Origin: Halovenus rubra
GTDB lineage: Archaea; Halobacteriota; Halobacteria; Halobacteriales; Haloarculaceae
Assembly (NCBI RefSeq): GCF_026586665.1
Contig: NZ_JAODIY010000001.1
Span: 248,001-312,000, forward strand
DNA: 64,000 bases
Reading direction: 5' to 3'
The notes under the pieces were generated by a model that was not told where the DNA came from, searched no databases, and saw only the letters and a program-made list of their open reading frames with translations. The position numbers were made by a program, and so were the translations under genes. Positions 1 through 64,000 of this stretch are shown here, one piece after another. Numbering within the stretch: position 1 is the first letter of the stretch; every line of letters begins with the position of its first letter.

Positions 1-614
1 GAGCACTCGAGGAACTCTCTGATGAGTTCGATATCGACGAGCACGCACTCGATGAGTTTGACCAGTGGCGGCCCAAAAGCCACGAACGCCTTGATGAAGA
101 CGTAAGCAAAAAGACTGCTGAACAGGCACACGTTGAGCAGGGTAAAGGCGAAAAGAAAGGCAAACAACCCGAAGAGGACCTCCAGACTGCCGGCGAAAAG
201 CTCGCAGAGTCCTATGAAAACCTCGATGAACCGGACGAGGCTGTCAACAAATGGGGTGAAAGTATCGATTATGTGGCACGCGCAGCAGACTCGGCAAGTC
301 GCAAGGCAATCCGCAAGGTCGAAGATACAGTCTACGAGAACGTGATGACTCAGATGTCGCCGTACTACTTCGACAACGACCTCATCTCCGCGAACATCCA
401 GCGTACTCGAAGCGGTGACGAACAGGAGTACGTCTTCGAGGTAAATGTCAATGAAGACGATATAAAAATTCGCGTCTCGAACAAACTCGCGGATTACGAA
501 CAGGTTGTCGAGCGCTGGCACGTCAACATCGAAAAAGAAACTGCATCAATCGAGGCGGCAGAAGGCGTCGAACCACCTGAGCAGGATGACGACCTTGACG
601 CCAAGACGAACTAA
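1..614 (+). CDS. Haloarchaeal DUF5828-like protein, C-terminal part
   Basis: The reading frame is open from the window edge (first full codon at base 3) to a TAA at 612, giving about 203 residues without a start codon, so the N-terminus lies outside. The protein is highly charged, with a segment of alternating acidic and basic residues, a conserved-looking core containing YYFDNDLISANIQ, and an acidic tail. I recognise the layout as that of the haloarchaea-only family DUF5828, whose function is unknown. It has no membrane segment or catalytic motif. It converges on the PHP-domain gene 22 bases downstream. The coding call is firm; the family name is from memory. Confidence 0.75.
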   Translation, partial: ALEELSDEFDIDEHALDEFDQWRPKSHERLDEDVSKKTAEQAHVEQGKGEKKGKQPEEDLQTAGEKLAESYENLDEPDEAVNKWGESIDYVARAADSASRKAIRKVEDTVYENVMTQMSPYYFDNDLISANIQRTRSGDEQEYVFEVNVNEDDIKIRVSNKLADYEQVVERWHVNIEKETASIEAAEGVEPPEQDDDLDAKTN

Positions 615-635
615 CTTTACCGCCAACCGGCCCTC

Positions 636-1322
636 TCAGTCCGAGTCGATTCCAAGGCGGTTGACAATTCGGCGACGAACGCCACCGGCAGCCTGCCGTA
701 GGCTGACGTGCCAAGGGGTCCGCTTCCCCTCGATATCGGTCTGTCCGGCACGGATAGCGTCGAGAATACCGGAGACAGTTGGTTCTTCTGCATCAACCCA
801 TGTGACAGATTGCCCGACCATTTCACAGACATGGGCGTCGCTCCCGGCAGTCATCGGGAGAGAGTGTTTCCGCGCGAACCGGCGGGCCTGTCGGTTCGAG
901 TAGCCGGTCAACAGGCGGGAGTTATATACTTCGATAGCGTCGGCAGTAGAGAGCTCATCGCCGGTTATATTCGCCAGCACGCCGTTCCGTGACTCCTGAT
1001 AGGGATGGGGAACAACTGCGAGACCGCCGTGGTCACGAATGTAGTCTAGCGTATCTTGAAAAGGCATTCCCTCGGGAACAAGCTCGTCGAGCCCGAGCGA
1101 GAGAACATGGCCGTCGGCCGTCGAGACTTCCATTCCCGGGATACAGATGAGGTCGTACTCCGGGGCGAGTTCGGCGGCTTCACGGCTCGCCCATATTTCA
1201 TCGTGGTCGGTGACAGCAATCGCATCCAGTCCGACAGCTTGGGCTTGTTCAAGAAGCAACTCGACGGCGTCTCGGCCGTCGTAGGAGGCTTCGGAATGAG
1301 TGTGAAGTTCGACCGCGAGCAC
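636..1322 (-). CDS. PHP-domain metal-dependent phosphoesterase
   Basis: This 228-residue protein carries the full set of PHP motifs: HTH at residues 7-9, TDHD at 38-41, GME at 63-65, a His in DGHV at 72, PHP at 105-107 and SDAH at 161-164. These residues bind a cluster of metal ions in the family, which hydrolyses phosphoesters (nucleotide or nucleic-acid derived). The short length with no polymerase or other domain puts it with the stand-alone PHP proteins; the substrate cannot be told. It is cytosolic with no signal or membrane segment. It is transcribed divergently from the acetyltransferase at 1450, and the 127-base gap holds both promoters. Confidence 0.85.
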   Translation of the reverse strand: MLAVELHTHSEASYDGRDAVELLLEQAQAVGLDAIAVTDHDEIWASREAAELAPEYDLICIPGMEVSTADGHVLSLGLDELVPEGMPFQDTLDYIRDHGGLAVVPHPYQESRNGVLANITGDELSTADAIEVYNSRLLTGYSNRQARRFARKHSLPMTAGSDAHVCEMVGQSVTWVDAEEPTVSGILDAIRAGQTDIEGKRTPWHVSLRQAAGGVRRRIVNRLGIDSD

Positions 1323-1449
1323 ATTTCGAGAACATCACTGGACCGTGAAAAACCTGCCGTGGTGAGTTTCTCATAGCGAAGATCTTGAGGCTGTTCTTGG
1401 CGCGAACATGTCACAAACGCTTATACTACCCCGGCAACGGAGATAGAGT

Positions 1450-2625
1450 ATGTCTCGAACAGAGCTTCGGCCGCTTTCGGCCGACCGGCAGGTCGACTTC
1501 CAGCGGGTCGTCGACTACGCGTTTGACGCCGCAGCCGGGCCGCCGTCCTATGATGGTCCCGAGTCGACGCCTGACCTGTTGGGAACGCAGCTTGGCCTCT
1601 TCGCTGACGGCACGCTTCGGACCGTCTGCACTCACTACGAGCTTACTGTCAGTCACCGCGGAGAGTGGGTCCCGATGGCCGGGCTGGCAGGGCTTGCGAC
1701 GCTGCCCGAACACCGGCGAGAAGGGTACGTCCGTGACCTTCTCTCGGCGAGTCTGGAGCGCTGGCGCAACGAGTTTGCCTTTGTGGCACTGTGGCCGTTT
1801 GATTACGGCTACTACGAGCAGTTCGGCTGGGCGATGGGCTGTACACTGATGGAGTACACCTGCCCGCCGGAAACACTCGCATTCGCACGCGACAGCCCGG
1901 GTCAGCTTGAGCGGCTTACTCCCGACGACTGGAAACGACTCCAGCACGTCGTCGAGACCTATGGGATGGAATACGACTTCACGGTACAGCGCGATGAGTC
2001 GTGGTGGCGCAGACGTATCTTCGATACCGGCGACCGCTACGTCTATGGAATTGAGCGAGACGGACAGTTCCATGGCTACGTCGGTTACAGTATCGACGAC
2101 GAGTCCCGGATGAAAGTTCTCTACAACGCCTTTACTGACCACGAGGCATTCCGTGGCCTGCTTGGGTTGCTCTCGAATCATGATTCACAAGTCGAGACGG
2201 TCACGCTTTACCGGCCAGCCGAGTCCTCGCTGCTAGATATGGTGCCGGACCCGAAGGCGGTCGACTGCGAGGTCCGTCCGGGGATGATGGTCCGCGTCGT
2301 AAGCGTTATCGACGCACTCGAAACAGTCCCCTATCCCGAGGAAGCGACTGGAACGCTAACTTTTGCTGTCACCGATGAAACGGCCGCCTGGAACAACGGC
2401 ACGTTCGAACTTACCGTCTCGGACGGAACGGGCGTGTGTCGACGTGTTGACGATGCGACGCCGGACCTCCGCGTCGATATCGAAACGCTCGCCCAGCTGG
2501 TTGTCGGCTACCATGCTGTCCCAGAGGCACGCAAGCTTGCTGGCTTAGAGACAGACGACGAGTCCGCCACACGACTCGCGCGGTGGCTCCCGCCCCGAAC
2601 GGTGTCGCCGATAGACAACTTTTAG
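1450..2625 (+). CDS. GNAT-family N-acetyltransferase, Eis-like with C-terminal SCP2-type domain
   Basis: The 391-residue product has an N-terminal GNAT fold with the acetyl-CoA loop PEHRREGY near residue 86, followed by ALWPFDYGYYEQFGW, the usual signature of Eis/YfaP-type acetyltransferases. The length and the C-terminal region (residues about 285-391) fit the two-GNAT-plus-sterol-carrier architecture of this family, which acetylates amines on small molecules or peptides. The true substrate is unknown. The ATG at 1450 follows a promoter region shared with the PHP gene. A DUF998 gene starts 23 bases after its stop, so the two may be co-transcribed. Confidence 0.82.
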   Translation: MSRTELRPLSADRQVDFQRVVDYAFDAAAGPPSYDGPESTPDLLGTQLGLFADGTLRTVCTHYELTVSHRGEWVPMAGLAGLATLPEHRREGYVRDLLSASLERWRNEFAFVALWPFDYGYYEQFGWAMGCTLMEYTCPPETLAFARDSPGQLERLTPDDWKRLQHVVETYGMEYDFTVQRDESWWRRRIFDTGDRYVYGIERDGQFHGYVGYSIDDESRMKVLYNAFTDHEAFRGLLGLLSNHDSQVETVTLYRPAESSLLDMVPDPKAVDCEVRPGMMVRVVSVIDALETVPYPEEATGTLTFAVTDETAAWNNGTFELTVSDGTGVCRRVDDATPDLRVDIETLAQLVVGYHAVPEARKLAGLETDDESATRLARWLPPRTVSPIDNF

Positions 2626-2648
2626 CGAGAGCCAAGATAACATCTCTC

Positions 2649-3296
2649 ATGCAACAAGCCGATACAGACGAGAGGCACGCAAAACGCGCCGAAACTCGGT
2701 CGCATTTATTCGACAGGGCAACAGTCTGGAGTGGTATCGTTGCCCCGGTCCTCGCGCTTGGCTGTGTCGCGTTATCGACACTGATTGCGTCATCGGCGGA
2801 GTTCACGTGGGCGGGCAAGGCGCTTTCTGACCTCGGGCGGCGGGAGGCATCGACGTTCTGGCTGTTCAACGGTGGCCTGTTTGGCGGTGGCACAATCGGA
2901 GTGTTCTTTACCCGGCCGCTCTGGCGACACGCAACGAACCGTGTTGAACGTCTTAGCGTGGTCTCCTTTCTTATCTCGGTAACTAGTCTCGCCCTCATCG
3001 GTGTGTTCTACCTGCCTCGCGACCCACACGGGTTTGTCGCGATGCTGTTTTTTGTTGGCGGACCCATCACACACGTTCTCTACGGCATTGGACTGCTTCA
3101 ACGCGGCGAGACTCGCGGTGGTTGGCTCTCGGTTGGATTTGGGGTTGTCCATGTGTTTGCATGGAGTGGCTGGTTTGGCTACATCGCAGCCACCGGGTCG
3201 AGTGACTACTTTGCAGTCCCCGAAATGCTCGCTGCGCTCGCGTTTGGTGGGTGGGCAATAGCTGTTACTCGCCAATTGCAGAGGGAAACGACCTGA
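2649..3296 (+). CDS. DUF998 family membrane protein
   Basis: The 215-residue protein has six predicted membrane segments (for example SGIVAPVLALGCVALSTLIA near the start) and the DUF998 arrangement, including the GKALSDLGRR loop after the first segment. The open frame extends upstream into the acetyltransferase gene, but the ATG at 2649 is preferred because it clears that gene and gives a short cytoplasmic tail rich in charged residues. DUF998 has no established function; it is common in archaea and actinobacteria. It lies downstream of the acetyltransferase on the same strand. Confidence 0.8.
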   Translation: MQQADTDERHAKRAETRSHLFDRATVWSGIVAPVLALGCVALSTLIASSAEFTWAGKALSDLGRREASTFWLFNGGLFGGGTIGVFFTRPLWRHATNRVERLSVVSFLISVTSLALIGVFYLPRDPHGFVAMLFFVGGPITHVLYGIGLLQRGETRGGWLSVGFGVVHVFAWSGWFGYIAATGSSDYFAVPEMLAALAFGGWAIAVTRQLQRETT

Positions 3297-3314
3297 AAAA
3301 CACTGACGACGGGT

Positions 3315-4322
3315 TCAGGTGCGAATACGCGGTATGTCATCGCCGGCGATGGTGCTGGCAATACCGGCACCAAAAGCATGAGCAACTGACCGGGCGCCGG
3401 CACCGATGCGGTCAGTCACCCCTTTGTCGGGCTCGAACGTCTCGATTTCGAGTTCTTCGACGCCGAGGTCGTCCGCGAGGCGGTCTTCCATCTCCTCGCG
3501 TGGGCCACAGCTGTCGACGAGCCCGTTCTTGGCTGCCTCCGTTCCGGCGTAGACGCGAGCTTCTGTGTCTCGGACGAACTGTTCGTCTAACTCTCGTCCC
3601 TCGGCGACGGTCTCCACGAACGAGTCGTACGAATCGTCGATCAGTCCCTGCAGATACTCGGCGTCACGCTCCTCGAATTCGCGCCACGCTGCCCCGGCAT
3701 CCTTGTACTCACCGGCGACGAGCCGCCGGTAGTCAAGGCCGAGTTTCTCGGCCAAGCCGGTTCGACCGAGTTGAGACCCGATAACGCCAATAGAGCCGAC
3801 GATGCTGTTCTCACGGGCGTGAAACTCGTCACAGCCACTGGCAATCCAGTAGCCGCCGCTTGCGGCCAAGTCCTCGGCGTAGGCAACAGTTGGGCCGTCG
3901 AACTGCTCGGCTGCACGGCGGATATCTTCGCTCGGGACGACCGCCCCGCCAGGGGTGTTGAGCTTTACAATGAGTGCACGTGCGCTACTGTCCGCGTCGG
4001 CCTGCTCGATTTGTTCAACGATATCGTCGGCCGAGGCTGCGCTACCGCCCACGGGGAGTGGACCACCGCCGCTGTCTCCGTCGCGTGTGATAATGTCGTT
4101 GACTGCGACCTCTGCAACGTTGTGGGTGGGGAACAGTTGGCCAGCCATTCGGCCCGAGAACACGACGCCCACGAGTGCAAGCACGGCGACAAGTAGTGTC
4201 TCCAATAGGCCAAGGCCGGTAAATTCGGGAACGGCCCAGAACAGTCCAACCCCGATACCGACTGCGAGAACGGTACCGAGCAATACGATAGCTAGTTGGC
4301 CAAGTGTGCGTGTCTTCGACAT
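3315..4322 (-). CDS. sppA: Signal peptide peptidase SppA-type serine protease
   Basis: The 335-residue protein starts with two membrane segments (residues about 8-30 and 38-57), then a ClpP/crotonase-fold S49 peptidase domain. Ser155 in LAASGGYW is the expected nucleophile and Lys207 in AGEYKDAG the general base, the Ser/Lys dyad of SppA. The single S49 domain matches the short archaeal/Bacillus form that works as an oligomer and degrades cleaved signal peptides at the membrane. It is convergent with DUF998 (18 bases) and divergent from the ABC ATPase at 4464. Confidence 0.88.
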   Translation of the reverse strand: MSKTRTLGQLAIVLLGTVLAVGIGVGLFWAVPEFTGLGLLETLLVAVLALVGVVFSGRMAGQLFPTHNVAEVAVNDIITRDGDSGGGPLPVGGSAASADDIVEQIEQADADSSARALIVKLNTPGGAVVPSEDIRRAAEQFDGPTVAYAEDLAASGGYWIASGCDEFHARENSIVGSIGVIGSQLGRTGLAEKLGLDYRRLVAGEYKDAGAAWREFEERDAEYLQGLIDDSYDSFVETVAEGRELDEQFVRDTEARVYAGTEAAKNGLVDSCGPREEMEDRLADDLGVEELEIETFEPDKGVTDRIGAGARSVAHAFGAGIASTIAGDDIPRIRT

Positions 4323-4432
4323 ACACTATTGCTATCAATCGACTCCAATAGTTCTATCGAAAAACCGGACGAATCCATCCGGACGGCCCATGCTATGCCA
4401 GACTGTCTCTTGGGCTGAAACCTATCGTCCGG

Positions 4433-4440
4433 TTTTATAC
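4433..4440 (+). promoter_or_regulatory. TATA box of a leaderless promoter
   Basis: TTTTATAC at this position centres about 27 bases before the ATG at 4464, the spacing of haloarchaeal leaderless promoters. This decides for ATG 4464 over the in-frame GTG at 4458. Confidence 0.6.
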
Positions 4441-4463
4441 GCATTCGGGAGGGACTGGTGTAT

Positions 4464-5240
4464 ATGACTACGCCAGCTATCGAGATGGATAAACTGACAA
4501 AGCGGTACGGCGAGACGATTGCCGTCTCCGAGGTGAGTATGTCCGTCTCGGCGGGCAGCGTCTATGGCTTTCTTGGACCCAACGGTGCAGGGAAAACAAC
4601 GACGATGAGCCTGCTAACGACGCTGACCCGACCAACGTCGGGGACTGCACGCGTCGCCGGCCACTCTATCGAGAACCGCGAGGCAGTTACGCCCCATATT
4701 GGTTATCTGCCCGAAGACCCGCCAATCTACGACGAACTCACCGGGCGCGAACAACTGGAATATGTCGCCGGGCTTCGTGACCTTCCTGAAGACGAGTCGA
4801 GCAAGCGTATCGATGAGATGCTTGATCGGTTCGACCTTTCGGCCGACGCAAATAAGCGTATCAGTGGCTACTCGAAAGGAATGCGCCAGAAAGTTGGCGT
4901 TATTCAGGCCGTCTTGCACGAGCCGGCTGTCGCATTTCTCGACGAGCCGACAAGCGGGCTTGACCCGCGGGCGGCACGAACAATGCGTGACACCATCGCT
5001 GAACTTGCCGAACAAGAGATGACGATTTTTCTCTCGACGCATATCCTCCCGGTTGTGGACGAACTGGCCGACACCATTGGTGTACTCCACGACGGGGAAC
5101 TCGTCGCCGAAGGTGACCCAGAAATGCTCAAATCGCGCGCGGAAACAGGCGAAAGCGCGACGCTTGAAGATGCGTTCCTTGCAGTTACGACCGACGAGGA
5201 GGCTGCCACCGAGGAGGTCGCTGCTGGGCAGTCGGTTTGA
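4464..5240 (+). CDS. ABC transporter ATP-binding protein (ABC-2 export type)
   Basis: The 258-residue protein has Walker A GPNGAGKTT at residues 38-46, the signature SGYSKGMRQK and Walker B VAFLDEP, all intact. The lineage is the ABC-2/drug-export type (Nat, Ccm, DrrA). The acidic C-terminal tail is typical of haloarchaea. Its likely partner is the large membrane protein encoded convergently 33 bases away at 5274-6935. The pair would form an exporter or a membrane-remodelling complex, but opposite orientation is unusual for partners. Substrate unknown. Confidence 0.85.
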   Translation: MTTPAIEMDKLTKRYGETIAVSEVSMSVSAGSVYGFLGPNGAGKTTTMSLLTTLTRPTSGTARVAGHSIENREAVTPHIGYLPEDPPIYDELTGREQLEYVAGLRDLPEDESSKRIDEMLDRFDLSADANKRISGYSKGMRQKVGVIQAVLHEPAVAFLDEPTSGLDPRAARTMRDTIAELAEQEMTIFLSTHILPVVDELADTIGVLHDGELVAEGDPEMLKSRAETGESATLEDAFLAVTTDEEAATEEVAAGQSV

Positions 5241-5273
5241 GGTTTGCTTCTCCGGCGCTGATACTATCTGTGA

Positions 5274-6935
5274 TTACTGAGGCCGGTAGGTGTTGAACTG
5301 TCGAACGGCGTACCCAACCGAGAGAAACGGTCCAACAATCCCGGCGAGGAGAATGCCAGCAGCAACAACAGTCACACCCATCTCCGGCACGGTGAACGAA
5401 ATACTCGGCACTAGCCCAATCAGTCCTGAGAGAATTTCTGCGATTGCTTCCGGTGCGGAGTCAAAATAGAGTACAACACCGGCACCAATCGGGAACAGGA
5501 TAGCCAACGAGTACACAATGAACGCTGACTTGCTCGGCATCACCGCATGGCGGTTGCTTGTGATGCGCACCTCACCAAAGCGAGGGAACAGGGTACCGAC
5601 ACCGACCGCAAGCACCGGCGAAACGAGTGTTCCTACAACGGTTCCGACAGTTAACAGAGCCGTTTCGACGGTATCGAGCGGACTCACGAAGCCCACGACA
5701 GGCGGGACAACAACTGCAAGTGGGAGCATACAGATGATACCCGCAAGTACTGTCCCGGCCACGGCAGCACGCCCCGATATTGTCGCGGTCAACACTGCCG
5801 GCATCGCGGGGCCGTGATCGCCCAGCAGGTTGAGCGTGAACAAGGCACCTGCCGCCCAGACGACGTAAATACCAAACAACACTGCTGCAAATACTGGAAT
5901 CTCGCCGCTTTGGATAGCATCCCCGATGAACCCGACTGCGCCAAGAAGTGGATAGGCAACGTACGCAATGCGGGCGGGGGCTCGACGTGTTCGTCGGATA
6001 GCAGTCACAGTAACGGTCCGGATAGAGCGAGATGCAAGTCCCGACAGCAGTGAGCCTACCCAGTCGTTTGAGTCGACGGTCTCTTCTTGCCCGTCGGCCT
6101 TCGCAGGGTCGGCAAGCAAGTGAATCTCCGCCAGACGCACACCGATTCCGAGTGAAACCAGTGTCAGACCAACCGCCCCAGCTACCCCGGCGACAGCCTC
6201 CCAGAGTGTCGGCTCGATAACTGGTATCCCGACGAGTAACAACTGGCCGGGCCAGCCAAGCGGGCTATCACCGAGTACGTCGAACAGGAGACCAGTGATT
6301 ACGTTGAGCCAGCCGGTTGCGATGCTCCCAAAGTATGCGACGCCAAGCGCGACAAATACTAGCGTCCGGTACTGTGCAACCGGTTCATACACTGTGAGCA
6401 GATGCCGGAGACAGATTCCTACGACGAAACCAACTGAGAGGGCACCAACAGTAAGGACACCAACTGTCGTCAACGCGAACAGCGGAACCAACGGTGCAGT
6501 CGCACCCCATGCGAAAGCGCCTGAGAGAACGAGAACTGGGCCAGCAATCCACAGCATAATGATGAGACTTTCTTTCAACACCAACCCCATGACGACGTTC
6601 CGGAGTGATGTCGAGATTAGGAGTGAGCCCGGTTCGTCGATATCTGCAACGGTTGTCACTGTCCGTCCGGTCGCCAACACGGTTAACCCAACTCCTGCAA
6701 CCGCGGCCACGCCGGTGAGCGCGTTCGCCACCGTCTCCAGATCACTGCTCCCAATTTCCCCGGCAACCAATTCCTCTCCGGCCTCTGCCAGAAAAAGCGA
6801 GCCAAATACGAGGACTGGTCCAAGAAAGAACAACCCCAAAACGACGTAGATGGCCATCTTCGTCCAATCAGAGAGAACAGTTCGAAGCGTTCGGCGCAGT
6901 TCCGTCCGCGCGATTCGCACGGCAATACGACTCAT
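5274..6935 (-). CDS. Large polytopic membrane protein, probable ABC-2-type permease
   Basis: The 553-residue protein has roughly 12-14 hydrophobic segments in two halves separated by a hydrophilic stretch with DPAKADGQEETVDSND near residue 290. Each half begins with an amphipathic arginine-rich helix (RIARTELRRTLRT at the N-terminus and TAIRRTRRAPARIA near residue 330), which resembles the coupling region of duplicated ABC-2 permeases. No enzymatic motif is visible. It converges on an ABC-2-type ATPase gene, which supports a permease role; that link is inferred. The ATG at 6935 sits in the gap divergent from dpsA. Confidence 0.7.
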   Translation of the reverse strand: MSRIAVRIARTELRRTLRTVLSDWTKMAIYVVLGLFFLGPVLVFGSLFLAEAGEELVAGEIGSSDLETVANALTGVAAVAGVGLTVLATGRTVTTVADIDEPGSLLISTSLRNVVMGLVLKESLIIMLWIAGPVLVLSGAFAWGATAPLVPLFALTTVGVLTVGALSVGFVVGICLRHLLTVYEPVAQYRTLVFVALGVAYFGSIATGWLNVITGLLFDVLGDSPLGWPGQLLLVGIPVIEPTLWEAVAGVAGAVGLTLVSLGIGVRLAEIHLLADPAKADGQEETVDSNDWVGSLLSGLASRSIRTVTVTAIRRTRRAPARIAYVAYPLLGAVGFIGDAIQSGEIPVFAAVLFGIYVVWAAGALFTLNLLGDHGPAMPAVLTATISGRAAVAGTVLAGIICMLPLAVVVPPVVGFVSPLDTVETALLTVGTVVGTLVSPVLAVGVGTLFPRFGEVRITSNRHAVMPSKSAFIVYSLAILFPIGAGVVLYFDSAPEAIAEILSGLIGLVPSISFTVPEMGVTVVAAGILLAGIVGPFLSVGYAVRQFNTYRPQ

Positions 6936-7066
6936 TAGTACTGAATTCTACCAAATAAGGTAAAAAACCTCTCACTATGTCTCTCTGTTTGAAACGGCCT
7001 GATTCCGTTGTCTGGAGTGCCCCGTTTCGGTTTAGGTGGCACGAAAAATGTATTATTTTTGATAAG

Positions 7067-7073
7067 TTTTAAG
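7067..7073 (+). promoter_or_regulatory. TATA box of dpsA
   Basis: TTTTAAG lies about 30 bases before the dpsA ATG. The region upstream is AT-rich. No TTTAGG-N4-CCTAAA iron box is present here, so dpsA is probably controlled differently from the siderophore genes. Confidence 0.45.
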
Positions 7074-7100
7074 TGGATAGCGTCCAGAGAAATAGATAGG

Positions 7101-7673
7101 ATGAGCACCCAAAAAGACATCAAACAAGAAGCAGGAACAGTCGAAGGAAACTCGCTCCGCTTGGAGCCTGAGAAAGCAGAGCAGATTGTCGATGCACTAA
7201 ACACCGACCTTGCTGATGCGTACGTTCTGTACCACCAGCTTCACAAGCATCACTGGAACGTCGAGGGCGCAGAGTTCCTCGATATCCACGTCTTCCTGCA
7301 AGAGGTCTACGAAGACGTTGAAGAGGCCGCAGATGAGATTGCCGAGCGCCTGCAGGCCCTTGGTGGTGTTCCTCACGCCAGCATGCCGACACTCGCCGAA
7401 CACGCCACTGTCGAAGCGGAAGACGAGGATGTATACGACATCCGGACCTCGCTCGCCAACGACCTAGAGATGATGGGAGACATCATCGAGAGCTACCGAG
7501 AACACATTGAGCTCACGCAAGGACTGGGCGACTACGCGACGGCACAGATGCTCCGCGAACAGCTCGAAGATCTTGAAGAGTACGCCCATCACGTCGAACA
7601 CTACCTCGAAGACGACACGCTCGTCCTCGAATCAGCGACACACAGTTCCGGTGAAGCACCGGACGTGAGCTAA
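7101..7673 (+). CDS. dpsA: DNA-protecting ferritin-like protein DpsA
   Basis: The 190-residue protein belongs to the Dps group of the ferritin superfamily. The ferroxidase residues are seen in HKHHWNV, DIHVFLQEVYEDVEEAADEIAER and the later helices, the intersubunit Fe site of Dps dodecamers. In Halobacterium DpsA stores iron and protects DNA against peroxide. The start at 7101 gives the usual haloarchaeal N-terminus; the open frame reaches further up, but that part reads as promoter. It stands next to the iron block but carries its own promoter. Confidence 0.93.
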   Translation: MSTQKDIKQEAGTVEGNSLRLEPEKAEQIVDALNTDLADAYVLYHQLHKHHWNVEGAEFLDIHVFLQEVYEDVEEAADEIAERLQALGGVPHASMPTLAEHATVEAEDEDVYDIRTSLANDLEMMGDIIESYREHIELTQGLGDYATAQMLREQLEDLEEYAHHVEHYLEDDTLVLESATHSSGEAPDVS

Positions 7674-7818
7674 TCGCTGCTGTCGCTGCTGTCGGGTTGT
7701 CACTGCGTCGCTTTCGATTTGTTGCGGGCTGTTTCTGGCTGCAGTTTGGTCGATTGCTGTCAGTGCCACATCCGACCAGCATCAGCACTCTCGTGGCAGC
7801 GTTCAGAAACCGCCACAG

Positions 7819-8121
7819 CTACAGAATGTCGGGAGCTGGCTCCTCGGTGTGACCCGGCAGTTCGAGCTCGATTTCGAGTTCTGGCTCGTCGACACCCTCG
7901 TAGTCAATTTCGAGTTCGATTGGCTCACCGAACTCGAATGGCAGTTCCCACTCGTCGGTCGTTAGGGTTAGCTCATCGTCTGACTGGAGCTGTTCGCCCA
8001 ATTCGACGAGAAATTCACCCGTCGCTTCAGCGTCGAGACGGTACTCCTGGTTGAAGTCCCGCCCGGACCTGATCGTCGTTCTGTCGTCCTGTTCGGTCGA
8101 ATCATCTGCGTTCTCAGTCAT
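7819..8121 (-). CDS. amphi-Trp domain-containing small protein
   Basis: The 100-residue protein has the amphi-Trp pattern: an N-terminal strand region RSGRDFNQEYRL, a helix EATGEFLVELGEQL, then strands around DEWELPFEF and ELEIDYEG, ending in an acidic tail. The family is small and of unknown function, possibly a nucleotide or polymer binder. I chose ATG 8121; an in-frame GTG at 8217 would add 32 residues of less typical composition. An iron-box palindrome and a TATA element at 8272-8294 are the only promoter-like signals upstream, so expression may follow iron status. A leader of about 140 bases would result. Confidence 0.75.
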   Translation of the reverse strand: MTENADDSTEQDDRTTIRSGRDFNQEYRLDAEATGEFLVELGEQLQSDDELTLTTDEWELPFEFGEPIELEIDYEGVDEPELEIELELPGHTEEPAPDIL

Positions 8122-8271
8122 GGGTAAAGGCGTGACACGGTGATATCGCTCTGTATCCAGCCGCTCGGGATGAGAAATCGCGGCGTCGGGACCACTCCCA
8201 CCGGCTTCTAGTGACACCGGATCTGACGATGCGGTCCGGATGACAGTCCGTGCTGATTGTCATCGCTACTA

Positions 8272-8287
8272 TTTAGGCAAACCTAAA
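8272..8287. promoter_or_regulatory. Iron-regulator (SirR/Idr-type) operator palindrome
   Basis: TTTAGGCAAACCTAAA is a perfect TTTAGG-N4-CCTAAA palindrome, the pattern bound by haloarchaeal DtxR-family iron repressors. On the minus strand a TATA-like CTTATAA (8288-8294) lies immediately upstream, so the box would sit between TATA and the start site of the amphi-Trp gene. Confidence 0.8.
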
Positions 8288-8311
8288 TTATAAGTGGCAC
8301 GATTTGGACTC

Positions 8312-8713
8312 TCAGTGGTTATCCTGACGAGTGTCGACCGATGGATTCGGTTGTTCGTTCTCATCGAGGAGCAGCGTCACGAGTCGCTGGGCGACAGACT
8401 GACTCATCAGGCCGGCCATCTCCATTGCCTCTTGCTCGTGGGAGTCGAGGTCGAGAACGGTCCGAAAGAACCAGGAAAGTGCAACGTAGGTCTCGTGTAA
8501 CTCTTCTCCGCGTTCGCGTCCCGTCTCGGTCAACATCGCTCCATGGTATGGCTCACGGTCGACAAGCTTCTCGGATTCGAGCCGCTGGAGCATCTCAGTT
8601 GTTGCCGCCGGAGAGCGGTCGAGCATCTCGGCCAAGTGACCGGATGGAATTGGTGGGGAACGCCGCTGTTCGGCAATATACAGGGCAAGGAGGTACTGTG
8701 CTGTCTCTTTCAT
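8312..8713 (-). CDS. DtxR-family metal-dependent transcriptional regulator (short form)
   Basis: The 133-residue protein has an N-terminal winged helix-turn-helix (IPSGHLAEMLDRSPAATTEML, wing around LVDREPYHGAMLT) and a dimerisation/metal-binding helix region, but no C-terminal FeoA/SH3 domain. In Halobacterium the DtxR-family proteins Idr1 and Idr2 control iron uptake, so this is a good candidate regulator for the palindromes found in this block. It lies 48 bases downstream of the flavoprotein gene on the same strand, a likely operon. No palindrome precedes this operon itself. Confidence 0.85.
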   Translation of the reverse strand: MKETAQYLLALYIAEQRRSPPIPSGHLAEMLDRSPAATTEMLQRLESEKLVDREPYHGAMLTETGRERGEELHETYVALSWFFRTVLDLDSHEQEAMEMAGLMSQSVAQRLVTLLLDENEQPNPSVDTRQDNH

Positions 8714-8761
8714 GTCGTGTCTCAGGGTGCCGGTAAGTCCGCCGGGTCATATCCGGCGGCG

Positions 8762-9511
8762 TTAGTTGTTCGTCGGTGTTTCCCCATCGAGGCTCGGATG
8801 TGTTTCTTGATCATCTGGGTGTGGTTCGGCGAGATACTTCTGGAGCAAACCACGCGAGTCAGCCTCGCGTTGTTGGCGCTCACTGTCGTCGATTTCTTCA
8901 CAGCCTGGTGGCAGGTCCCGTTCACGGTCCGTAAAGTAGCCATCGGGGGTGACCCAGTCGTGGTAAAACGGGGACTCGTTATCTTCGAGGAGTGTGACCG
9001 CGACCTCTGCACCGTGGCCCGCACAGACGATGGCCTGATGTGGCTTTTGGGCTACCCGGCCAGCCGCGTAGAGTCCTTTGACACCGGTCCGGCCACGGTC
9101 GTCGACATCGACAAAGGTTTTCCCACGGTCGATAATGCCAACGCCGTCGATACCTGCCAGATACCCGACCTCGTTTTTTGTTGCAGCGATGACGTACTGG
9201 CTGGTGATGCGTTCGTCAGCAGTCTCGACGATGAACCCCTCGTCAGTGGGCGAAACCTGTGTTACCGCTGCAGACAACTGCTCACACCCTGCGCGGTCAA
9301 TCTGTTCACGCAGAAGATCGAGGAGCAGTCGCGCGTTGATACCTGCGGGAAACCCGGGAAAGTTCTCCAGATGTGCGTTCCGTCGGAGAATTGACCCGCC
9401 AGCGTCGACGACGAGCGTATCAAGGTCGTGACGAGCGGTAAACACCGCCGCAGAAAGACCCGCTACTCCGCCACCGACGACGACGACATCTGCGGACCCG
9501 GTCTCATTCAT
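8762..9511 (-). CDS. FAD/NAD(P)-dependent oxidoreductase, thioredoxin-reductase-like without the CxxC
   Basis: The 249-residue protein opens with the dinucleotide-binding motif VVVGGGVAGLSAA (residues 10-22) and has the C-terminal FAD motif GLYAAGRVA, as in thioredoxin-reductase-like flavoproteins. The redox-active CxxC of true thioredoxin reductases is missing and the NADPH domain is shortened, so it is not a standard TrxB. Its place beside an iron regulator and siderophore uptake genes suggests a reductase releasing iron from an imported chelate; that is inference. Tandem with the DtxR gene downstream. Confidence 0.8.
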   Translation of the reverse strand: MNETGSADVVVVGGGVAGLSAAVFTARHDLDTLVVDAGGSILRRNAHLENFPGFPAGINARLLLDLLREQIDRAGCEQLSAAVTQVSPTDEGFIVETADERITSQYVIAATKNEVGYLAGIDGVGIIDRGKTFVDVDDRGRTGVKGLYAAGRVAQKPHQAIVCAGHGAEVAVTLLEDNESPFYHDWVTPDGYFTDRERDLPPGCEEIDDSERQQREADSRGLLQKYLAEPHPDDQETHPSLDGETPTNN

Positions 9512-9605
9512 ACTATCACGGTATCTCTGGTTAGGTTTCGCGCGTACTTTTTAGTTGCCCTAGTGTCAACTGCTGGTACTTTCTTTGCCGGCTCGGGGGC
9601 CCCTC

Positions 9606-10913
9606 TCATTCAAAATCACCGTTGATGATGTCTGCAACTCGCTGACGGTCGAACAGTTGTTCGTCGTCGGCTATCTCGGGATATGGCCCCTCGGCGTAGG
9701 TCGGCCACTCACCAAACTGGTCTGGATAGAGTTGCTTGGCTGTCATTTCGAGTTGGAAGAGATTAAGTATCGGTCCCTGATACCGGGCTCCTTGAGCGTA
9801 GACACGGTCGTTTTTGACGGCAGTAACTTCCCCGGCAACAGGGTCGGATTTGAACAAGTCACGACGCTTTTGCATGTTTGTCGTCGGTTCCATCCCGCCA
9901 AGATAGAGTATGACATCCGGATTCCCATCGAGCATCACTTCGAAGTCGATGACGGTGGCTGGCTCGACGCTCCCTTCGAAGGCATCTTTGGCGCCGAACG
10001 GAGCGGTGTGTGCGGTCAGGAATCCTGGCGTATCGAGCGGGTACGAGTATATCTCATCGACGTCAGACGCAGCAATCATCACTGCAGTTGGGCGCTCAGA
10101 TTCAGGCGGCAGCCCGGATTCGATAGCTGATACCATCGCGTCGTACTCTGCTTTGAGTGCCTGATATCGCTCTTGTTCTTGGAACATCTCTGCGACGATA
10201 CCGAACTGCTCCCAGAGACCGTAGTACTCGTAACTGTCGGCCCACTCCTTTGGTGGCTTCTGGTGAGAGTCACTGAGCGAGTTGCCAAACCACGGACTAA
10301 CTTTCGATGCGATTTCGTCGATATCCTCTCGGTTCCAGTCGTTTTGCTGGGTTATCCACGCCGGGTCGGCCAGGTGAACATCACTGTCGAGGTCGTAGAG
10401 TTTCTCCTTGCTAGGTTGCCATGAGGAGTATAACCCGGTCCAGTCGAGCGTAACGTCAGGAAGTCGCTCAACGAACTGATTCCAGAGGGCGTGGTAGTAC
10501 TTGGGGGCGTGCATCGCATTGACTCCGTCGCCATGCCCGAGGGCGAATGCCATGTCAGCGTGGTGTGTAAGTCGCGTGAACACGGTCTCTGGTGGGGAGT
10601 CAAATGTCACTTCGCCCATTGGAGCTATTGACACGGAGTACGATTCATCAGGCTCCTCGGTCGGCGTTGTCTCCGTTTCGGTGGCTGTCTTGGTTTCCGT
10701 TTCGGTCGCCTCTGTTTTCGTTGTCTCGCTGCCCCCTGTCGACTTATTTGTGTTGTTGGTACTGGTGTCTGTACTATCTTCTTGGGTCGGCGTCTCATCG
10801 CTCGAATCTGTGTTGTTGATACACCCGGCGATAAGTCCGCTGCCAATAAGTGCCCCGCCCCTGATATATCTGCGCCGCGTTACCCGTCCGCTACTACTGT
10901 TGTTGTCCCCCAT
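9606..10913 (-). CDS. Iron-siderophore ABC transporter substrate-binding lipoprotein (copy 1)
   Basis: The 435-residue protein has a Tat lipoprotein signal: RRRYIRGG at residues 13-20 and lipobox LIAGC with Cys31. A Ser/Thr/Glu-rich linker follows to about residue 95. The rest fits the TroA/BtuF-like class III binding fold, with DGVNAMHAP in the first lobe and YQGPILNLFQLEM near the end. It would hold a ferric chelate at the outer membrane face for the permease at 11871-13061. It has its own leaderless promoter with an iron box right before the ATG. It is paralogous to the gene at 13361. Confidence 0.9.
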   Translation of the reverse strand: MGDNNSSSGRVTRRRYIRGGALIGSGLIAGCINNTDSSDETPTQEDSTDTSTNNTNKSTGGSETTKTEATETETKTATETETTPTEEPDESYSVSIAPMGEVTFDSPPETVFTRLTHHADMAFALGHGDGVNAMHAPKYYHALWNQFVERLPDVTLDWTGLYSSWQPSKEKLYDLDSDVHLADPAWITQQNDWNREDIDEIASKVSPWFGNSLSDSHQKPPKEWADSYEYYGLWEQFGIVAEMFQEQERYQALKAEYDAMVSAIESGLPPESERPTAVMIAASDVDEIYSYPLDTPGFLTAHTAPFGAKDAFEGSVEPATVIDFEVMLDGNPDVILYLGGMEPTTNMQKRRDLFKSDPVAGEVTAVKNDRVYAQGARYQGPILNLFQLEMTAKQLYPDQFGEWPTYAEGPYPEIADDEQLFDRQRVADIINGDFE

Positions 10914-10916
10914 ATT

Positions 10917-10932
10917 TTTAGGCTTACCTAAA
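10917..10932. promoter_or_regulatory. Iron-regulator operator before binding-protein gene
   Basis: TTTAGGCTTACCTAAA palindrome, ending 3 bases before the ATG (10913) of the substrate-binding gene on the minus strand. A weak TATA-like GTTAAC lies just upstream near 10940, so the repressor would cover the transcription start. Confidence 0.85.
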
Positions 10933-10995
10933 ACAAGTTAACTCCTCCGATTCTCCAAGCAGGGTCCCGTTGTAGATCTGTTCGCTGGGCTGTTG

Positions 10996-11874
10996 TTACT
11001 CTTCGATTGCGCAGTGGGGCGTAATCTGTGGGCCGACCGAATCGTTCGTGACCGTCGCGTCGACACGGAACACGTCAGCGAGTAGTTCCTCGGTCACGAC
11101 CTCGTTTGGTGGCCCCCAATCGTATAGCTCCCCATCGTTCAGCGCGATAAGATTGTCTGCAAACCGCGCTGCCTGTCCAATATCGTGAAGCACAACGCCG
11201 ACAGTAACATCTTCTTCGCGATTCAGCGTCTGGATTACATTCATGACCTGCAGTTGGTGGTGCAAATCAAGGAAGGTCGTCGGCTCATCGAGCAACAGGA
11301 GGTCGGTATCCTGTGCGAGCACCATTGCAATCCAGACAAGCTGTTTCTGACCGCCACTCAGGTTTGCGGTTTCGGTTTCACGGAGGTGTTCGACGCCTGC
11401 GAGGTCGATTGCACGGTCGATAGCGTCGTAGTCTTTTTCTGAGAGCGTATCGAAAAAGCCTCGATGGGGATACCGACCGTGGGTGACGAGTGTCTCGACG
11501 GTGAGTGACCCAGGTGAGTCATGTTCTTGGGAGAGCAGTCCAAGCTCTTTTGCGAGTTCTTTCGACTCGAACTCTTGAACGGATTTACCGTCGAGCAGGA
11601 ACTGACCGCGTTCGGGCGTGAGATGAGAAGCCATTGACTTTAACAGCGTACTCTTGCCGCTCCCGTTTGGGCCAACCAGCGCGGTCACTTCCCCTTCTGG
11701 AAGGACAACGTTGTTACACTCTACAACCGGCTCATCGGTCGTTGGATAGCCAATTGCGAGGTTCTCTCCGACGAGCTTGCTCGGTCCTAACTCCGTCGAT
11801 GTTCTCTGTTCGTCGTTCTCACTGTCCTGTTCGTCTGTCGATGATCTGGTCTCCGAATGTTGTCTAGTCGTCAT
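10996..11874 (-). CDS. FecE/BtuD-type ABC transporter ATP-binding protein
   Basis: The 292-residue protein has Walker A GPNGSGKS at residues 68-75, the signature LSGGQKQLVW, Walker B LLLLDEP and the switch His in VLHDIG, as in iron-siderophore and cobalamin importers. The first 35 residues are a hydrophilic acidic extension. Its ATG overlaps the permease TGA (ATGA), so the two are translationally coupled and form one importer with the two binding proteins nearby. Confidence 0.92.
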   Translation of the reverse strand: MTTRQHSETRSSTDEQDSENDEQRTSTELGPSKLVGENLAIGYPTTDEPVVECNNVVLPEGEVTALVGPNGSGKSTLLKSMASHLTPERGQFLLDGKSVQEFESKELAKELGLLSQEHDSPGSLTVETLVTHGRYPHRGFFDTLSEKDYDAIDRAIDLAGVEHLRETETANLSGGQKQLVWIAMVLAQDTDLLLLDEPTTFLDLHHQLQVMNVIQTLNREEDVTVGVVLHDIGQAARFADNLIALNDGELYDWGPPNEVVTEELLADVFRVDATVTNDSVGPQITPHCAIEE

Positions 11875-13061
11875 ATCTGCCCCATATTGTTCTGTTTGCG
11901 CATCAGATACAGGAAGTACGGCCCGCCGATGAGTCCAGTGACGATACCAACCGGTATCTGGAGGTCAGCCCCGAGGATAGCACCCATCCCCAGCCGCGCA
12001 CCGACGTCGGCTGTGACCATCAGTGCTGGACCCACAAACAGGGAACCGACGATGACTTTCTTGTAATCGCTTCCGACGAGGTTTCGCACCATGTGCGGGA
12101 CAATCAACCCAATAAAACTGACAATACCAGCGACGGCAATGCTCGCCGACGCGGCGAGCACTGCGACACCCGAAAGTGCAAACCGTACTTTCTCTATCGA
12201 CATTCCCAGCGACCGTGCGGTTTCTTCGCCCAGTAACAACACGTTACACTGCCGGGACCCGGCGACTGCCAAGATTATCGCAATGAACGACCACGGGAGG
12301 ACAAGCCGAACCTCCTCCCACCCTGTGCCGGTCAATGACCCGGTTGTCCAGGCGATAGCGGACTGGACGACTCCAATATTGTCGGCGAAAAAGAACAGGC
12401 CTGTCTGCATGGAGTTGAAGACGGTCCCGACGATGACACCAGCCAGTACCAACCTGACCGGCGATGTTCCGTTTTTCCAGGCAATTAGATAGACCACAAG
12501 GAACGCGGCTGCACCGCCAAGCGCTGCGACCAGCGGGAGCCACGACGAGGGACGAAACACTATCTCGTAAGGAAGAAATGGCAGTCCAAAGGCGAACGTG
12601 ATGCCGGAAAACACGACCAGCGTCAGCAGAATCATGAGCCCTGCTCCCGAGGAGACACCGAGAATGAACGGGCTTGCCAGCTCGTTTCGCGTCACCGCTT
12701 GGAAAATTGCGCCCGAGACGGCAAGGTTCATCCCGACGATGATAGCCACCAACACGCGCGGGAGGCGCAACTCCCAGATGATGAGACTGTCTCGACTCAT
12801 CTCGGGTAACTCGCTGCCAAAGAGGAAAGAGTTCCACGCATCTAGGTTGAAAATAACATTTGGATTGAAGATGCCCGCCCAAACCTCACCGAGGGTCATC
12901 GAGTACGCTCCGTACCGTACCTGCAAGAGACCTGCTATCGCGACGAGGATAACACTCCCAAGTGCCGTGGTCAGGAGTCGCCGGTCAAGCAACCAGACGA
13001 ACCGGTTTTTGTCTCGGGAACCTGTCTCTGCTGTCGCCCCAACTGAGCTTTCGTTGCTCAT
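11871..13061 (-). CDS. FecCD/BtuC-type iron-siderophore ABC permease
   Basis: The 396-residue protein has about ten membrane segments and the FecCD motifs LRLPRVLVAIIVGMNLAVSG, GAIFQAVTRNELASP and FIGLIVPHMVR, the last being the loop that contacts the ATPase. I take ATG 13061 as the start; the frame stays open to 13211 but the upstream part runs through the promoter palindromes. The ATG overlaps the stop of a 34-codon leader ORF. It is the only permease in the block and must serve both binding proteins. Confidence 0.92.
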   Translation of the reverse strand: MSNESSVGATAETGSRDKNRFVWLLDRRLLTTALGSVILVAIAGLLQVRYGAYSMTLGEVWAGIFNPNVIFNLDAWNSFLFGSELPEMSRDSLIIWELRLPRVLVAIIVGMNLAVSGAIFQAVTRNELASPFILGVSSGAGLMILLTLVVFSGITFAFGLPFLPYEIVFRPSSWLPLVAALGGAAAFLVVYLIAWKNGTSPVRLVLAGVIVGTVFNSMQTGLFFFADNIGVVQSAIAWTTGSLTGTGWEEVRLVLPWSFIAIILAVAGSRQCNVLLLGEETARSLGMSIEKVRFALSGVAVLAASASIAVAGIVSFIGLIVPHMVRNLVGSDYKKVIVGSLFVGPALMVTADVGARLGMGAILGADLQIPVGIVTGLIGGPYFLYLMRKQNNMGQI

Positions 13062-13162
13062 TGTTTCTCCTGTTGTGTCGGTGTTCTGCTGTTCACTTCC
13101 GCTTGCCCGGTGATAACCGCTGTTTCCCGTTCTGCGGAACGTCTTTTCTTGTCGCTCCTCAT
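13058..13162 (-). CDS. Putative leader ORF coupled to the siderophore permease
   Basis: A 34-residue ORF, beginning MRSDKKRRSAERE, starts at an ATG only 4 bases after the iron box at 13167. This is the same place where the two binding-protein genes have their start codons relative to their boxes (2 and 3 bases). Its TGA overlaps the permease ATG as ATGA. The TATA-like CTATTTTACC (13185-13194) is about 27 bases upstream, so the mRNA would be leaderless at this ATG. The peptide is basic and has no known family; it may only serve to deliver ribosomes to the permease. Confidence 0.45.
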   Translation of the reverse strand: MRSDKKRRSAERETAVITGQAEVNSRTPTQQEKQ

Positions 13163-13166
13163 ATGA

Positions 13167-13182
13167 TTTAGGGATACCTAAA
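13167..13182. promoter_or_regulatory. Iron-regulator operator, TATA-proximal, permease promoter
   Basis: TTTAGGGATACCTAAA lies between the minus-strand TATA-like element (13185-13194) and the predicted start of transcription near 13163. Confidence 0.8.
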
Positions 13183-13202
13183 CCGGTAAAATAGTTACGG
13201 AC

Positions 13203-13218
13203 TTTAGGCAAACCTAAA
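13203..13218. promoter_or_regulatory. Iron-regulator operator, second copy upstream of TATA
   Basis: TTTAGGCAAACCTAAA, identical to the copy at 8272, lies on the far side of the TATA element. The two boxes bracket the core promoter with centres 36 bases apart. Confidence 0.8.
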
Positions 13219-13342
13219 TGGCTTCGGTGAAAATTGCATGTATCGGCAAAGATGACGTGGTGTGTTTCCCGCCTCAGATAAGCGACGTTAATTACTTTCT
13301 TCCTGTCTGCGCTTTTCCTTACTTCGAAACCCTTTTAGATAT

Positions 13343-13358
13343 TTTAGGCTAGCCTAAA
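13343..13358. promoter_or_regulatory. Iron-regulator operator before second binding-protein gene
   Basis: TTTAGGCTAGCCTAAA is a fully symmetric palindrome ending 2 bases before the ATG at 13361. The TATA-like CTTTTAGATA (13332-13341) precedes it at leaderless spacing. Confidence 0.85.
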
Positions 13359-13360
13359 GT

Positions 13361-14608
13361 ATGCGGAATAATGGAAACAAGACGCGGAGACAGTTATTGA
13401 AAATGAGTGCGGCGCTTGCTGGCGCTGGCGTAGTTGCGGGCTGTATCGGTAACAGCGACGATGGAGACGATGAGTCGACTGGTAATGAAAAGACAGACAC
13501 TGAAAGTACTGCGACGCCGGCACCTAAAACGGAGACAAAGACACCGGAGGAAACTCCTACGCAGACACCGGATGACAGCGGAGATGAGACAGGCAGCGAT
13601 GATAGCAGCAGTTCCTACAGCGTGACGATGGAACCGGTTGGGACGCTTGAATTCGATTCGCCGCCGGAAACGTGGGCAGCAAACAACGGGAGTTGGGCTG
13701 ACATGGGTATCGCGCTCGGACAGGACCCACCAGAGGCCGTCTACCTGACAGGGCGATATCACACGCAGCTGTACGAAGAGATTCCTGATGTGAGCGTCGA
13801 TAAAAGCGATATGAAGTCGTTCTGGGCAGACGAACTCGACCCAGAGGAGTTCCTGTCGATGGCCGAAGATGTCGACGTGTTCGTCAGCGACCCGAATTTC
13901 ATAATCGGGCGGACCGGCGATTGGGAGCAGAAAGATATCGACCGCATCACGTCGACAGGAACGCCATTCTTCGGCAACAGCAGCTTTTCGCGTGGATACG
14001 AGTGGCACGACTACGACTACCTCTCACTGTACGACGCCTTCGAGAAGATGGCCGAACTGTTCCAAGAGCAAGAACGGTACGCGGCCTTCGAAAAAGTTCA
14101 CACGGAGTTACAACAGCGTATCGAGGGCATTCTCCCGTCCGAAGACGAGCGTCCATCGGTCGCAATTATGTGGCCCAAGCCCACAGAAAAGCCCGAGAAA
14201 TTTTCGCCGTACCTCATCGACGACGGGACCAGCTTCAAGCAGTGGCGCGACCTCGGCGTCGAGGATGCTTTCGCGACGACTGACGTAGCCGATTTCCACG
14301 CCGGTCGTTCCAGAGTCGACTACGAAATGTTGCTGGAGATTGACCCTGATGTGCTCTTGCTCCGTGGGAACGAGGCCAAAACTGCACAGGAGTTTGAGGA
14401 CACACTTCTTTCGTTCATGCAAGACCACAACATCGCAAGCAATCTATCCGCTGTCCAGAACGGCGATGTCTACCGTGGCGGACCACTCTACCAGGGCCCT
14501 ATCACAAACCTCGTCATGACCGAGCGGGCAGCCAACCAGGTTTACGATGTCGAGGAAGAACTATTCGACCGTCAGCGCGTTTCTGACATCGTCAACGGCA
14601 ACTTCTAA
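13361..14608 (+). CDS. Iron-siderophore ABC transporter substrate-binding lipoprotein (copy 2)
   Basis: The 415-residue protein has a Tat lipoprotein signal (RRQLLKMSAALAGAG, lipobox Cys28), an acidic Ser/Thr-rich linker and a TroA/BtuF-like binding domain. It shares much with the copy at 9606: VTMEPVGTLEFDSPPET, FFGNSSFSRG, FQEQERYAAFE, the YQGPITNLVMTE segment and the ending FDRQRVSDIVNGNF. The two copies diverge in the ligand-facing parts and so may bind different chelates while sharing one permease. It is transcribed away from the permease, with its own iron box. Confidence 0.9.
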   Translation: MRNNGNKTRRQLLKMSAALAGAGVVAGCIGNSDDGDDESTGNEKTDTESTATPAPKTETKTPEETPTQTPDDSGDETGSDDSSSSYSVTMEPVGTLEFDSPPETWAANNGSWADMGIALGQDPPEAVYLTGRYHTQLYEEIPDVSVDKSDMKSFWADELDPEEFLSMAEDVDVFVSDPNFIIGRTGDWEQKDIDRITSTGTPFFGNSSFSRGYEWHDYDYLSLYDAFEKMAELFQEQERYAAFEKVHTELQQRIEGILPSEDERPSVAIMWPKPTEKPEKFSPYLIDDGTSFKQWRDLGVEDAFATTDVADFHAGRSRVDYEMLLEIDPDVLLLRGNEAKTAQEFEDTLLSFMQDHNIASNLSAVQNGDVYRGGPLYQGPITNLVMTERAANQVYDVEEELFDRQRVSDIVNGNF

Positions 14609-14724
14609 CGAACAGAGCGAACCGTCCAAACACCTGAGCAAAACTATTTTTTCGTCACCGACGCGTCGTCTTGTTCGACAGCCACTACTGGCGCTGTGTC
14701 GTCGGCACACCCGTTGTTGCGCTG

Positions 14725-16635
14725 TCAGTCATGGGGGTGTATCTGTGTAATGGCGGCTTCGACGGAGTCAGTCCCGCCCAGCACGGTAAGGTGATCGCCG
14801 TACTGTATCTGGAGGTCCGGATCAGGGACGGTGTTTTCTTCGTCCCGAGTTAGCAGTGCGATCATACAGCCGTCGGGCAGTTCTTCGTTGAGCTCACGAA
14901 TCGTCGAATCGACGAGACTCTCGTCGGTCACCTCGATTTCCTGGATATCACCAGTTCTACCCAGTTCTCCCATCCACCGTGACAGCCCTGGCCGTTCGAT
15001 GAGGTTATCGATTGCCCACGCCGTTGAACTTGTTTCGGAGATAGTTTCGATACCAAGCTCTTCGAAGGCATCCTTGTTTGTCGGCTCATTGACGCGAGTA
15101 ATCACTTTCTCGGCATCGAATTTCGAATCCGCAAGCTGTGTCACAAGCAGGTTTGTGTCATCATCTCCCGTGGCCGCGACAATGACTTTTGCATTGCCCG
15201 CCCCGGCTTGTCTGAGACAGCCTGTATCTGTCCCATCTCCTTCTCTGGCGGTAAAGCCTTGCTCACGGAGGGTTTCGACCAGTTCGTTGTCCTGCTCGAT
15301 AATGACAACATTTTCACCCCGCGCTTCGAGTCGTTTAGTCAGTTCTTCGCCGACACGACCACCGCCGATGATGAGTACACGCATTGGAATCACCCGTAAC
15401 CGTTCCGCTATCTGCCTTGCAAACCCGCCTTCGAATACGACAGTCACCAAAATGACGAGAAACACTGTCCCTGCGAGAATATCGCCGCCACTGGGGTTCG
15501 ACGGCGGAGCTGGCGTCTGTAGCTGGATAGCAAACAGGGTCGCCACGCTCGCTGGAATGATACCTCGCGGGCCGACGAAACTCATGAATAGTTTTTCACC
15601 CCGGGAGAATCGCTCGCCGGTTGCCGACAAAAAGACAAGCCCCGGACGCAACACAAGTGCGACGACAACGACGACCAGCAAGCCACGAATCCCCAACTCT
15701 TGTAGGGATTTAAACTCGATTAGCGCCGCAAGCGCGATAAAGACAAACGAGAGTACGATAATTGTCACATCGCCTTTGAACTCCTCGATTTTCTCCTCGT
15801 AGGGGAGATTTAGGTTCCCAAGCAGGACTCCTGCCGTTGCGACTGCGGCGACGCCGGATTCAGCCCGAATGGAATTCGCAATGCTAAATGCCACCACTGC
15901 GCCAGCGAGTGTCATCAGTCGAACGTTCTGTGGCGTCCACCCAGTCGGCATATCGACACGAGTTAGCAGGAACCAGAGCACGACTGCCGTCGTCAGACCG
16001 ATGAACACGCCGACGCTTAGCCGTATAATAAACTCTACCAGATAGTCAGCAGGATTGGACTCCTGTGAGGCCAGTAGTTTGAAGATGACTGCCGCCAGAA
16101 TCGCCGCGCTCACGTCGTTGACAATGCCCTCCGTCTCCAGTGCAGCGGCGACTCGGTCTCGCACTGGGACAACTGTCAGAATTGGCGTGATAACTGTCGG
16201 GCCAGTAGCGACCAGAAGTGACCCAATAAGCGCTGCAATCCCCCACTCCACACCGAGGAGAAACTTAGCTGCCACTGTCGTTCCGACAAACGAGATAGCC
16301 GCCCCGATAGTCACAAGACGGATGGCAGCCGAGGGTGACTCTTGGAGTTTCTGCGCTTTGAGATGAAACGACCCCTCAAAGACGATAATTGCGACGCTGA
16401 CACCGACGATTGTAGTGAGCGAATCGCCGAACGTCTCCCGTGTCACGATTTCGAGCCCTTCCGGCCCAACGGCGACACCTGCCAATATCAAAAAGAGAAT
16501 ACTTGGCACGCGGAATCTGTCCGCTAACACCTGTGCTGTCACGCCGAGCCCAAGAATCAGCGCGACAATTATCAGAGTGTTCGGGCCCTCCGACGATAAT
16601 GGGTGCCCAATGCTAGAGACAAACGATAACAGCAT
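14725..16635 (-). CDS. CPA1-type cation/proton antiporter with TrkA-N and TrkA-C domains
   Basis: The 636-residue protein has about 12 membrane segments with the antiporter motif EGIVNDVSAAI (ND pair) and FVGPRGIIPASVA, followed by a RCK/TrkA-N domain (VLIIGGGRVGEEL, residues about 400-520) and a TrkA-C domain at the C-terminus. This NhaP/KefC-like layout indicates Na+(K+)/H+ exchange gated by nucleotide or ligand binding in the cytosol. I prefer ATG 16635 over a TTG at 16656, because a TATA-like TTATATAGG at 16672-16680 lies upstream. It is divergent from the sugar dehydrogenase gene. Confidence 0.88.
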   Translation of the reverse strand: MLLSFVSSIGHPLSSEGPNTLIIVALILGLGVTAQVLADRFRVPSILFLILAGVAVGPEGLEIVTRETFGDSLTTIVGVSVAIIVFEGSFHLKAQKLQESPSAAIRLVTIGAAISFVGTTVAAKFLLGVEWGIAALIGSLLVATGPTVITPILTVVPVRDRVAAALETEGIVNDVSAAILAAVIFKLLASQESNPADYLVEFIIRLSVGVFIGLTTAVVLWFLLTRVDMPTGWTPQNVRLMTLAGAVVAFSIANSIRAESGVAAVATAGVLLGNLNLPYEEKIEEFKGDVTIIVLSFVFIALAALIEFKSLQELGIRGLLVVVVVALVLRPGLVFLSATGERFSRGEKLFMSFVGPRGIIPASVATLFAIQLQTPAPPSNPSGGDILAGTVFLVILVTVVFEGGFARQIAERLRVIPMRVLIIGGGRVGEELTKRLEARGENVVIIEQDNELVETLREQGFTAREGDGTDTGCLRQAGAGNAKVIVAATGDDDTNLLVTQLADSKFDAEKVITRVNEPTNKDAFEELGIETISETSSTAWAIDNLIERPGLSRWMGELGRTGDIQEIEVTDESLVDSTIRELNEELPDGCMIALLTRDEENTVPDPDLQIQYGDHLTVLGGTDSVEAAITQIHPHD

Positions 16636-16813
16636 ACCGTATCTATCCACACCCAAAAGTCGGGCGCCCTCCTATATAACGACTGCCAACTTTTCTCGTG
16701 TAGTGCCAACGCTGACGACACCCGGGGATAGCCCATTCCACTCTAGCACCCAGATTATCGGCGGTGAGCTACAGTCCAGAAGACACTTGATGTATACCTC
16801 CTGAGTATCGGAC

Positions 16814-18184
16814 ATGACACCCCCTCCAACTACCAGAAGACGGTTTCTCCGGGCAGCAGGCACACTCTCCGTCGCGGCAGTTGCTGGCTGTCTATCGGAC
16901 TCATCAGACGGGTCCGACGGCGAAGAAATGCCAACAGCAACCGGTGTCGGCGACAAGATTCCATACGACGTGGGTGTCCAACATGACCTGACTGCATGGA
17001 ACCAGTACGATTCCGATTGGGCTGCCCCGAAAACGGCTCCCGAACCGGGCAGCTACGAAGCCGAGATACTGGCAGAAAACCTCGAAATCCCGTGGGATAT
17101 TGCCTTTGCACCCAACGGTGAGCTGTTTGTCACTGAACGGACCGGACGTGTCGTGACTGTCGAACAGAACGGGTATAAGACCGTTTCAGAGCCGGAATCG
17201 GTTGTCGATGCCGAGGCGCTTCCGCCGGGCTCGGAGGAAGATAGCTGGTACGTTGAGGGCGGCGAGGGTGGCCTCCTCGGGATTGCTGTCCACCCCAATT
17301 ATCCCGACGTTCCGCTCGTCTACACCTACTTCACGACCAAGAGCGACGACGAGCGAATCAACCGCGTTGCTGCCTTCGATACGAGTTCCGACGATTCCTG
17401 GACTATCGTCGACAATATTCCGGGTGATTCATATCATAACGGTGGCCGTCTCACCTTTGGACCCGAAAACTATCTGTGGGTAACAGCCGGTGATGGCGAC
17501 CCGGCACTGGACAACCCCGAGGCAATCGCTGACCCCGGAACCCTCGGTGGCAAGATCCTGCGTCTCGAACCAGACGGGGCAGCACCCCAAGATAACCCTG
17601 ACATCGGCCCAGACGCTGACCCTCGGGTGTTCACGTACGGCCACCGGAACCCCCAGGGTGTGGCTTGGTTCCCTGATGGAACGCCGATTATCGCCGAACA
17701 CGGGCCGGGCGGCGGCGACGAGGTAAACGTGCTTCGACCAGGCGGAAACTACGGCTGGCCGAAAGCACGGAACAGCGATGGCTTCGAGTCCTACAAGGGA
17801 ACTGACTACCAGCGACCGGTTGCAAGCGCCTCGTCGTGGGCCCCTTCAGGGTGTCTCTTCTATACGGGCGATTCGATACCCTCACTACAGGGCCGTCTCA
17901 TTGTGGCTGGTCTCATCAGTCAGCAACTCATCGCGTTCACCATCACGCGTGATGGGTCACGATTGACGACCGACCACGAACATCGGCACGCTGCCGACTG
18001 GATGGACAACGACTATCACGCCGCAAGTACGCCGTTGCTTTCCGACGAACTCGGGCGGATTCGACACGTCGAGCAGGGGCCAGATGGTGGCCTGTACGCA
18101 ACGACCTCAAACCGCGACGGCAGAGCAGGTGACGGATTTCCCACCGAGCGAGACGACAAACTCGTACGGATACGGCCGAACTGA
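16814..18184 (+). CDS. PQQ-type glucose/sorbosone dehydrogenase lipoprotein
   Basis: The 456-residue secreted protein has a Tat lipoprotein signal (RRRFLRAAGTLS, lipobox Cys26) and a six-bladed GSDH beta-propeller. It shows ENLEIPWDIAFAPNGELFVTE at the start of the domain, the His in SYHNGGRLTFGP, and TYGHRNPQGVAWFPDG, residues that line the PQQ/substrate pocket in soluble aldose dehydrogenases. It probably oxidises sugars at the cell surface. PQQ synthesis genes are not in the window, so cofactor supply is unknown. Confidence 0.87.
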   Translation: MTPPPTTRRRFLRAAGTLSVAAVAGCLSDSSDGSDGEEMPTATGVGDKIPYDVGVQHDLTAWNQYDSDWAAPKTAPEPGSYEAEILAENLEIPWDIAFAPNGELFVTERTGRVVTVEQNGYKTVSEPESVVDAEALPPGSEEDSWYVEGGEGGLLGIAVHPNYPDVPLVYTYFTTKSDDERINRVAAFDTSSDDSWTIVDNIPGDSYHNGGRLTFGPENYLWVTAGDGDPALDNPEAIADPGTLGGKILRLEPDGAAPQDNPDIGPDADPRVFTYGHRNPQGVAWFPDGTPIIAEHGPGGGDEVNVLRPGGNYGWPKARNSDGFESYKGTDYQRPVASASSWAPSGCLFYTGDSIPSLQGRLIVAGLISQQLIAFTITRDGSRLTTDHEHRHAADWMDNDYHAASTPLLSDELGRIRHVEQGPDGGLYATTSNRDGRAGDGFPTERDDKLVRIRPN

Positions 18185-18333
18185 CTGCTAGTCGTTGTCT
18201 CTTGTCGATGCCGTTGCTGGGTAAACAGAGTGTCGCTACTTTGAGACCCTTTCGGGCTGTCATTTGAGGTGTTTTGCACAGGTTTCCACAGCCTGCGCGG
18301 TGTTTCTCCTCATCTGGGAGTCCAAGGCTCCGG

Positions 18334-19308
18334 TCAGGCGGTAAACGCGCCCGCCACGAGTAACGGGAAGACGAGCGTCGCCTCCGCTTCGACCTGCGTG
18401 TAGTTCGTCTCTTCTTCTTTGATTTTCCCCCACGAGACTGCCTCGTCCGGTGGTGCTCCAGAAAGCGACCCGTCGCCTTCCATTCCGGTCGAGATATAGA
18501 CGGCGTAATCCGCGCCCCCACGGAAGAGATTCGTCATGATTGCGTGGTGTTTCGGGACGCCACCGCCTACAGCAATCAGCCCCGTTGTATCCGCAAGCAG
18601 TCCGTCCTCGATGAGCGAATCGTAATCTTCGAGGATTTCAATACCCACATCCATGTCGTTGCCCCGACGGTAGTAGTAGAGGAAATTCCCGACCTCTGCG
18701 TCAGTTAGGGCCGGACAGTGCACCGGTACATCATTGTCAGCGGCCTGTTTCAGCACCGAGTCCTCGTCGTCGAGTGTCTCTCCGAGTTCCCGTGCAAACG
18801 CTGTCGGTGTCCGGACCGACTCCTCGGCGAAAAAGTCATCAAAGAAGTCGTATAGATACTCCTCCAGCCAGACGTACCGGTCTGACGGAACGTAGATGTT
18901 TCCGAGCCGGTTGATGCCCTGCTCGCGGAGCATCGCTTCGTCAGCATCCCACTCGCCCATCTTGAAGGGCTTTGCTGTCTTAATGACGTCCTCAGTTAGC
19001 GAGCCGGATGTCGTAATAATGACGTCGACGTGACCCTCTCGAACGAGAGCCGCAACTGTCTCGCGAAGCCCGGAAGAAATGATATTCGAGGTGAGCGTGA
19101 GATACATCGTCGCATCGTCCTCTTGCATCTGTTCTGTAATCTCGATTGCCTCAGCGAGCTGTGTCGCCTGGAAACCGGTCGTTGCGTAAGTATCGAGCAG
19201 TTCGTGAACACCAGTCTCGCCCCGGAAATCAGGGCCGCGAACGTCCGGCGTGTCGAGGTCTTCGTCGGTGCCGGGGACGACATGTTCATGCGAGTCGTCG
19301 TTGTCCAT
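18334..19308 (-). CDS. dys: Deoxyhypusine synthase
   Basis: The 324-residue protein matches deoxyhypusine synthase, which moves a 4-aminobutyl group from spermidine (NAD-dependent) to a lysine of translation factor aIF5A; in archaea agmatine-derived routes are also known. The NAD-binding parts TTSGSLTED and AVGGGVPKHH are present, and Lys295 in SWGKIKEEE matches the catalytic lysine. The start at 19308 is supported by a TATA-like element about 27 bases upstream; the frame is open further, but that part is the promoter. Usual length for the family is 310-370 residues. Confidence 0.93.
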   Translation of the reverse strand: MDNDDSHEHVVPGTDEDLDTPDVRGPDFRGETGVHELLDTYATTGFQATQLAEAIEITEQMQEDDATMYLTLTSNIISSGLRETVAALVREGHVDVIITTSGSLTEDVIKTAKPFKMGEWDADEAMLREQGINRLGNIYVPSDRYVWLEEYLYDFFDDFFAEESVRTPTAFARELGETLDDEDSVLKQAADNDVPVHCPALTDAEVGNFLYYYRRGNDMDVGIEILEDYDSLIEDGLLADTTGLIAVGGGVPKHHAIMTNLFRGGADYAVYISTGMEGDGSLSGAPPDEAVSWGKIKEEETNYTQVEAEATLVFPLLVAGAFTA

Positions 19309-19329
19309 ACAGAAACTACGTCGATGAAC

Positions 19330-19340
19330 GGTTTGTATAG
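19330..19340 (-). promoter_or_regulatory. TATA box of deoxyhypusine synthase gene
   Basis: On the minus strand this reads CTATACAAACC, centred about 27 bases before the ATG at 19308; it implies a leaderless transcript. Confidence 0.55.
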
Positions 19341-19449
19341 CTCGGTTTCTGTCTGTGTTCCGGTGTTGGTTGTGGCGAACGTACTTGCCAGCCAGCTTGA
19401 TGTAGAGACTGATACCTGAAGCCGGTATAGCCGTACGGAGATGCAAGGA

Positions 19450-19483
19450 GGAAGCTCCGTGCTTTAGGCGGGAATAATGTCAC
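19450..19483 (+). repeat. Degenerate IS200/IS605 right-end-like sequence
   Basis: The stretch reads GGAAGCTCC, then GCTTTAGG, and ends AATAATGTCAC. It lines up with the intact right end at 22541-22579 (GGAAGCCGC, CCTTCAGG, GGATGTCAC), but the stem no longer pairs well. It is probably the scar of an older insertion of a related element. Confidence 0.45.
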
Positions 19484-19557
19484 TGGACTTTGTGCGTAGT
19501 GTTCTGAGCAGAAAAATAGTGCACACAAATATAACAGAGAGGTCCGTCCCACTCGTA

Positions 19558-19697
19558 TGGCCGAATTTTCTGAGACACAGCTTTTTGCTCTCTCTGTCTG
19601 GTCGCCGCCATACTTGGATTCGGTCTCTCGACTGCATTTTTTGATGGTTCCGGTCTTCTCGTGTCAATTTTCGTCTACGCGGGTATCATCTTAGATC
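19558..19697 (+). pseudogene. Fragment of a small membrane-protein gene, frameshifted and truncated
   Basis: A TATA-like AAATATAA about 27 bases upstream leads to ATG 19558 (MAEFSETQLFALS). That frame soon loses sense, while the next frame reads LVAAILGFGLSTAFFDG and then LLVSIFVYAGIILDQ, a clear pair of membrane helices. A one-base shift near 19590 would join them. The coding sense then ends abruptly where the IS-like hairpin begins at 19699. I read this as the front end of a two-helix membrane protein cut by a mobile element. The family is unknown. Confidence 0.4.
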
Positions 19698-19698
19698 A

Positions 19699-19730
19699 GC
19701 GGGAAATCCCGTCCTTCAGGACGGGAAGGA
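19699..19730 (+). repeat. Solo IS200/IS605 end-like hairpin
   Basis: Perfect stem CCCGTCC (19708-19714) and GGACGGG (19719-19725) with loop TTCA, preceded by GCGGGAAAT. It has the same layout as the tnpB right end at 22541 but lacks the terminal GGATGTCAC and has no transposase gene beside it. Confidence 0.55.
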
Positions 19731-19781
19731 ACGCGTAAGCTTCGGCAATATCCACCGTTTCCGTAGCTAACTGAATACCAA

Positions 19782-20045
19782 TCACTCGGCTCGCGGGTCG
19801 GAAACAAACTCGTAGACCCCTTTGCCTCGGATGTTCTTGATGTGATGGTGTTCTGCTAGACGGACGAGGCGCTGATTGATATACGACCTAGAGACACCAC
19901 CACCTTCAGTTTGTTCAGCTATCACTTCCTCAAGAATTGCGGGCGTTGCCCGCCCTTCGGTTGTGAGGTAGTCAAGTATGATCTTATCCTTCTCGTTCAG
20001 TTTCGTCTCATCCAGCACCATACTCGGAACGTTTTTCCCGCCCAT
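19782..20045 (-). CDS. Winged-helix regulator, phiH1-repressor-like
   Basis: The 87-residue protein is a compact winged helix: NEKDKIILDYLTTEGRATPA (first helices), an extended recognition region VSRSYINQRLVRLAEHH, and the wing IKNIRGKGVYEFV. This is the pattern of the phage phiH1 repressor family, abundant in haloarchaeal genomes and mobile elements. Start at ATG 20045; ATG 20021 is an alternative. It is divergent from the small genes that lead into tnpA-tnpB, and an array of TATCTCT repeats lies in between, so it probably represses one or both directions. Confidence 0.72.
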   Translation of the reverse strand: MGGKNVPSMVLDETKLNEKDKIILDYLTTEGRATPAILEEVIAEQTEGGGVSRSYINQRLVRLAEHHHIKNIRGKGVYEFVSDPRAE

Positions 20046-20071
20046 ACATCGTGGTTCTGGTTGTAGGCTCT

Positions 20072-20115
20072 TATCTCTTACCACTATCTCTTGTTTCTAT
20101 CTCTGGTTAGAGATA
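20072..20115. promoter_or_regulatory. Phased TATCTCT operator array
   Basis: TATCTCT occurs at 20072, 20085 and 20098, exactly 13 bases apart, and the third copy forms a perfect 7-4-7 inverted repeat with AGAGATA at 20109-20115. It lies between the winged-helix gene and the divergent operon, the place for an autoregulatory operator. Confidence 0.65.
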
Positions 20116-20152
20116 GTTAGTGTTAAGTGGCTGGCACTGTTCTATTGTAGTA

Positions 20153-20218
20153 AGCACAGGAGCGGTAGAACGCCGCCGGGTGCGGGAACACCCGCCGACT
20201 GTGCTGGTGACTACCAGC
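20153..20218 (+). other. Structured leader or IS left end with overlapping hairpins
   Basis: AGCACAG (20153-20159) pairs with CTGTGCT (20199-20205) around an inner hairpin CGGGTG/CACCCG (20177-20194). GCTGGT (20203-20208) pairs with ACCAGC (20213-20218) directly before the ATG at 20219. The outer stem and the last hairpin share bases 20203-20205, so they exclude each other. It could be the left end of the IS200/IS605 element or an RNA leader; the sequence does not decide. Confidence 0.45.
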
Positions 20219-20512
20219 ATGAAGAAATCAGACGAGAACACGCTTGAAAGTATCGCACGCGAACTGTACCACGACGCTCAGTACATCGGAACGGACGGCG
20301 ACGACGCGGTTCACTTCTGGAGTCTGTACCACCAGGCCGTCGTCGTGATTGACGACGAGATGGAGACCTACGAACTGGCCGACACGCCACTTTCCACGCT
20401 CGGAGACTGGACCGAGCACACCGAGGCGAAACGCGGTGAGTGGGACGAACTGCTGGTGGCTGACGGCGGCATGGCCGGAGTGATCAACACGGCAATGGAG
20501 GCCGGTGCGTGA
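20219..20512 (+). CDS. Small acidic protein of unknown function upstream of tnpA
   Basis: The 97-residue protein starts MKKSDENTLESIARELYHD and has a mixed alpha/beta look with HFWSLYHQAVVVIDDEMETY, resembling a short sensor-like strand-helix fold. No membrane segment or catalytic motif is seen and I do not recognise the family. Its TGA overlaps the next ATG (TGATG), and the following gene is in turn one base from tnpA, so all four reading frames look like one operon. It may be cargo of the insertion element. Confidence 0.65.
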   Translation: MKKSDENTLESIARELYHDAQYIGTDGDDAVHFWSLYHQAVVVIDDEMETYELADTPLSTLGDWTEHTEAKRGEWDELLVADGGMAGVINTAMEAGA

Positions 20513-20862
20513 TGCAGCGACGTGATGTGCTGACGGCACTGGCAGCGGCTGGATTCCTGCCGACAACAGGCCGCGTATCGGGCCAAGAGATGGACGTTTC
20601 CACTGACGAGTACGGGAGTGGCTGTGTCTCGTTGCCCACGCACGATTCGCTGTGGTCGGCGGTTGATTTCGGTGAGGTAACAGCCGACGACTCGCAACTC
20701 TCGGTGAATGGCCACTGGTCCGACGACGAACCAGCACACGTCGAAGTCCATATCAGCGCCGGATCTGCGTCAGTCACACTCAACCTTTCTCCCAATCAGG
20801 CCCAGAACGTGGCCAGAGACCTCGAATCTGCTGCGGTTGAGGCTGAACAGCGCGGAGACTGA
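20512..20862 (+). CDS. Small exported protein (Tat-like signal) upstream of tnpA
   Basis: The 116-residue protein begins MQRRDVLTALAAAGFLPTTG, a twin-arginine-like signal without a lipobox Cys. The mature part has a beta-rich region (HVEVHISAGSASVTLNLS) and an acidic helix at the end. Function unknown. It overlaps the gene before it by a TGATG junction, and its stop is followed after one base by the tnpA start (TGATATG). Such tight packing leaves no room for a transposon left end between it and tnpA. Confidence 0.62.
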   Translation: MQRRDVLTALAAAGFLPTTGRVSGQEMDVSTDEYGSGCVSLPTHDSLWSAVDFGEVTADDSQLSVNGHWSDDEPAHVEVHISAGSASVTLNLSPNQAQNVARDLESAAVEAEQRGD

Positions 20863-20863
20863 T

Positions 20864-21256
20864 ATGAACTACGACCTTCAGACTGGTTCGCACACGGTGT
20901 ACGCCTGCCAGTACCACCTGGTGACGGTGACAAAGTACCGAACGGCACTGTTGTCGGGAAAGGTACTGAACCGTCTCGAAATACTCGCCCACGACATTGC
21001 GGCCGACCACGGCTGTGAGGTGTCGGATGTCAATGGCGAAGCAGACCACGTACATCTCTTGTTCAGTGCCGAACCAACCACAGACCTCACAGAGTTTATC
21101 AACCACCTCAAAGGCGTCACCTCCCGTAAACTCAGACAAGAGTACACTGGTCTGAAACAGCGACTTCCGAAAGCTCTGTGGCAGCCAGGGTACTTTCTGT
21201 GTACGACTGGACAGGTAACACTGGACGATCTTAGGGAGTACGTGGAGAATCAATGA
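20864..21256 (+). CDS. tnpA: IS200/IS605 transposase TnpA (Y1 HUH)
   Basis: The 130-residue protein is a full-length Y1 transposase: the HUH pair is H62 and H64 in DHVHLLF, and the nucleophile is Tyr126 in LREYVENQ. It cuts and joins single-stranded DNA at subterminal hairpins. The protein ends at the usual ENQ and its TGA overlaps the tnpB start (ATGA). It appears intact. Confidence 0.93.
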   Translation: MNYDLQTGSHTVYACQYHLVTVTKYRTALLSGKVLNRLEILAHDIAADHGCEVSDVNGEADHVHLLFSAEPTTDLTEFINHLKGVTSRKLRQEYTGLKQRLPKALWQPGYFLCTTGQVTLDDLREYVENQ

Positions 21257-22527
21257 GCGCGACCGTCACGAAAACGTTGCAAGCCACGCTCGCCCCGCCG
21301 ACTCAACACAAAGAGCGGAAGTTACGAGAGACGCTGGAGACCTACCGCGAAGCACTCCGAGAGTCGTTCAGTGCCGGTTGTGAGACGCAAAAGGCAGTCA
21401 ACGATATCGTGACGCCCTACGACCTGACCAGCTACGCGAAAGACGCGCTGAAAAACTACGTCCCACAACTCTGTGGTGACACTTACGACGCCGACGAACT
21501 CGACAGCGACCACCCTGTCCGGTTCACTGAGCGCGGATTCAACGTCGACCACTCGCCGGAGCGCGACCACAGTTTTTGCTGGCGAGTCCCTCAGGCAGGA
21601 CGCGGTAATGCGTTCTGGATACCAATTCGTATCAGTCCAGGCCAGCGCGACCTGTGGCACGATTTCCTCGACGGGGACGCCGACGTGGGCGAGTTCCGAT
21701 TGCAACGCCACCGCACGTCCTGGCAGTTGCATGTCACTGTCGAATACGAGGTGCCAGAATCAGACCACGCGGCGACTGACACCGACGTGACACCGGTCGG
21801 GTTCGACATCGGAGAAGCGCATCTGCTAGCGGGCTGTGCCCGCACAGATGATTCTCCGACCGACCCACTACTCGTCAACGGTGGTCGTGCCCGACACCTC
21901 CGTAAGGAGATGCACACGACCCTGAAACGCCTGCAAGAGCGTGATGCCGCTCAATGGCGGATTGACGAACGATTCAGCCACTACCAGAACGCACTCACCG
22001 ATATCGTGGAGAAGGCCAGCCGTCGGGCGGTCGAGTATGCCCAACGCTTCGAGAAACCGGTGATCGTGCTGGAAGACTTGAGCTACATCCGCGAATCACT
22101 CGACTACGGGAAGTGGATGAACCGACGCCTCCACGCATGGGCGTTCGCTCGATTGCAGGGACGCATCGAGGACAAGGCCCGCGAGGCGGGTATCCCGGTC
22201 GAGTACGTCAACGCGGCGTACACGAGTCAGACGTGTCACGAGTGCGGCCACGTCGGGCACCGGAACGGCGACGAGTTCCGGTGTAGCAACGACGAGTGTT
22301 GGGTGTCAGAGTATCACGCAGACATCAATGCGGCGGTCAACATAGCGAACCGCCTAGATCCGTGGGGTGAGAGCCTGCCAGTGAAAGCGGCGGGCGATGA
22401 CATCCCACGGAATGGGTGTGCCTGTGACAGCACCAGGACCCACCGAGAGACGAGCGAGGAATCCTCGCAGATGACGCTCTCGGCATTCCACGGGTCCGAA
22501 CCCTCTGCCAGCACTAACGACACTTAG
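21253..22527 (+). CDS. tnpB: RNA-guided nuclease TnpB of IS200/IS605
   Basis: The 424-residue protein has the split RuvC catalytic residues Asp185 (GFDIGEAH), Glu274 (VLEDLSY) and Asp357 (EYHADINAA), and a zinc finger with Cys328, Cys331, Cys344 and Cys349; the last pair is spaced CxxxxC instead of the common CxxC. The N-terminal helical part is complete. TnpB proteins are guided nucleases that use an RNA from the element's 3' end, so the right-end hairpin just downstream likely belongs to its guide RNA. It appears active as encoded. Confidence 0.92.
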   Translation: MSATVTKTLQATLAPPTQHKERKLRETLETYREALRESFSAGCETQKAVNDIVTPYDLTSYAKDALKNYVPQLCGDTYDADELDSDHPVRFTERGFNVDHSPERDHSFCWRVPQAGRGNAFWIPIRISPGQRDLWHDFLDGDADVGEFRLQRHRTSWQLHVTVEYEVPESDHAATDTDVTPVGFDIGEAHLLAGCARTDDSPTDPLLVNGGRARHLRKEMHTTLKRLQERDAAQWRIDERFSHYQNALTDIVEKASRRAVEYAQRFEKPVIVLEDLSYIRESLDYGKWMNRRLHAWAFARLQGRIEDKAREAGIPVEYVNAAYTSQTCHECGHVGHRNGDEFRCSNDECWVSEYHADINAAVNIANRLDPWGESLPVKAAGDDIPRNGCACDSTRTHRETSEESSQMTLSAFHGSEPSASTNDT

Positions 22528-22540
22528 CTGGTATTCTCAT

Positions 22541-22579
22541 GCCGGGAAGCCGCGCCCTTCAGGGCGCGGAGGATGTCAC
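22541..22579 (+). repeat. Right end of IS element with hairpin; likely 3' scaffold of TnpB guide RNA
   Basis: Perfect 8-base stem CCGCGCCC (22550-22557) and GGGCGCGG (22562-22569), loop TTCA, followed by AGGATGTCAC. In related elements the guide RNA ends in this hairpin region and the bases after the terminus (from about 22580) form the guide. Confidence 0.7.
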
Positions 22580-22915
22580 GTCTGTGCTGCGCTTTCACAC
22601 AGGGTACCAGAGTTAACCGGCTCTGTTCTGTGCCCACCCACAATGCTCCTGTAACACATAGCTGAAACGAGTAATATCTATTTTGACCTATACTTTTCAA
22701 CCACTTCCTACTCTGTCTTGTGGTGAGACCAGCCTGACCAGTCACTGCTTGCCCTGCACTGACCGCTATCTGAGTCCACGAAAACAACTCTCTGACCCAC
22801 TCATAACTATACACGGCTATCAATAGTCCAGTTCCGGCCGGAAAACGCTGGACTGCGTCGATAGCACTTATGCCATGCTTTGGCAGTTACTGCTTACTAT
22901 CGTCTTGAAGAAAAC
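22580..22915. other. Intergenic stretch between IS right end and tRNA gene
   Basis: No gene is supported here; the open frames on both strands lack haloarchaeal composition. The first bases after 22580 would be the TnpB guide. The rest presumably contains the promoter-distal flank of the minus-strand tRNA. Confidence 0.5.
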
Positions 22916-22987
22916 GCGCGACAAGGGATTTGAACCCTTGACCTTCTGGTCCGGAACCAGACGTTCTGTCCACTGAACTAGCCGCGC
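22916..22987 (-). tRNA. tRNA-Arg (anticodon CCG)
   Basis: The minus strand folds into a 72-base tRNA: acceptor GCGCGGC/GTCGCGC (one G-T pair), anticodon stem TCTGG/CCAGA around loop TTCCGGA (anticodon CCG, reads CGG), and T-arm AAGGG-TTCAAAT-CCCTT. No intron is seen and CCA is not encoded. It is placed 336 bases after an insertion element. Confidence 0.93.
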
Positions 22988-23034
22988 TTGTGCCCCTCTA
23001 CTCACTCACAGGGAATAACGATTATCATCCCAGT

Positions 23035-23805
23035 TCAGACATGCTCGTGTGGGAGTAATTCTTCGTCGTCTTGCTCTGCGAGCCATTCGCTGAGTTTACA
23101 CAACTGTTCGGTTGCTGCCTCGAACAACTCTTCACCCTTTTGGGGGGTCGCATCGGTTTGGTCACCGAGCACGCCACAGTCGGTGTTCTCGATTGAGTCA
23201 AAAAACGTCCGTGCGCCAAACTGCCGGCCTGTCTTCGGTCCCCAATCGACAAGTCCATTATCTCGTGCGTCGGTCAGCCTGTTCTCGTGGACCAGCGCAT
23301 TGTTGATATGCATAATCATCGCCGTCTCTTTTGGCCCACCGTGGGGACCGTTCACCTCGAAGAGGTCGTCGACGAGGTCGGGGATACTCTGGTCCCACAT
23401 CCACTCGATTGCGTAGGCTGTCCCGTCTTTGTGGAGGCGACGGCCAACTTCCCGGAGGTGTTCGATGTTGCCGCCGTGAGCGTTCACGAAGATGATTCGG
23501 TCGATACCATGGGACGTCAGATTTCGTGCTAGTGACTCCATATACTCCCGGAACGCCGGCGGGTCGACCCACATCGTCCCGTGAAACTGGCGGTGATGTG
23601 AACTGACGCCGATGTTTACCGTTGGCGTACAGAGATATCCGGACTGCGAGGCTGCTGTACGAGCAAGTGACTCCGCGATGAGATGGTCGGTTCCCTCGGG
23701 CAGGTGTGGGCCGTGCTGTTCCGTCGACCCGACGGGTACCAGCGCGAGTGACTCTTCAGCAAAATACGTTTCGAGGTCTGGCCAGGATTCGGCTCCGAGA
23801 TACAT
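23035..23805 (-). CDS. Creatininase-family metal-dependent amidohydrolase
   Basis: The 256-residue protein has the creatininase metal site: E29 and H31 in STEQHGPH, D40 in GTDH, H110 in NAHGGN and E160 in PHGGPKE. Archaeal members include ArfB, the formamide hydrolase of the riboflavin/F420 pathway, and haloarchaea depend on F420, so that is one candidate. The family also has creatinine and peptide-modification hydrolases, and motif reading cannot choose. Cytosolic; the ATG at 23805 faces the helicase gene on the same strand 44 bases away. Confidence 0.8.
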   Translation of the reverse strand: MYLGAESWPDLETYFAEESLALVPVGSTEQHGPHLPEGTDHLIAESLARTAASQSGYLCTPTVNIGVSSHHRQFHGTMWVDPPAFREYMESLARNLTSHGIDRIIFVNAHGGNIEHLREVGRRLHKDGTAYAIEWMWDQSIPDLVDDLFEVNGPHGGPKETAMIMHINNALVHENRLTDARDNGLVDWGPKTGRQFGARTFFDSIENTDCGVLGDQTDATPQKGEELFEAATEQLCKLSEWLAEQDDEELLPHEHV

Positions 23806-23849
23806 ACCTACCCTCCGGAGTGCTATCCCTAAATACTCTCGGCGGGCTC

Positions 23850-26261
23850 TCAGTCTGGGCGGCCGTTGGTATCCCAGAACCGCTGGATTTGCCCGTCGAG
23901 AAACTCTGGTGTGAGACGGACAAACTCCTCTTGCTCGCCCGCTGAGAGGTAGGGGTTGACGCTGTGTCGCGCATCGGAGACGTACCGTTGGCCGACGAGT
24001 GCACGAACGCCAACCTCGTCGGCCCCACGAATCACGCGCCCAAGGGTCTGTCTGGCGCGACGGACCGCGGGCACAGTCAACGCGTACTCAAATGCGTTGT
24101 CCGAACCGAATGCGTCGGCGTAGGCGCGCTGGACTGCCGTTACACGGGGCGACCCGATGTTGACTAGTGGGACGCCAACCACACCACAGCAGTGGAGTTT
24201 ATCGCCGTCATAATCGACGCCCTCGGTCAGTGTTCCACGCGTGCTTGTGACGAGGACCTTCTGTTTTCCTTGGAAAAAGCGTTGTTTCAGCGCCTCTGTC
24301 TCTTCGTTGCTCGAACTCTCGTCGACCAGTACTGGCTTCTCGACCACGTCTGCCAAATACGACCCGGCCCACATCGCCTCGCGATAGTTTGGCATAGCAA
24401 GTAAGACGTTTCCAGGCGAGCGCGCGAGAATGCGCAAGACCTGTGCGTACTCACCACGTGTCCGGTTCCACGTCTCTGGGGTCCCGTTTTCGTCTGGGTC
24501 GCCGCGATTTCGTGCGGTAAATGCTGTTGTATCGACTAAACAAGAGGCACGATTCGACTCCGGGAACGGTAACGTGTAGGTTCGCTCGACGACTGGTCGG
24601 TTCGCCTCACGGAGGGCTTCGAGACCTGAAACCTCCGCAAACACGTCCAGCGGTTCAAGCGTTGCGCTCATTAGTATCCCGCCCCCGAGACCGTCGAAGA
24701 TTTCTTCGAGTGTGTCGCCGGGCATACACTCGAACAGGACCAACCCAGCGGTGTACTGGGTCTGCCATGGCTCGCTGGCGCTGTGTTTGTCTTTGGGCGC
24801 GTATTCGAGTTCGAGCTCTCGGAGGTACGTCGCGTGGTCACACTCCCACCACTGGCCCATCAGTGCGCCGACAGCGGTACAGACCGGCGTGCGTGCCATG
24901 CCGAGTTCTTCGATTACCTGCTCGACGGCAAGGCCGACCGCCGACAGCGAGCGCCAGTGGTCACCGGTGTAGCCCGCTGATTCTGCCCATGCTGTCAACT
25001 CGTCACGCTCGACAGCTTCGGGGTTACGCAACGGCACTTCGAGGTCATGGTCCGGGAGTGTCTCGCCGGGCGACCCGGTTCGCCACTCGCGGCCAAACTC
25101 GTCGTCGAGATATCTCTCGATACGTCCATCGAGCCAGCCAAGCAGGTCATCATAGAAGTCACGGGCTTGCTCGATTGCACCGAGAGGCACGTCGTGACTT
25201 GCCAACTCATCTTTGACCTGCTCGCGGTGGTCGGTGCTCTGGCGGGCACGCTGGAGTAACTGGACGCAGTCGTTTCGGGCACGCTTGAGCGTGCTTCGAC
25301 CGACACGGTTGGAGAGCAGGTCTCTTACGCGCTCTTCGAGGCGATGTGCTTCGTCGACGATGAGAAACGTGTCGTCGCCAAGAACAGACTCAAGCATCGG
25401 GCGGGACGCGGGGTCGAACAGGTGGTTGTAGTTGCCTACGATGACATCCGCGGATTCGAGTAACACGCTCATGACACGGTGGGGACAGGTGCCTCGTTCG
25501 ACGGCCCCGGGCAGATACTCCTCGGCAGTGACGACGTGTTCTTCGCCCAGGTCAAAATCTACTGGTGAGCCCTTGTTTCGGGCGTACCAGTCGGCTTCGA
25601 ACGGGCAGTACAGCGGGCCATCGTCGCTTTCGGCCATCGAGTCTGGGGCAGACTGTTGGCCGCGTGGATAGGGACTCTCGACATCGGCGGTGTCGAGTGT
25701 TTCTGTTGTAATCTGCCGTTGACCTGTTCCGCCCGGTCGTGCATGTTTAACGAGGTCGCTAGCACGCTGTGGGTCCCACCATACTTCGTCTGTCTCGCCG
25801 CCGATTTCTACTGTTGCGGTGGGTGCGTCGTCGCTGGACCCCTCGCTTTCGACTAAGTGTGCAGTGTTCTCGCGCAGGTCTTCACAGCGGTCGTGGACGC
25901 CCACATCATCGGGAAAGACATCTTCACGACCGTAGGGACAGAGGTCTCGCTTGCCAACGAGGGCCGCTCCGTCAAGCGGGTCGTCTAACCCAGCGTTCAT
26001 TGTCCGAAGATCTTCGACAAACTGGGCTCGTTGCTGTTTGACCGGGGTTACGACGACGACGTTGTCGTACTCCCCGTCTCGGACGAGTGTTGCGCCAGCA
26101 GTGAGTGCAGCCATCGTCTTGCCAGTTCCACAGGGACCTTCCATCGCAAGATACCCCCGCTCACGCCCGACTTCGATTGCCGCCTCGATTGCATCACGCT
26201 GGTTCGTGTAGGGAGTGGCGAACCCAAAGAACTTCGACCAGCGGGTCTCGGACTGTTCCAT
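23850..26261 (-). CDS. XPD/DinG-type Fe-S DNA helicase
   Basis: The 803-residue superfamily 2 helicase has Walker A GPCGTGKT at residues 42-49, DEAH at 303-306 and motif VI LGRVIRGADEVG near residue 735. Four cysteines between motifs Ia and II (C108, C126, C219, C259) match the Fe-S cluster domain of XPD/Rad3 and DinG. A hydrophilic insert of about 70 residues separates C126 and C219, longer than in classical XPD. The likely role is 5'-3' unwinding in repair or recombination. Confidence 0.9.
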   Translation of the reverse strand: MEQSETRWSKFFGFATPYTNQRDAIEAAIEVGRERGYLAMEGPCGTGKTMAALTAGATLVRDGEYDNVVVVTPVKQQRAQFVEDLRTMNAGLDDPLDGAALVGKRDLCPYGREDVFPDDVGVHDRCEDLRENTAHLVESEGSSDDAPTATVEIGGETDEVWWDPQRASDLVKHARPGGTGQRQITTETLDTADVESPYPRGQQSAPDSMAESDDGPLYCPFEADWYARNKGSPVDFDLGEEHVVTAEEYLPGAVERGTCPHRVMSVLLESADVIVGNYNHLFDPASRPMLESVLGDDTFLIVDEAHRLEERVRDLLSNRVGRSTLKRARNDCVQLLQRARQSTDHREQVKDELASHDVPLGAIEQARDFYDDLLGWLDGRIERYLDDEFGREWRTGSPGETLPDHDLEVPLRNPEAVERDELTAWAESAGYTGDHWRSLSAVGLAVEQVIEELGMARTPVCTAVGALMGQWWECDHATYLRELELEYAPKDKHSASEPWQTQYTAGLVLFECMPGDTLEEIFDGLGGGILMSATLEPLDVFAEVSGLEALREANRPVVERTYTLPFPESNRASCLVDTTAFTARNRGDPDENGTPETWNRTRGEYAQVLRILARSPGNVLLAMPNYREAMWAGSYLADVVEKPVLVDESSSNEETEALKQRFFQGKQKVLVTSTRGTLTEGVDYDGDKLHCCGVVGVPLVNIGSPRVTAVQRAYADAFGSDNAFEYALTVPAVRRARQTLGRVIRGADEVGVRALVGQRYVSDARHSVNPYLSAGEQEEFVRLTPEFLDGQIQRFWDTNGRPD

Positions 26262-26433
26262 CCATCAAGCACTGGGGCGTCATCGAATTTGAACCTGCGG
26301 GTTCGTTATTTACCCTCTGTTGTTATCGATGCTGATAATTGAGATATCGAGAAAAAAACCGCGCAACTAAATAACTGAGTTTTTCGCGGTGCTTATAAGT
26401 TGACAAAATGTGACAAGATTCCGGTTTTGCTTG

Positions 26434-26601
26434 CTATCGCCAGGCCGGAAGTGAGGCGGCATCATCAAGTTTGAGTGTCATGAAGGCGTCGTCCTGAGAG
26501 ATGTCAGCGAGAATGAATCGGTCTACCGGACCCTCCTCGACTGACGCCATCACTTCCGAACTCGTTTCGACCTCGGCCGGGACGATAGTATCCGGCTGCA
26601 T
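26434..26601 (-). CDS. 55-residue haloarchaeal protein (DUF7556-like)
   Basis: A small ORF reads MQPDTIVPAEVETSSEVMASV, then FILADISQDDAFMTLKLDDA and ends SLPAWR. The acidic composition and the ADIS-DDAFM core resemble a family of tiny haloarchaeal proteins I associate with DUF7556. The TATA-like GTTTATATTG near 26622-26631 is at leaderless distance from the ATG. Function unknown. It is isolated between the helicase and amidohydrolase genes, all on the minus strand. Confidence 0.65.
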   Translation of the reverse strand: MQPDTIVPAEVETSSEVMASVEEGPVDRFILADISQDDAFMTLKLDDAASLPAWR

Positions 26602-26793
26602 GTGTGATATTAATTACCAACACAATATAAACCTACCGATAGTAGATGCCGCCAATTGCCAGACAGGACGTTGACTGCGTGCGACGCTTGTCTGACGACT
26701 GTTAATAAATTAACAAGAATATCAGAATTGAAAACAGTATTTTTCGCGTAATCTGGGCCTGCCGGGTGCTCACCGGTGATAAGGCCAACTTCG

Positions 26794-27672
26794 TCAGTCG
26801 AGGTTGAGGAACGAGTTGGCGTTCTCCCAGAGGATTTTGCGCTGGGTTTCTTCGGAGAAATCGAGTTCGGCAAACTGTTCGAGCCACGGTTCTGGTTCAA
26901 GCATCGGGTAGTCGGTCCCGAACATGACTTTGTCTTTCAGGAGGCTTTTGGCATACTGCAGTACTTGGTCGTCGATATACCGTGGCATCCAACCCGAGAG
27001 GTCCATATACACATTCCCTTTCTGTTGGCAGATGGCCAACTGCTCTTTTTCCCAGGGATACGCGGGGTGAGCAATCAAAATCGGCAGGTCAGGATGGCGG
27101 GCCGCCACATCATCTATCAGCATTGGGTTCCCGTACTTAATGTGGAGTCCGCGACCACCGGGGGCACACGCACCCAGCGTCGAGTTTCCACCGTGGAAGA
27201 CCACCGGCTTGCCGAGTTCTTCGAGTGTCTCAAAAAGCGGTTCGTGCTCCGGTGCAGACGGGTCAAACCCCTGGGCAATCTGCTGGAATTTGAACCCTGA
27301 GAGGTCGAGGTCTTCGACACACCGGCGGGCTTCCTCGACGCAGTCGTCTTTGAGTGGGTCGACGGAGCCAAAGCCGACAAAGAAGTCGTCGTGTTCGTCT
27401 CGCACCTCGGCGACGTACTCGTTTGGCACCGGTGGGTTCCCGGTGTTCGTCTCGGCGTCCCAGCCAAGGAGCACTGCACGACCGACCCCAACGTCGTGGT
27501 ACTCCGCTATCATCTCCTCGTAGCTCCATGTCTCTAGGTCTGTCCCAAATCGGTCGGCGGCGTCTTGCATCATCTGACCGCCGGCATCGTGGAGAAACTC
27601 GCTAGTCGGCTGGTGTGCGTGTGTGTCTATTGCCTGTTTGTTGTCCAGCACGTCCAGTCCATCAACACTCAT
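26794..27672 (-). CDS. Amidohydrolase (ACMSD-like, amidohydrolase_2)
   Basis: The 292-residue TIM-barrel protein has H18 and H20 in DTHAHQ, a strand-end His in VFHGGN, another in AHPAYPW, and the Asp of FGTDYP, the metal set of the ACMSD/resorcylate decarboxylase branch of amidohydrolases. The lack of a carboxylated lysine fits that branch. The substrate is unknown; members hydrolyse or decarboxylate aromatic and cyclic compounds. It stands alone after an AT-rich gap. Confidence 0.82.
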   Translation of the reverse strand: MSVDGLDVLDNKQAIDTHAHQPTSEFLHDAGGQMMQDAADRFGTDLETWSYEEMIAEYHDVGVGRAVLLGWDAETNTGNPPVPNEYVAEVRDEHDDFFVGFGSVDPLKDDCVEEARRCVEDLDLSGFKFQQIAQGFDPSAPEHEPLFETLEELGKPVVFHGGNSTLGACAPGGRGLHIKYGNPMLIDDVAARHPDLPILIAHPAYPWEKEQLAICQQKGNVYMDLSGWMPRYIDDQVLQYAKSLLKDKVMFGTDYPMLEPEPWLEQFAELDFSEETQRKILWENANSFLNLD

Positions 27673-28259
27673 AGTTCACTGCACACACGCATGGGATAAT
27701 AGCGTTCCGCAGGTTCCCGCTCATCTCGAAACACCAAACTGTGAACCTCATCTCGCATATACTGCTCAACCTATCCATTTTATGAACTATAGATAATCTG
27801 TTATTTTTCTCTTGCGCTGTGAGAAATATAACGCGCTTACAATTTTCTCTGATGAAGGTGTTCTTTTAGTGGTCGATTGTCCGATACTATCCAGAAAATC
27901 ATACATATATTGCCTTCTGACCGACAAAAGTCTCTGTTCGGTGATCTTGTTACTTGCTAGCACGGCATGCAGAACTATTATTAATATCACCATCGTTAAT
28001 TGTAGATATGTATTGGGGCACTTTCCCCGAAGACTGTGCAGCCACCAGAGTATCTACTGGCGAAGGAAGCGTCGCAGGCGGATGCACAGTACCACTTATT
28101 CTCGGATTTATCGCACGAATATTCCGATAACTCCCCGGAAAAACCAGACGGGGGAACAGTTCGACACAGTCGCCGGGTATCGCTGGCAACGAACCCGGGG
28201 CTGGTCGGTCTGTGTCGTACTGGGCAGCAATTGACCACAACGAAACACGACAACGACCC
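27673..28259. other. AT-rich noncoding gap upstream of the E1 operon
   Basis: About 590 bases without a supportable gene. The frames that stay open lack acidic composition and biased codon use. The centre (27780-28020) is much richer in A+T than the genes around it, as in haloarchaeal regulatory or insertion-prone gaps. Promoters for both flanking genes must lie here. Confidence 0.5.
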
Positions 28260-29390
28260 ATGATACACGCACAATCTGGCTTACACGAACAGGACGAACA
28301 CGATCGATTACAGATACTCGACGCGGACGGCAACGTTCACCCGCACGCGACGGTACCTGACCTCTCCGATGAGGAGATGCTCGCGATGTATGAGGCGCTG
28401 GTGTTAGCCCGCCAGTTCGACCAGCGGGCAATCAGCCTCCAGCGACAGGGACGGATTGCGACCTACGCACCGATGACAGGACAGGAGGGGTCACAGGTCG
28501 CCACGAGCTACGCACTCGACGAACAGGACTGGCTGTTTCCGACCTACCGCGACCACGCTGCAAAGCATGTTCATGGGCGGAGTCTCTCTTCGTTGCTTGC
28601 TCCCCTCCGAGGCCACCGTGAAGGGTATGCTATCCCCGACGACGTAAACGTCATGCCCGAATACATTCCTATCGCAACCCAGATTCCACAAGCCATGGGA
28701 ATGGCCTGGGGGTACAAACTACAAGAGCAAAATGACCGTGCTGTCCTGTGTCACTTCGGTGATGGCGCAACAAGTGAGGGTGACTTCCACGAGGGGATTA
28801 ACTTTGCCGGCGTTTTCGATGTTCCGGCCGTGTTCGTCTGTAACAACAACCAGTGGGCAATCTCGACGCCCCGTGAACGCCAGACGAAAAGCGAGACACT
28901 CGCATCCAAGGCCGACGCGTACGGCGTCGACAGTATTCGTGTCGACGGGCTCGACCCACTGGCAGTGTATCAAGCAACCCGCGCAGCGATTCGCAAGGCA
29001 AAAGATCCTGGTCCCGGCGAGAGCCGCCCGACACTCATCGAATCAATTCAGTACCGGTTCGGTGCGCACACGACCTCGGATGACCCCAGCGTCTATCGGC
29101 CGGAAGACGAACCCGAATACTACCGCAAGCGGGACCCGGTTGACAGGCTCCGTGGCTATCTCGAATCCGAGGATATTCTGACTGACGAGCGGCAAGCGGC
29201 CATCGACTCTCGCGTCGAAGACCGTATCGAAGCTGCTATCGACGAGGCTGAGTCGCTCGAAGCCGACCCTGATGATATCTTCAACCACGTTTACGACGAG
29301 ATGTCTGACCGTCTCAAGACCCAGCGTGACGAACTCCGCGAGCTACGCGAGAAGTATGGCGATGACGCGTTCTCGGAGGTGTTAGAATGA
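28260..29390 (+). CDS. 2-oxoacid dehydrogenase E1 component, alpha subunit
   Basis: The 376-residue protein matches the alpha subunit of pyruvate or branched-chain 2-oxoacid dehydrogenase: the ThDP-binding motif runs from GDGATSEGD (167-) to CNNNQW (194-), and PTYRDH and FHEGINFA are conserved. It decarboxylates a 2-oxoacid with ThDP and reductively acylates lipoyl-E2. An upstream GTG would add 16 residues, but ATG 28260 gives the expected start. It overlaps the beta gene by ATGA. No E2 or E3 gene follows. Confidence 0.9.
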   Translation: MIHAQSGLHEQDEHDRLQILDADGNVHPHATVPDLSDEEMLAMYEALVLARQFDQRAISLQRQGRIATYAPMTGQEGSQVATSYALDEQDWLFPTYRDHAAKHVHGRSLSSLLAPLRGHREGYAIPDDVNVMPEYIPIATQIPQAMGMAWGYKLQEQNDRAVLCHFGDGATSEGDFHEGINFAGVFDVPAVFVCNNNQWAISTPRERQTKSETLASKADAYGVDSIRVDGLDPLAVYQATRAAIRKAKDPGPGESRPTLIESIQYRFGAHTTSDDPSVYRPEDEPEYYRKRDPVDRLRGYLESEDILTDERQAAIDSRVEDRIEAAIDEAESLEADPDDIFNHVYDEMSDRLKTQRDELRELREKYGDDAFSEVLE

Positions 29391-30469
29391 GTTCCTACGC
29401 AGAGACACTCGCCGAAAACGTCGAAGAACAGGCAGAATCTGAGGACTCAGCACCCGAAACACGGGAGAAACCCGAAGACAGCTCAGATAGCGTTGACGAG
29501 TTGACGCTCGTCGAAGCCATCTGTGACGGTCTCTACACGGAAATGAGCCAAGACGAGCGCGTCATGGCGCTTGGCGAAGACATCGGCCGAAACGGCGGCG
29601 TCTTCCGGGCGACGGACGCACTTTACGAGGAGTTTGGTGAACACCGTGTCGTCGACACGCCGCTGGCCGAGTCGGGTATTATCGGTGCGTCTATCGGTCT
29701 CGGTCTCTCGGGAATGCGCCCAGTTGCAGAGATTCAGTTTATGGGCTTTCTGTATCCGGGATTCGACCAGCTTGTGAGTCAGGCCTCCCGTATTCGGAGC
29801 CGCTCTCACAGCCAACTATCAGCTCCAATCGTCGTTCGCATGCCCTACGGCGGTGGCATCCGCGCCCCAGAACACCACTCCGAGTCAAAGGAAGCGTTTT
29901 TCGTCCACGAACCCGGGCTGAAAGTGGTCACGCCGTCGACACCGTACGACGCCAAGGGGCTACTCACCGCGGCAATCCGGGACCCTGACCCAGTCATCTT
30001 CCTCGAACCGAAGCTTATCTACCGTGCATTCCGCGAGGAAGTCCCGCAAGAATCCTACGAAATCGAGCTTGGTGAGGCCTCCATCCGCCGCGAGGGGTCA
30101 GACGTTTCGGTGTTTACATGGGGGGCGATGACCCGCCCATCTCTTATCGCTGCCGAAGAGCTTGCCGAGGACGGCATCGACTGTGAGGTTGTCGACCTTC
30201 GCAGTCTGTCACCCCTCGACATCGACACGATTGTCGATTCCTTCGAAAAAACTGGCCGAGGTGTCGTTGTCCACGAGGCACCCAAGACTGGCGGACTCGG
30301 TGCCGAAATCGCTGCGACAATCCAAGAAGAGGCAATGCTCCACCAAGAAGCCCCAGTCAAGCGTATCGGCGGCTACGACGCACACATTCCGCTACACGCT
30401 CTGGAGGACTACTACCTCCCACAGGCTGTTCGCATCCAGGACGGGATTCACGACGTGATGGAGTTCTGA
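29387..30469 (+). CDS. 2-oxoacid dehydrogenase E1 component, beta subunit
   Basis: The 360-residue protein is the transketolase-like beta subunit: LGEDIGRNGGVFRAT, DTPLAESGIIG, FLEPKLIYR and HEAPKTGG are all family landmarks. It carries an extra acidic N-terminal extension of about 38 residues (EEQAESEDSAPETREKPED) before the fold. With the alpha subunit it makes the alpha2-beta2 E1. Haloarchaea often hold several such E1 pairs whose substrates are unclear; the absence of E2/E3 beside it leaves the substrate open. Confidence 0.9.
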   Translation: MSSYAETLAENVEEQAESEDSAPETREKPEDSSDSVDELTLVEAICDGLYTEMSQDERVMALGEDIGRNGGVFRATDALYEEFGEHRVVDTPLAESGIIGASIGLGLSGMRPVAEIQFMGFLYPGFDQLVSQASRIRSRSHSQLSAPIVVRMPYGGGIRAPEHHSESKEAFFVHEPGLKVVTPSTPYDAKGLLTAAIRDPDPVIFLEPKLIYRAFREEVPQESYEIELGEASIRREGSDVSVFTWGAMTRPSLIAAEELAEDGIDCEVVDLRSLSPLDIDTIVDSFEKTGRGVVVHEAPKTGGLGAEIAATIQEEAMLHQEAPVKRIGGYDAHIPLHALEDYYLPQAVRIQDGIHDVMEF

Positions 30470-30485
30470 CTGCTGTCCGAATGCC

Positions 30486-30837
30486 TCACAGCCAGTTTTC
30501 GATCCACTCGATGTGGCCGTGCATCGCCGCTGGCTCGAAGTAGTGGTCGATACGTTTGATTGCCTTGGCGAAGTCTCCGGGTTCGTGGTCCTGGGGACTG
30601 TAACAGACGATACCTGCGTGTGGCTCTTTTCGACCTAATCTGCCGAAATCGTCGTCATTCGTGAGGACGACCAGGCCGCGTGTCTCGCTCGCTACGAGAT
30701 CGGTCTGATCTTCCTGGCCAGCCTCGTTGCTTTCTGTAACAGCGCCAGCGTCATCCGTTCGCACGAAGTGCTGTGAGGTAAGTCCGTTTGATGTGTTCGT
30801 CGGCGAGAAACGAAAGTTGGTCGTGTCGAAGAACGGT
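30486..30837 (-). pseudogene. PIN-like DUF5615 toxin gene, frameshifted
   Basis: One frame gives FLADEHIKRTYLTALRANG and then a TGA at 30751-30753. The next frame resumes at once with DAGAVTESNEAGQ, LVVLTNDDDFGRLG and a C-terminus ending IEWIENWL. Together they cover a DUF5615/Mut7-C-like PIN-fold protein with the acidic residues LADEH and TNDDDF, as in toxins of type II systems. Two bases seem to be missing, and the first frame has no start codon after its upstream stop at 30838. No DUF433-type antitoxin gene is seen. A start at the internal GTG 30764 would lack the first catalytic Asp. Confidence 0.65.
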
Positions 30838-30901
30838 TTAGACTTTTCTCACCAGCTATCAGACCCCCGACTCATTGTGCACTGTTATGCTGTTAGATTA
30901 C

Positions 30902-30918
30902 CGTGCACTTAGTGCACG
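30902..30918. promoter_or_regulatory. Perfect GTGCACT-T-AGTGCAC palindrome
   Basis: An 8-1-8 perfect inverted repeat (CGTGCACT/AGTGCACG), with a further GTGCAC at 30879-30884. It lies between two pseudogenes on the minus strand, upstream of the broken toxin gene, where a toxin-antitoxin autoregulator would bind. Confidence 0.45.
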
Positions 30919-30968
30919 TAAATTTGGAAGCGTTACAGGTCAGGGGTTAGTCGATACTACTGTCGATT

Positions 30969-31235
30969 CTAAACGACTTTGCGACGCGACCCCGCTATTG
31001 GCGTTACCTGAAGTGAGTTGCCACCCGCGTGGACGAGGACACGGTCGTTGGCCGCCGCCGAGGTGTTCATTTCGACTAGGGGCTTGCCGCCGGCCTATTC
31101 GGAGACGTTGCCGACGACCACGGTGCCGACAATCAGCGACAGAATCGCGACGACATCGACGAGGCTGACGACGCTGACCATCTCCGATTTGGCGCGTCGA
31201 CAGTCACTTTCAGTGTGTAATCGATGGTCGAGCAT
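30969..31235 (-). pseudogene. Type IV pilin-like gene interrupted by a stop codon
   Basis: The ATG at 31235 opens a 46-residue frame with a basic region followed by KSEMVSVVSLVDVVAILSL, the class III signal and hydrophobic helix of archaeal pilins. A TAG at 31095-31097 stops it, yet the same frame goes on as AGGKPLVEMNTSAAANDRVL and HAGGNSL, the strand region of pilin domains, up to a second TAG at 30969. Real pilins are usually 120-180 residues. It starts 4 bases after the giant surface gene and was probably its operon partner. Confidence 0.55.
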
Positions 31236-31239
31236 AGTA

Positions 31240-34167
31240 TCACGACGTGCCGGGGTTCGTCGCGGACGGAACTTCGTTGCCACTGGAGTCGGTGATGAAC
31301 CCGGAGACGCTGCCGCGACCGGCGTATGCAAGTCGCTGATTGCCCGACGTGTCGACGTAGATTACCTCGGGTTTGGAGTCACCCGCGACATCGGCGACAC
31401 CGACGGGATACTCTCCACCGGTCGCGGTCGTCAGCGTCGTCGTATCGCCCGCAGCGTTGTTTCCGTCCGGTCCGTTGACGTATTTTGCCCGCTTGCTGCC
31501 GTCGATATACGGGATTTCGGCCGCGCTGTCGCCGTCGAAATCGGCCGGAGCCCCGACGGCATTCGGCGTGTTCAGCGTCGGCGAACCCGAGAGGTCGGCG
31601 ATGGTCGCTTTGAAATTCCCGCTGTTACCCGATTGACGGCTGTCGATGTAGTCGAACTTGCTGTTCGAGTCGACGAAGACCAGTTCAGGGCTGCCGTCGG
31701 CGTCGATGTCACCGGTTCCAGCGACTGCCTGTGCACTCACCTGCGTGCCGCCAACGGTCACGATGTTCGTCGTCCCGCTGGCGTCGACACGAGTCAACTT
31801 CCCGTTGCCGTTGATGAAGTAGACGAACGGTCCGCCGTTGGTCTGAACTGTGTTTCCACTGCCGACGAAGACGCGACCGACTGCGAGACGGACATCGTTA
31901 ATACCCGGTCCGTAGTTCGTGTCGACCAGCACCTGCTTGTTCCCGTTCTGGTCGACGATGCCGAGATTTCCGTTCCCGTCCTTGTACGGGACTTCGGGGC
32001 CGGGCCCGAACGCGAAGTCTGTCGTCTGCGGACCTGCCGCCGTTGTCCCAGTCACCGAGTAAACCGACCGTGCGATTTGACCCTGACTGTCGATAGTCGA
32101 GAGGCGACCGTTGCTCTTGCCCGCGAAGACGATTCCAGGCTGGGGGGAGCCGTCGGTTGGCGTGATGGTAAACGTCTGCGTCTCGGTTCCGCCGCTTGCC
32201 CGCTGGTACGTGACCGTGATCTCTACGTCTTCGCCGCTCATGTCGACCGACGAGGTCCCGTCAGTGAACTCGTAGAGGTAGAACGTCGCCGTTGCGTCGG
32301 CCGAGAGTTGTGCGTTCCCGTCGTTGCTGAACCCGTCAGTGTCCAGACTGACATTTTCCGGGAGGTCGGTTCCGCCGTTGTAATCGACGTGGGCATCGGC
32401 CAGGTCCGCGGCGATGTACACCTCACTCGTCACGGGTTCGCCGTTCGGGAGCCCATCGTCGCTGAGGCCCGTGATAGCGCTGTTCGACGGCGCAATATTG
32501 ACATCGGTGATCGTGACGCTCTCGCCGAGACGGTTCGCGACGGAGAAGTTCACCCCGCCAGCGACGGTATCGGAGTCATCACCGTCGTTGGTCACGGCGT
32601 CGTTCTGGTAGATGAGTCCGGCGTTGGTCACCTCGATTTCGATCTGGTCGCCACCACCACCGGTCCAGCCATACACCTCGACGGTGCCGTTTGCCTGGGG
32701 CTGGAACGTTACCGTGACCTCTCCGTTTCTGTCGGTTGTTCCACTACTCGTGTTGAGCGTGCCAACACTGGTGTTGCTGACGGCGAAGTCGACACCCGCG
32801 TTCTGTGCGCTCGTGTTCAGCGTCAGTTCGAGTTGCTGTGCCTCCGCGGAGTCGAGCGTACAGGAATTGTCGTCACAGTCCTCGGTCCCCGGCTCGGCGC
32901 TCGGGTCGAGCCAGCTCACGTTGAACGCCGCCGATCCGTTCCCGCCACCGCTACCCATCGGTGGGTCGACCGTGACGGTCATCGTGACGTTTCTTGACGT
33001 TCCGGCGGCGTGTGGCGTATCCGCGACCGGGCCGTACCCCTCCGCGATGGTGAAGTTGATGTCGTTGTTCCCGGGGTTTATGCCCTCGTACTCCACCGTC
33101 AACTGTCCATTCTCGTCAGTGTCTGCCGTTACCGTCGCGGCGTCCGAACTGGTGAACACCCCCTTCTCGGCGGACCCGTTGACGGTGACGCCGCTTACTG
33201 GGTTGTTGTACGCGTCGCGAACCTCGAGTTTGAGCGTCTGTGTCTGGCCTTTCTGTATCGTCGTGTCGTTCCCGGCGGTATCGGTCAGGTATGCTGTCCG
33301 GGTCGCTTCGATGCCGGTACCGACGCCGATTTTCGCTATCTGGAGCGAGTATGTTCCGGGTTCGAGCGTAATTTCGAGCAGCGAGAATTCGTCGACCGAC
33401 GGGAGTGCCGTTGTGTTTACTGCCGTCACGTTCCCATCGGCCAGCTCCTCGGTGAAGACATCCTCCCACTGGCTCTCGTTCATCAGTGTCGGGACCGACA
33501 CCGTCACGGGGTGGCTCTCGTTGAATATCTCTACCGTCCGGGTGTTCGTACTCACCGGCTCGAAGTCGATTGCTGCGTCGCCGATGCGGCTCTCGCTGAG
33601 CGAGCCGTTCAACGTGACCAGCGTGATGCGGTCGTCGCTGACCAGCGCCTGGCCGGTAATTGGTAGCGTGGTCTCCTCGCCGAAGTCGTTGTAGAGGACG
33701 CTGTGTTCGTATATCGTCTGCGGGGCGGTCGCAAACAGGTTGTAGTTCGGTCGGTACTCGATGGCGCCGGTGTTGTAACTGCGTGCCGTCCCGTTCCAGA
33801 AGTCGCCAACTTCGCCGTTTACAGTCGCGTTCTCGATGGTGAGATTGACAGCCTCGTTGGTTGTCTCGACAGTCCGTAAGCTCCCGCTGGCCGGCCCAGG
33901 ATTGACGAAAAGCGCCCTGGAAGGGTAGCGTACGCCCAGTTTCAGTGACACCGACTGGGTCGTCGTTTGCCCGGGCATCGAGATGACAGTGCTTCGCATG
34001 TCGGTCATCTCGCTCTGGAGTTGCTGGTTGTGGTCGAACTCGATCTCCTCGTTCTGATTGGGGACGACAAAGCCCTGATAGAGCGCGAGAAAGACGATAA
34101 GGATGCCAAAGATTAGCACGGCCCCAATCTGGATAGCTTGGGACCTGTCGTCTCTCAGAAAGCGCAT
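31240..34167 (-). CDS. Giant pilin-anchored surface protein with Ig-like and FG-GAP-type repeats (DUF7289-like N-terminus)
   Basis: The 975-residue protein starts with a short basic head and a pilin-type helix (RSQAIQIGAVLIFGILIVFL, residues 8-27), then FDHNQQLQSEMTDMRSTV, typical of haloarchaeal DUF7289 proteins that are N-terminally anchored. Ig-like (Big-1) domains lie near 305-400 and 440-515, and from about 680 to 950 there are repeated blades such as DIDADGSPELVFVDSNSK and DFDGDSAAEIPYIDG, as in FG-GAP/VCBS propellers. Many NxS/T sites suit a glycosylated exterior. Likely an adhesin or cell-wall fibre; next to pilin genes. Confidence 0.8.
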   Translation of the reverse strand: MRFLRDDRSQAIQIGAVLIFGILIVFLALYQGFVVPNQNEEIEFDHNQQLQSEMTDMRSTVISMPGQTTTQSVSLKLGVRYPSRALFVNPGPASGSLRTVETTNEAVNLTIENATVNGEVGDFWNGTARSYNTGAIEYRPNYNLFATAPQTIYEHSVLYNDFGEETTLPITGQALVSDDRITLVTLNGSLSESRIGDAAIDFEPVSTNTRTVEIFNESHPVTVSVPTLMNESQWEDVFTEELADGNVTAVNTTALPSVDEFSLLEITLEPGTYSLQIAKIGVGTGIEATRTAYLTDTAGNDTTIQKGQTQTLKLEVRDAYNNPVSGVTVNGSAEKGVFTSSDAATVTADTDENGQLTVEYEGINPGNNDINFTIAEGYGPVADTPHAAGTSRNVTMTVTVDPPMGSGGGNGSAAFNVSWLDPSAEPGTEDCDDNSCTLDSAEAQQLELTLNTSAQNAGVDFAVSNTSVGTLNTSSGTTDRNGEVTVTFQPQANGTVEVYGWTGGGGDQIEIEVTNAGLIYQNDAVTNDGDDSDTVAGGVNFSVANRLGESVTITDVNIAPSNSAITGLSDDGLPNGEPVTSEVYIAADLADAHVDYNGGTDLPENVSLDTDGFSNDGNAQLSADATATFYLYEFTDGTSSVDMSGEDVEITVTYQRASGGTETQTFTITPTDGSPQPGIVFAGKSNGRLSTIDSQGQIARSVYSVTGTTAAGPQTTDFAFGPGPEVPYKDGNGNLGIVDQNGNKQVLVDTNYGPGINDVRLAVGRVFVGSGNTVQTNGGPFVYFINGNGKLTRVDASGTTNIVTVGGTQVSAQAVAGTGDIDADGSPELVFVDSNSKFDYIDSRQSGNSGNFKATIADLSGSPTLNTPNAVGAPADFDGDSAAEIPYIDGSKRAKYVNGPDGNNAAGDTTTLTTATGGEYPVGVADVAGDSKPEVIYVDTSGNQRLAYAGRGSVSGFITDSSGNEVPSATNPGTS

Positions 34168-34275
34168 TAGCCAGGTATTGTATGTTTGTGATTAAAAAGC
34201 TGTCTTCCAGTTCTCATAGCTGTGGTTTTGGTACTATCAGTAAAATGTCACAGACTATCTGTCGGCGTGGTGGAC

Positions 34276-34701
34276 TTACACATCGTACCGCTTCTGGTGG
34301 AGCAAGGTATTCTCCGCGGTATCAAATACTTGGAGGGTAACCTCGCCGGTGAGCGGCGGCGAAAAACTCGAATATTCCCAGCTACTCCCTGCTTTAAAAC
34401 GGGCTGGGGTTCCGTTGAAACCGGAGTCATCGAGTCGGAGTTCCCTGTTGGCACCGTCCAAGACCACCAGTACGTCCTTGGGCGGCAGGCTTTCCCCGCC
34501 CATGTGCTGCAGTGTCAGTTCTGTCGCGGTCAGATTGCTTTGAACGTTTACCAGCGTCTCCTGATCTGTCTGGGACTGCCAGTCGGCGATGATGACAGCG
34601 CCCGCGCCGAGGACCAGCGTAACAACGACAGCCAGCAGCAACACGATACCGATAACTTCGGATTGGCCCCGCTCACTCTGGTTGTTGGCTCCGCGACGCA
34701 T
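34276..34701 (-). CDS. Archaeal type IV pilin
   Basis: The 141-residue protein has the class III signal: a basic stretch RRGANNQSERGQSEV, then the hydrophobic helix IGIVLLLAVVVTLVLGAGAV. After cleavage before the helix the mature pilin would have a single beta domain (residues about 55-141). It matches the pilin N-terminal family (formerly DUF1628). It lies 108 bases upstream of the giant surface protein on the same strand. Confidence 0.85.
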   Translation of the reverse strand: MRRGANNQSERGQSEVIGIVLLLAVVVTLVLGAGAVIIADWQSQTDQETLVNVQSNLTATELTLQHMGGESLPPKDVLVVLDGANRELRLDDSGFNGTPARFKAGSSWEYSSFSPPLTGEVTLQVFDTAENTLLHQKRYDV

Positions 34702-34752
34702 CTATGTACGCATAGTCGCCGCCGCTAAAAGAGGTTCTGCACCGTGGAACAG

Positions 34753-35334
34753 TTACTCTTCGTCTTCTTCGACTACTTCGGGGTCGCGCATCGCAGTCTG
34801 GATGCTGTCGATGCCGTTGACCCACTCGGCGACGAGACCGAATTCAAGTTCTTCGGCCAGTCCCATATCCATTTCTTCGCCATCGATAACGAGTGTGCCG
34901 GCTTGGACACAGTACCCAAGCGCTGCGTCAAGGTCTTCGTTGGCTTCCTCTTCGGCGGCAGCTTCAATATACTCACCGATGGTTCCTTCCTCGGCTGGGC
35001 CGCCGACGACATACTCGTGGGCAGCATGGAAGACACACATCAGCGAAGTCTGGACGCCCTCGATGAGCATCTCTTTGTCTTCGTTGTCGAATGCGACTTC
35101 TGAGAGGACGATTTCCTGAATCTCTTCTAGCTTCCCGAGTGTCTCCTCTTCTCCAAGGACATCCTCGTTGAAATCAGTCAGAATCTTGGCGACGGCAATT
35201 GCTGTATCATCCTGCAGATTCAACAACAGACGTGCCGAGTCCTCATCGTCGGGGTCAATTTCTTCTTCGCGCAAGCGATCAATCCAATTTTGCCAGCGGT
35301 CTTCGGTGTAGTACTCCCCCGGCTCGTTGCTCAT
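34753..35334 (-). CDS. DUF2150 family protein
   Basis: The 193-residue acidic helical protein begins MSNEPGEYYTEDRWQNWIDR and shows the DUF2150 core DTAIAVAKILTDFNE and GYCVQAGTLVIDGEEM. The family is widespread in Euryarchaeota and has no known function. ATG 35334 is used; an in-frame TTG at 35340 is possible. It sits between two pilin genes, but nothing shows it is part of the pilus system. Confidence 0.85.
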   Translation of the reverse strand: MSNEPGEYYTEDRWQNWIDRLREEEIDPDDEDSARLLLNLQDDTAIAVAKILTDFNEDVLGEEETLGKLEEIQEIVLSEVAFDNEDKEMLIEGVQTSLMCVFHAAHEYVVGGPAEEGTIGEYIEAAAEEEANEDLDAALGYCVQAGTLVIDGEEMDMGLAEELEFGLVAEWVNGIDSIQTAMRDPEVVEEDEE

Positions 35335-35409
35335 ACTCAACGGTACGCGTCTCCGGGGATAGTACTTTCGACAGCAATCGTTTCGCCCTGTGAGTGGTTC
35401 TCAGGCGGT

Positions 35410-36000
35410 TCATCTTTCCTGAACCTGTATCTCTTGGCTAATCATGATACTCTTTGTCGGTGTATGAACGAGGTCGACCGTAATTTGGTCCCCGGCTGTT
35501 AGCTGGCACTCTCCTTTCGCAATCCGGAACTCAAAGAACTTGCCGGCTTCAAACCTATTTTGATTGGTTGTGTGTAGCACACCAGGCTCCCATTTCTGAT
35601 CGGCCGTCTGGCCTTTGCTGATAATACTCTCATCTCCGGCTTCGAGATTTGCATCGCTGAAACCATTCTCCCCGAATCCAGTTGCCGAAGACGGGAGATT
35701 CAGGATTCGTGCTCGCTGCCTGCAGGCCGCATCAGTTGCGTCGACGACAATCTCCATTTCGCTTACCGGGACGCTGTCGCCGGCAACGTGTGTAATCCGG
35801 ACGATACCACCCTGGTAGCCGTCCTGTCGCTCGATTTCACCTGTTGTCTCTCCGATATTCGGTCCCGGGTCTGACACAGTTTCACCTAAACCAAGCACAA
35901 ATGTCGCGATAACAGCCCCAAGAATGACCGTAATTGCGACAACTAACACCGTCGAAATAACCGGTGAGACGGCTCGCTGTGACCGTGGGGACTCTCTCAC
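35410..36000 (-). CDS. Archaeal type IV pilin (larger form)
   Basis: The 196-residue protein has the class III signal RSQRAVSPVISTVLVVAITVILG with a hydrophobic helix to about residue 37, then a beta-rich pilin domain with GGIVRITHVAGDSVPVSEM, a motif found in many haloarchaeal pilins. Two Cys (in DAACRQRAR and GECQLTAG) could form a disulphide outside the cell. It has its own promoter region after the TatD-like gene on the same strand. Confidence 0.85.
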   Translation of the reverse strand: MRESPRSQRAVSPVISTVLVVAITVILGAVIATFVLGLGETVSDPGPNIGETTGEIERQDGYQGGIVRITHVAGDSVPVSEMEIVVDATDAACRQRARILNLPSSATGFGENGFSDANLEAGDESIISKGQTADQKWEPGVLHTTNQNRFEAGKFFEFRIAKGECQLTAGDQITVDLVHTPTKSIMISQEIQVQER

Positions 36001-36052
36001 TGACTTCTGTTATAGCCACCGACAAATAATGCTTTGTCACCCGGTAGGGCAA

Positions 36053-36886
36053 TCAGTTCGTCTCGATACCGTATACCCGTGCCGGCGTGTCGACGTGTGC
36101 GGTATAGAGTGCGTCTTCGTACCCTTCTTCGCGAAGCCATCGGACACGTCGGGGCACGGTCTTTGGACCGAGCACTGCACCCGGTCGCTCGGGGTCGTCA
36201 ATAAAGTCAGTCTCCATCAAAAACGGCTCGCCACTCTGTACAGCAGCCTCCAGTGCATCCTTATCTCCGATAACACTCGGAATCGGACCGTCAATCGGCC
36301 CACCGGAATAATGTTTGACGACGCGTTCGCGTGGGAGCCCGCGGCCTTCGGCCCACTCTGCAATCTCGGTAAAATCTTCGCCACCCTCTGTGTGTAACTG
36401 GACGGCACAGCCTGTTTCGCCGGCCAGCGCGAACGCATGACACATCACCTCGTTCGAGGCCTCCCAGACCGCATCGTCCACATCGTAGTGTGGTCGCCCA
36501 GATTTGAGAGCGACCGCGGGGCCGTCGGCGACAAACTCGGCGGCCACATCGAGGCCACGCTGCATACTTTCTTTTGCTTTTTCAGGGTCGTGACCCCGTT
36601 CGACGAGCCGAGAGATAAGGCCGGGATGAACGCCCAGTACAGGCCAGGCACGACCCGGCAACCGTTCAGACGCCTCAGCGGTCACCGCACACGTCAGCTC
36701 GAAGGTTTCTCGAAACCCTTCTTTCGTCCCAACGTCGTCCTCGGCGACGAGGTCCCAGGAGGGTTTGTTGAGTACGAGCAGGTGAGTCCCCCCAGCCGCA
36801 GCGAACTCTTCGGCAGCCTCCGCGCCACGGCCGTTGACCGGGTCCAGATGGAGATGGTTGTCGAGAATTGGCACGTCGTCGTTCAT
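36053..36886 (-). CDS. TatD-like metal-dependent hydrolase
   Basis: The 277-residue TIM barrel has H11 and H13 in DNHLHLD, then LGVHPGL, a His in QLHTEGG, HYSGGP and the Asp of METDF, the metal ligands of TatD-type hydrolases. The frame is open for another 61 codons upstream, but ATG 36886 (MNDDVPILDNHLHLD) places the first metal motif at the usual spot. Substrate unknown; TatD proteins act on DNA, while archaeal variants are uncharacterised. Confidence 0.82.
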   Translation of the reverse strand: MNDDVPILDNHLHLDPVNGRGAEAAEEFAAAGGTHLLVLNKPSWDLVAEDDVGTKEGFRETFELTCAVTAEASERLPGRAWPVLGVHPGLISRLVERGHDPEKAKESMQRGLDVAAEFVADGPAVALKSGRPHYDVDDAVWEASNEVMCHAFALAGETGCAVQLHTEGGEDFTEIAEWAEGRGLPRERVVKHYSGGPIDGPIPSVIGDKDALEAAVQSGEPFLMETDFIDDPERPGAVLGPKTVPRRVRWLREEGYEDALYTAHVDTPARVYGIETN

Positions 36887-37075
36887 GTTTCTCTCTGGGG
36901 CAGCGGCCTGCAAAAGCGGTTCGTCTTCTAGTGATGTGTCGATATCTTGGGTGCGTATGTCAAGAACAGTCGACAGGGCGATGACTACTTGCCCTCCATC
37001 GTGTAGTGCACGGACCGGGCGTTCACCGACAAACTCTCTTTTTGTGGGCAATAAAACCGAACTTACCAACTCTAC

Positions 37076-37663
37076 TTACTGATAGCCATCGATAAGTTGC
37101 TCGACGTATTTGGCAACGACATCGACTTCGAGGTGTACCGGGTCATCCGGATTTTTCTCGGAGAGTGTTGTCAACTCGTAGGTCTCTGGAATAATAGCGA
37201 CTTCGACAATGCCCTCTTCAAGCGCCGCGACGGTGAGACTGATACCGTCGATAGCAATTGACCCCTTTTCGACGACGTACCGGGATAGCTCTGGTGGGAG
37301 TGAGAACGCAAAGCGCCAGTCATCACCGATCTGCTCGACAGCCTCGACTTCGCCGGTTCCATCGACGTGACCCTGCACGAAGTGGCCGTCGAGACGACCG
37401 TCTGCTGGAAGCGCGCGTTCGAGATTGACTTGCTCTCCCGGAGCAAGACTGCCAAGATACGTCTTGTCGATAGTTTCGGTCGCGAGAAACACTTCAAACC
37501 AGCTATCACCAAAGTCCTCGACAGTTAGACAGGCCCCACTGACGCTGATACTCTGTCCAGTCGAGAGACCATCAAACGTTGTTTCAAATCGCACACGCAG
37601 ACCGTCAGTATCTTCTTCGACAGCCTGCACCGTCCCGGTTTCCTCGACGATTCCGGTGAACAT
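37076..37663 (-). CDS. ribE: Riboflavin synthase (alpha-chain type)
   Basis: The 195-residue protein is a duplicated lumazine-binding fold: MFTGIVEETG and SGACLTV in the first half, HFVQGHVDGTG at the junction, and SIAIDGISLTV in the second. It dismutates two 6,7-dimethyl-8-ribityllumazine molecules to riboflavin, working as a trimer. The bacterial-type enzyme is the rule in haloarchaea, unlike methanogens. A small zinc-ribbon gene is 44 bases upstream on the same strand. Confidence 0.94.
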   Translation of the reverse strand: MFTGIVEETGTVQAVEEDTDGLRVRFETTFDGLSTGQSISVSGACLTVEDFGDSWFEVFLATETIDKTYLGSLAPGEQVNLERALPADGRLDGHFVQGHVDGTGEVEAVEQIGDDWRFAFSLPPELSRYVVEKGSIAIDGISLTVAALEEGIVEVAIIPETYELTTLSEKNPDDPVHLEVDVVAKYVEQLIDGYQ

Positions 37664-37707
37664 AGCGACTGTTCGAACTGCCGGTCCAAACGTGTGTTGG
37701 TTACCAC

Positions 37708-37827
37708 CTACACAGATTGTGCAGAGATCTGCGTGATGGTGACGGCAAACCCAGCCCCACAGTCACACTCGACGTACTCTGTCTTATCCTCGACTGCAAT
37801 CCAGGCATCACATCGTTCGCATCTCAT
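37708..37827 (-). CDS. 39-residue zinc-ribbon protein
   Basis: A tiny ORF reads MRCERCDAWIAVEDKTEYVE, followed by CDCGAGFAVTITQIS. The CxxC...CxC pattern with a glycine turn is that of a single zinc ribbon, common among haloarchaeal microproteins. It has no second domain. It precedes riboflavin synthase at 44 bases and may share its transcript. Function unknown. Confidence 0.6.
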   Translation of the reverse strand: MRCERCDAWIAVEDKTEYVECDCGAGFAVTITQISAQSV

Positions 37828-38024
37828 CTTGGCACTTGGTGGCATTACTTTCTCCCAACAGACGCTATCATGTTAGTATTACACAGCAAACCAAACTAAA
37901 TTGAACGTTAGGTTACCTTTTACGCGGAGGCATTTTCCGCAAAACTGTCTCTTATTCAACCCAACTGTCGGCTGACGGCACTGCGACACAACAGTTAACA
38001 GTACAGCTATAAAATGGGCAGAGT

Positions 38025-39083
38025 GTGTCGGACAAAGAACGTACGTCCCCGCGTCTGTGGCTGGTTCTTCCGGAACCGGTACGCGAGTTGCCGGCAGACC
38101 TCGCGGCCGTCCTCGCTATCGTCGTCGCGACGTGTGTGACCGTCCTCGTTCCAGTCCTGAACGAGACACCACTCCGGGCGGTGTTCGGTCTCGTGTTCGT
38201 TCTTTTTGTCCCGGGCTATGCGTTCATCGCTGCACTCTTTCCTGAGGCAGGAACGCCACCGGCCGCGCTCGATACCGAAGAGGCCGATGCCGACGAGGAG
38301 GGAACATCGGGAGCTCTCGGCGACCGAGGTATCGACGGCATTGAGCGCGTTGCACTCTCCTTTGGCCTCAGCATCGCTATTGTCCCGCTCATCGGGTTGG
38401 TGTTGAACTTCACGCCGTGGGGGATTCGGCTTGTGCCCGTTTTGCTCAGTGTGGCCGGATTCACCGTCGTTGCGACGGGGCTGGCAGCGGTCCGTCGGCA
38501 GTCGTTACCTGCCGACGAACGGTTCCGGGTACCCTACCGGCAGTGGATTGACGATGGCCGCGAGGAACTACTCAACCCGGAGACGCGACTCGACGGTGCG
38601 CTCAATGTCTTGCTTGTGGCCAGCATTTTGCTGGCAGTTGGTGCCGTCGGATACGCTGTTGTCGTCCCGCCTGGAGGTGAGGATTTCACCGAGTTCTACC
38701 TGCTGACCGAAGACGAAAACGGGGAGCAGGTCGCGGCGGCGTATCCGACGGAGCTCACCATCGATGAGTCTCAGCCGGTCATCGTTGGTATCGGGAACCA
38801 CGAGCACGAACAGCTCTCTTATACAGTCGTGGCCCAGTTACAGACTGTCGAGCAAGATGGCAACGAGACAACTGTCTTGGAGCGGACGGAACTCGACCGG
38901 TTCACCTCGCCGTCGATTGCCAACAACGGCACGTGGCAGATGACTCACGGCATCCAGCCGACGAGGACCGGCGAGCGGTTACGCGTTAAGTATCTCCTCT
39001 ATCCCGGTGACGTGCCGGCCTCTCCCTCTGTGGAGAACGCGTACCGGGACGTCCACCTCTGGATTAACGTGACCCAGAGCTAG
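38025..39083 (+). CDS. DUF1616 family membrane protein
   Basis: The 352-residue protein has four membrane segments in its first half (residues about 25-190), with VLFVPGYAFIAALFPE as the DUF1616 signature, one more near 200-220, and a C-terminal extracellular beta domain with DESQPVIVGIGNHEHEQLSYTV. The start is a GTG at 38025; no in-frame ATG fits. DUF1616 proteins are common in haloarchaeal surface-polysaccharide regions, function unknown. Its TAG shares the bases CTAG with the stop of the convergent lipoprotein gene. Confidence 0.82.
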   Translation: MSDKERTSPRLWLVLPEPVRELPADLAAVLAIVVATCVTVLVPVLNETPLRAVFGLVFVLFVPGYAFIAALFPEAGTPPAALDTEEADADEEGTSGALGDRGIDGIERVALSFGLSIAIVPLIGLVLNFTPWGIRLVPVLLSVAGFTVVATGLAAVRRQSLPADERFRVPYRQWIDDGREELLNPETRLDGALNVLLVASILLAVGAVGYAVVVPPGGEDFTEFYLLTEDENGEQVAAAYPTELTIDESQPVIVGIGNHEHEQLSYTVVAQLQTVEQDGNETTVLERTELDRFTSPSIANNGTWQMTHGIQPTRTGERLRVKYLLYPGDVPASPSVENAYRDVHLWINVTQS

Positions 39084-40924
39084 CACTCCTCTGTCTGGTC
39101 GAGTGCGTCCTCGCCGTTTTCTTGTGCAGTCTCAGCTTCGCTCCGATTCCCGTCCATAGCCGCCTGGGCCGCAGTCAAGAACTCGTCGGCGGCAGACTGA
39201 AGATGGCCGACCTGACACAGCGCCTGCTCGAAATCATCGCCGAACTCTTCGTCGGCTTCGCTTTGCCCAGTTTCGAAGGTTTCCGCTGCAGTCCCAAACG
39301 AGTCGCCGGCAGCATCGAACTGGCTCTTTGCCGTCTGGAAGTTTCTGTTATCAAGGCTATCACGGCCATTGTCGATACCCTCTAGACCGTCAGTAACGTC
39401 CGTATACCCAGTCGCGAGCGATTCGACAGCCTGTGCGCGCTGGAGTGCCCGGTCGAACGACTCCGCGAACAGGTCGTTGCTCTCCCCGGACTGGAACGTC
39501 GACACGGCGGTACCGCTCTGGTCTACGCCCTGCTGGAACCCTTCGCGTGCGCCGTCATACTGCCCCTCGAACAGCGCCGTTTCGGCCGCGTCGATGCTCT
39601 CGCGTGCATCTAGCAGCGTCTTGTATCCCCCGGCAAGGGAGACCAGACCGTCGGCACGAGTCCGTGCGGTCTCGAACTCGTCGCCGACGAAATTCCCGGA
39701 CTGCTCTTGTCCAGTTTGGAACTCCTTGTCGGCGGCAGTCGCTTTCTGCTGGCCGACCGATAGCGACTCACGGGCAGGCCCATACTCGCCGTTTTCGAAC
39801 TGCGTTTCGGCAGTCCGGATGTTGTCGTTGGAATCGAGCAGTGTGATGTAGCCATTGGTCAGCGACTCCATCGCGACCGTCCGGATGTCGGCCGTGTTGA
39901 ACTGGTCGTCGAACTCGTCGATAGGAACGTCGACCCCCGCCGCGAACTGCTCGCTGGCGGCGACGGCGGCTTCGTTTCCGGCGGCAAGTGAGTCGCGTGC
40001 CGCTTCGAACTCCTCGTTTTTGACCGCGGTCGTCGCGGTGTCGAGTTCCAGCCGTCCGTCGAGCAGTGTCACGTGTCCATCCGCAAAATGCCCAAGTGCC
40101 GTGCTGCGCTGGTTGCCGCGTTCGAGGTCGGTGAGGAGTGTCTCCGGCGCGTCAGCCAGTGCGTCGGCGAACCGCGTGGATGTGGCGTCGAACTCGCCGA
40201 CGGCCTGCTCGAAGGCGTCTCGTGCCGCTTCGAAGGAACCGTTCGATACCTCGTCGTCGGCGGTCTGGAGGTCGGTTACCCCTCCGAGATACGTGTCGTA
40301 GCCACCAGCGAGTCCGTCGACGCCAGTGACGTACCCCGAGAGCGTCTCCAGACCGTTCCGTAGCGCCGTAAATTCGGCGTCAAGGCCGGCGAGCCGGTCA
40401 CCGTCTGCCTCGTCGCTGGTCGACATAGCTCGGTCCCGGGCTTTGACGGCGCTGGCGCTTGCCTCGCTTGCCTGTGTAATCGGCTCCTGTACTGCCTCGA
40501 CGTTGACTTCTGTCCCGTCAATACGCTCCTGTGCTTGTTCGAGGCCGTCGCTTGCGGACAGGAGGTTGACAACTGCGTCGACGCTGCCTTCCACAATCGT
40601 CAGATAGCGCCTGACTGCCTCGATGTCTGCCTGTTGGCTCTCGCCGGCGAGCGTCTCGGCTTCGTCGAGTGCCCCGCGGGTGGTCTCCAGTCGCTCGCGG
40701 GGTTTCGTTTCGTCGAACGTGCTTTCACGTGGGTCTCCGCCCTGGAACTCGTCGACAGCAAGCGCAACTGTGTTGAGTTTTCCGACGGCAACCGCAAGAT
40801 AGTCCCCGGCCTGTGGCGTGAACCCCTTGTCTGATTCCCCTGCGCTGCCCAGTATTCCAGCACAACCCGACAGTGCCCCACCCCCACTCGCACCGAGCAA
40901 TTGAAGGTACCCTCGGCGTTTCAT
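39080..40924 (-). CDS. Repeat-containing Tat lipoprotein of unknown function
   Basis: The 614-residue protein has a Tat lipoprotein signal (KRRGYLQLLG, lipobox Cys21). From about residue 210 it contains roughly five imperfect repeats of 75 residues with the pattern G-Y-x-T-L-L-D, AETxFENGEY, AREsL, then F-x-x-G and SLAxGY. The repeats look all-helical, like TPR-type solenoids, and would make a rod outside the membrane. I do not recognise the family. ATG 40924 is chosen over TTG 40930. No operon partner on its strand. Confidence 0.75.
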   Translation of the reverse strand: MKRRGYLQLLGASGGGALSGCAGILGSAGESDKGFTPQAGDYLAVAVGKLNTVALAVDEFQGGDPRESTFDETKPRERLETTRGALDEAETLAGESQQADIEAVRRYLTIVEGSVDAVVNLLSASDGLEQAQERIDGTEVNVEAVQEPITQASEASASAVKARDRAMSTSDEADGDRLAGLDAEFTALRNGLETLSGYVTGVDGLAGGYDTYLGGVTDLQTADDEVSNGSFEAARDAFEQAVGEFDATSTRFADALADAPETLLTDLERGNQRSTALGHFADGHVTLLDGRLELDTATTAVKNEEFEAARDSLAAGNEAAVAASEQFAAGVDVPIDEFDDQFNTADIRTVAMESLTNGYITLLDSNDNIRTAETQFENGEYGPARESLSVGQQKATAADKEFQTGQEQSGNFVGDEFETARTRADGLVSLAGGYKTLLDARESIDAAETALFEGQYDGAREGFQQGVDQSGTAVSTFQSGESNDLFAESFDRALQRAQAVESLATGYTDVTDGLEGIDNGRDSLDNRNFQTAKSQFDAAGDSFGTAAETFETGQSEADEEFGDDFEQALCQVGHLQSAADEFLTAAQAAMDGNRSEAETAQENGEDALDQTEEC

Positions 40925-41011
40925 ACACAATCACATGGCAAGCAAACTGTTATGTGTTTGCCTCACTCTGGGGGTAGACTTACAAGTCAGTCGTCTCTTA
41001 TATAACGCTAC

Positions 41012-41854
41012 ATGGGCAGCGAAGACGAATCGACGGATGAAAACCAGAGTTCGGGGGACGAACTGGCTGAGGGGGCGAACGACACGGCCAAGCCGGACGA
41101 AGAGAGTTCGGAACCGGCCGAAGAGAGCGGGACCGAGGAGGGAGATACCACGTCGATAGCGACCCTGAAAAAACATGTCACGAGACGGCGGGTGTTTGGT
41201 GGCATCGCGCTTGTCGTACTTATCGTGCTACTTGCGCTCATGGTAGTTGTCCCATCAAGCTTGCTCGCACTGGTCTACTCGTCGTCAGCTGAGTTCGAGG
41301 CACAGCCGGCGACCGCACAGGCCGATAACTTCACCGCTGGCGAGTACGAGCAAGTGGGGCAAGACGAACTTGTCGTCGAAGAGCAGCGTGCGGTGCTTGG
41401 ACAGACCAAGACGGTCGTGACGACGAACTACGTGACCGATTACGAGCGCTCCATCGAGGTCCAACGCGAGTCCTTTGACGGGGCCGTGTTCACCCTTGTC
41501 TCGACGCCCGCAATCGAAGTTGTGGGGAATCCGCTCAACCCGCTGGCAGGCATGTCTCACCAGGAACTGCTTAGCGAATTCGGTGACGAACTCGAAGGAG
41601 ACTACGCAGGACTAGATGACTTACAGAAGGCTGAGGAACACGACGGCGTGGTACAGGGCAAACAGACGACTATCTCCCAGTTCGCGACGACCGTCGAGCG
41701 AGACGGCGAAGAGATTACGGTCTACCTCTACGTTGGGACGGTTCGCTCTGGCGGCGATATCGTTGTCGCCGTCGGTGGCCATCCCGCACCGTTCGCACAG
41801 GAAAGGGCTTCCATTTTCGAGTTGATGGCGGGCGTTGAACACCCCTCCGAGTAA
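41012..41854 (+). CDS. DUF6517-like membrane-anchored protein
   Basis: The 280-residue protein has a strongly acidic N-terminal 50 residues, a basic patch (KKHVTRRR), one membrane helix (GGIALVVLIVLLALMVVVP) and an extracellular domain starting FEAQPATAQADNFTAGEYEQ, which resembles haloarchaeal DUF6517 proteins. Those are usually lipoproteins; here a helix anchors it. The following FtsX-type permease starts 12 bases after its stop, so they are very likely one transport or envelope unit. Confidence 0.72.
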   Translation: MGSEDESTDENQSSGDELAEGANDTAKPDEESSEPAEESGTEEGDTTSIATLKKHVTRRRVFGGIALVVLIVLLALMVVVPSSLLALVYSSSAEFEAQPATAQADNFTAGEYEQVGQDELVVEEQRAVLGQTKTVVTTNYVTDYERSIEVQRESFDGAVFTLVSTPAIEVVGNPLNPLAGMSHQELLSEFGDELEGDYAGLDDLQKAEEHDGVVQGKQTTISQFATTVERDGEEITVYLYVGTVRSGGDIVVAVGGHPAPFAQERASIFELMAGVEHPSE

Positions 41855-41866
41855 GTAACGACCAGC

Positions 41867-44761
41867 ATGAACTATATTCGCGTCCTCGTCGCCCGCTGGT
41901 CACGCCGTGATTGGCTCGCTGTCCTCGTGGTTGCGCTCGTCGCCGCCCTCCTCGTCGGGACAGCACTGTTAGTCGTCACCACCGGCGAGCAGACGACCAA
42001 GCTGGCTGCGGAGTTCGACTCGAATGGGACAATCACGAGCTATGACTCCCCTGCTGGGGCTCGTGCTGGGGCTGGCTCCGAAGCGGTCGTACTCCCCCTG
42101 TCGACGGCGACGAATGCGGACGGTGAGTCGACGACAGCCGTTGGAATTCCCACCGCGGCGGACGGGCGGTTCGGTCTCTCATTACCGCCAGAGGGCGCGG
42201 TCGGCCCAGTGACAAGTGAGGCGATGTGGACTCTCGATGGTGAGGCGGCAACCGAGCAGTTGGCGGTCACGCCGGGGAGCGATGCGGGTATCCTGCCCCA
42301 GACATGGGTCCGGGTCGATGCGGCCACGGTTGAGGCGGCCGGTCCGGCATCTGCCATTGCCATCGAGGCGACTGACGACCCGACGCCCGACAAAGGCACG
42401 CCACTGGTCGGCGTGCTCGCCTTCTTGGCCGGGGGCGCGAGCGACATGATGTCGATACTCTGGGGTGGCGTCGCCATTGCTGGTGTCGTCGTTGCGGTGA
42501 CGATTGCAAACGTAGTTCAGGCCGTGATTGCCGACCGCGAACGGACAATTCGTGTCGCGAGAGCAACGGGAGCGACGCCCCGACGGGTTCGGCTCCCGCT
42601 TGCAGCGCGTGCGGGACTGCTTACTGGTGTCGGAGCTCTGTTTGGCTACGCTCTCGGCGTCATCATCCCGAATATCGCGGTCAATATTGCTATCTCTCTG
42701 GGGTTGCCAACAACACTCACGCTACAGGTCACGCCCCGCATCGCGCTCTTGCTCTCGGGTACGCTTGGAGTTCTTGTGGGTGTCGGCCTGCTCAGCGGCT
42801 ACCTGACCGCTAGGGCAGCGACGATGGGATCCGTCGTCACCCACGATACAGCCCCGTCAGGCGGCCATGGACAAGATACACCCGACCCAGTCGGTGAGTT
42901 ACTCCAGCCGACGCTGTTGTCTCCCCGAACTGTTCTGCCGGCGACGGCGACGCTGTCAGCATTTGCAGTTATCGTCCTTTTAGTCGCCTCCCTGGGCGGA
43001 GTCGGAGCCTCGTTCACGACTGCGGGGACAACACTAGCTGAGACGGAGGCCGCCCACCCGGTCAACAGCAACGTTCCCGAGGGGTACGTGGGTGTGCTCG
43101 ACGATTCAGATATCGCCACTAGCCCAGAGGTACTCCTGTTTGGACACCACAACGGCGAATCCTACTTGGCTCGTGGCGGTAACTACGAGGACTTTGCCGC
43201 GGTGACCGGGGCCGACCTGCTTGATGGGCGTGCACCCACCGGCTCGGACGAGGCTGTGGTCGGCACTCACGCCGCGGAACTGCTGGGGGTCGAACCCGGT
43301 GAAGAACTGGTCGTCGGGGGCAGCACCGAGCGCGGCATCGCACGGGTGACCGTCGTTGGGGTCTACCGGACTGGCGGCATCGATGACAACCAAGTGTTCC
43401 TCCCGCTGTCGACTGCACGCCACCTCAGCACGGTTGAAACGGGATACGTGAACATTGTTCGGACCAGCGTGTCGGCGGACACAGACCCGGTCGTGGTAAG
43501 CCTCGATACACCGGCACGGGTCGGTCCCGGGAAGTCACTCCAGGTGACAGCGACGGTGTGGAACCCGACCGACGACGCTCAGGAGTTTGGGGTTCCGCTG
43601 ACTCTCGACAACGAGCGAATCGACCGGATTGTCTCGCTCGAACCCCAGGAGTTGACGACAGTCGAGTTTGAGGCCACAACACTTGAACCAGGACAGTACA
43701 CGCTCGCCGTCGGGCCGTTCGAACAGCCCCTCCGTGTTGGCCAATCGCCGCCTGCCACTCTCACCATCCCGGCCGAACTGCCCCCCGACACGGCCGTCCA
43801 GGTCCTGGTTGAAAATGCGTCGGCCGACGCTACGGTTACGGTCGCAAACGAGACGGTCTCGGTCGGCGAGGAGGGCAGAGCCTGGCTCCGGACCCCTTCA
43901 GTTGGGGATAGCTACGAGGTTGTCGTCCGGAGTGGCGGCGAGACGTTCAGCGAGCCCATCCAGGTGACTGCCGAGGCCGGGCAGCGACTTGTTGGGTCGG
44001 TGGCGGTCGAACCGTCGACGCCGGGGGTTGCAGTTACCCCGACAGCGACGGCGACGCTGTGGAATCCTTGGAACCGCACGGTCGAGTCCACAGTCAGTAT
44101 CGAGGGACCGGGAACCGACTCAACGGAGATGGTCCAGCTTGACCCCGGCGAGGAGACAGAGCTGCAACTATCGTTGGCCCGCCGGCCAGCAGGCCGGTAC
44201 ACAGTCAGTGTGGCAGTCGACGATGGTCGCACCGAGACAGCCACCTACCGTGTCACAGGTGACGAGCGCCTTGCCAGCGCGCTCGCAGCGGGCGGTCACT
44301 ATGGCGGCGGTGGCGGCCTCGGCAACGCAATCGAGTACGTCGTCGGGAACCTGTCGGTACTCTTGGCCGCGATGGTGGGGCTGACCGCGCTGACAATTGT
44401 CGGCGCGATGAGTGCCGTCCTCTCGCGTGCGGTCCGGGCGAGACGACAAACGCTTGCCATCTACCGCGCGACGGGAGCCTCACCCCGGCGGATTTTCCGT
44501 GTGGTCATCGCCGACGCGGTTCGCATCGGCGCGGCGTCGGCGGCGTTAGCAGTCGTCGTTGCGCTCGCCGTCGTCGCGGTCTTTGATGCGGTCGGTCTGC
44601 TCACTGCCTTTGGAATTACGCTCAACCCCTGGCCGTCGGTCACGATCCTCGGGCTGGTGTTCCTCGGGAGTCTCGTGCTCACGGTGATTGGAGCTATCGT
44701 CTCGACGCGGTCGGTCGTCCGGTTATCGGTCCGGGCGGTCCTCCGAGGATCGAGCGGATAG
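41867..44761 (+). CDS. Large FtsX/MacB-type ABC transporter permease
   Basis: The 964-residue protein has an N-terminal helix, a first FtsX-like set (residues about 195-320, with ADRERTIRVARATGATPRR) and one helix near 365, then a long extracellular part (about 390-825), and a second FtsX set (about 830-960) with RARRQTLAIYRATGASPRR. The paired RATGA-PRR motifs are the coupling helices facing an ATPase. The outside part holds a MacB-like region (VVGTHAAELLGVEPG) and beta domains of CARDB type. The ATPase partner may be the gene at 50444. Confidence 0.85.
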   Translation: MNYIRVLVARWSRRDWLAVLVVALVAALLVGTALLVVTTGEQTTKLAAEFDSNGTITSYDSPAGARAGAGSEAVVLPLSTATNADGESTTAVGIPTAADGRFGLSLPPEGAVGPVTSEAMWTLDGEAATEQLAVTPGSDAGILPQTWVRVDAATVEAAGPASAIAIEATDDPTPDKGTPLVGVLAFLAGGASDMMSILWGGVAIAGVVVAVTIANVVQAVIADRERTIRVARATGATPRRVRLPLAARAGLLTGVGALFGYALGVIIPNIAVNIAISLGLPTTLTLQVTPRIALLLSGTLGVLVGVGLLSGYLTARAATMGSVVTHDTAPSGGHGQDTPDPVGELLQPTLLSPRTVLPATATLSAFAVIVLLVASLGGVGASFTTAGTTLAETEAAHPVNSNVPEGYVGVLDDSDIATSPEVLLFGHHNGESYLARGGNYEDFAAVTGADLLDGRAPTGSDEAVVGTHAAELLGVEPGEELVVGGSTERGIARVTVVGVYRTGGIDDNQVFLPLSTARHLSTVETGYVNIVRTSVSADTDPVVVSLDTPARVGPGKSLQVTATVWNPTDDAQEFGVPLTLDNERIDRIVSLEPQELTTVEFEATTLEPGQYTLAVGPFEQPLRVGQSPPATLTIPAELPPDTAVQVLVENASADATVTVANETVSVGEEGRAWLRTPSVGDSYEVVVRSGGETFSEPIQVTAEAGQRLVGSVAVEPSTPGVAVTPTATATLWNPWNRTVESTVSIEGPGTDSTEMVQLDPGEETELQLSLARRPAGRYTVSVAVDDGRTETATYRVTGDERLASALAAGGHYGGGGGLGNAIEYVVGNLSVLLAAMVGLTALTIVGAMSAVLSRAVRARRQTLAIYRATGASPRRIFRVVIADAVRIGAASAALAVVVALAVVAVFDAVGLLTAFGITLNPWPSVTILGLVFLGSLVLTVIGAIVSTRSVVRLSVRAVLRGSSG

Positions 44762-44828
44762 GATGCCTGCCCAGTGTGTCTGTCCGTCTGCCCCAAACAT
44801 TCAATTGAGTGAGACGCCAACGACAGGT

Positions 44829-45194
44829 ATGCCCGACCTTCGCGGGATTGCGGTCGGTTTGCTCGTCGGCGCGCTCGTGCTGGCGTTGCTGTTCGCCGGA
44901 CAGGTCCTGAGCTTCGCCGCGTTCTGGCTGAGCAGAGCGGTGACGGGCGCGGCTATCCTCCTCCTCGCGTTCGGACTCGGCTATGCAGCGTACGAACTCT
45001 CTTCGGGATGGTCCGCAGCCGACAGTTCCCAGTCGACCGCTGCCGACTGGGACGCCGAAACGGACACAATTGATGAGAGTAACAATGAAGACAGTAGTAA
45101 CACGCTCAGCGACGAGGAGCTAGAGGCAGAACTTGACGTGTTGCGAGAGGAAGCCGAGGCAGTAGAGGACGACGTGGCGAAAGAAACCAACTGA
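44829..45194 (+). CDS. Small membrane protein with acidic coiled tail
   Basis: The 121-residue protein has two membrane helices (residues about 4-28 and 36-58) and then an acidic tail with a predicted helix (SDEELEAELDVLREEAEAVEDD). I do not recognise the family. It follows the FtsX permease by 67 bases on the same strand and may be part of that unit. Confidence 0.68.
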   Translation: MPDLRGIAVGLLVGALVLALLFAGQVLSFAAFWLSRAVTGAAILLLAFGLGYAAYELSSGWSAADSSQSTAADWDAETDTIDESNNEDSSNTLSDEELEAELDVLREEAEAVEDDVAKETN

Positions 45195-45231
45195 GCGGCT
45201 GTGGTGGGAATCTTTTCGTGGCGCAATCCGA

Positions 45232-45711
45232 TCACTCTAGCTGTGGTTCGCGATCATTACAGCTGGTGGTTGCAGACTTTGGCACATTGTTCGTCTCTAT
45301 CGATGACTCCTCCAAAGCACACGTTCGACAATAGCAATTCGTGCCTTCGTTGATAGTGGTTGTCGGGAATCCGGCCACGACGAATTCGTACCTAAATCGT
45401 CGAATCATTCCGTTCGAAACAGGCGAATCACAGACGACACACCGAGTATCCGAACTTTCATCAATCGTGTCATACTCGACCGTTTTTACGTTTCCAACAG
45501 TCCAAATCTCATGTCTTCGTTTGAGCACCGAACAGAACACGGGACTAGTGAGTAATCCTGCAACTACGAAAAGAAGGCCAATTACTGCCAAGATGACCAG
45601 AAAACCATCATAACTACCCCGTAAGACCTGAACTGTAAAACTCAGACACAGCAAGAGTCCCCAGAGAACGGAAATAGCACCAACCGTATTTTTGATAGAA
45701 TTGCCGGACAT
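45232..45711 (-). CDS. Membrane protein with zinc-ribbon-like tail
   Basis: The 159-residue protein has two membrane helices (residues about 10-30 and 38-58), then CVVCDSPV and CYCRTCALEE, a likely split zinc ribbon, in a cytosolic tail with RRFRYEFVVAGFPT. This layout recurs in haloarchaeal proteins of unknown function. The promoter region upstream (45712-45847) is very AT-rich. Confidence 0.62.
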   Translation of the reverse strand: MSGNSIKNTVGAISVLWGLLLCLSFTVQVLRGSYDGFLVILAVIGLLFVVAGLLTSPVFCSVLKRRHEIWTVGNVKTVEYDTIDESSDTRCVVCDSPVSNGMIRRFRYEFVVAGFPTTTINEGTNCYCRTCALEESSIETNNVPKSATTSCNDREPQLE

Positions 45712-45847
45712 ATTTATTTTAATATATTTATTATATCAAATTAATTTTTTGATTACGTTGTGAAGCGATTCACGCAACGCTGTCTTTCGACGCTGACTCC
45801 TCTGTTTCCAGTCGAATCGTTTGGATTCTCCGGCTCCAACGGGGCAA

Positions 45848-46813
45848 TCAGGTAGCCGGGAGAACCCGGAACCAGACCGTCCCCGCGTAGCCGGTTGCGA
45901 CGAACAGACAGAACGTATACGTAACGAATCCGAGCACGAGGGCCGCGAATCGGTTCCCGCCGAAGCGGTCGCTTTCACGCTGTCGGACGTACACCCCCAA
46001 AAATACTGCCGAGAGGATAAAGACGACGAACACGTAGACGACGACCGACGGCAACCCGTTCCGTGCCCAGCGAATTGGACCGAAGGGGTACCCACCGAAC
46101 CCCCACAGGGTGCCCAGTTCCCAGATAATGCGTGGATACCCGAATCCCAGCACGGTACCGTATGCGATTACCAGCGCCGATTCGTCACGGTCGCGAAACA
46201 GACTTCGAGATAGTGCTTCGACAAACGTCGGTTCGTGCTCAGGAGTGACACGGGCCCATCGAAACGCGGCAAGTCCGATAGCCGAACCGACAAACCCACC
46301 CAGCGTCGCCAGCCCGCTAATTGGCTGGACCGGTGTCGGAGTGACAAACGAGTACAGCGCGAACCCGAGCAACACGAGCACAACGAGACCTGCCAGCGGC
46401 GTTCCAATGGAGTTGTTCGTACTCTGGTTTCCGGCGGTCGCGCCACCGATATCGTAGGTAGTATACCGTGTCTTAAGACTCTCCGAGCCAAGATAGGCGA
46501 AAAGAAAGCCGCCGAGGAAATACCACGGCTTGTAGCGCACATGCTCGCAGCCAGTAAAGCCGGTCGAACAGAAGAACGTGGTCTCCAGCACACCGAACGT
46601 GAACAGAAACACCACCAGTACCAGCGCGAACGTCGTCCGTTCGCCCTGTCGAAGCGTCAGCGATGCGATTGTGACGCCGACAACCGCGCCAAGGAGAAAC
46701 GCATGCACCTCTAGTGGCGTACTAAATAGCGTTTCGAGCCAGTCGGCAACTCCCCAGGGCTCGCTCCACCAGTTCGGAGTCTGGGCGAGTGGGAGAGCAG
46801 GGAGACCATTCAT
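45848..46813 (-). CDS. Polytopic membrane protein paralogous to the GTPase partner
   Basis: The 321-residue protein has about nine membrane helices. From residue about 145 to the end it is clearly related to residues 249-432 of the protein at 48936: both have PVQPISGLAT, then a (Y/L)PRI(I/F)WE(L/V)G segment, a (G/L)FGP(I/L) turn and a C-terminal W(F/Y)xxxP end. Its N-terminal half is different and hydrophobic too. No enzymatic motif is seen. It is divergent from the GTPase gene (146-base gap). Confidence 0.72.
   Translation of the reverse strand: MNGLPALPLAQTPNWWSEPWGVADWLETLFSTPLEVHAFLLGAVVGVTIASLTLRQGERTTFALVLVVFLFTFGVLETTFFCSTGFTGCEHVRYKPWYFLGGFLFAYLGSESLKTRYTTYDIGGATAGNQSTNNSIGTPLAGLVVLVLLGFALYSFVTPTPVQPISGLATLGGFVGSAIGLAAFRWARVTPEHEPTFVEALSRSLFRDRDESALVIAYGTVLGFGYPRIIWELGTLWGFGGYPFGPIRWARNGLPSVVVYVFVVFILSAVFLGVYVRQRESDRFGGNRFAALVLGFVTYTFCLFVATGYAGTVWFRVLPAT
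46311..46333 (-). repeat. 23-base inverted repeat, copy in the 45848-46813 gene
   Basis: The minus strand here is identical over 23 bases to plus-strand 49734-49756, covering the codons for PVQPISG. It lies in the homologous domains of two genes in opposite orientation. Confidence 0.8.
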
Positions 46814-46959
46814 GCCCGCTACTTACTGAACGGGACAGATAATTCTAGCGAGGGAGAACTGCCATCGTTTCGGCATACCCACCACTGTAATTTCGAACGG
46901 TTAGCCCCCTGGTCCAACTGCGATACCCTTTGCTTTTATGTGGAGTGGCTCGGAGAATT

Positions 46960-48939
46960 ATGGCAACGCTGCGGTCGGCTGTCGCACAAAAAACATCACA
47001 CATGAGTCGTAGTCCACTCGAACAGATTCGGGAACTGTCGGATGTCGAGCCAGCCGAGGACGAGACCATTCGAGAGTACGTCATTCGCGTCGCCGAGGAA
47101 CACGATATCGAGCCAGCCACTCTCGAAGCCGGCCTTTCCTACGTCACAGAGTACCACTTTTCGGACGACGCGCCCGAAGACGACCGTGGGTTCGAGACCT
47201 TTCTCGGACAGCTCCGGGAACCAACTGGGTCACCAGGCTCTCCGACAGAACACACCGAGACCAGTGACGCCCCCGGGACGCCCCGCTCTGATGGCACATC
47301 TCCGTCGGTCGGGGTATCTGACTCGGATACGGGCGACACACAGCCCGAAACGGACCAGCCGACCACTACCGAAGCATCGAGCACCGAACAATCTGGCTCC
47401 GCGGCTGAGCTGACTGCGTCCGAGCCATCACACTCTCCCGGGGAGCGGGGACCATCCGTCGTCGGGTTGCCTGGTGGCTCTGACACCGGAACTACGACCG
47501 GATTCAAGACCGGCATCCAGGGGAAGGAACCACGGAAGTTACTGGTCCGATTTCTCATCGTCGTGGCGACGGCTCCTGTCATCGGATGGATGCTCTCGCG
47601 GGCCTGGGTCCCGGGCAACACGATTTACCAAGAGGGACGAAACCTGCTCGCACAGGTCACCGGTGTCCCCGGTCAGGAGGCGGCACAACTGTTCGCGCTC
47701 GGTATGTTCGGCCTCTATCTCGGCATGCTGGTCCTGTTCACGCTCGACGTGAAAAAACGGGTGCAGGCGATGTTACTCTGGCTTGGAACGGGCCTTGGCG
47801 TCGCCGCAGTTGCTGTCTCGGGGTGGGTAATTCCCAATCTTGAACTCACGCAGTTGAACGTTCTTGGGTTCGTGCTTGGTGTTGTCGCCGGCGTCATCGT
47901 CGAACTCGACCAGTTGCGGGCAATCGACCGGTCGCGCAGTTCGTTTCGGCGACCGACGCTCTCGAACGGCGAGTTGCCAGAGTTCCGGTACGCGGCTTGG
48001 CTCCTCTTTGCCGTGCTCGTCGCTGTCGTCATGGCGACGCTGGGACAGGTCATTCTCGCCGGGAGCGTGACTGTGGTTGACCCCATCGCGTCGCTCATCT
48101 TCTTGGGCATGCTCTTTGGATTCGTGCGCTATGAGTCAGAGACTAACTACATCACGCTTGGGCCGGAGCGTTCAGGTAAGAGCATGCTTATGCTCGGCCT
48201 GTGCCTCGAACTGCTGCGCGATGGCGACACACACCCCAAGCCCAACGACTACCTACAAAATGGGCTGGAACGGACAAGCAACCTCCAGTCTGGGCAGGCG
48301 AAGTGGCCAATCCCTTCGACGAGCCACGACGAACTCCGGGCGGCCTCTTTCGAGGTCATCTCCGGCTACTACTTCCCTCGCCGACTCGGACTGACCGCGC
48401 TGGATTACGCCGGCCAACACCTCTCCCGTATCGCCGACCTCATCAGCCGCGGGGAGACCGACAGCGAGGGCAACAGTGTTCCTGAGCAGGTCGTCGACTG
48501 GGTCGTCGATGCAGATACGCTGTTGTTCATCCTCGACGTTGAGCGGCTGGTCTACCCCGAGGAGTTTCACGAGGGCGAACACGACGAGGGCGCAGTGTCG
48601 TGGGGGCTCGAACACTACACGACGATTACGGAGGGAATCGAACCCGATGAGACAATCCTCGTCGCCTCGAAGTGTGACATCCTCATCGATCAAGGGTATG
48701 TCGACGCGCCTCGGGCCTACGATAGCTACGCCGAGTTTCGCGAGGCAGTCACCGACCACCTCACGGCGCGCCCGGACGTTCAGGAGTTGCTTGCGACGAC
48801 CGGCGAATCGACGATTCGTCCCGTCTACTACGTCACTGAACAACGTGACGGGCAGTACCGCCCGTACCTCGACGAGGACGGCAACCTCGTTCCGGTTGGA
48901 TACGACCAGCTCGTCGGTGAAATGAGGGGGCGACAATGA
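46960..48939 (+). CDS. Membrane-anchored GTPase-like P-loop protein (novel architecture)
   Basis: The 659-residue protein has a small helical N-terminal region (to about 90), an acidic low-complexity linker (about 90-185), six membrane helices (between 195 and 389), then a P-loop domain: Walker A GPERSGKS (401-408), a G3-like DYAGQ (482-486), FILDVERL, and a G4-like SKCD (570-573). This is a TRAFAC-GTPase pattern, close to the double-GTPase-like families predicted in bacterial conflict systems. The ATG 46960 fits a TATA-like CTTTTATG 25 bases before. The next gene overlaps by ATGA. Confidence 0.75.
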   Translation: MATLRSAVAQKTSHMSRSPLEQIRELSDVEPAEDETIREYVIRVAEEHDIEPATLEAGLSYVTEYHFSDDAPEDDRGFETFLGQLREPTGSPGSPTEHTETSDAPGTPRSDGTSPSVGVSDSDTGDTQPETDQPTTTEASSTEQSGSAAELTASEPSHSPGERGPSVVGLPGGSDTGTTTGFKTGIQGKEPRKLLVRFLIVVATAPVIGWMLSRAWVPGNTIYQEGRNLLAQVTGVPGQEAAQLFALGMFGLYLGMLVLFTLDVKKRVQAMLLWLGTGLGVAAVAVSGWVIPNLELTQLNVLGFVLGVVAGVIVELDQLRAIDRSRSSFRRPTLSNGELPEFRYAAWLLFAVLVAVVMATLGQVILAGSVTVVDPIASLIFLGMLFGFVRYESETNYITLGPERSGKSMLMLGLCLELLRDGDTHPKPNDYLQNGLERTSNLQSGQAKWPIPSTSHDELRAASFEVISGYYFPRRLGLTALDYAGQHLSRIADLISRGETDSEGNSVPEQVVDWVVDADTLLFILDVERLVYPEEFHEGEHDEGAVSWGLEHYTTITEGIEPDETILVASKCDILIDQGYVDAPRAYDSYAEFREAVTDHLTARPDVQELLATTGESTIRPVYYVTEQRDGQYRPYLDEDGNLVPVGYDQLVGEMRGRQ

Positions 48940-50234
48940 CAGGCTTTGCAGTCTACTCGACCACGGCAGACCCGGACCGCCTGTATGCCACCGGCGACAC
49001 CGACGCCATCGACGCGGCGACGACCGCGGAGATGGTCTGGACCGGCGACCGCCCGCTCGATATGGTCGTCGACCTCGCCGACCGCCGGCTGTGGTGGACT
49101 TTCGAGGCTGACCGTGACACGAAGACGACCAGAACCGGTCACTTCGTCGCAGCCTACGACGGCAGCGAGGACCTCTTTGCTGGTTTTGCCGAGGAACTGC
49201 GGGCGTTGCACGAAAGCGACGAGTGGGCTGTCCCATCTATCGGCGACAGCCAACACGACGCCGGGTTCGAACTCTGGCGTGTCCCACCGACTGTTGAGAG
49301 CGTCGATACGCCGTCGTTCGATGGACTGGTCGAGAAACTCACCGATGGAGACAAACAGCGCGGGTCGCCGGTCACCGTCGAGATGGACGAGTTCCACGAT
49401 GCGTTGCGCGTTTTACGTGCACTCGACGACGCCGGTATCGACTGCACTGTCGGCATCGACAGCGGTGACGACGTCTTTCATTTTCAGCATATTGACACGC
49501 TTCTGGTCCCCACTGGTGGGATGAATTTCACGTTCAGGGGTGAGCAGCCGGCTGTCGAAGACAGCCCGGAGGTTGGCGGAGATGCCACAACTGAAAGCTT
49601 ATCGGCGAAAGCAACCAACGGGCAACAGTCACATGGGTCCGACTTTTCGGCCGGTGGGATGACTGCCCGACTTGCCGGGGTCATTCTCGTCGGGTTGCTT
49701 GGCTTTGCCACGTACTCGTTTTTCACCCGCCAACCGGTCCAGCCAATTAGCGGGCTAGCGACGTTTGGCGCATTTGTTGGCACGTTTGGCGCCGTGAACC
49801 TGTGGTTCATGCTGTCAGCCGACGCTGGGAACAAGCCTGTGACTGCCCGACGTAGAGCGGGAGAGTTGCTGTGGCGACCGTTCCAAGCCTACGGGGTCCG
49901 GGCCATACTCGTCCTGACGCTTGGTACGTTCGCCGGGTTCATCCTCCCGCGGATATTTTGGGAGGTGGGTATGCTCGCAGGCCGAGACGGGTTCCTCTTT
50001 GGCCCGCTATCGACTCTTACAGGCTCGGTCCCAACGGTCGCCGTCTACGTCGCCTGCCTGTTCGCTGGTACCGTAACGGCCCTTTGGTTCGGTTCACGAA
50101 CTGGACGCTGGCAGCCCCTTCGTGGCGAGACACTCAGGCCCATTGCCGCCGGGTTTGCAGTCTACGGGGTGTGTCTGGTCTTGATGACAGGGCTGGCCAA
50201 CGCGCTCTGGTACGGGTTTGTTCCGGCTATCTGA
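48936..50234 (+). CDS. GTPase-coupled partner with soluble N-domain and multi-helix C-domain
   Basis: The 432-residue protein has a soluble alpha/beta N-terminal region (about 1-205) with no motif I know, an acidic linker, and six membrane helices (from about 245), ending WYGFVPAI. The membrane part is homologous to the protein at 45848. Coupling to the GTPase gene by ATGA overlap implies a complex with fixed stoichiometry. Function unknown; the N-domain could be a sensor or effector of the GTPase. Confidence 0.72.
   Translation: MTGFAVYSTTADPDRLYATGDTDAIDAATTAEMVWTGDRPLDMVVDLADRRLWWTFEADRDTKTTRTGHFVAAYDGSEDLFAGFAEELRALHESDEWAVPSIGDSQHDAGFELWRVPPTVESVDTPSFDGLVEKLTDGDKQRGSPVTVEMDEFHDALRVLRALDDAGIDCTVGIDSGDDVFHFQHIDTLLVPTGGMNFTFRGEQPAVEDSPEVGGDATTESLSAKATNGQQSHGSDFSAGGMTARLAGVILVGLLGFATYSFFTRQPVQPISGLATFGAFVGTFGAVNLWFMLSADAGNKPVTARRRAGELLWRPFQAYGVRAILVLTLGTFAGFILPRIFWEVGMLAGRDGFLFGPLSTLTGSVPTVAVYVACLFAGTVTALWFGSRTGRWQPLRGETLRPIAAGFAVYGVCLVLMTGLANALWYGFVPAI
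49734..49756 (+). repeat. 23-base inverted repeat, copy in the 48936-50234 gene
   Basis: Identical to the complement of 46311-46333. It includes the codons for PVQPISG. Confidence 0.8.
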
Positions 50235-50443
50235 GTGTGTTCGTTGTCTCTGTTGAGACGCCAGCTGCGTAAGCGCCTGTCCACGGAACTAGTCGAACAG
50301 CCAACGACGACAGTAGCCACTGATTGCCCCGATCGAATCGGAACCGACAGCGACAGTCCCAGACGGCTGATAGCTGGGGCCTGTTCGTCATTCCTAATCC
50401 AAGCACTGATAGGCTCGCCAGTCGAACGCTTTCAGCAGTGAGT

Positions 50444-51094
50444 ATGCCGGTTCTGGCAGCCGAGAAAGTGTCGGTCGAACGAAGCGGAATGACACTGCTC
50501 AACGAGGTGTCGCTGTCCGTCTCGTCGGGGGACCGGCTACTCGTCCGGGGGCCAAGCGGTGCTGGCAAGACAACGCTATTTACGATGCTGGGACTGCTTG
50601 ACGAACCCGAGGAAGGGCGCGTGCTGGTAGCCGGAGCGGACGCGACAGGGCTCTCCGAACGTGAACGCGCCCGCCTGCGCCGCGAGACGCTTGGGTTCGT
50701 CTTCCAGGATTTCCAACTTGTGCCGGACTTGACCGCCCGCGAGAACGCACTCCTCCCACAGACTCACGGGAGCGATCGCGACGAGGCATGGGTTGAGAAA
50801 CTGTTGTCGACGTTAGGGGTTGCGGACCGCCAAGACCACTATCCGGCGACGCTGAGCGGCGGCGAAAAACAACGCGTCGCTATTGCACGGGCGCTGGCGA
50901 ACCGTCCCGACGTAATCCTTGCTGACGAGCCAACCGGCCAGCTTGACCCCGAAACGACCGAGCAGGTGGCGTCGCTCCTGCTCGATGTTCAGGAATCGAC
51001 CGGGACTGCACTCGTTACTATCAGCCATGACCCGGCGCTCGATTCGTACTTCGTGGAGACAAAGACGCTCCGTGACGGCCGGATTATGGAGTAG
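50444..51094 (+). CDS. MacB/LolD-type ABC transporter ATP-binding protein
   Basis: The 216-residue protein has Walker [10 protein letters not shown], the Q-loop [14 protein letters not shown], the signature [15 protein letters not shown] and Walker [10 protein letters not shown], the sequence type that drives FtsX-like permeases (MacB, LolCDE). The start at 50444 gives the family's usual N-terminus. No permease is adjacent; the only FtsX-type permease in the window is at 41867-44761, on the same strand. It follows the GTPase pair by 209 bases. Confidence 0.9.
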
Positions 51095-51310
51095 GATTGG
51101 TGGGTGGTTTACCGAGGAACTCTTCTTTTGGAACCCGGTGGCCCGTAGGTAGGGGTTCAGATTTTCGCTTGTATTGAGTCTGCAGACACATCTACAATAC
51201 TTTCCTTGGGGACAAGCGATACCGACCACTTTCCTGCGTCTCGGCAGGTATTCTACGGGGACGGCTACTTCGATCTTGGCTAATGCATGGGATTCTATCC
51301 CGTAATCGTG

Positions 51311-52957
51311 TCAACACTGGGATGTCTCGGCGGCGCGTTCTGGAATGACGAATCGCTGTGAATTGTCGGTCGTGCCGCCGTCGTAGATGATTTGACTGGT
51401 CGTGCTGAACTTCTGAAGAATCCTGACGTCGACGGGAATCGGGTCGCTGGGATAGGCTTGTGCGCCTACCGTCATCCAGGTATCGCGGACGAGTGTCGGA
51501 CAGGCTGGAACAGCGCCTCCCTGGAGCCACGCAATTGCTGCGCTCCGTGGTGCATCTGCGTCGTAGTAGTTTCGGGCGACCCGTGTGGGTTTGTCGTCGC
51601 TCGTCCACGCGCCTTCGATATGTGTCTCGGCGAATGTGACGCTCTCGAACTCCGCGTCCGTCACCGTTGGCTCGTAGGGGAGAACTGGTGGCCCGGCGAA
51701 CGCCAGTGGCGTGGAAACGAGGATGGCCGCGAGGAGACACAGCGGTATGCCGAGTTTGAGGACTGAGTGACGGTCCGCTGTCCACGCGAACCCGCCGACG
51801 GAGAGCACGCCCACGACGGTGATCGTGAAGTGGCCGAAGGTCTGGCCGCGCCGAGCGAACAGGTTGTACTCCGGGCTCAGCCCTGCGGTGAGCGCGAAGC
51901 TGACGAACGCGAGCGGTGCGAGGACAAGCGCGAGGACGACCGGACCGATATCATGATTATCGAAGGCGAGTGGGACGCCCCAGACCATCAATACGGCGAG
52001 CACGACGAGCGGGCCGAGGTAGACGAGCAGCCGTGGGTGTGTCGACGCGGTTCCCGGGAAGACGTCGAAGACCGCGTTGACTGCCGTGACGGCGAAGGCC
52101 ACACCCAGCGGGACAACGAAGGTGAGACGTTGTAGGGTGGGGCTCGCTTTTCGTAGGAAGACGGCCAGACTCCCGAGGATAATAACCCAAGCAACGAAGA
52201 GGCCGGGCTTGGCAGCGAGATCACCGAAAAACGGCGGTCGTGTGAGGACGTAGTAGATGCCGAAGTACGCCCAGAAAAGACCACCGACAGCAAGCGCACG
52301 GAGGACTGTTCGTGCATCCGGTTCATTCGTCACATGGTAAACGGCAAGCGCTGTCAGCGTGAGCGCTCCCATCATCGAGCTGAGGTGGTGCGTGATGGGG
52401 AGTGCAGTGAGCGTGGGGGCAAGCGCGAGGAACCAGCGCGCGTGCCCTGACTGGAAAAACCAGTGACCAGTCAGTCCGACGATGACAACAAACAACAGGC
52501 CAAGCACCTCGTAGTGAACCCAGATTGAGTGGCGGAGATACAAGCCTTGCATTGCGAGCGCGACGCCTGCAAGGGCCGCGAGTCCGAAGGCATGGGTTGG
52601 TTGCCAGCCCCGCTGGAGTGCAACTCGTCGCACGAATGCAAAGACTAGCAGACAGGGTACTGCACCGATTATCGCGATGGCTGGCTGAGCAAGTACCAGC
52701 GAGTTCGCTCCAGTGAGCATCTGGAGTTCCCCCAGAAGTGTCGGGAGGACGTAGTCGTGGGGCCGACCTTTGAAGACGGCAGTAGACCCTCCGTTAGCGA
52801 TGAGGTCAGCGCGAGCGGCGAACCCGAACCCGTCAGGATTGAACGGCAGCGACGTCCGGTAGCGGGAGACGAGTCGGATGCCGAGTCCCACTGTAAGTAC
52901 AAGGAATGCGCCGAGCACCACTCGAACCGGGAGCGCTCGCCTTGACTCTATAGTCAC
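51311..52957 (-). CDS. GT-C-like multi-spanning membrane protein, probable glycosyltransferase
   Basis: The 548-residue protein has about 12 membrane helices and a C-terminal soluble domain of about 130 residues. After the first helix comes LPFNPDGFGFAARADL, with an acidic residue in the first outer loop as in GT-C enzymes that use lipid-linked sugars. The tail has two Cys. Its position directly before the surface-sugar operon supports a glycan role, but the family match is only by shape. The start is GTG 52957. Confidence 0.6.
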   Translation of the reverse strand: MTIESRRALPVRVVLGAFLVLTVGLGIRLVSRYRTSLPFNPDGFGFAARADLIANGGSTAVFKGRPHDYVLPTLLGELQMLTGANSLVLAQPAIAIIGAVPCLLVFAFVRRVALQRGWQPTHAFGLAALAGVALAMQGLYLRHSIWVHYEVLGLLFVVIVGLTGHWFFQSGHARWFLALAPTLTALPITHHLSSMMGALTLTALAVYHVTNEPDARTVLRALAVGGLFWAYFGIYYVLTRPPFFGDLAAKPGLFVAWVIILGSLAVFLRKASPTLQRLTFVVPLGVAFAVTAVNAVFDVFPGTASTHPRLLVYLGPLVVLAVLMVWGVPLAFDNHDIGPVVLALVLAPLAFVSFALTAGLSPEYNLFARRGQTFGHFTITVVGVLSVGGFAWTADRHSVLKLGIPLCLLAAILVSTPLAFAGPPVLPYEPTVTDAEFESVTFAETHIEGAWTSDDKPTRVARNYYDADAPRSAAIAWLQGGAVPACPTLVRDTWMTVGAQAYPSDPIPVDVRILQKFSTTSQIIYDGGTTDNSQRFVIPERAAETSQC

Positions 52958-53431
52958 CGTGCCTGAATCCCAGTGGAAGGTGTAAGTAATTATCTATGGG
53001 CACCCGACCGCGTCTGTTACAAGCTAGTGGTGCATCTGGTATGTGCTATTGAACGCCAAAACTCGCAATATTGTTTGTAAATCATTCTCTATTTGGGGTG
53101 TATATATATCCGACAAGACTCTCAAAAGAAGAACAGCTAAGTGGTCTCATGAACAGGTGTTACCTAGGATTAATTAGACTGGTGCCTAATAGAATGTAAT
53201 GGATTAAGACCATATGTCGGTCGCGACAGCCATGACCGACAAGAAAGAAACACGGCATGGCCAGACAAAGAGGATGACCCGGGGAAAAAAGGGGGTCTTT
53301 CGCCCTCGTGATGTCTGGTTGTTGCTGTCACTGATAGACGACAAAACCCAATCGGCCCAGCCTTGGTCGGTACGCTTCACACAGAACATCGATACAACAT
53401 ATGAAAATATCATCTTACTGGTGATTGCCTG
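52958..53431. other. AT-rich control region before the glycan operon
   Basis: No gene is supported in these 474 bases. They hold AT-rich tracts (TATATATAT near 53100), a stem-loop at 53216-53240, and a TATA-like GAAAATATC at 53403-53411 that is 25 bases before the ATG at 53432, giving a leaderless operon start. A 72-codon frame at 53214-53432 is basic and probably chance. Confidence 0.55.
53216..53240. promoter_or_regulatory. Stem-loop GTCGGTC-N11-GACCGAC
   Basis: A perfect 7-base inverted repeat with an 11-base loop, about 190 bases before the operon start. It may be an operator or a transcript structure; no function can be read from it. Confidence 0.4.
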
Positions 53432-54019
53432 ATGAACAACAACATAGTCATGAGTCACAACTGTTCAGTCGACGAGGAAGCGACTGTCGGGTACGAACAT
53501 GACAGTGATGCAGCACCGACGAAACTCGGCACGAACGGGACAGTTCGAGCCGGGACAATCATCTATTGTGACGTGACGATTGGTGACGAATTTACGACAG
53601 GTCACAACGCGCTGATTCGGGAGGAAACAACGATTGGTGATGACGTGCTTGTCGGAACAAACTCAGTTATCGACGGCTACTCGAAGATTGGCTCGTACGT
53701 GAGTATTCAGACTGGCGTGTACGTGCCCAGTCACACAACGATCGAGGACAACGTGTTTCTCGGTCCCTGTTGCGTGCTGACGAACGATCCGTACCCGGTT
53801 CGTCAAGAAACCGAACTGGAGGGTCCGACGATTAAACAAGGTGCCTCGATTGGCGCGAACGCGACCATACTGCCGAACGTGACAGTCGGTGAAAACGCAT
53901 TCGTCGCTGCCGGTGCAGTCGTCATTGACGACGTGCCGCCGGACACGCTCGCTGCGGGTGTGCCCGCTGAGCATCACGAACTACCGGCGGAACTCCAGGG
54001 AGGGAATACACTGGCATGA
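53432..54019 (+). CDS. Left-handed beta-helix N-acetyltransferase (WbpD-like)
   Basis: The 195-residue protein is built of hexapeptide repeats (TIGDDVLVGTNSVI, KIGSYVSIQTGVYV, SIGANATILPNVTV) with a loop LTNDPYPVRQ, as in WbpD/WlbB, which acetylate the 3-amino group of UDP-GlcNAc3NA. The neighbouring aminotransferase and dehydrogenases support this role. It overlaps the aminotransferase gene by ATGA and is the first gene of the operon. Confidence 0.85.
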   Translation: MNNNIVMSHNCSVDEEATVGYEHDSDAAPTKLGTNGTVRAGTIIYCDVTIGDEFTTGHNALIREETTIGDDVLVGTNSVIDGYSKIGSYVSIQTGVYVPSHTTIEDNVFLGPCCVLTNDPYPVRQETELEGPTIKQGASIGANATILPNVTVGENAFVAAGAVVIDDVPPDTLAAGVPAEHHELPAELQGGNTLA

Positions 54020-55095
54020 TACCGATAGCAAACCCAGACATCAGCGATGCCGAACGTGAACAGGTGCTAGAAGTACTCGACAGCGGGATGCTCGCCGATG
54101 GACCAGTCGTCCGCGAGTTCGAAGAGGAGTTCGCTACCTACTGTGGGATTGATCACGCTGTTGCAACTTCGAATGGAACGACAGCTCTCCATGCTGCTTT
54201 CGAGGCGTTGGGACTCGGTGAGGGTGATCGCGTTATAACGACACCGTTTTCGTTCATCGCGAGCGCGAATGCGATTCGGCTGGCCGGTGCGGAGCCCATA
54301 TTCGCAGACATTGACCCCGAGACATACAATCTCGATCCCGATTCAGTCAAGGAAGTGATTCAAAAGCTTGACGGCGACATCGACGCGATTCTCGCCGTCC
54401 ATCTATACGGGTTGCCAGCGGACGTGACGCGACTACAGGAGATCGCTGGTGAGTACGACGCGTATCTCATCGAGGACGCAGCACAGGCCCACGGCGCGAC
54501 AGTCGACGGTGACCGCGTCGGGTCACTTGGCGATGTTGCCTGCTTCTCTTTTTACCCAACGAAGAACATGACGACGGGCGAGGGTGGCATGATCGCCACC
54601 GACGACGAAGCGGTGGCTGACAGAGCGGCGCGGTTCGTCAACCACGGACGGAACGAGAAGTACAGACATAGCGAGGTGGGCCACAACTTCCGGATGACGA
54701 GCATTGCCGGCAGCCTCGGGCTGGCGCAGATCGAAAAGTTGTCTGAGTACATCGATGCACGTCGAGAGAACGCCGCGAGGCTGACCGACGGACTTGCGGA
54801 CTCTCCTGTTACGACGCCGGTCGAGCCCGAGGACAGGTCCCACGTCTACCACCAGTATACGATCCGGTACGAGGAGCGCGAAGAACTCCAAGCGCACCTC
54901 GACGACCACGACGTCGGTTACGGTGTGTACTACCCGACCTGTATCCACGAACAGCCGGCGTACAAGGACATTTCAACGACTGCGCCTGTGGCAGAGCGGG
55001 CCGCCGACGAGGTGTTGTCGCTGCCGGTGCATCCGAAGGTGGCGGACTCAGATATTGAGCGAATTATCGAGGTGATAACCAACTATGTCGAGTAA
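54016..55095 (+). CDS. DegT/DnrJ/EryC1 sugar aminotransferase (WbpE-like)
   Basis: The 359-residue PLP enzyme has Lys183 in FYPTKNMTTGEGG, the Schiff-base lysine, plus SNGTTALHAA and EDAAQAHGA. It would transaminate the 3-keto sugar made by the neighbour at 55085 into UDP-GlcNAc3NA. It overlaps the next gene by 11 bases. Length and motifs are normal for the family. Confidence 0.9.
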   Translation: MIPIANPDISDAEREQVLEVLDSGMLADGPVVREFEEEFATYCGIDHAVATSNGTTALHAAFEALGLGEGDRVITTPFSFIASANAIRLAGAEPIFADIDPETYNLDPDSVKEVIQKLDGDIDAILAVHLYGLPADVTRLQEIAGEYDAYLIEDAAQAHGATVDGDRVGSLGDVACFSFYPTKNMTTGEGGMIATDDEAVADRAARFVNHGRNEKYRHSEVGHNFRMTSIAGSLGLAQIEKLSEYIDARRENAARLTDGLADSPVTTPVEPEDRSHVYHQYTIRYEEREELQAHLDDHDVGYGVYYPTCIHEQPAYKDISTTAPVAERAADEVLSLPVHPKVADSDIERIIEVITNYVE

Positions 55096-56071
55096 CGAAT
55101 CAATCACGGCAGGGGTTATCGGTGTCGGGGCAATGGGGAAACACCATGCCCGTGTATACAACGAACTCTGTGGCTGTGACCTCGTCGGCGTCGCAGACGC
55201 TGACACGGAACAAGCACGCGAGATAGCCGGCCAGTACGCCACGGATGCATGCGAGGCTGACAAGTTAATTACGCGAGCAGATGCGGTGACAATTGCTGTC
55301 CCGACTTCTTATCATTACGACCTCGCGAAGCAGTGTGTCGACGCGGGAACGCATATCCTGGTTGAGAAGCCACTCGTCGAAGACGAAAAAAAGGGCCAGA
55401 ATTTGATTGACCGTGCGGACGAAGCCAATGTCACGCTTCAGGTGGGTCACATCGAGCGGTTCAATCCGGTTACCGAGACCCTCATGGACATCGTACCTGA
55501 CCTGAATGTTATTTCGGTCAAGGCAGAGCGATTAGGCCCCCAACCCGACCGAACAATTGAGGACTCGGCGGTGACTGATTTGATGATTCACGACATCGAT
55601 GTTATTCGTGCGCTCCTTGAGGCGCCAGTCACCGAGGTTTTGGCAACCGGTAACGCAGGTGGACGGTACGCAACAGCAACGGTCGAGTTCAAAAGCGGTG
55701 TAATCGGCAGACTGACCGCAAGCCGCGTAACCCAGCGGAAGGTTCGAGAACTCACAATTACGGCTGAGGAGTGCTACGTAACGGTTGATTACATCGACCA
55801 GACGGTGCAGATTCACCGTCAATCGGTGCCAGAATATATTGCGGAAGACGGGGGCGTCCGGTACAAACACGAAAGCATCGTCGAGAACCCAGCCGTCGAC
55901 ACCGGTGAGCCACTCAAGAATGAATTAGAATCCTTCATTGAGTCGGTACGAACTGGACACGATCCCCGCGTGACCGGAGAGGACGGACTAAAATCTCTCA
56001 AACTAGTGAAAGAAATAAATCGTAAGGCGTTCGGTTCGCCCTACAAGCACGTGGAGGTGCTACACGATTGA
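55085..56071 (+). CDS. Gfo/Idh/MocA sugar 3-dehydrogenase (WbpB-like)
   Basis: The 328-residue protein has the Rossmann motif GVIGVGAMGKHHARVY (residues 10-25) and the family signature EKP (94-96), then GHIERFNP and HDIDVIRALL. Its expected step is NAD-dependent oxidation of UDP-GlcNAcA at C3. The order acetyltransferase, aminotransferase, oxidoreductase matches the wbpBED logic. Its TGA overlaps the TTG start of the next gene. Confidence 0.88.
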   Translation: MSSNESITAGVIGVGAMGKHHARVYNELCGCDLVGVADADTEQAREIAGQYATDACEADKLITRADAVTIAVPTSYHYDLAKQCVDAGTHILVEKPLVEDEKKGQNLIDRADEANVTLQVGHIERFNPVTETLMDIVPDLNVISVKAERLGPQPDRTIEDSAVTDLMIHDIDVIRALLEAPVTEVLATGNAGGRYATATVEFKSGVIGRLTASRVTQRKVRELTITAEECYVTVDYIDQTVQIHRQSVPEYIAEDGGVRYKHESIVENPAVDTGEPLKNELESFIESVRTGHDPRVTGEDGLKSLKLVKEINRKAFGSPYKHVEVLHD

Positions 56072-57447
56072 GTTCGACGCGCGAAATAGAAGGGGGGTTG
56101 TACGGCCAGTCACTCTCCGAGGAACAAGTTCGTTCGGCATTCTGTACAGGCGAATTTCCGGTGGCCGTCTACGGACTCGGCAAGATGGGGCTACCGCTTG
56201 CCAGTGTGTACGCAGGTGTTTCCGGGAACGTCATCGGTGTCGACGTTGATCCGGACGTGGTCAAGACGATCAATAATGGTGGGTGTCACGTCAAGCGCGA
56301 ACCGGGACTGGACGAACTTGTGGCGGAGACAGTCGAATCACGGGCGTTGCAAGCGACGACAGACACAGTGGGGGCGGCTTCAGAGTCGACTGTACACGTG
56401 GTAATCGTGCCAACACCAATCACCGACGAGAAGGAGCCGGACCTGTCGATACTGGATTCGGTCATCATGGATATCGGTGAAGGGCTCACTGCTGGCGATT
56501 TAGTCGTCGTTGAGTGTACAGTCCCGCCGCGGACGACCGAGGATCGAGTAACGCCACGGCTCGCTGAGGTGTCTGGGCTCAACTCAGGGGAATTTGGCGT
56601 GGCGTTTTGCCCCGAGCGAACATCGAGCGGTCGGGCACTCGAGGACATCCGCGGTGCGTATCCGAAGGTCGTCGGCGGTGTCGACGACGAGAGCACGCAG
56701 GTGGCAGCGGCGATATACGAGGAGATTAACGACGAAGGTGTAATACCAGTGTCGAACGCGACGACCGCCGAATGTGTGAAGGTATTCGAAGGGCTGTACC
56801 GCGATGTCAACATCGCACTGGCGAACGAACTGGCGACCTTCACCGACGAGTTTGGCATGGATGTGCGCGAGGCCATAGAAGTAGCCAACACGCAGCCGTT
56901 CTGCAACATCCACGATCCTGGGCCTGGTGTCGGCGGGCACTGCATTCCGTTTTATCCGTACTTCGTCATCGATCCGTTCGAGACGGACGCGCCGGTGTTA
57001 GAGACGGCTCGGGAGGTGAACGATTCTATGCCCGAGTTTACCGTACGGAAACTCTGTGAGGAGTTCGACGCTGAGGGGCTGTCAGTCGAGGAGGCATCGG
57101 TGCTTGTCCTCGGTCTGACTTACCGACCGGGTGTCGAAGAGATACGGGCCTCACCATCGATTTCGATTGCCGACGAACTGTCGGAACGGGGTGCCGACGT
57201 GTACGGGGTCGATCCGATACTCGAAAAGTTCGAGGTGTTCGAACTAGAGCAATTAGAGCTTTCGGCACTGTACGAGTACGAGTTCGACGGTGTCGTACTG
57301 GTGACGCCTCACAAGGAGTTCGACACGATTGATTGGGATAGGCTAGGTCGTGATGGGGGTTCAGTCGTCATCGATGGTCGTGAATCACTAAACTTAGGTG
57401 GAACCCAGCATCGGATATATACAATCGGATCTGGATTCAATGTATAG
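56068..57447 (+). CDS. UDP-N-acetylhexosamine 6-dehydrogenase (WbpA/WecC-like)
   Basis: The 459-residue protein has the NAD motif VYGLGKMGLPLA (34-45), VPTPI (114-118) and the catalytic Cys292 in GVGGHCIPFYPYF. It oxidises UDP-GlcNAc or UDP-ManNAc to the uronic acid in two steps. In this setting UDP-GlcNAc is the expected substrate, but the sequence alone does not separate the two. The start is TTG 56068, overlapping the previous stop; no ATG fits before the Rossmann motif. Confidence 0.88.
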   Translation: MSSTREIEGGLYGQSLSEEQVRSAFCTGEFPVAVYGLGKMGLPLASVYAGVSGNVIGVDVDPDVVKTINNGGCHVKREPGLDELVAETVESRALQATTDTVGAASESTVHVVIVPTPITDEKEPDLSILDSVIMDIGEGLTAGDLVVVECTVPPRTTEDRVTPRLAEVSGLNSGEFGVAFCPERTSSGRALEDIRGAYPKVVGGVDDESTQVAAAIYEEINDEGVIPVSNATTAECVKVFEGLYRDVNIALANELATFTDEFGMDVREAIEVANTQPFCNIHDPGPGVGGHCIPFYPYFVIDPFETDAPVLETAREVNDSMPEFTVRKLCEEFDAEGLSVEEASVLVLGLTYRPGVEEIRASPSISIADELSERGADVYGVDPILEKFEVFELEQLELSALYEYEFDGVVLVTPHKEFDTIDWDRLGRDGGSVVIDGRESLNLGGTQHRIYTIGSGFNV

Positions 57448-58531
57448 AGAACACACCATCGGAGTAGTCGTACCTGCCTACAACGAAGAGGGGTTCATCG
57501 GTGAGGTTATCGAGACGATGCCAGACTATGTCGACCGCGTGTACGTCATCGACGACTGTTCGACCGATGGGACGTGGGACGCAATACGGGAGTCTGCCGA
57601 GAAAGCGAACGAGCGAGCACGGCGACGTGGACCGTTGGCGGTGAACGAAATGCTCGAGCCGGTTCCTGTTGAGGTGGCGGACGACGAATCCCTCGTTGAG
57701 GTGGATGGTGGTGTCGAGAACGAATCCGTATTCAGTCCTCGCATAGTTCCAATCCAACACGACCACAATCGAGGGGTTGGGGGGGCTATCAAGACCGGTT
57801 ACAAACATGCACTTGACGACGAGATAGAGATTACGGCGGTGATGGGCGGAGACGGGCAGATGAACCCGGATATACTCCACAAGTTTCTTAACCCGATTGT
57901 TGAAGATAAGGCCGACTACGCGAAGGGGAATCGGCTGTTGTACAAAGAGTATCGTCACCAGATGCCTAAACTTCGATTCATCGGCAACGCGATTCTGACT
58001 TTCCTGACGAAGATATCGTCGGGATATTGGAAGACGATGGACCCACAGAATGGCTACACCGCTATTTCGAAGTACGCCCTAGAGAACGTGGGTATCGACG
58101 CGATGTACGAGTACTACGGCTACTGCAATGATTTGCTCGTGAAATTAAACGCGAAGGGGATGAGCGTTGCCGACGTTGCGATGCCTGCTGAGTACGGCGA
58201 GGAGGTATCGAGTATCAAGTATCGAACCTACATTCGGAAAGTCTCCGGGATGCTGTTACGGAACTTCTTCTGGCGGCTCAAGGTGAAGTATCTCGTACTG
58301 GACTTTCACCCCCTTGCACTGTTCTATCTATTTGGGATAACGACCTCTACACTCGGTATACTCGGTGGTGTGTGGGCTCTCAACTTGAAATACAACAAGG
58401 ACTTTGCGTTGTTCGTTCCTGCCGCATCGAGCCTACTCGTGTTCATTCTCGGAGTACTGTTTCTCATGTTCGCCATGCTATTCGATATGCAGGTAAACGA
58501 GGACAAAGAGACACAAATTCATGATCGATAG
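57440..58531 (+). CDS. Family 2 glycosyltransferase with C-terminal membrane anchor
   Basis: The 363-residue protein has a GT-A domain: VVVPAYNEEGFIGE, IDDCSTDGTWD, NRGVGGAIKTGYKHAL and GGDGQMNPD (metal/nucleotide site), as in dolichol-phosphate sugar synthases. An insert of about 40 acidic residues lies near 65-105. Two helices at the end (about 290-345) anchor it. It probably moves a sugar to a lipid carrier. The ATG lies inside the last codons of the dehydrogenase gene. Confidence 0.87.
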   Translation: MYREHTIGVVVPAYNEEGFIGEVIETMPDYVDRVYVIDDCSTDGTWDAIRESAEKANERARRRGPLAVNEMLEPVPVEVADDESLVEVDGGVENESVFSPRIVPIQHDHNRGVGGAIKTGYKHALDDEIEITAVMGGDGQMNPDILHKFLNPIVEDKADYAKGNRLLYKEYRHQMPKLRFIGNAILTFLTKISSGYWKTMDPQNGYTAISKYALENVGIDAMYEYYGYCNDLLVKLNAKGMSVADVAMPAEYGEEVSSIKYRTYIRKVSGMLLRNFFWRLKVKYLVLDFHPLALFYLFGITTSTLGILGGVWALNLKYNKDFALFVPAASSLLVFILGVLFLMFAMLFDMQVNEDKETQIHDR

Positions 58532-58557
58532 GTGGTAATGTAGGATTTTATATATTC

Positions 58558-59604
58558 ATGAAGGTACTCTTCGATATCGGCCATCCAGCCCATGTCCACC
58601 TATTTAAACACGCAATCAACGAATTAGAGTCGGATGGTCATGACACACACGTATTGTCGAGAGACAAAGAGATCACCATCTCACTTCTTGATAAGCTTGG
58701 AATAGAGCATACTCCTCTGTCCTCGAAGGGCTCCGGAAACCTCTCCCTCGCCGTGGAATGGCTAAAACGCGAAATCCGAACAGTACGGATTGTCGGTAAG
58801 TACAACCCCGATATCACATTCAGTGTTGCCAGTCCACCGACTGTTCATGCTTCACGAATTGTCGGTTGCCCAACTGTGGTTTTTAATGACAGCGAGCCTG
58901 CACACCTCGCGTCGAAGCTCACACACCCGTTTGCTGACCGTCTCTGTACTCCAGCGAATTTTGACGTTGATGTCGGTGACAATCAAGAGCGGTACAATGG
59001 TTATCACGAACTCGCATACCTCCATCCGAATCGGTTTCAACCAGATGGTGCGGTGCTTCACGAGCATGGTGTCGACCCGGACGAGTCCTACTTCGTCCTC
59101 CGGTTCGTTTCGTGGGGCGCACATCACGATGTTGGCCACCAGGGCTTCTCTCAGGAAATGAAACGTGAATTAGTGTCGTTCCTTTCAGAGCACGGTGACA
59201 TCTATATCACCAGTGAAGGTCCGCTTCCTGAAGAGTTCGAACAGTATCGTCTCCCGATTCCATCACACCTGATTCATGACTTACTATACCATGCGAACTT
59301 GTATGTCGGCGATTCACAGACGATGGCAACCGAAGCAGCAATTCTCGGTACGCCATCTATTCGTTCGAACTCATTCGCCGGAGAGGGTGACATGAGTAAC
59401 TTCGTTGAACTGGAAGAGGAGTACGGACTGCTCTATTCACGCGCTGATGAGACAGCCGTCATCGATATCGCCGCAGATCTCGTCACAGACCCGGCGACAG
59501 AAGACAGGTGGAAACAAAAGCGGGAAGCACTTATCACCGAGAAAATAGACGTGACTGAATATATGCTTGATGTTACATTCGAACTTGGTGGTGAACAGTC
59601 ATGA
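58558..59604 (+). CDS. DUF354 family protein (GT-B-like)
   Basis: The 348-residue protein matches DUF354: MKVLFDIGHPAHVHLFKHAI at the start, NDSEPAHLASKLTHPFAD in the middle, and YVGDSQTMATEAAILGTPSIR in the second domain, which resembles the UDP-binding half of GT-B enzymes and 2-epimerases. The family is typical of archaeal sugar clusters; its activity is unproven. It overlaps the epimerase gene by ATGA. Confidence 0.87.
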   Translation: MKVLFDIGHPAHVHLFKHAINELESDGHDTHVLSRDKEITISLLDKLGIEHTPLSSKGSGNLSLAVEWLKREIRTVRIVGKYNPDITFSVASPPTVHASRIVGCPTVVFNDSEPAHLASKLTHPFADRLCTPANFDVDVGDNQERYNGYHELAYLHPNRFQPDGAVLHEHGVDPDESYFVLRFVSWGAHHDVGHQGFSQEMKRELVSFLSEHGDIYITSEGPLPEEFEQYRLPIPSHLIHDLLYHANLYVGDSQTMATEAAILGTPSIRSNSFAGEGDMSNFVELEEEYGLLYSRADETAVIDIAADLVTDPATEDRWKQKREALITEKIDVTEYMLDVTFELGGEQS

Positions 59605-60680
59605 ATGTCCTTACAGTGGTGGGTGCACGGCCACAGTTTATCAAAGCCTTCGCAGTTTCGCGGGCACTCCGCCCCGGACACGAGGAGATTCTCGTTCACA
59701 CGGGGCAACACTACGACGAGGAGATGTCGGACGTGTTTTTCGACGAACTCGGCATTCCCGAACCGGACTACAATCTCGGCGTCGGCTCCGACACACACGG
59801 CAGACAGACGGCGGCGATGCTCGAACGGTTAGAGGAGGTTCTCGAAACTGAACAGCCAGATGTTGTCCTCCTTTATGGGGACACGAACTCGACGCTAGCT
59901 GGTGCGGTCGCCGCGTCGAAACTGGACCCGCTGGTAGCCCATGTCGAAGCGGGGTTGCGTAGCTACAACCGGGAGATGCCCGAGGAGACAAACCGGGTAC
60001 TGACAGACCACGCTTCCGATTTGTTGTTTGCTCCGAGCGAGTCGGCCGTCGACACGCTGGCTTCCGAAGGAATCACCGACGGGGTGTACTTTGTCGGCGA
60101 CGTGATGTACGACGCGTTGCTCTGGGCTCGCGAGGTAGCACAGGAGAACTCGACCATCCTCGACGAACTGTCACTCGCAGATAGCGAGTTTATCCTGGCG
60201 ACGGTTCACCGGGCAGAAAACACCGACGAGCGTGCGAATCTCGAAGCAGTCCTGACCGGTCTCTCGAACGCAGACCTTCCCGTGGTGCTTCCGGTCCATC
60301 CACGGACGAAAAAACAGCTACAGGCCTACGACCTCTGGGAGCGAGCCAGTAATCAGCTTACTGTTATCGAACCGGCCGGCTACCTCGATTTCGTTCGCCT
60401 GCTCGACGGTGCGACACGAGTCGCGACGGACTCCGGCGGCGTTCAGAAGGAAGCGTTCTTCCTCGAAACGCCCTGTGTGACGATGCGAGACGAGACTGAG
60501 TGGGTCGAAACCGTAGAGAGTGGTTGGAATGTACTTGTCGGCGCACGGACAGAAGAAATCGAACGCGAACTTCGAAATGCCAGTCCACCGGATGAACTGC
60601 CGTCGCCGTACGGAGATGGGGATGCCGCGACCAAAATCGTCGAGAGGATCGTGACTGACGTTGCCGCGACCGACGACTGA
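59601..60680 (+). CDS. wecB: Non-hydrolysing UDP-N-acetylglucosamine 2-epimerase (WecB/WbpI-like)
   Basis: The 359-residue protein has GARPQFIKA, HTGQHYDEEMSDVFF, YGDTNSTLAGA, HVEAGLRSYNREMPEE and TDSGGVQKEA, the motifs of UDP-GlcNAc 2-epimerases. In this operon it is more likely to act on UDP-GlcNAc3NAcA, giving UDP-ManNAc3NAcA (WbpI role), than on UDP-GlcNAc, but both fit the sequence. It is the last gene of the seven-gene operon. Confidence 0.92.
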   Translation: MNVLTVVGARPQFIKAFAVSRALRPGHEEILVHTGQHYDEEMSDVFFDELGIPEPDYNLGVGSDTHGRQTAAMLERLEEVLETEQPDVVLLYGDTNSTLAGAVAASKLDPLVAHVEAGLRSYNREMPEETNRVLTDHASDLLFAPSESAVDTLASEGITDGVYFVGDVMYDALLWAREVAQENSTILDELSLADSEFILATVHRAENTDERANLEAVLTGLSNADLPVVLPVHPRTKKQLQAYDLWERASNQLTVIEPAGYLDFVRLLDGATRVATDSGGVQKEAFFLETPCVTMRDETEWVETVESGWNVLVGARTEEIERELRNASPPDELPSPYGDGDAATKIVERIVTDVAATDD

Positions 60681-60694
60681 CTGCTATCAAGAAC

Positions 60695-61543
60695 TCACCG
60701 CAGTCGTCGACGGAAGTTCTTCAGGAGTATCCGTACCGAAAACGAGAATTTCCGTCGGCGTTTCGTCGAATAATAGGGTCCCATCTCGTCGGGGACGGTC
60801 GGCTCGAAGTCAGGGTCTGAAAGCTGTGAGAGTCCTTTGGCAAGCAACTCGACTTGGACATCGTGGACTCGGGGATAGATGTCCCAGAGTGTGTCTGTTT
60901 TGGCTATCTCCGCTTCGTCGAACGCAATTATCTCACCCGCGTCAACTTCGTCGGTGAGGCGCTGTAGGGTTACGCCGATAGTCTCCCGTCCATCGAGATA
61001 TGCCTGTGGCGGGCCGAGACCTCGATAACGACGGATGTCTGCCGGATGGAAGCTGAGAACTCCCCACTCCGGGGCCGACAGGATGTCCCCGCGTAACAGC
61101 CCGAATCCGTACCGAACTGCCACGTCACATCGGTCCTCGACTTGACTGACGATTTCCGGGGGGAGTTCGTTCCAGTTGCCGTCTCGAATCGGCTGGACAC
61201 GCTTGATCTCAGCGTCTTGGAAACACGAAACCTCTTCAACGGGCGTCTGTTCTTCGAGCGTATCTGCTGTGGAAAACTGGTCCAGTAGCTTTTGCTCAGC
61301 TATTACGAACGTCCAGAACCGTTCTTTTTTCAGAACGTCCCAGAAGAGTTTGACCGTTTGCAGTCCGATGTTCTCGTTGACGGCGTCCGCTGCGGCCTCC
61401 TGGTCGATGTTTTGTTGGATTGGTTCGTTTACGATAACTAGCGAGATGGTGACATCTAGTTCGTCGATAGCGTGTACGAGTGCCCGGATGTCGCAGTCCC
61501 GAAGATACGGGTCAGCGAGCACGCAGATGTCGATACTACTCAT
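60695..61543 (-). CDS. Formyltransferase-family protein
   Basis: The 282-residue protein has a formyl-transferase core near residues 140-215: AVRYGFGLL, LSFHPADIRRYRGLGPPQAYLDG and LTDEVDAGEII. This is the pattern of enzymes using 10-formyltetrahydrofolate, and in sugar clusters such proteins N-formylate amino sugars. The catalytic His of HPAD is present. The C-terminus is very basic (KRRRKFSFSVRILLKNFRRRLR). It overlaps the deacetylase-like gene by ATGA. Confidence 0.78.
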   Translation of the reverse strand: MSSIDICVLADPYLRDCDIRALVHAIDELDVTISLVIVNEPIQQNIDQEAAADAVNENIGLQTVKLFWDVLKKERFWTFVIAEQKLLDQFSTADTLEEQTPVEEVSCFQDAEIKRVQPIRDGNWNELPPEIVSQVEDRCDVAVRYGFGLLRGDILSAPEWGVLSFHPADIRRYRGLGPPQAYLDGRETIGVTLQRLTDEVDAGEIIAFDEAEIAKTDTLWDIYPRVHDVQVELLAKGLSQLSDPDFEPTVPDEMGPYYSTKRRRKFSFSVRILLKNFRRRLR

Positions 61544-62448
61544 GGGTCGTCAAGCCTGTCAAGTGCATCTGCAACGGTTCCGTCCGGATGTGGGACCGCC
61601 TCATAGAACTCACCTGGCGGCCCAACCCACGCACCCATCTCCTGTGCACGCTGTATCAGCTCCTCGTACAGTTCCGCCCAGTGTGGAAAGCCCGGACGAT
61701 AGAAGACGCGCTGGTGCCAATCAAGCACGAGAACACTTCTTTTGTCCTGGAAATTCTCAAGCAGGCGTTCACAGTTCGCGAGCACGGTCGAAAAGTCAGT
61801 GCTGGATTCCATCGCAGTTACGTCCATCAATGTCCACGGAAACACGACGAATTCATCGTCGAACGGCCTAATGAGTTCGTATCCGAACTGTGGCTGTGTC
61901 TCGTATTTATCTGCGAGTGACGTATCGTATCGGATTCCAATATCGCGCAGTGAACGCCACGTGTCGGGCCTGTTCAGTCGAAGATAATGCTGACGATTTC
62001 CGAGTAACTCGACGTTCACACTTCGTTCGATATTTTCTTTTTCGACTTCGAACCGCTCTGGGTTGTCCGAGGAATGATACGACCCTTGCAGTCCGATTTC
62101 CCAGCCACCGTCTTGCAATACCTCCAAGATCGACCTGAACTGTGGGTCAGTCACGTCGTACCGCCCTGCAAAAAGTCGCCACGCTTTCTTCGTTATCAAC
62201 TCGCGTTTGGGCCTAGACGTAATCGGCTGCTCGTCGAGAATATTGAACGACGAACGAACGCCGAGGTCACGCTCTAAGGACATGATACGTTCGAACTGCC
62301 ACCACGGGTTTTTCCCCGACACCATTCGCGGGAGCTTTCTCGGTGCTGGTTCACTGATTGCTTCGGAAATGTACTGGTATGTCTTGTAGACACGGTCGAC
62401 ATCGTGTGAGAGACAGAGCGCAAAAGTATACTCGTCCGTGGATGGCAT
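61540..62448 (-). CDS. Polysaccharide-deacetylase-like protein
   Basis: The 302-residue protein shows a NodB-like barrel: LSHDVDRVY near residue 13 (the Asp-containing motif 1), GLQGSYHSS (His-containing motif), SLADKYE, and VLDWHQRVF near the C-terminus. It probably removes acetyl or another N-acyl group from a surface sugar. Upstream in its operon, it supplies a free amine that the coupled formyltransferase could re-acylate; that link is inference. Confidence 0.75.
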   Translation of the reverse strand: MPSTDEYTFALCLSHDVDRVYKTYQYISEAISEPAPRKLPRMVSGKNPWWQFERIMSLERDLGVRSSFNILDEQPITSRPKRELITKKAWRLFAGRYDVTDPQFRSILEVLQDGGWEIGLQGSYHSSDNPERFEVEKENIERSVNVELLGNRQHYLRLNRPDTWRSLRDIGIRYDTSLADKYETQPQFGYELIRPFDDEFVVFPWTLMDVTAMESSTDFSTVLANCERLLENFQDKRSVLVLDWHQRVFYRPGFPHWAELYEELIQRAQEMGAWVGPPGEFYEAVPHPDGTVADALDRLDDP

Positions 62449-62566
62449 TACAAATCGAAACAGGTATCTGTTCTACATAGGTGCTTTGTTATGCTGTGAA
62501 TGGGATACGACACTCCCACACCAGAGACGCTATGATAACCAAACACCTGTTGCAACATGGGACGAG

Positions 62567-63760
62567 ATGACTGAAAGCGTGCTGGACAACAGTAGTCACG
62601 ATTATTTACAGGTGTTGTTGGATTCACTCTCCTATGCCAGAGACCGGAATTACATTGGTTACGATAAACACGACGGAATGAGCAGCAAGATACGTCGCTC
62701 ACTTCCAGCGGACAACCGATGGCTGAATCTCTGCTTTCAGGAGAGTGTGAAGCGGGCACCAGTCAACCTCCGACCGCTATCTCTGGTCGAACCGAGGCCG
62801 AATCCGAAGGGGCTCTCACTTTTCTTGATGGCAAACTACTCGGCACACCAGCTCACCGGAGAGCAAACGTACCGCTCGGAAGCAAACGCACTCGCCGAGC
62901 GTATTATTGAACACGGCTCCGATACATACTCCGGATTCGCAATCGGGCATAGCCATGAGCTTCAGGGGCTACACGGCAAGACACCAGCGGGCGTCCCTGG
63001 GATTGTCCAAACATCGTACGGAGTCAAGGCACTACTTCGCCTTTCGAACAAGAACGAGCAGTATCAGGAAATCGCAGCAAGTGGCAGTGATTTTCTAGAA
63101 AACGACCTTGACCCGGTTCAGGCCAACCCTGGTATTAAAGTCAAGTACAACCCGACAGATTCCGGAGAGAGTTACACACTGAATGCGAATGCGGTTGCTG
63201 CTCGCATGCTCGTCGATTTATATGCGTGTATCGGTGATGAGCGATACAAATCGATGGCGACTGACATTCTTGAATACGTCGCAAGTCACCAACAGCCAAT
63301 CGGTGGCTGGAAATACACTGACCCACCTTCGGCATCTCACCTTTCGATGGACAACTATCACAACGGATTCATTATCGAGTCCTTTCTCCGATACCAGGAA
63401 CTAATTGACTCGAACGCATTCGCTGATGTCGTGGACCAGGCTATAGAGTTTTACCGGACAGAACTCTACGATGACAACGGTGCACCTCACTGGGACGAGC
63501 AGAAACCGTATCCACGGGATGTCCACGCAGCGGCACAGGGAATTCTCGTATTTACGTATTCGGGCAACCGGGAGTTTGCCCGGGAGATTGTCGACTGGAC
63601 TCTCGATAACTTGTACGCCGGACAAGGACAGTTCTACTACCAGAAACAGAAGTGGTTCACGAAACGATTCACACTCATGCGGTGGTGTCAGGCTTGGATG
63701 ACATATGCTCTCAGTGAGTTTCTCCGCCAGCGAGATGAGGAACTGTCCACGGAAGGCTGA
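62567..63760 (+). CDS. Alpha/alpha-barrel protein of haloarchaeal glycan clusters
   Basis: The 397-residue protein has repeated helix pairs, DYTG-like DRNYIGYDKHDGMSS, FQESVKRAPVNLRPL, a middle His-rich loop, and RDVHAAAQGILVF and KRFTLMRWCQAWM near the end. This looks like an (alpha/alpha) barrel of the glycoside-epimerase or lyase type. Similar haloarchaeal proteins are often mislabelled antibiotic-transport permeases; no membrane helix exists here. ATG 62567 keeps clear of the divergent gene start at 62448. Confidence 0.7.
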   Translation: MTESVLDNSSHDYLQVLLDSLSYARDRNYIGYDKHDGMSSKIRRSLPADNRWLNLCFQESVKRAPVNLRPLSLVEPRPNPKGLSLFLMANYSAHQLTGEQTYRSEANALAERIIEHGSDTYSGFAIGHSHELQGLHGKTPAGVPGIVQTSYGVKALLRLSNKNEQYQEIAASGSDFLENDLDPVQANPGIKVKYNPTDSGESYTLNANAVAARMLVDLYACIGDERYKSMATDILEYVASHQQPIGGWKYTDPPSASHLSMDNYHNGFIIESFLRYQELIDSNAFADVVDQAIEFYRTELYDDNGAPHWDEQKPYPRDVHAAAQGILVFTYSGNREFAREIVDWTLDNLYAGQGQFYYQKQKWFTKRFTLMRWCQAWMTYALSEFLRQRDEELSTEG

Positions 63761-63763
63761 TTT

Positions 63764-64000
63764 TCAGACACGGCCCTGTCGCGCCTCTTTCAACTCGTTC
63801 CGAAGCGCATCCACACTCCGTGAAAGAATCTCACCGCTGTGGTGGACGGTGTTGTAGGGGTTGAAAAAGAGACCACGAGAATCGATAGCCTTCAGAAACA
63901 CGTAGGCGTTTGTACTGTACTTTTCGAAGCCGAGCCTGTCGAAGAGGGGATTTTGTCGCTGGAACGAAGCAAGTTTGATCCACGTTGAGAAATCGTCGGC
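63764..64000 (-). CDS. C-terminal fragment of a hypothetical protein (continues beyond window)
   Basis: The minus-strand frame is open from the window edge to a TGA at 63764-63766, giving 78 residues with KYSTNAYVFLKAIDSRGLFF and an Arg/Glu-rich helical end (SVDALRNELKEARQ). It converges on the barrel protein 3 bases away. The rest of the gene lies outside, so no family can be assigned. Confidence 0.6.
   Translation of the reverse strand, partial: ADDFSTWIKLASFQRQNPLFDRLGFEKYSTNAYVFLKAIDSRGLFFNPYNTVHHSGEILSRSVDALRNELKEARQGRV

What the first reader, a model, noticed from the sequence alone, without database searches (positions are those of the whole stretch)
20153..22579. IS200/IS605 element that may carry two cargo genes
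Two small genes of unknown function, one with a Tat-like signal, run into tnpA with 0-1 base spacing, so no left end fits between them and tnpA. The nearest end-like structure is upstream of the first gene. If so, this is a TnpA-TnpB element with passengers in one operon, which is unusual for this compact family.
Basis: partly seen in the sequence, partly recalled or inferred. Interest (0 to 1): 0.65.

Follow-up and report, generated by a model that had tools for sequence, protein, structure and literature searches.

The report
Jumping gene with captured regulatory operon
In salt-loving archaea, a normally bare-bones IS200/IS605 jumping gene has swallowed a ready-made host control unit (a repressor gene, an RNA switch and one or two small genes), which now sits in front of its transposase, and the RNA switch itself appears to be an undescribed type found in over half of the haloarchaeal genomes sampled.

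Summary
P1 (20219-20512) and P2 (20512-20862) run into tnpA (20864) and tnpB with 0-1 base spacing, and no left end lies between them. The placement of the left end does not hold: the hairpin at 20153-20200 is a structured RNA leader of P1. The real left end, identified by a profile of 20 related elements, is at 19688-19780, so the element is about 19688-22579. It carries three passenger genes, the third being a winged-helix gene (19782-20021, minus strand).

A second copy in Halorussus ruber (L184) has the same order: left end, divergent winged-helix gene, the same leader, a different small ORF, tnpA, tnpB, right end. DNA similarity between the two is confined to the element. Their TnpAs form one clade (100/99). 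All canonical relatives examined have tnpA close to the left end and no passengers.

The winged-helix gene plus leader plus small ORF also exists as a free-standing module in other haloarchaea. The leader is a covarying three-way-junction RNA with an alternative hairpin abutting the start codon. It has no Rfam match and occurs in 218 of 392 Halobacteriales genomes. Best reading: transposase genes under captured repressor and RNA-switch control. Mobility and switching are untested.

The parts
19688..19780 (+). Left end (LE) of the element; subterminal hairpin CCCGTCCTTCAGGACGGG at 19708-19725; the inner ~50 bp (tnpA promoter part) of canonical LEs is missing
   Evidence: nhmmer with 20 LEs E 2e-6, profile 3-138 of 188; Infernal E 9e-16 in own genome (the window LE was itself in that model's seed); aligns to the L184 LE at score 73 vs shuffle maximum 35
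19782..20021 (-). Winged-helix (wHTH) regulator gene, divergent, its stop codon two bases from the LE
   Evidence: ORF; homologs in 22 of 142 genomes; 6 of 19 homolog loci have the RNA leader in divergent position
20072..20117 (.). Operator-like repeats: TATCTCT three times at 13-nt spacing plus inverted AGAGATAG
   Evidence: function inferred
20153..20218 (+). Structured RNA leader (compact three-way junction); closing stem AGCACAG 20153-20159 / CTGTGCT 20199-20205; alternative hairpin GCTGGT-GACT-ACCAGC 20203-20218 abutting the start codon
   Evidence: R3 filters-off best hit 20153-20221, 11 bits, E 0.045; closed state -28.2, pre-start hairpin state -30.0 kcal/mol; conserved coding-start positions A29, C36, G37 present
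20219..20512 (+). Passenger P1, 97 aa, member of a haloarchaeal (mostly Haloarcula plasmid) family
   Evidence: 34 of 146 family genomes have homologs, fetched ones not next to tnpA; 23 Haloarcula plasmids match a homolog
20512..20862 (+). Passenger P2, 116 aa, Tat-like N-terminus, weak DUF6907-like domain
   Evidence: no homolog in 146 family genomes nor in genome contigs/viral_contigs pattern scans; DUF6907 E 0.002, below cutoff; weak similarity to L269 ORF1
20864..21256 (+). tnpA, IS200-type Y1 transposase
   Evidence: Pfam/NCBIfam; clade with the Halorussus copy 100/99
21253..22527 (+). tnpB, RNA-guided nuclease
   Evidence: NF040570 2.3e-40
22540..22579 (+). Right end (RE) with hairpin CCGCGCCCTTCAGGGCGCGG and terminal GGATGTCAC
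   Evidence: similarity to relatives ends at about 22579 and, with L184, exactly at 22579

Best explanation
19688-22579 is an IS200/IS605 (TnpA+TnpB) element of a small haloarchaeal lineage. In an ancestor, the stretch between the outer left end and tnpA, including the normal tnpA promoter, was replaced by a complete haloarchaeal control module: a divergent winged-helix regulator, a shared promoter/operator region, a two-state structured RNA leader, and one or two small ORFs. Shown by comparison: the boundaries, the order of parts, the single origin with the Halorussus copy, the free-standing existence of the module, and the RNA structure by covariation. Inferred: the winged-helix protein represses the divergent promoter at the TATCTCT repeats; the leader opens or closes access to the P1 start codon; P2, tnpA and tnpB follow by read-through and translational coupling. 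The module would thus keep transposition off until a signal releases it, while P1/P2 travel as passengers.
For: LE profile from 20 canonical relatives hits the window once, at 19688-19780, same orientation, complete outer part, stopping where the passenger module begins. Canonical relatives have tnpA 145-252 bp from the LE start with no ORF between (annotated ISHhu2 and ISHla19 also carry only tnpA and tnpB). Independent copy L184 has the same layout. Blastn of the two loci gives two collinear blocks, 19696-19755 (LE) and 20909-22579 (tnpA to RE end), and nothing else in 8 kb. TnpA clade 100/99; using the L184 TnpA, only the window's reaches 1e-40 among 392 genomes besides L184's own genome. 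The same leader model, covarying at 12 of 20 pairs (A6) and 17 of 20 pairs (67 further leaders), precedes P1 homologs and the L184 ORF. A divergent winged-helix gene next to the leader also occurs outside IS elements: 6 of 19 homolog loci plus L278 and L279.
Against: Only one other copy was found, in one genome, and it carries a different small ORF and a winged-helix protein with no detectable similarity to the window's. There is no second copy in the own genome and no clean empty site: two close relatives have other genes between the flanking genes. The pentamer CTATC that precedes nearly all canonical left ends is not intact here (TCATC), so the element may no longer move. The window's leader is a weak match to the model (E 0.045). 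No expression data.
Confidence: 0.8

Rival explanations
1. The left end at 19688 belongs to a separate, decayed element. The tnpA-tnpB element lost its own left end by deletion and fused to a host winged-helix/P1/P2 operon.
For: Left-end-like sequences are common in these genomes (12 in the own genome), left ends without a neighbouring tnpA exist (L152, L153), and another right-end-like hairpin lies just upstream at 19447-19484.
Against: The same order with the same truncated LE is found in Halorussus, in a different place, and the TnpAs are one clade. Twelve LEs in 3.6 Mb make one within 1.2 kb upstream of tnpA in the right orientation unlikely (about 0.002, my estimate).
Confidence: 0.1
2. 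The module is true cargo that serves the host or competes with other elements, and does not mainly regulate transposition.
For: P1 homologs and the leader operons are free-standing accessory genes in many genomes, often several per genome; the small ORFs differ between the two elements.
Against: In both copies the captured part includes a regulator and the leader and replaces the tnpA promoter, which points to control of the operon. The two readings do not exclude each other.
Confidence: 0.3
3. The hairpin at 20153-20200 is the left end of the IS.
For: It is a strong hairpin upstream of the first gene.
Against: It resembles the leaders of P1 homologs that are not in IS elements, the LE profile does not hit it, and a full outer LE exists further left.
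Confidence: 0.02

Closest known systems
ISHhu2, ISHla19, ISNph5 (haloarchaeal IS200/IS605, TnpA+TnpB)
   Same: TnpA 62-63% identical, TnpB, same family of transposase
   Different: No passengers in the related elements examined: tnpA follows the left end directly, with its own promoter segment
Haloarchaeal IS605-type elements and PATEs of Haloquadratum/Natronomonas (PMC3119063)
   Same: Near-terminal palindromes, conserved targeting oligonucleotide, TnpA/TnpB
   Different: The word 'passenger' does not occur in that paper's text; those elements are described with tnpA/tnpB or no genes
Halorussus ruber copy, NZ_SBIT01000002.1 (L184)
   Same: Left end, divergent winged-helix gene, leader RNA, small ORF, tnpA, tnpB, right end
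   Different: One small ORF (65 aa) instead of P1+P2; unrelated winged-helix sequence; shorter TnpA N-terminus
Free-standing leader operons of Halobacteriales (e.g. Haloarcula plasmid P1 genes, L278, L279)
   Same: Leader RNA with alternative pre-start hairpin; divergent winged-helix gene in several
   Different: Not inside an IS; no tnpA follows

Membership tests
IS200/IS605 family | Y1 (HUH) single-domain TnpA | tested here: met
   Y1_Tnp 1e-38, transpos_IS200 5e-40
IS200/IS605 family | TnpB RNA-guided nuclease partner | tested here: met
   NF040570 2.3e-40
IS200/IS605 family | Subterminal imperfect palindromes at both ends | tested here: met
   19708-19725 and the hairpin within 22540-22579; homology to family ends
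IS200/IS605 family | Conserved short target sequence 5' of the left end | tested here: inconclusive
   Canonical CTATC in nearly all relatives; TCATC here and CCTCCG-like in L184; the bases 5' of the hairpin are also changed
IS200/IS605 family | Single-strand excision/insertion without target duplication | not testable with these tools
   No empty site or second copy in the own genome
Passenger-carrying IS (tIS) | Genes not needed for transposition between the two ends, in the same layout in independent copies | tested here: met
   Window and L184; two copies only, and that the genes are dispensable for transposition is inferred from canonical relatives lacking them
Known Rfam RNA family | Match above gathering score | tested here: not met
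   No match at gathering threshold in L039, L042, L046, L049, L184; no match at the leader in the window at E<=5
Riboswitch-like RNA switch | Two mutually exclusive conserved structures, one at the start codon | tested here: met
   Pre-start hairpin of 5 bp or more in 51 of 58 leaders vs 6% in shuffles; three-way junction covariation; prediction only
Riboswitch-like RNA switch | Ligand or protein that selects the state | not testable with these tools
   No binding or expression data available

The most novel reading that the evidence does not exclude
The leader is a new class of haloarchaeal RNA switch (three-way junction, alternative hairpin at the start codon, conserved nucleotides reaching about 37 nt into the coding region). 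It controls many accessory operons across Halobacteriales, and an IS200/IS605 lineage captured a complete leader-plus-repressor module and so placed its transposase and TnpB under two-layer, signal-responsive control.
Probability: 0.45. Interest if true: 0.85.

Novelty: new variant of a known kind. Interest (0 to 1): 0.68.

Why it matters
IS200/IS605 elements are described as containing only genes needed for transposition and its regulation (abstract of PMC8612924). A lineage with a repressor, an RNA leader and passenger ORFs ahead of tnpA shows that these single-strand transposons can acquire and keep foreign modules, and gives a testable case of externally controlled TnpA/TnpB expression. 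It also exposes a structured RNA leader, apparently undescribed, in 218 of 392 sampled Halobacteriales genomes and in front of very diverse small genes.

Tried and rejected
Hairpin at 20153 as the left end: rejected, it is the P1 leader. P1/P2 as plain host DNA left of a normal element: rejected, no left end between them and tnpA, and the LE found upstream. Empty-site test in the genus: inconclusive, relatives carry other genes between the deoxyhypusine synthase-like gene and the tRNA gene. Homologs of P2: none found; one weak pairwise resemblance. Viral contigs: none for TnpA, only 29% matches for P1. Phage records: no P1-family match. AlphaFold of P1 and P2 from single sequences: pLDDT 44 and 40, not usable. 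The order-wide TnpA search used a strict cut (1e-40), so weaker relatives with passengers may have been missed. Literature in the held library gave no passenger-carrying IS200/IS605 and no matching RNA; the library lacks most subscription papers. The seed of the LE survey model R1 (alignment A1) held the window's own LE and one row in which I had shortened the long hairpin loop of the L076 left end by hand; the nhmmer test used neither.

Full report
Observation. The window lies in a haloarchaeal genome (G000:C1:248001-312000). P1 (20219-20512), P2 (20512-20862), tnpA (20864-21256) and tnpB (21253-22527) are on the plus strand with overlaps or a single base between them. TnpA and TnpB are clear IS200/IS605 proteins. 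In the same-genus relatives that have tnpA, DNA similarity begins at or just inside tnpA and ends at about 22579; P1 and P2 are absent there.

Where the left end is. I aligned the DNA upstream of 22 related tnpA genes (proteins mostly 58-62% identical). They share a left end: usually CTATC, then TTGATTCAGCGAGAGAATCCCG..., a hairpin...GAATACCC, then a promoter-like stretch, then tnpA 145-252 bp from the start of the left end, with no gene between. A profile of 20 of these ends has one real match in the 64-kb window: 19688-19780, E 2e-6, next best 0.73. It covers the outer part of the left end and stops at GAATACC. Where the canonical element has about 50 bp of promoter, the window has about 1085 bp: a divergent winged-helix gene whose stop codon almost touches the left end, a region of TATCTCT repeats, a hairpin-rich leader, P1 and P2. 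In an Infernal survey, whose seed included it, this left end scored 9e-16; left ends in general are common (126 of 142 genomes; 12 in the own genome), so its position and the second copy below matter more than the hit itself.

A second copy. A scan of genome contigs with TnpA returned one relative by this pattern method, in Halorussus ruber (L184, 66% identical). It has the same truncated left end, a divergent winged-helix gene, a leader, a 65-aa ORF overlapping tnpA, tnpB and a right end. Blastn of the two loci gives two collinear blocks: 19696-19755 (left end) and 20909-22579 (tnpA through the last base of the right end), and nothing outside. The left ends align at score 73 against a shuffle maximum of 35. 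The two TnpAs form a clade with 100/99 support, and with the Halorussus TnpA as query only the window's reaches 1e-40, besides the query's own genome, in 392 genomes of the order. The simplest history is one capture, followed by exchange or drift of the small ORF and regulator.

What the hairpin at 20153 is. P1 has homologs in 34 of 146 family genomes, many in Haloarcula, and the fetched ones are not beside tnpA; most have a structured leader ending at the start codon. A covariance model seeded on four leaders finds the others. Pair counts: 96% of cells paired, 12 of 20 pairs with compensatory change in 20 leaders; 98.4% and 17 of 20 in 67 further leaders; 0 of 500 shuffles reach the covariation scores. 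These alignments were fitted to the model, which favours the structure; sliding the partners by one to three columns drops pairing to 27-54%. In 51 of 58 leaders a second hairpin of at least 5 bp abuts the ATG, against 6% in shuffles, and it often shares bases with, or directly continues, the 3' side of the closing stem. Conserved positions continue into the coding region (A29, C36, G37 in 54, 53 and 56 of 58), outside the model. The window's leader is compact and scores only 11 bits, but that is the best hit in 3.1 kb, placed exactly at 20153-20221, with the two states within 2 kcal/mol.

The module outside IS elements. The leader model hits 218 of 392 Halobacteriales genomes and 67 of 95 genera at E<=0.05. 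In the 60 regions fetched, the downstream genes are diverse small proteins: P1-like, SWIM-type zinc-finger-like, Tat-signal-like and others, by my reading of the sequences. Of the further leader loci checked, only the Halorussus element itself (L225) carries this tnpA. Starting from the winged-helix gene, 6 of 19 homolog loci carry the leader in divergent position (E up to 0.03), and L278 and L279 show the same from the leader side. So repressor, leader and small ORF form a pre-existing unit.

Mechanism. Shown by comparison: boundaries, order, single origin, module, RNA structure. Inferred: the winged-helix protein binds the TATCTCT repeats and represses both promoters; the leader controls initiation at P1 through the pre-start hairpin; P2, tnpA and tnpB follow by read-through and coupling. 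P1 and P2 may be functional cargo, co-regulators, or both.

Limits. Two copies only; no empty site; altered target pentamer at the left end; no expression data; P2 orphan; structure predictions unusable. No Rfam match and no matching description in the held literature, which is incomplete.

Noticed in passing
L227-L286 and 218 genomes: Structured three-way-junction RNA leader with an alternative hairpin at the start codon and conserved nucleotides to about +37 of the coding region, in front of diverse accessory operons across Halobacteriales; not in Rfam.
   Followed up: partly
L250 (44-55 kb of G239:C108), L264, L234, L238: Several leader operons in a row (four in L250), each with a different or related small gene; resembles an array of expression cassettes.
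   Followed up: no
L253, L254, L263, L277, L280, L283, L286, L042: Genes shortly after the leader often encode ~300-aa proteins with a shared motif (IVTDRHHASADRYEADDPQNQIGG...SPFPLSGWLRHG) that reads like a CRISPR Cas7/RAMP-type protein; not tested.
   Followed up: no
L057, L062: CRISPR-like repeat arrays lie beside P1 homologs in Haloarcula-type genomes.
   Followed up: no
window 19434-19484: Another right-end-like hairpin ending in AATGTCAC, about 200 bp left of the element; a similar stretch is at G000:C1:202724-202773. Probably a remnant of a different IS605-type element.
   Followed up: no
window 22452-22592: Sub-threshold Rfam HgcC match (25.7 bits, cutoff 50) over the tnpB 3' end and right end, where the TnpB guide RNA is expected.
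   Followed up: no
G000:C8:2-104 and G000:C38:40086-40188: Two contig ends carry right ends 91% identical to this element's over 103 bp, suggesting a multi-copy relative that broke the assembly.
   Followed up: no
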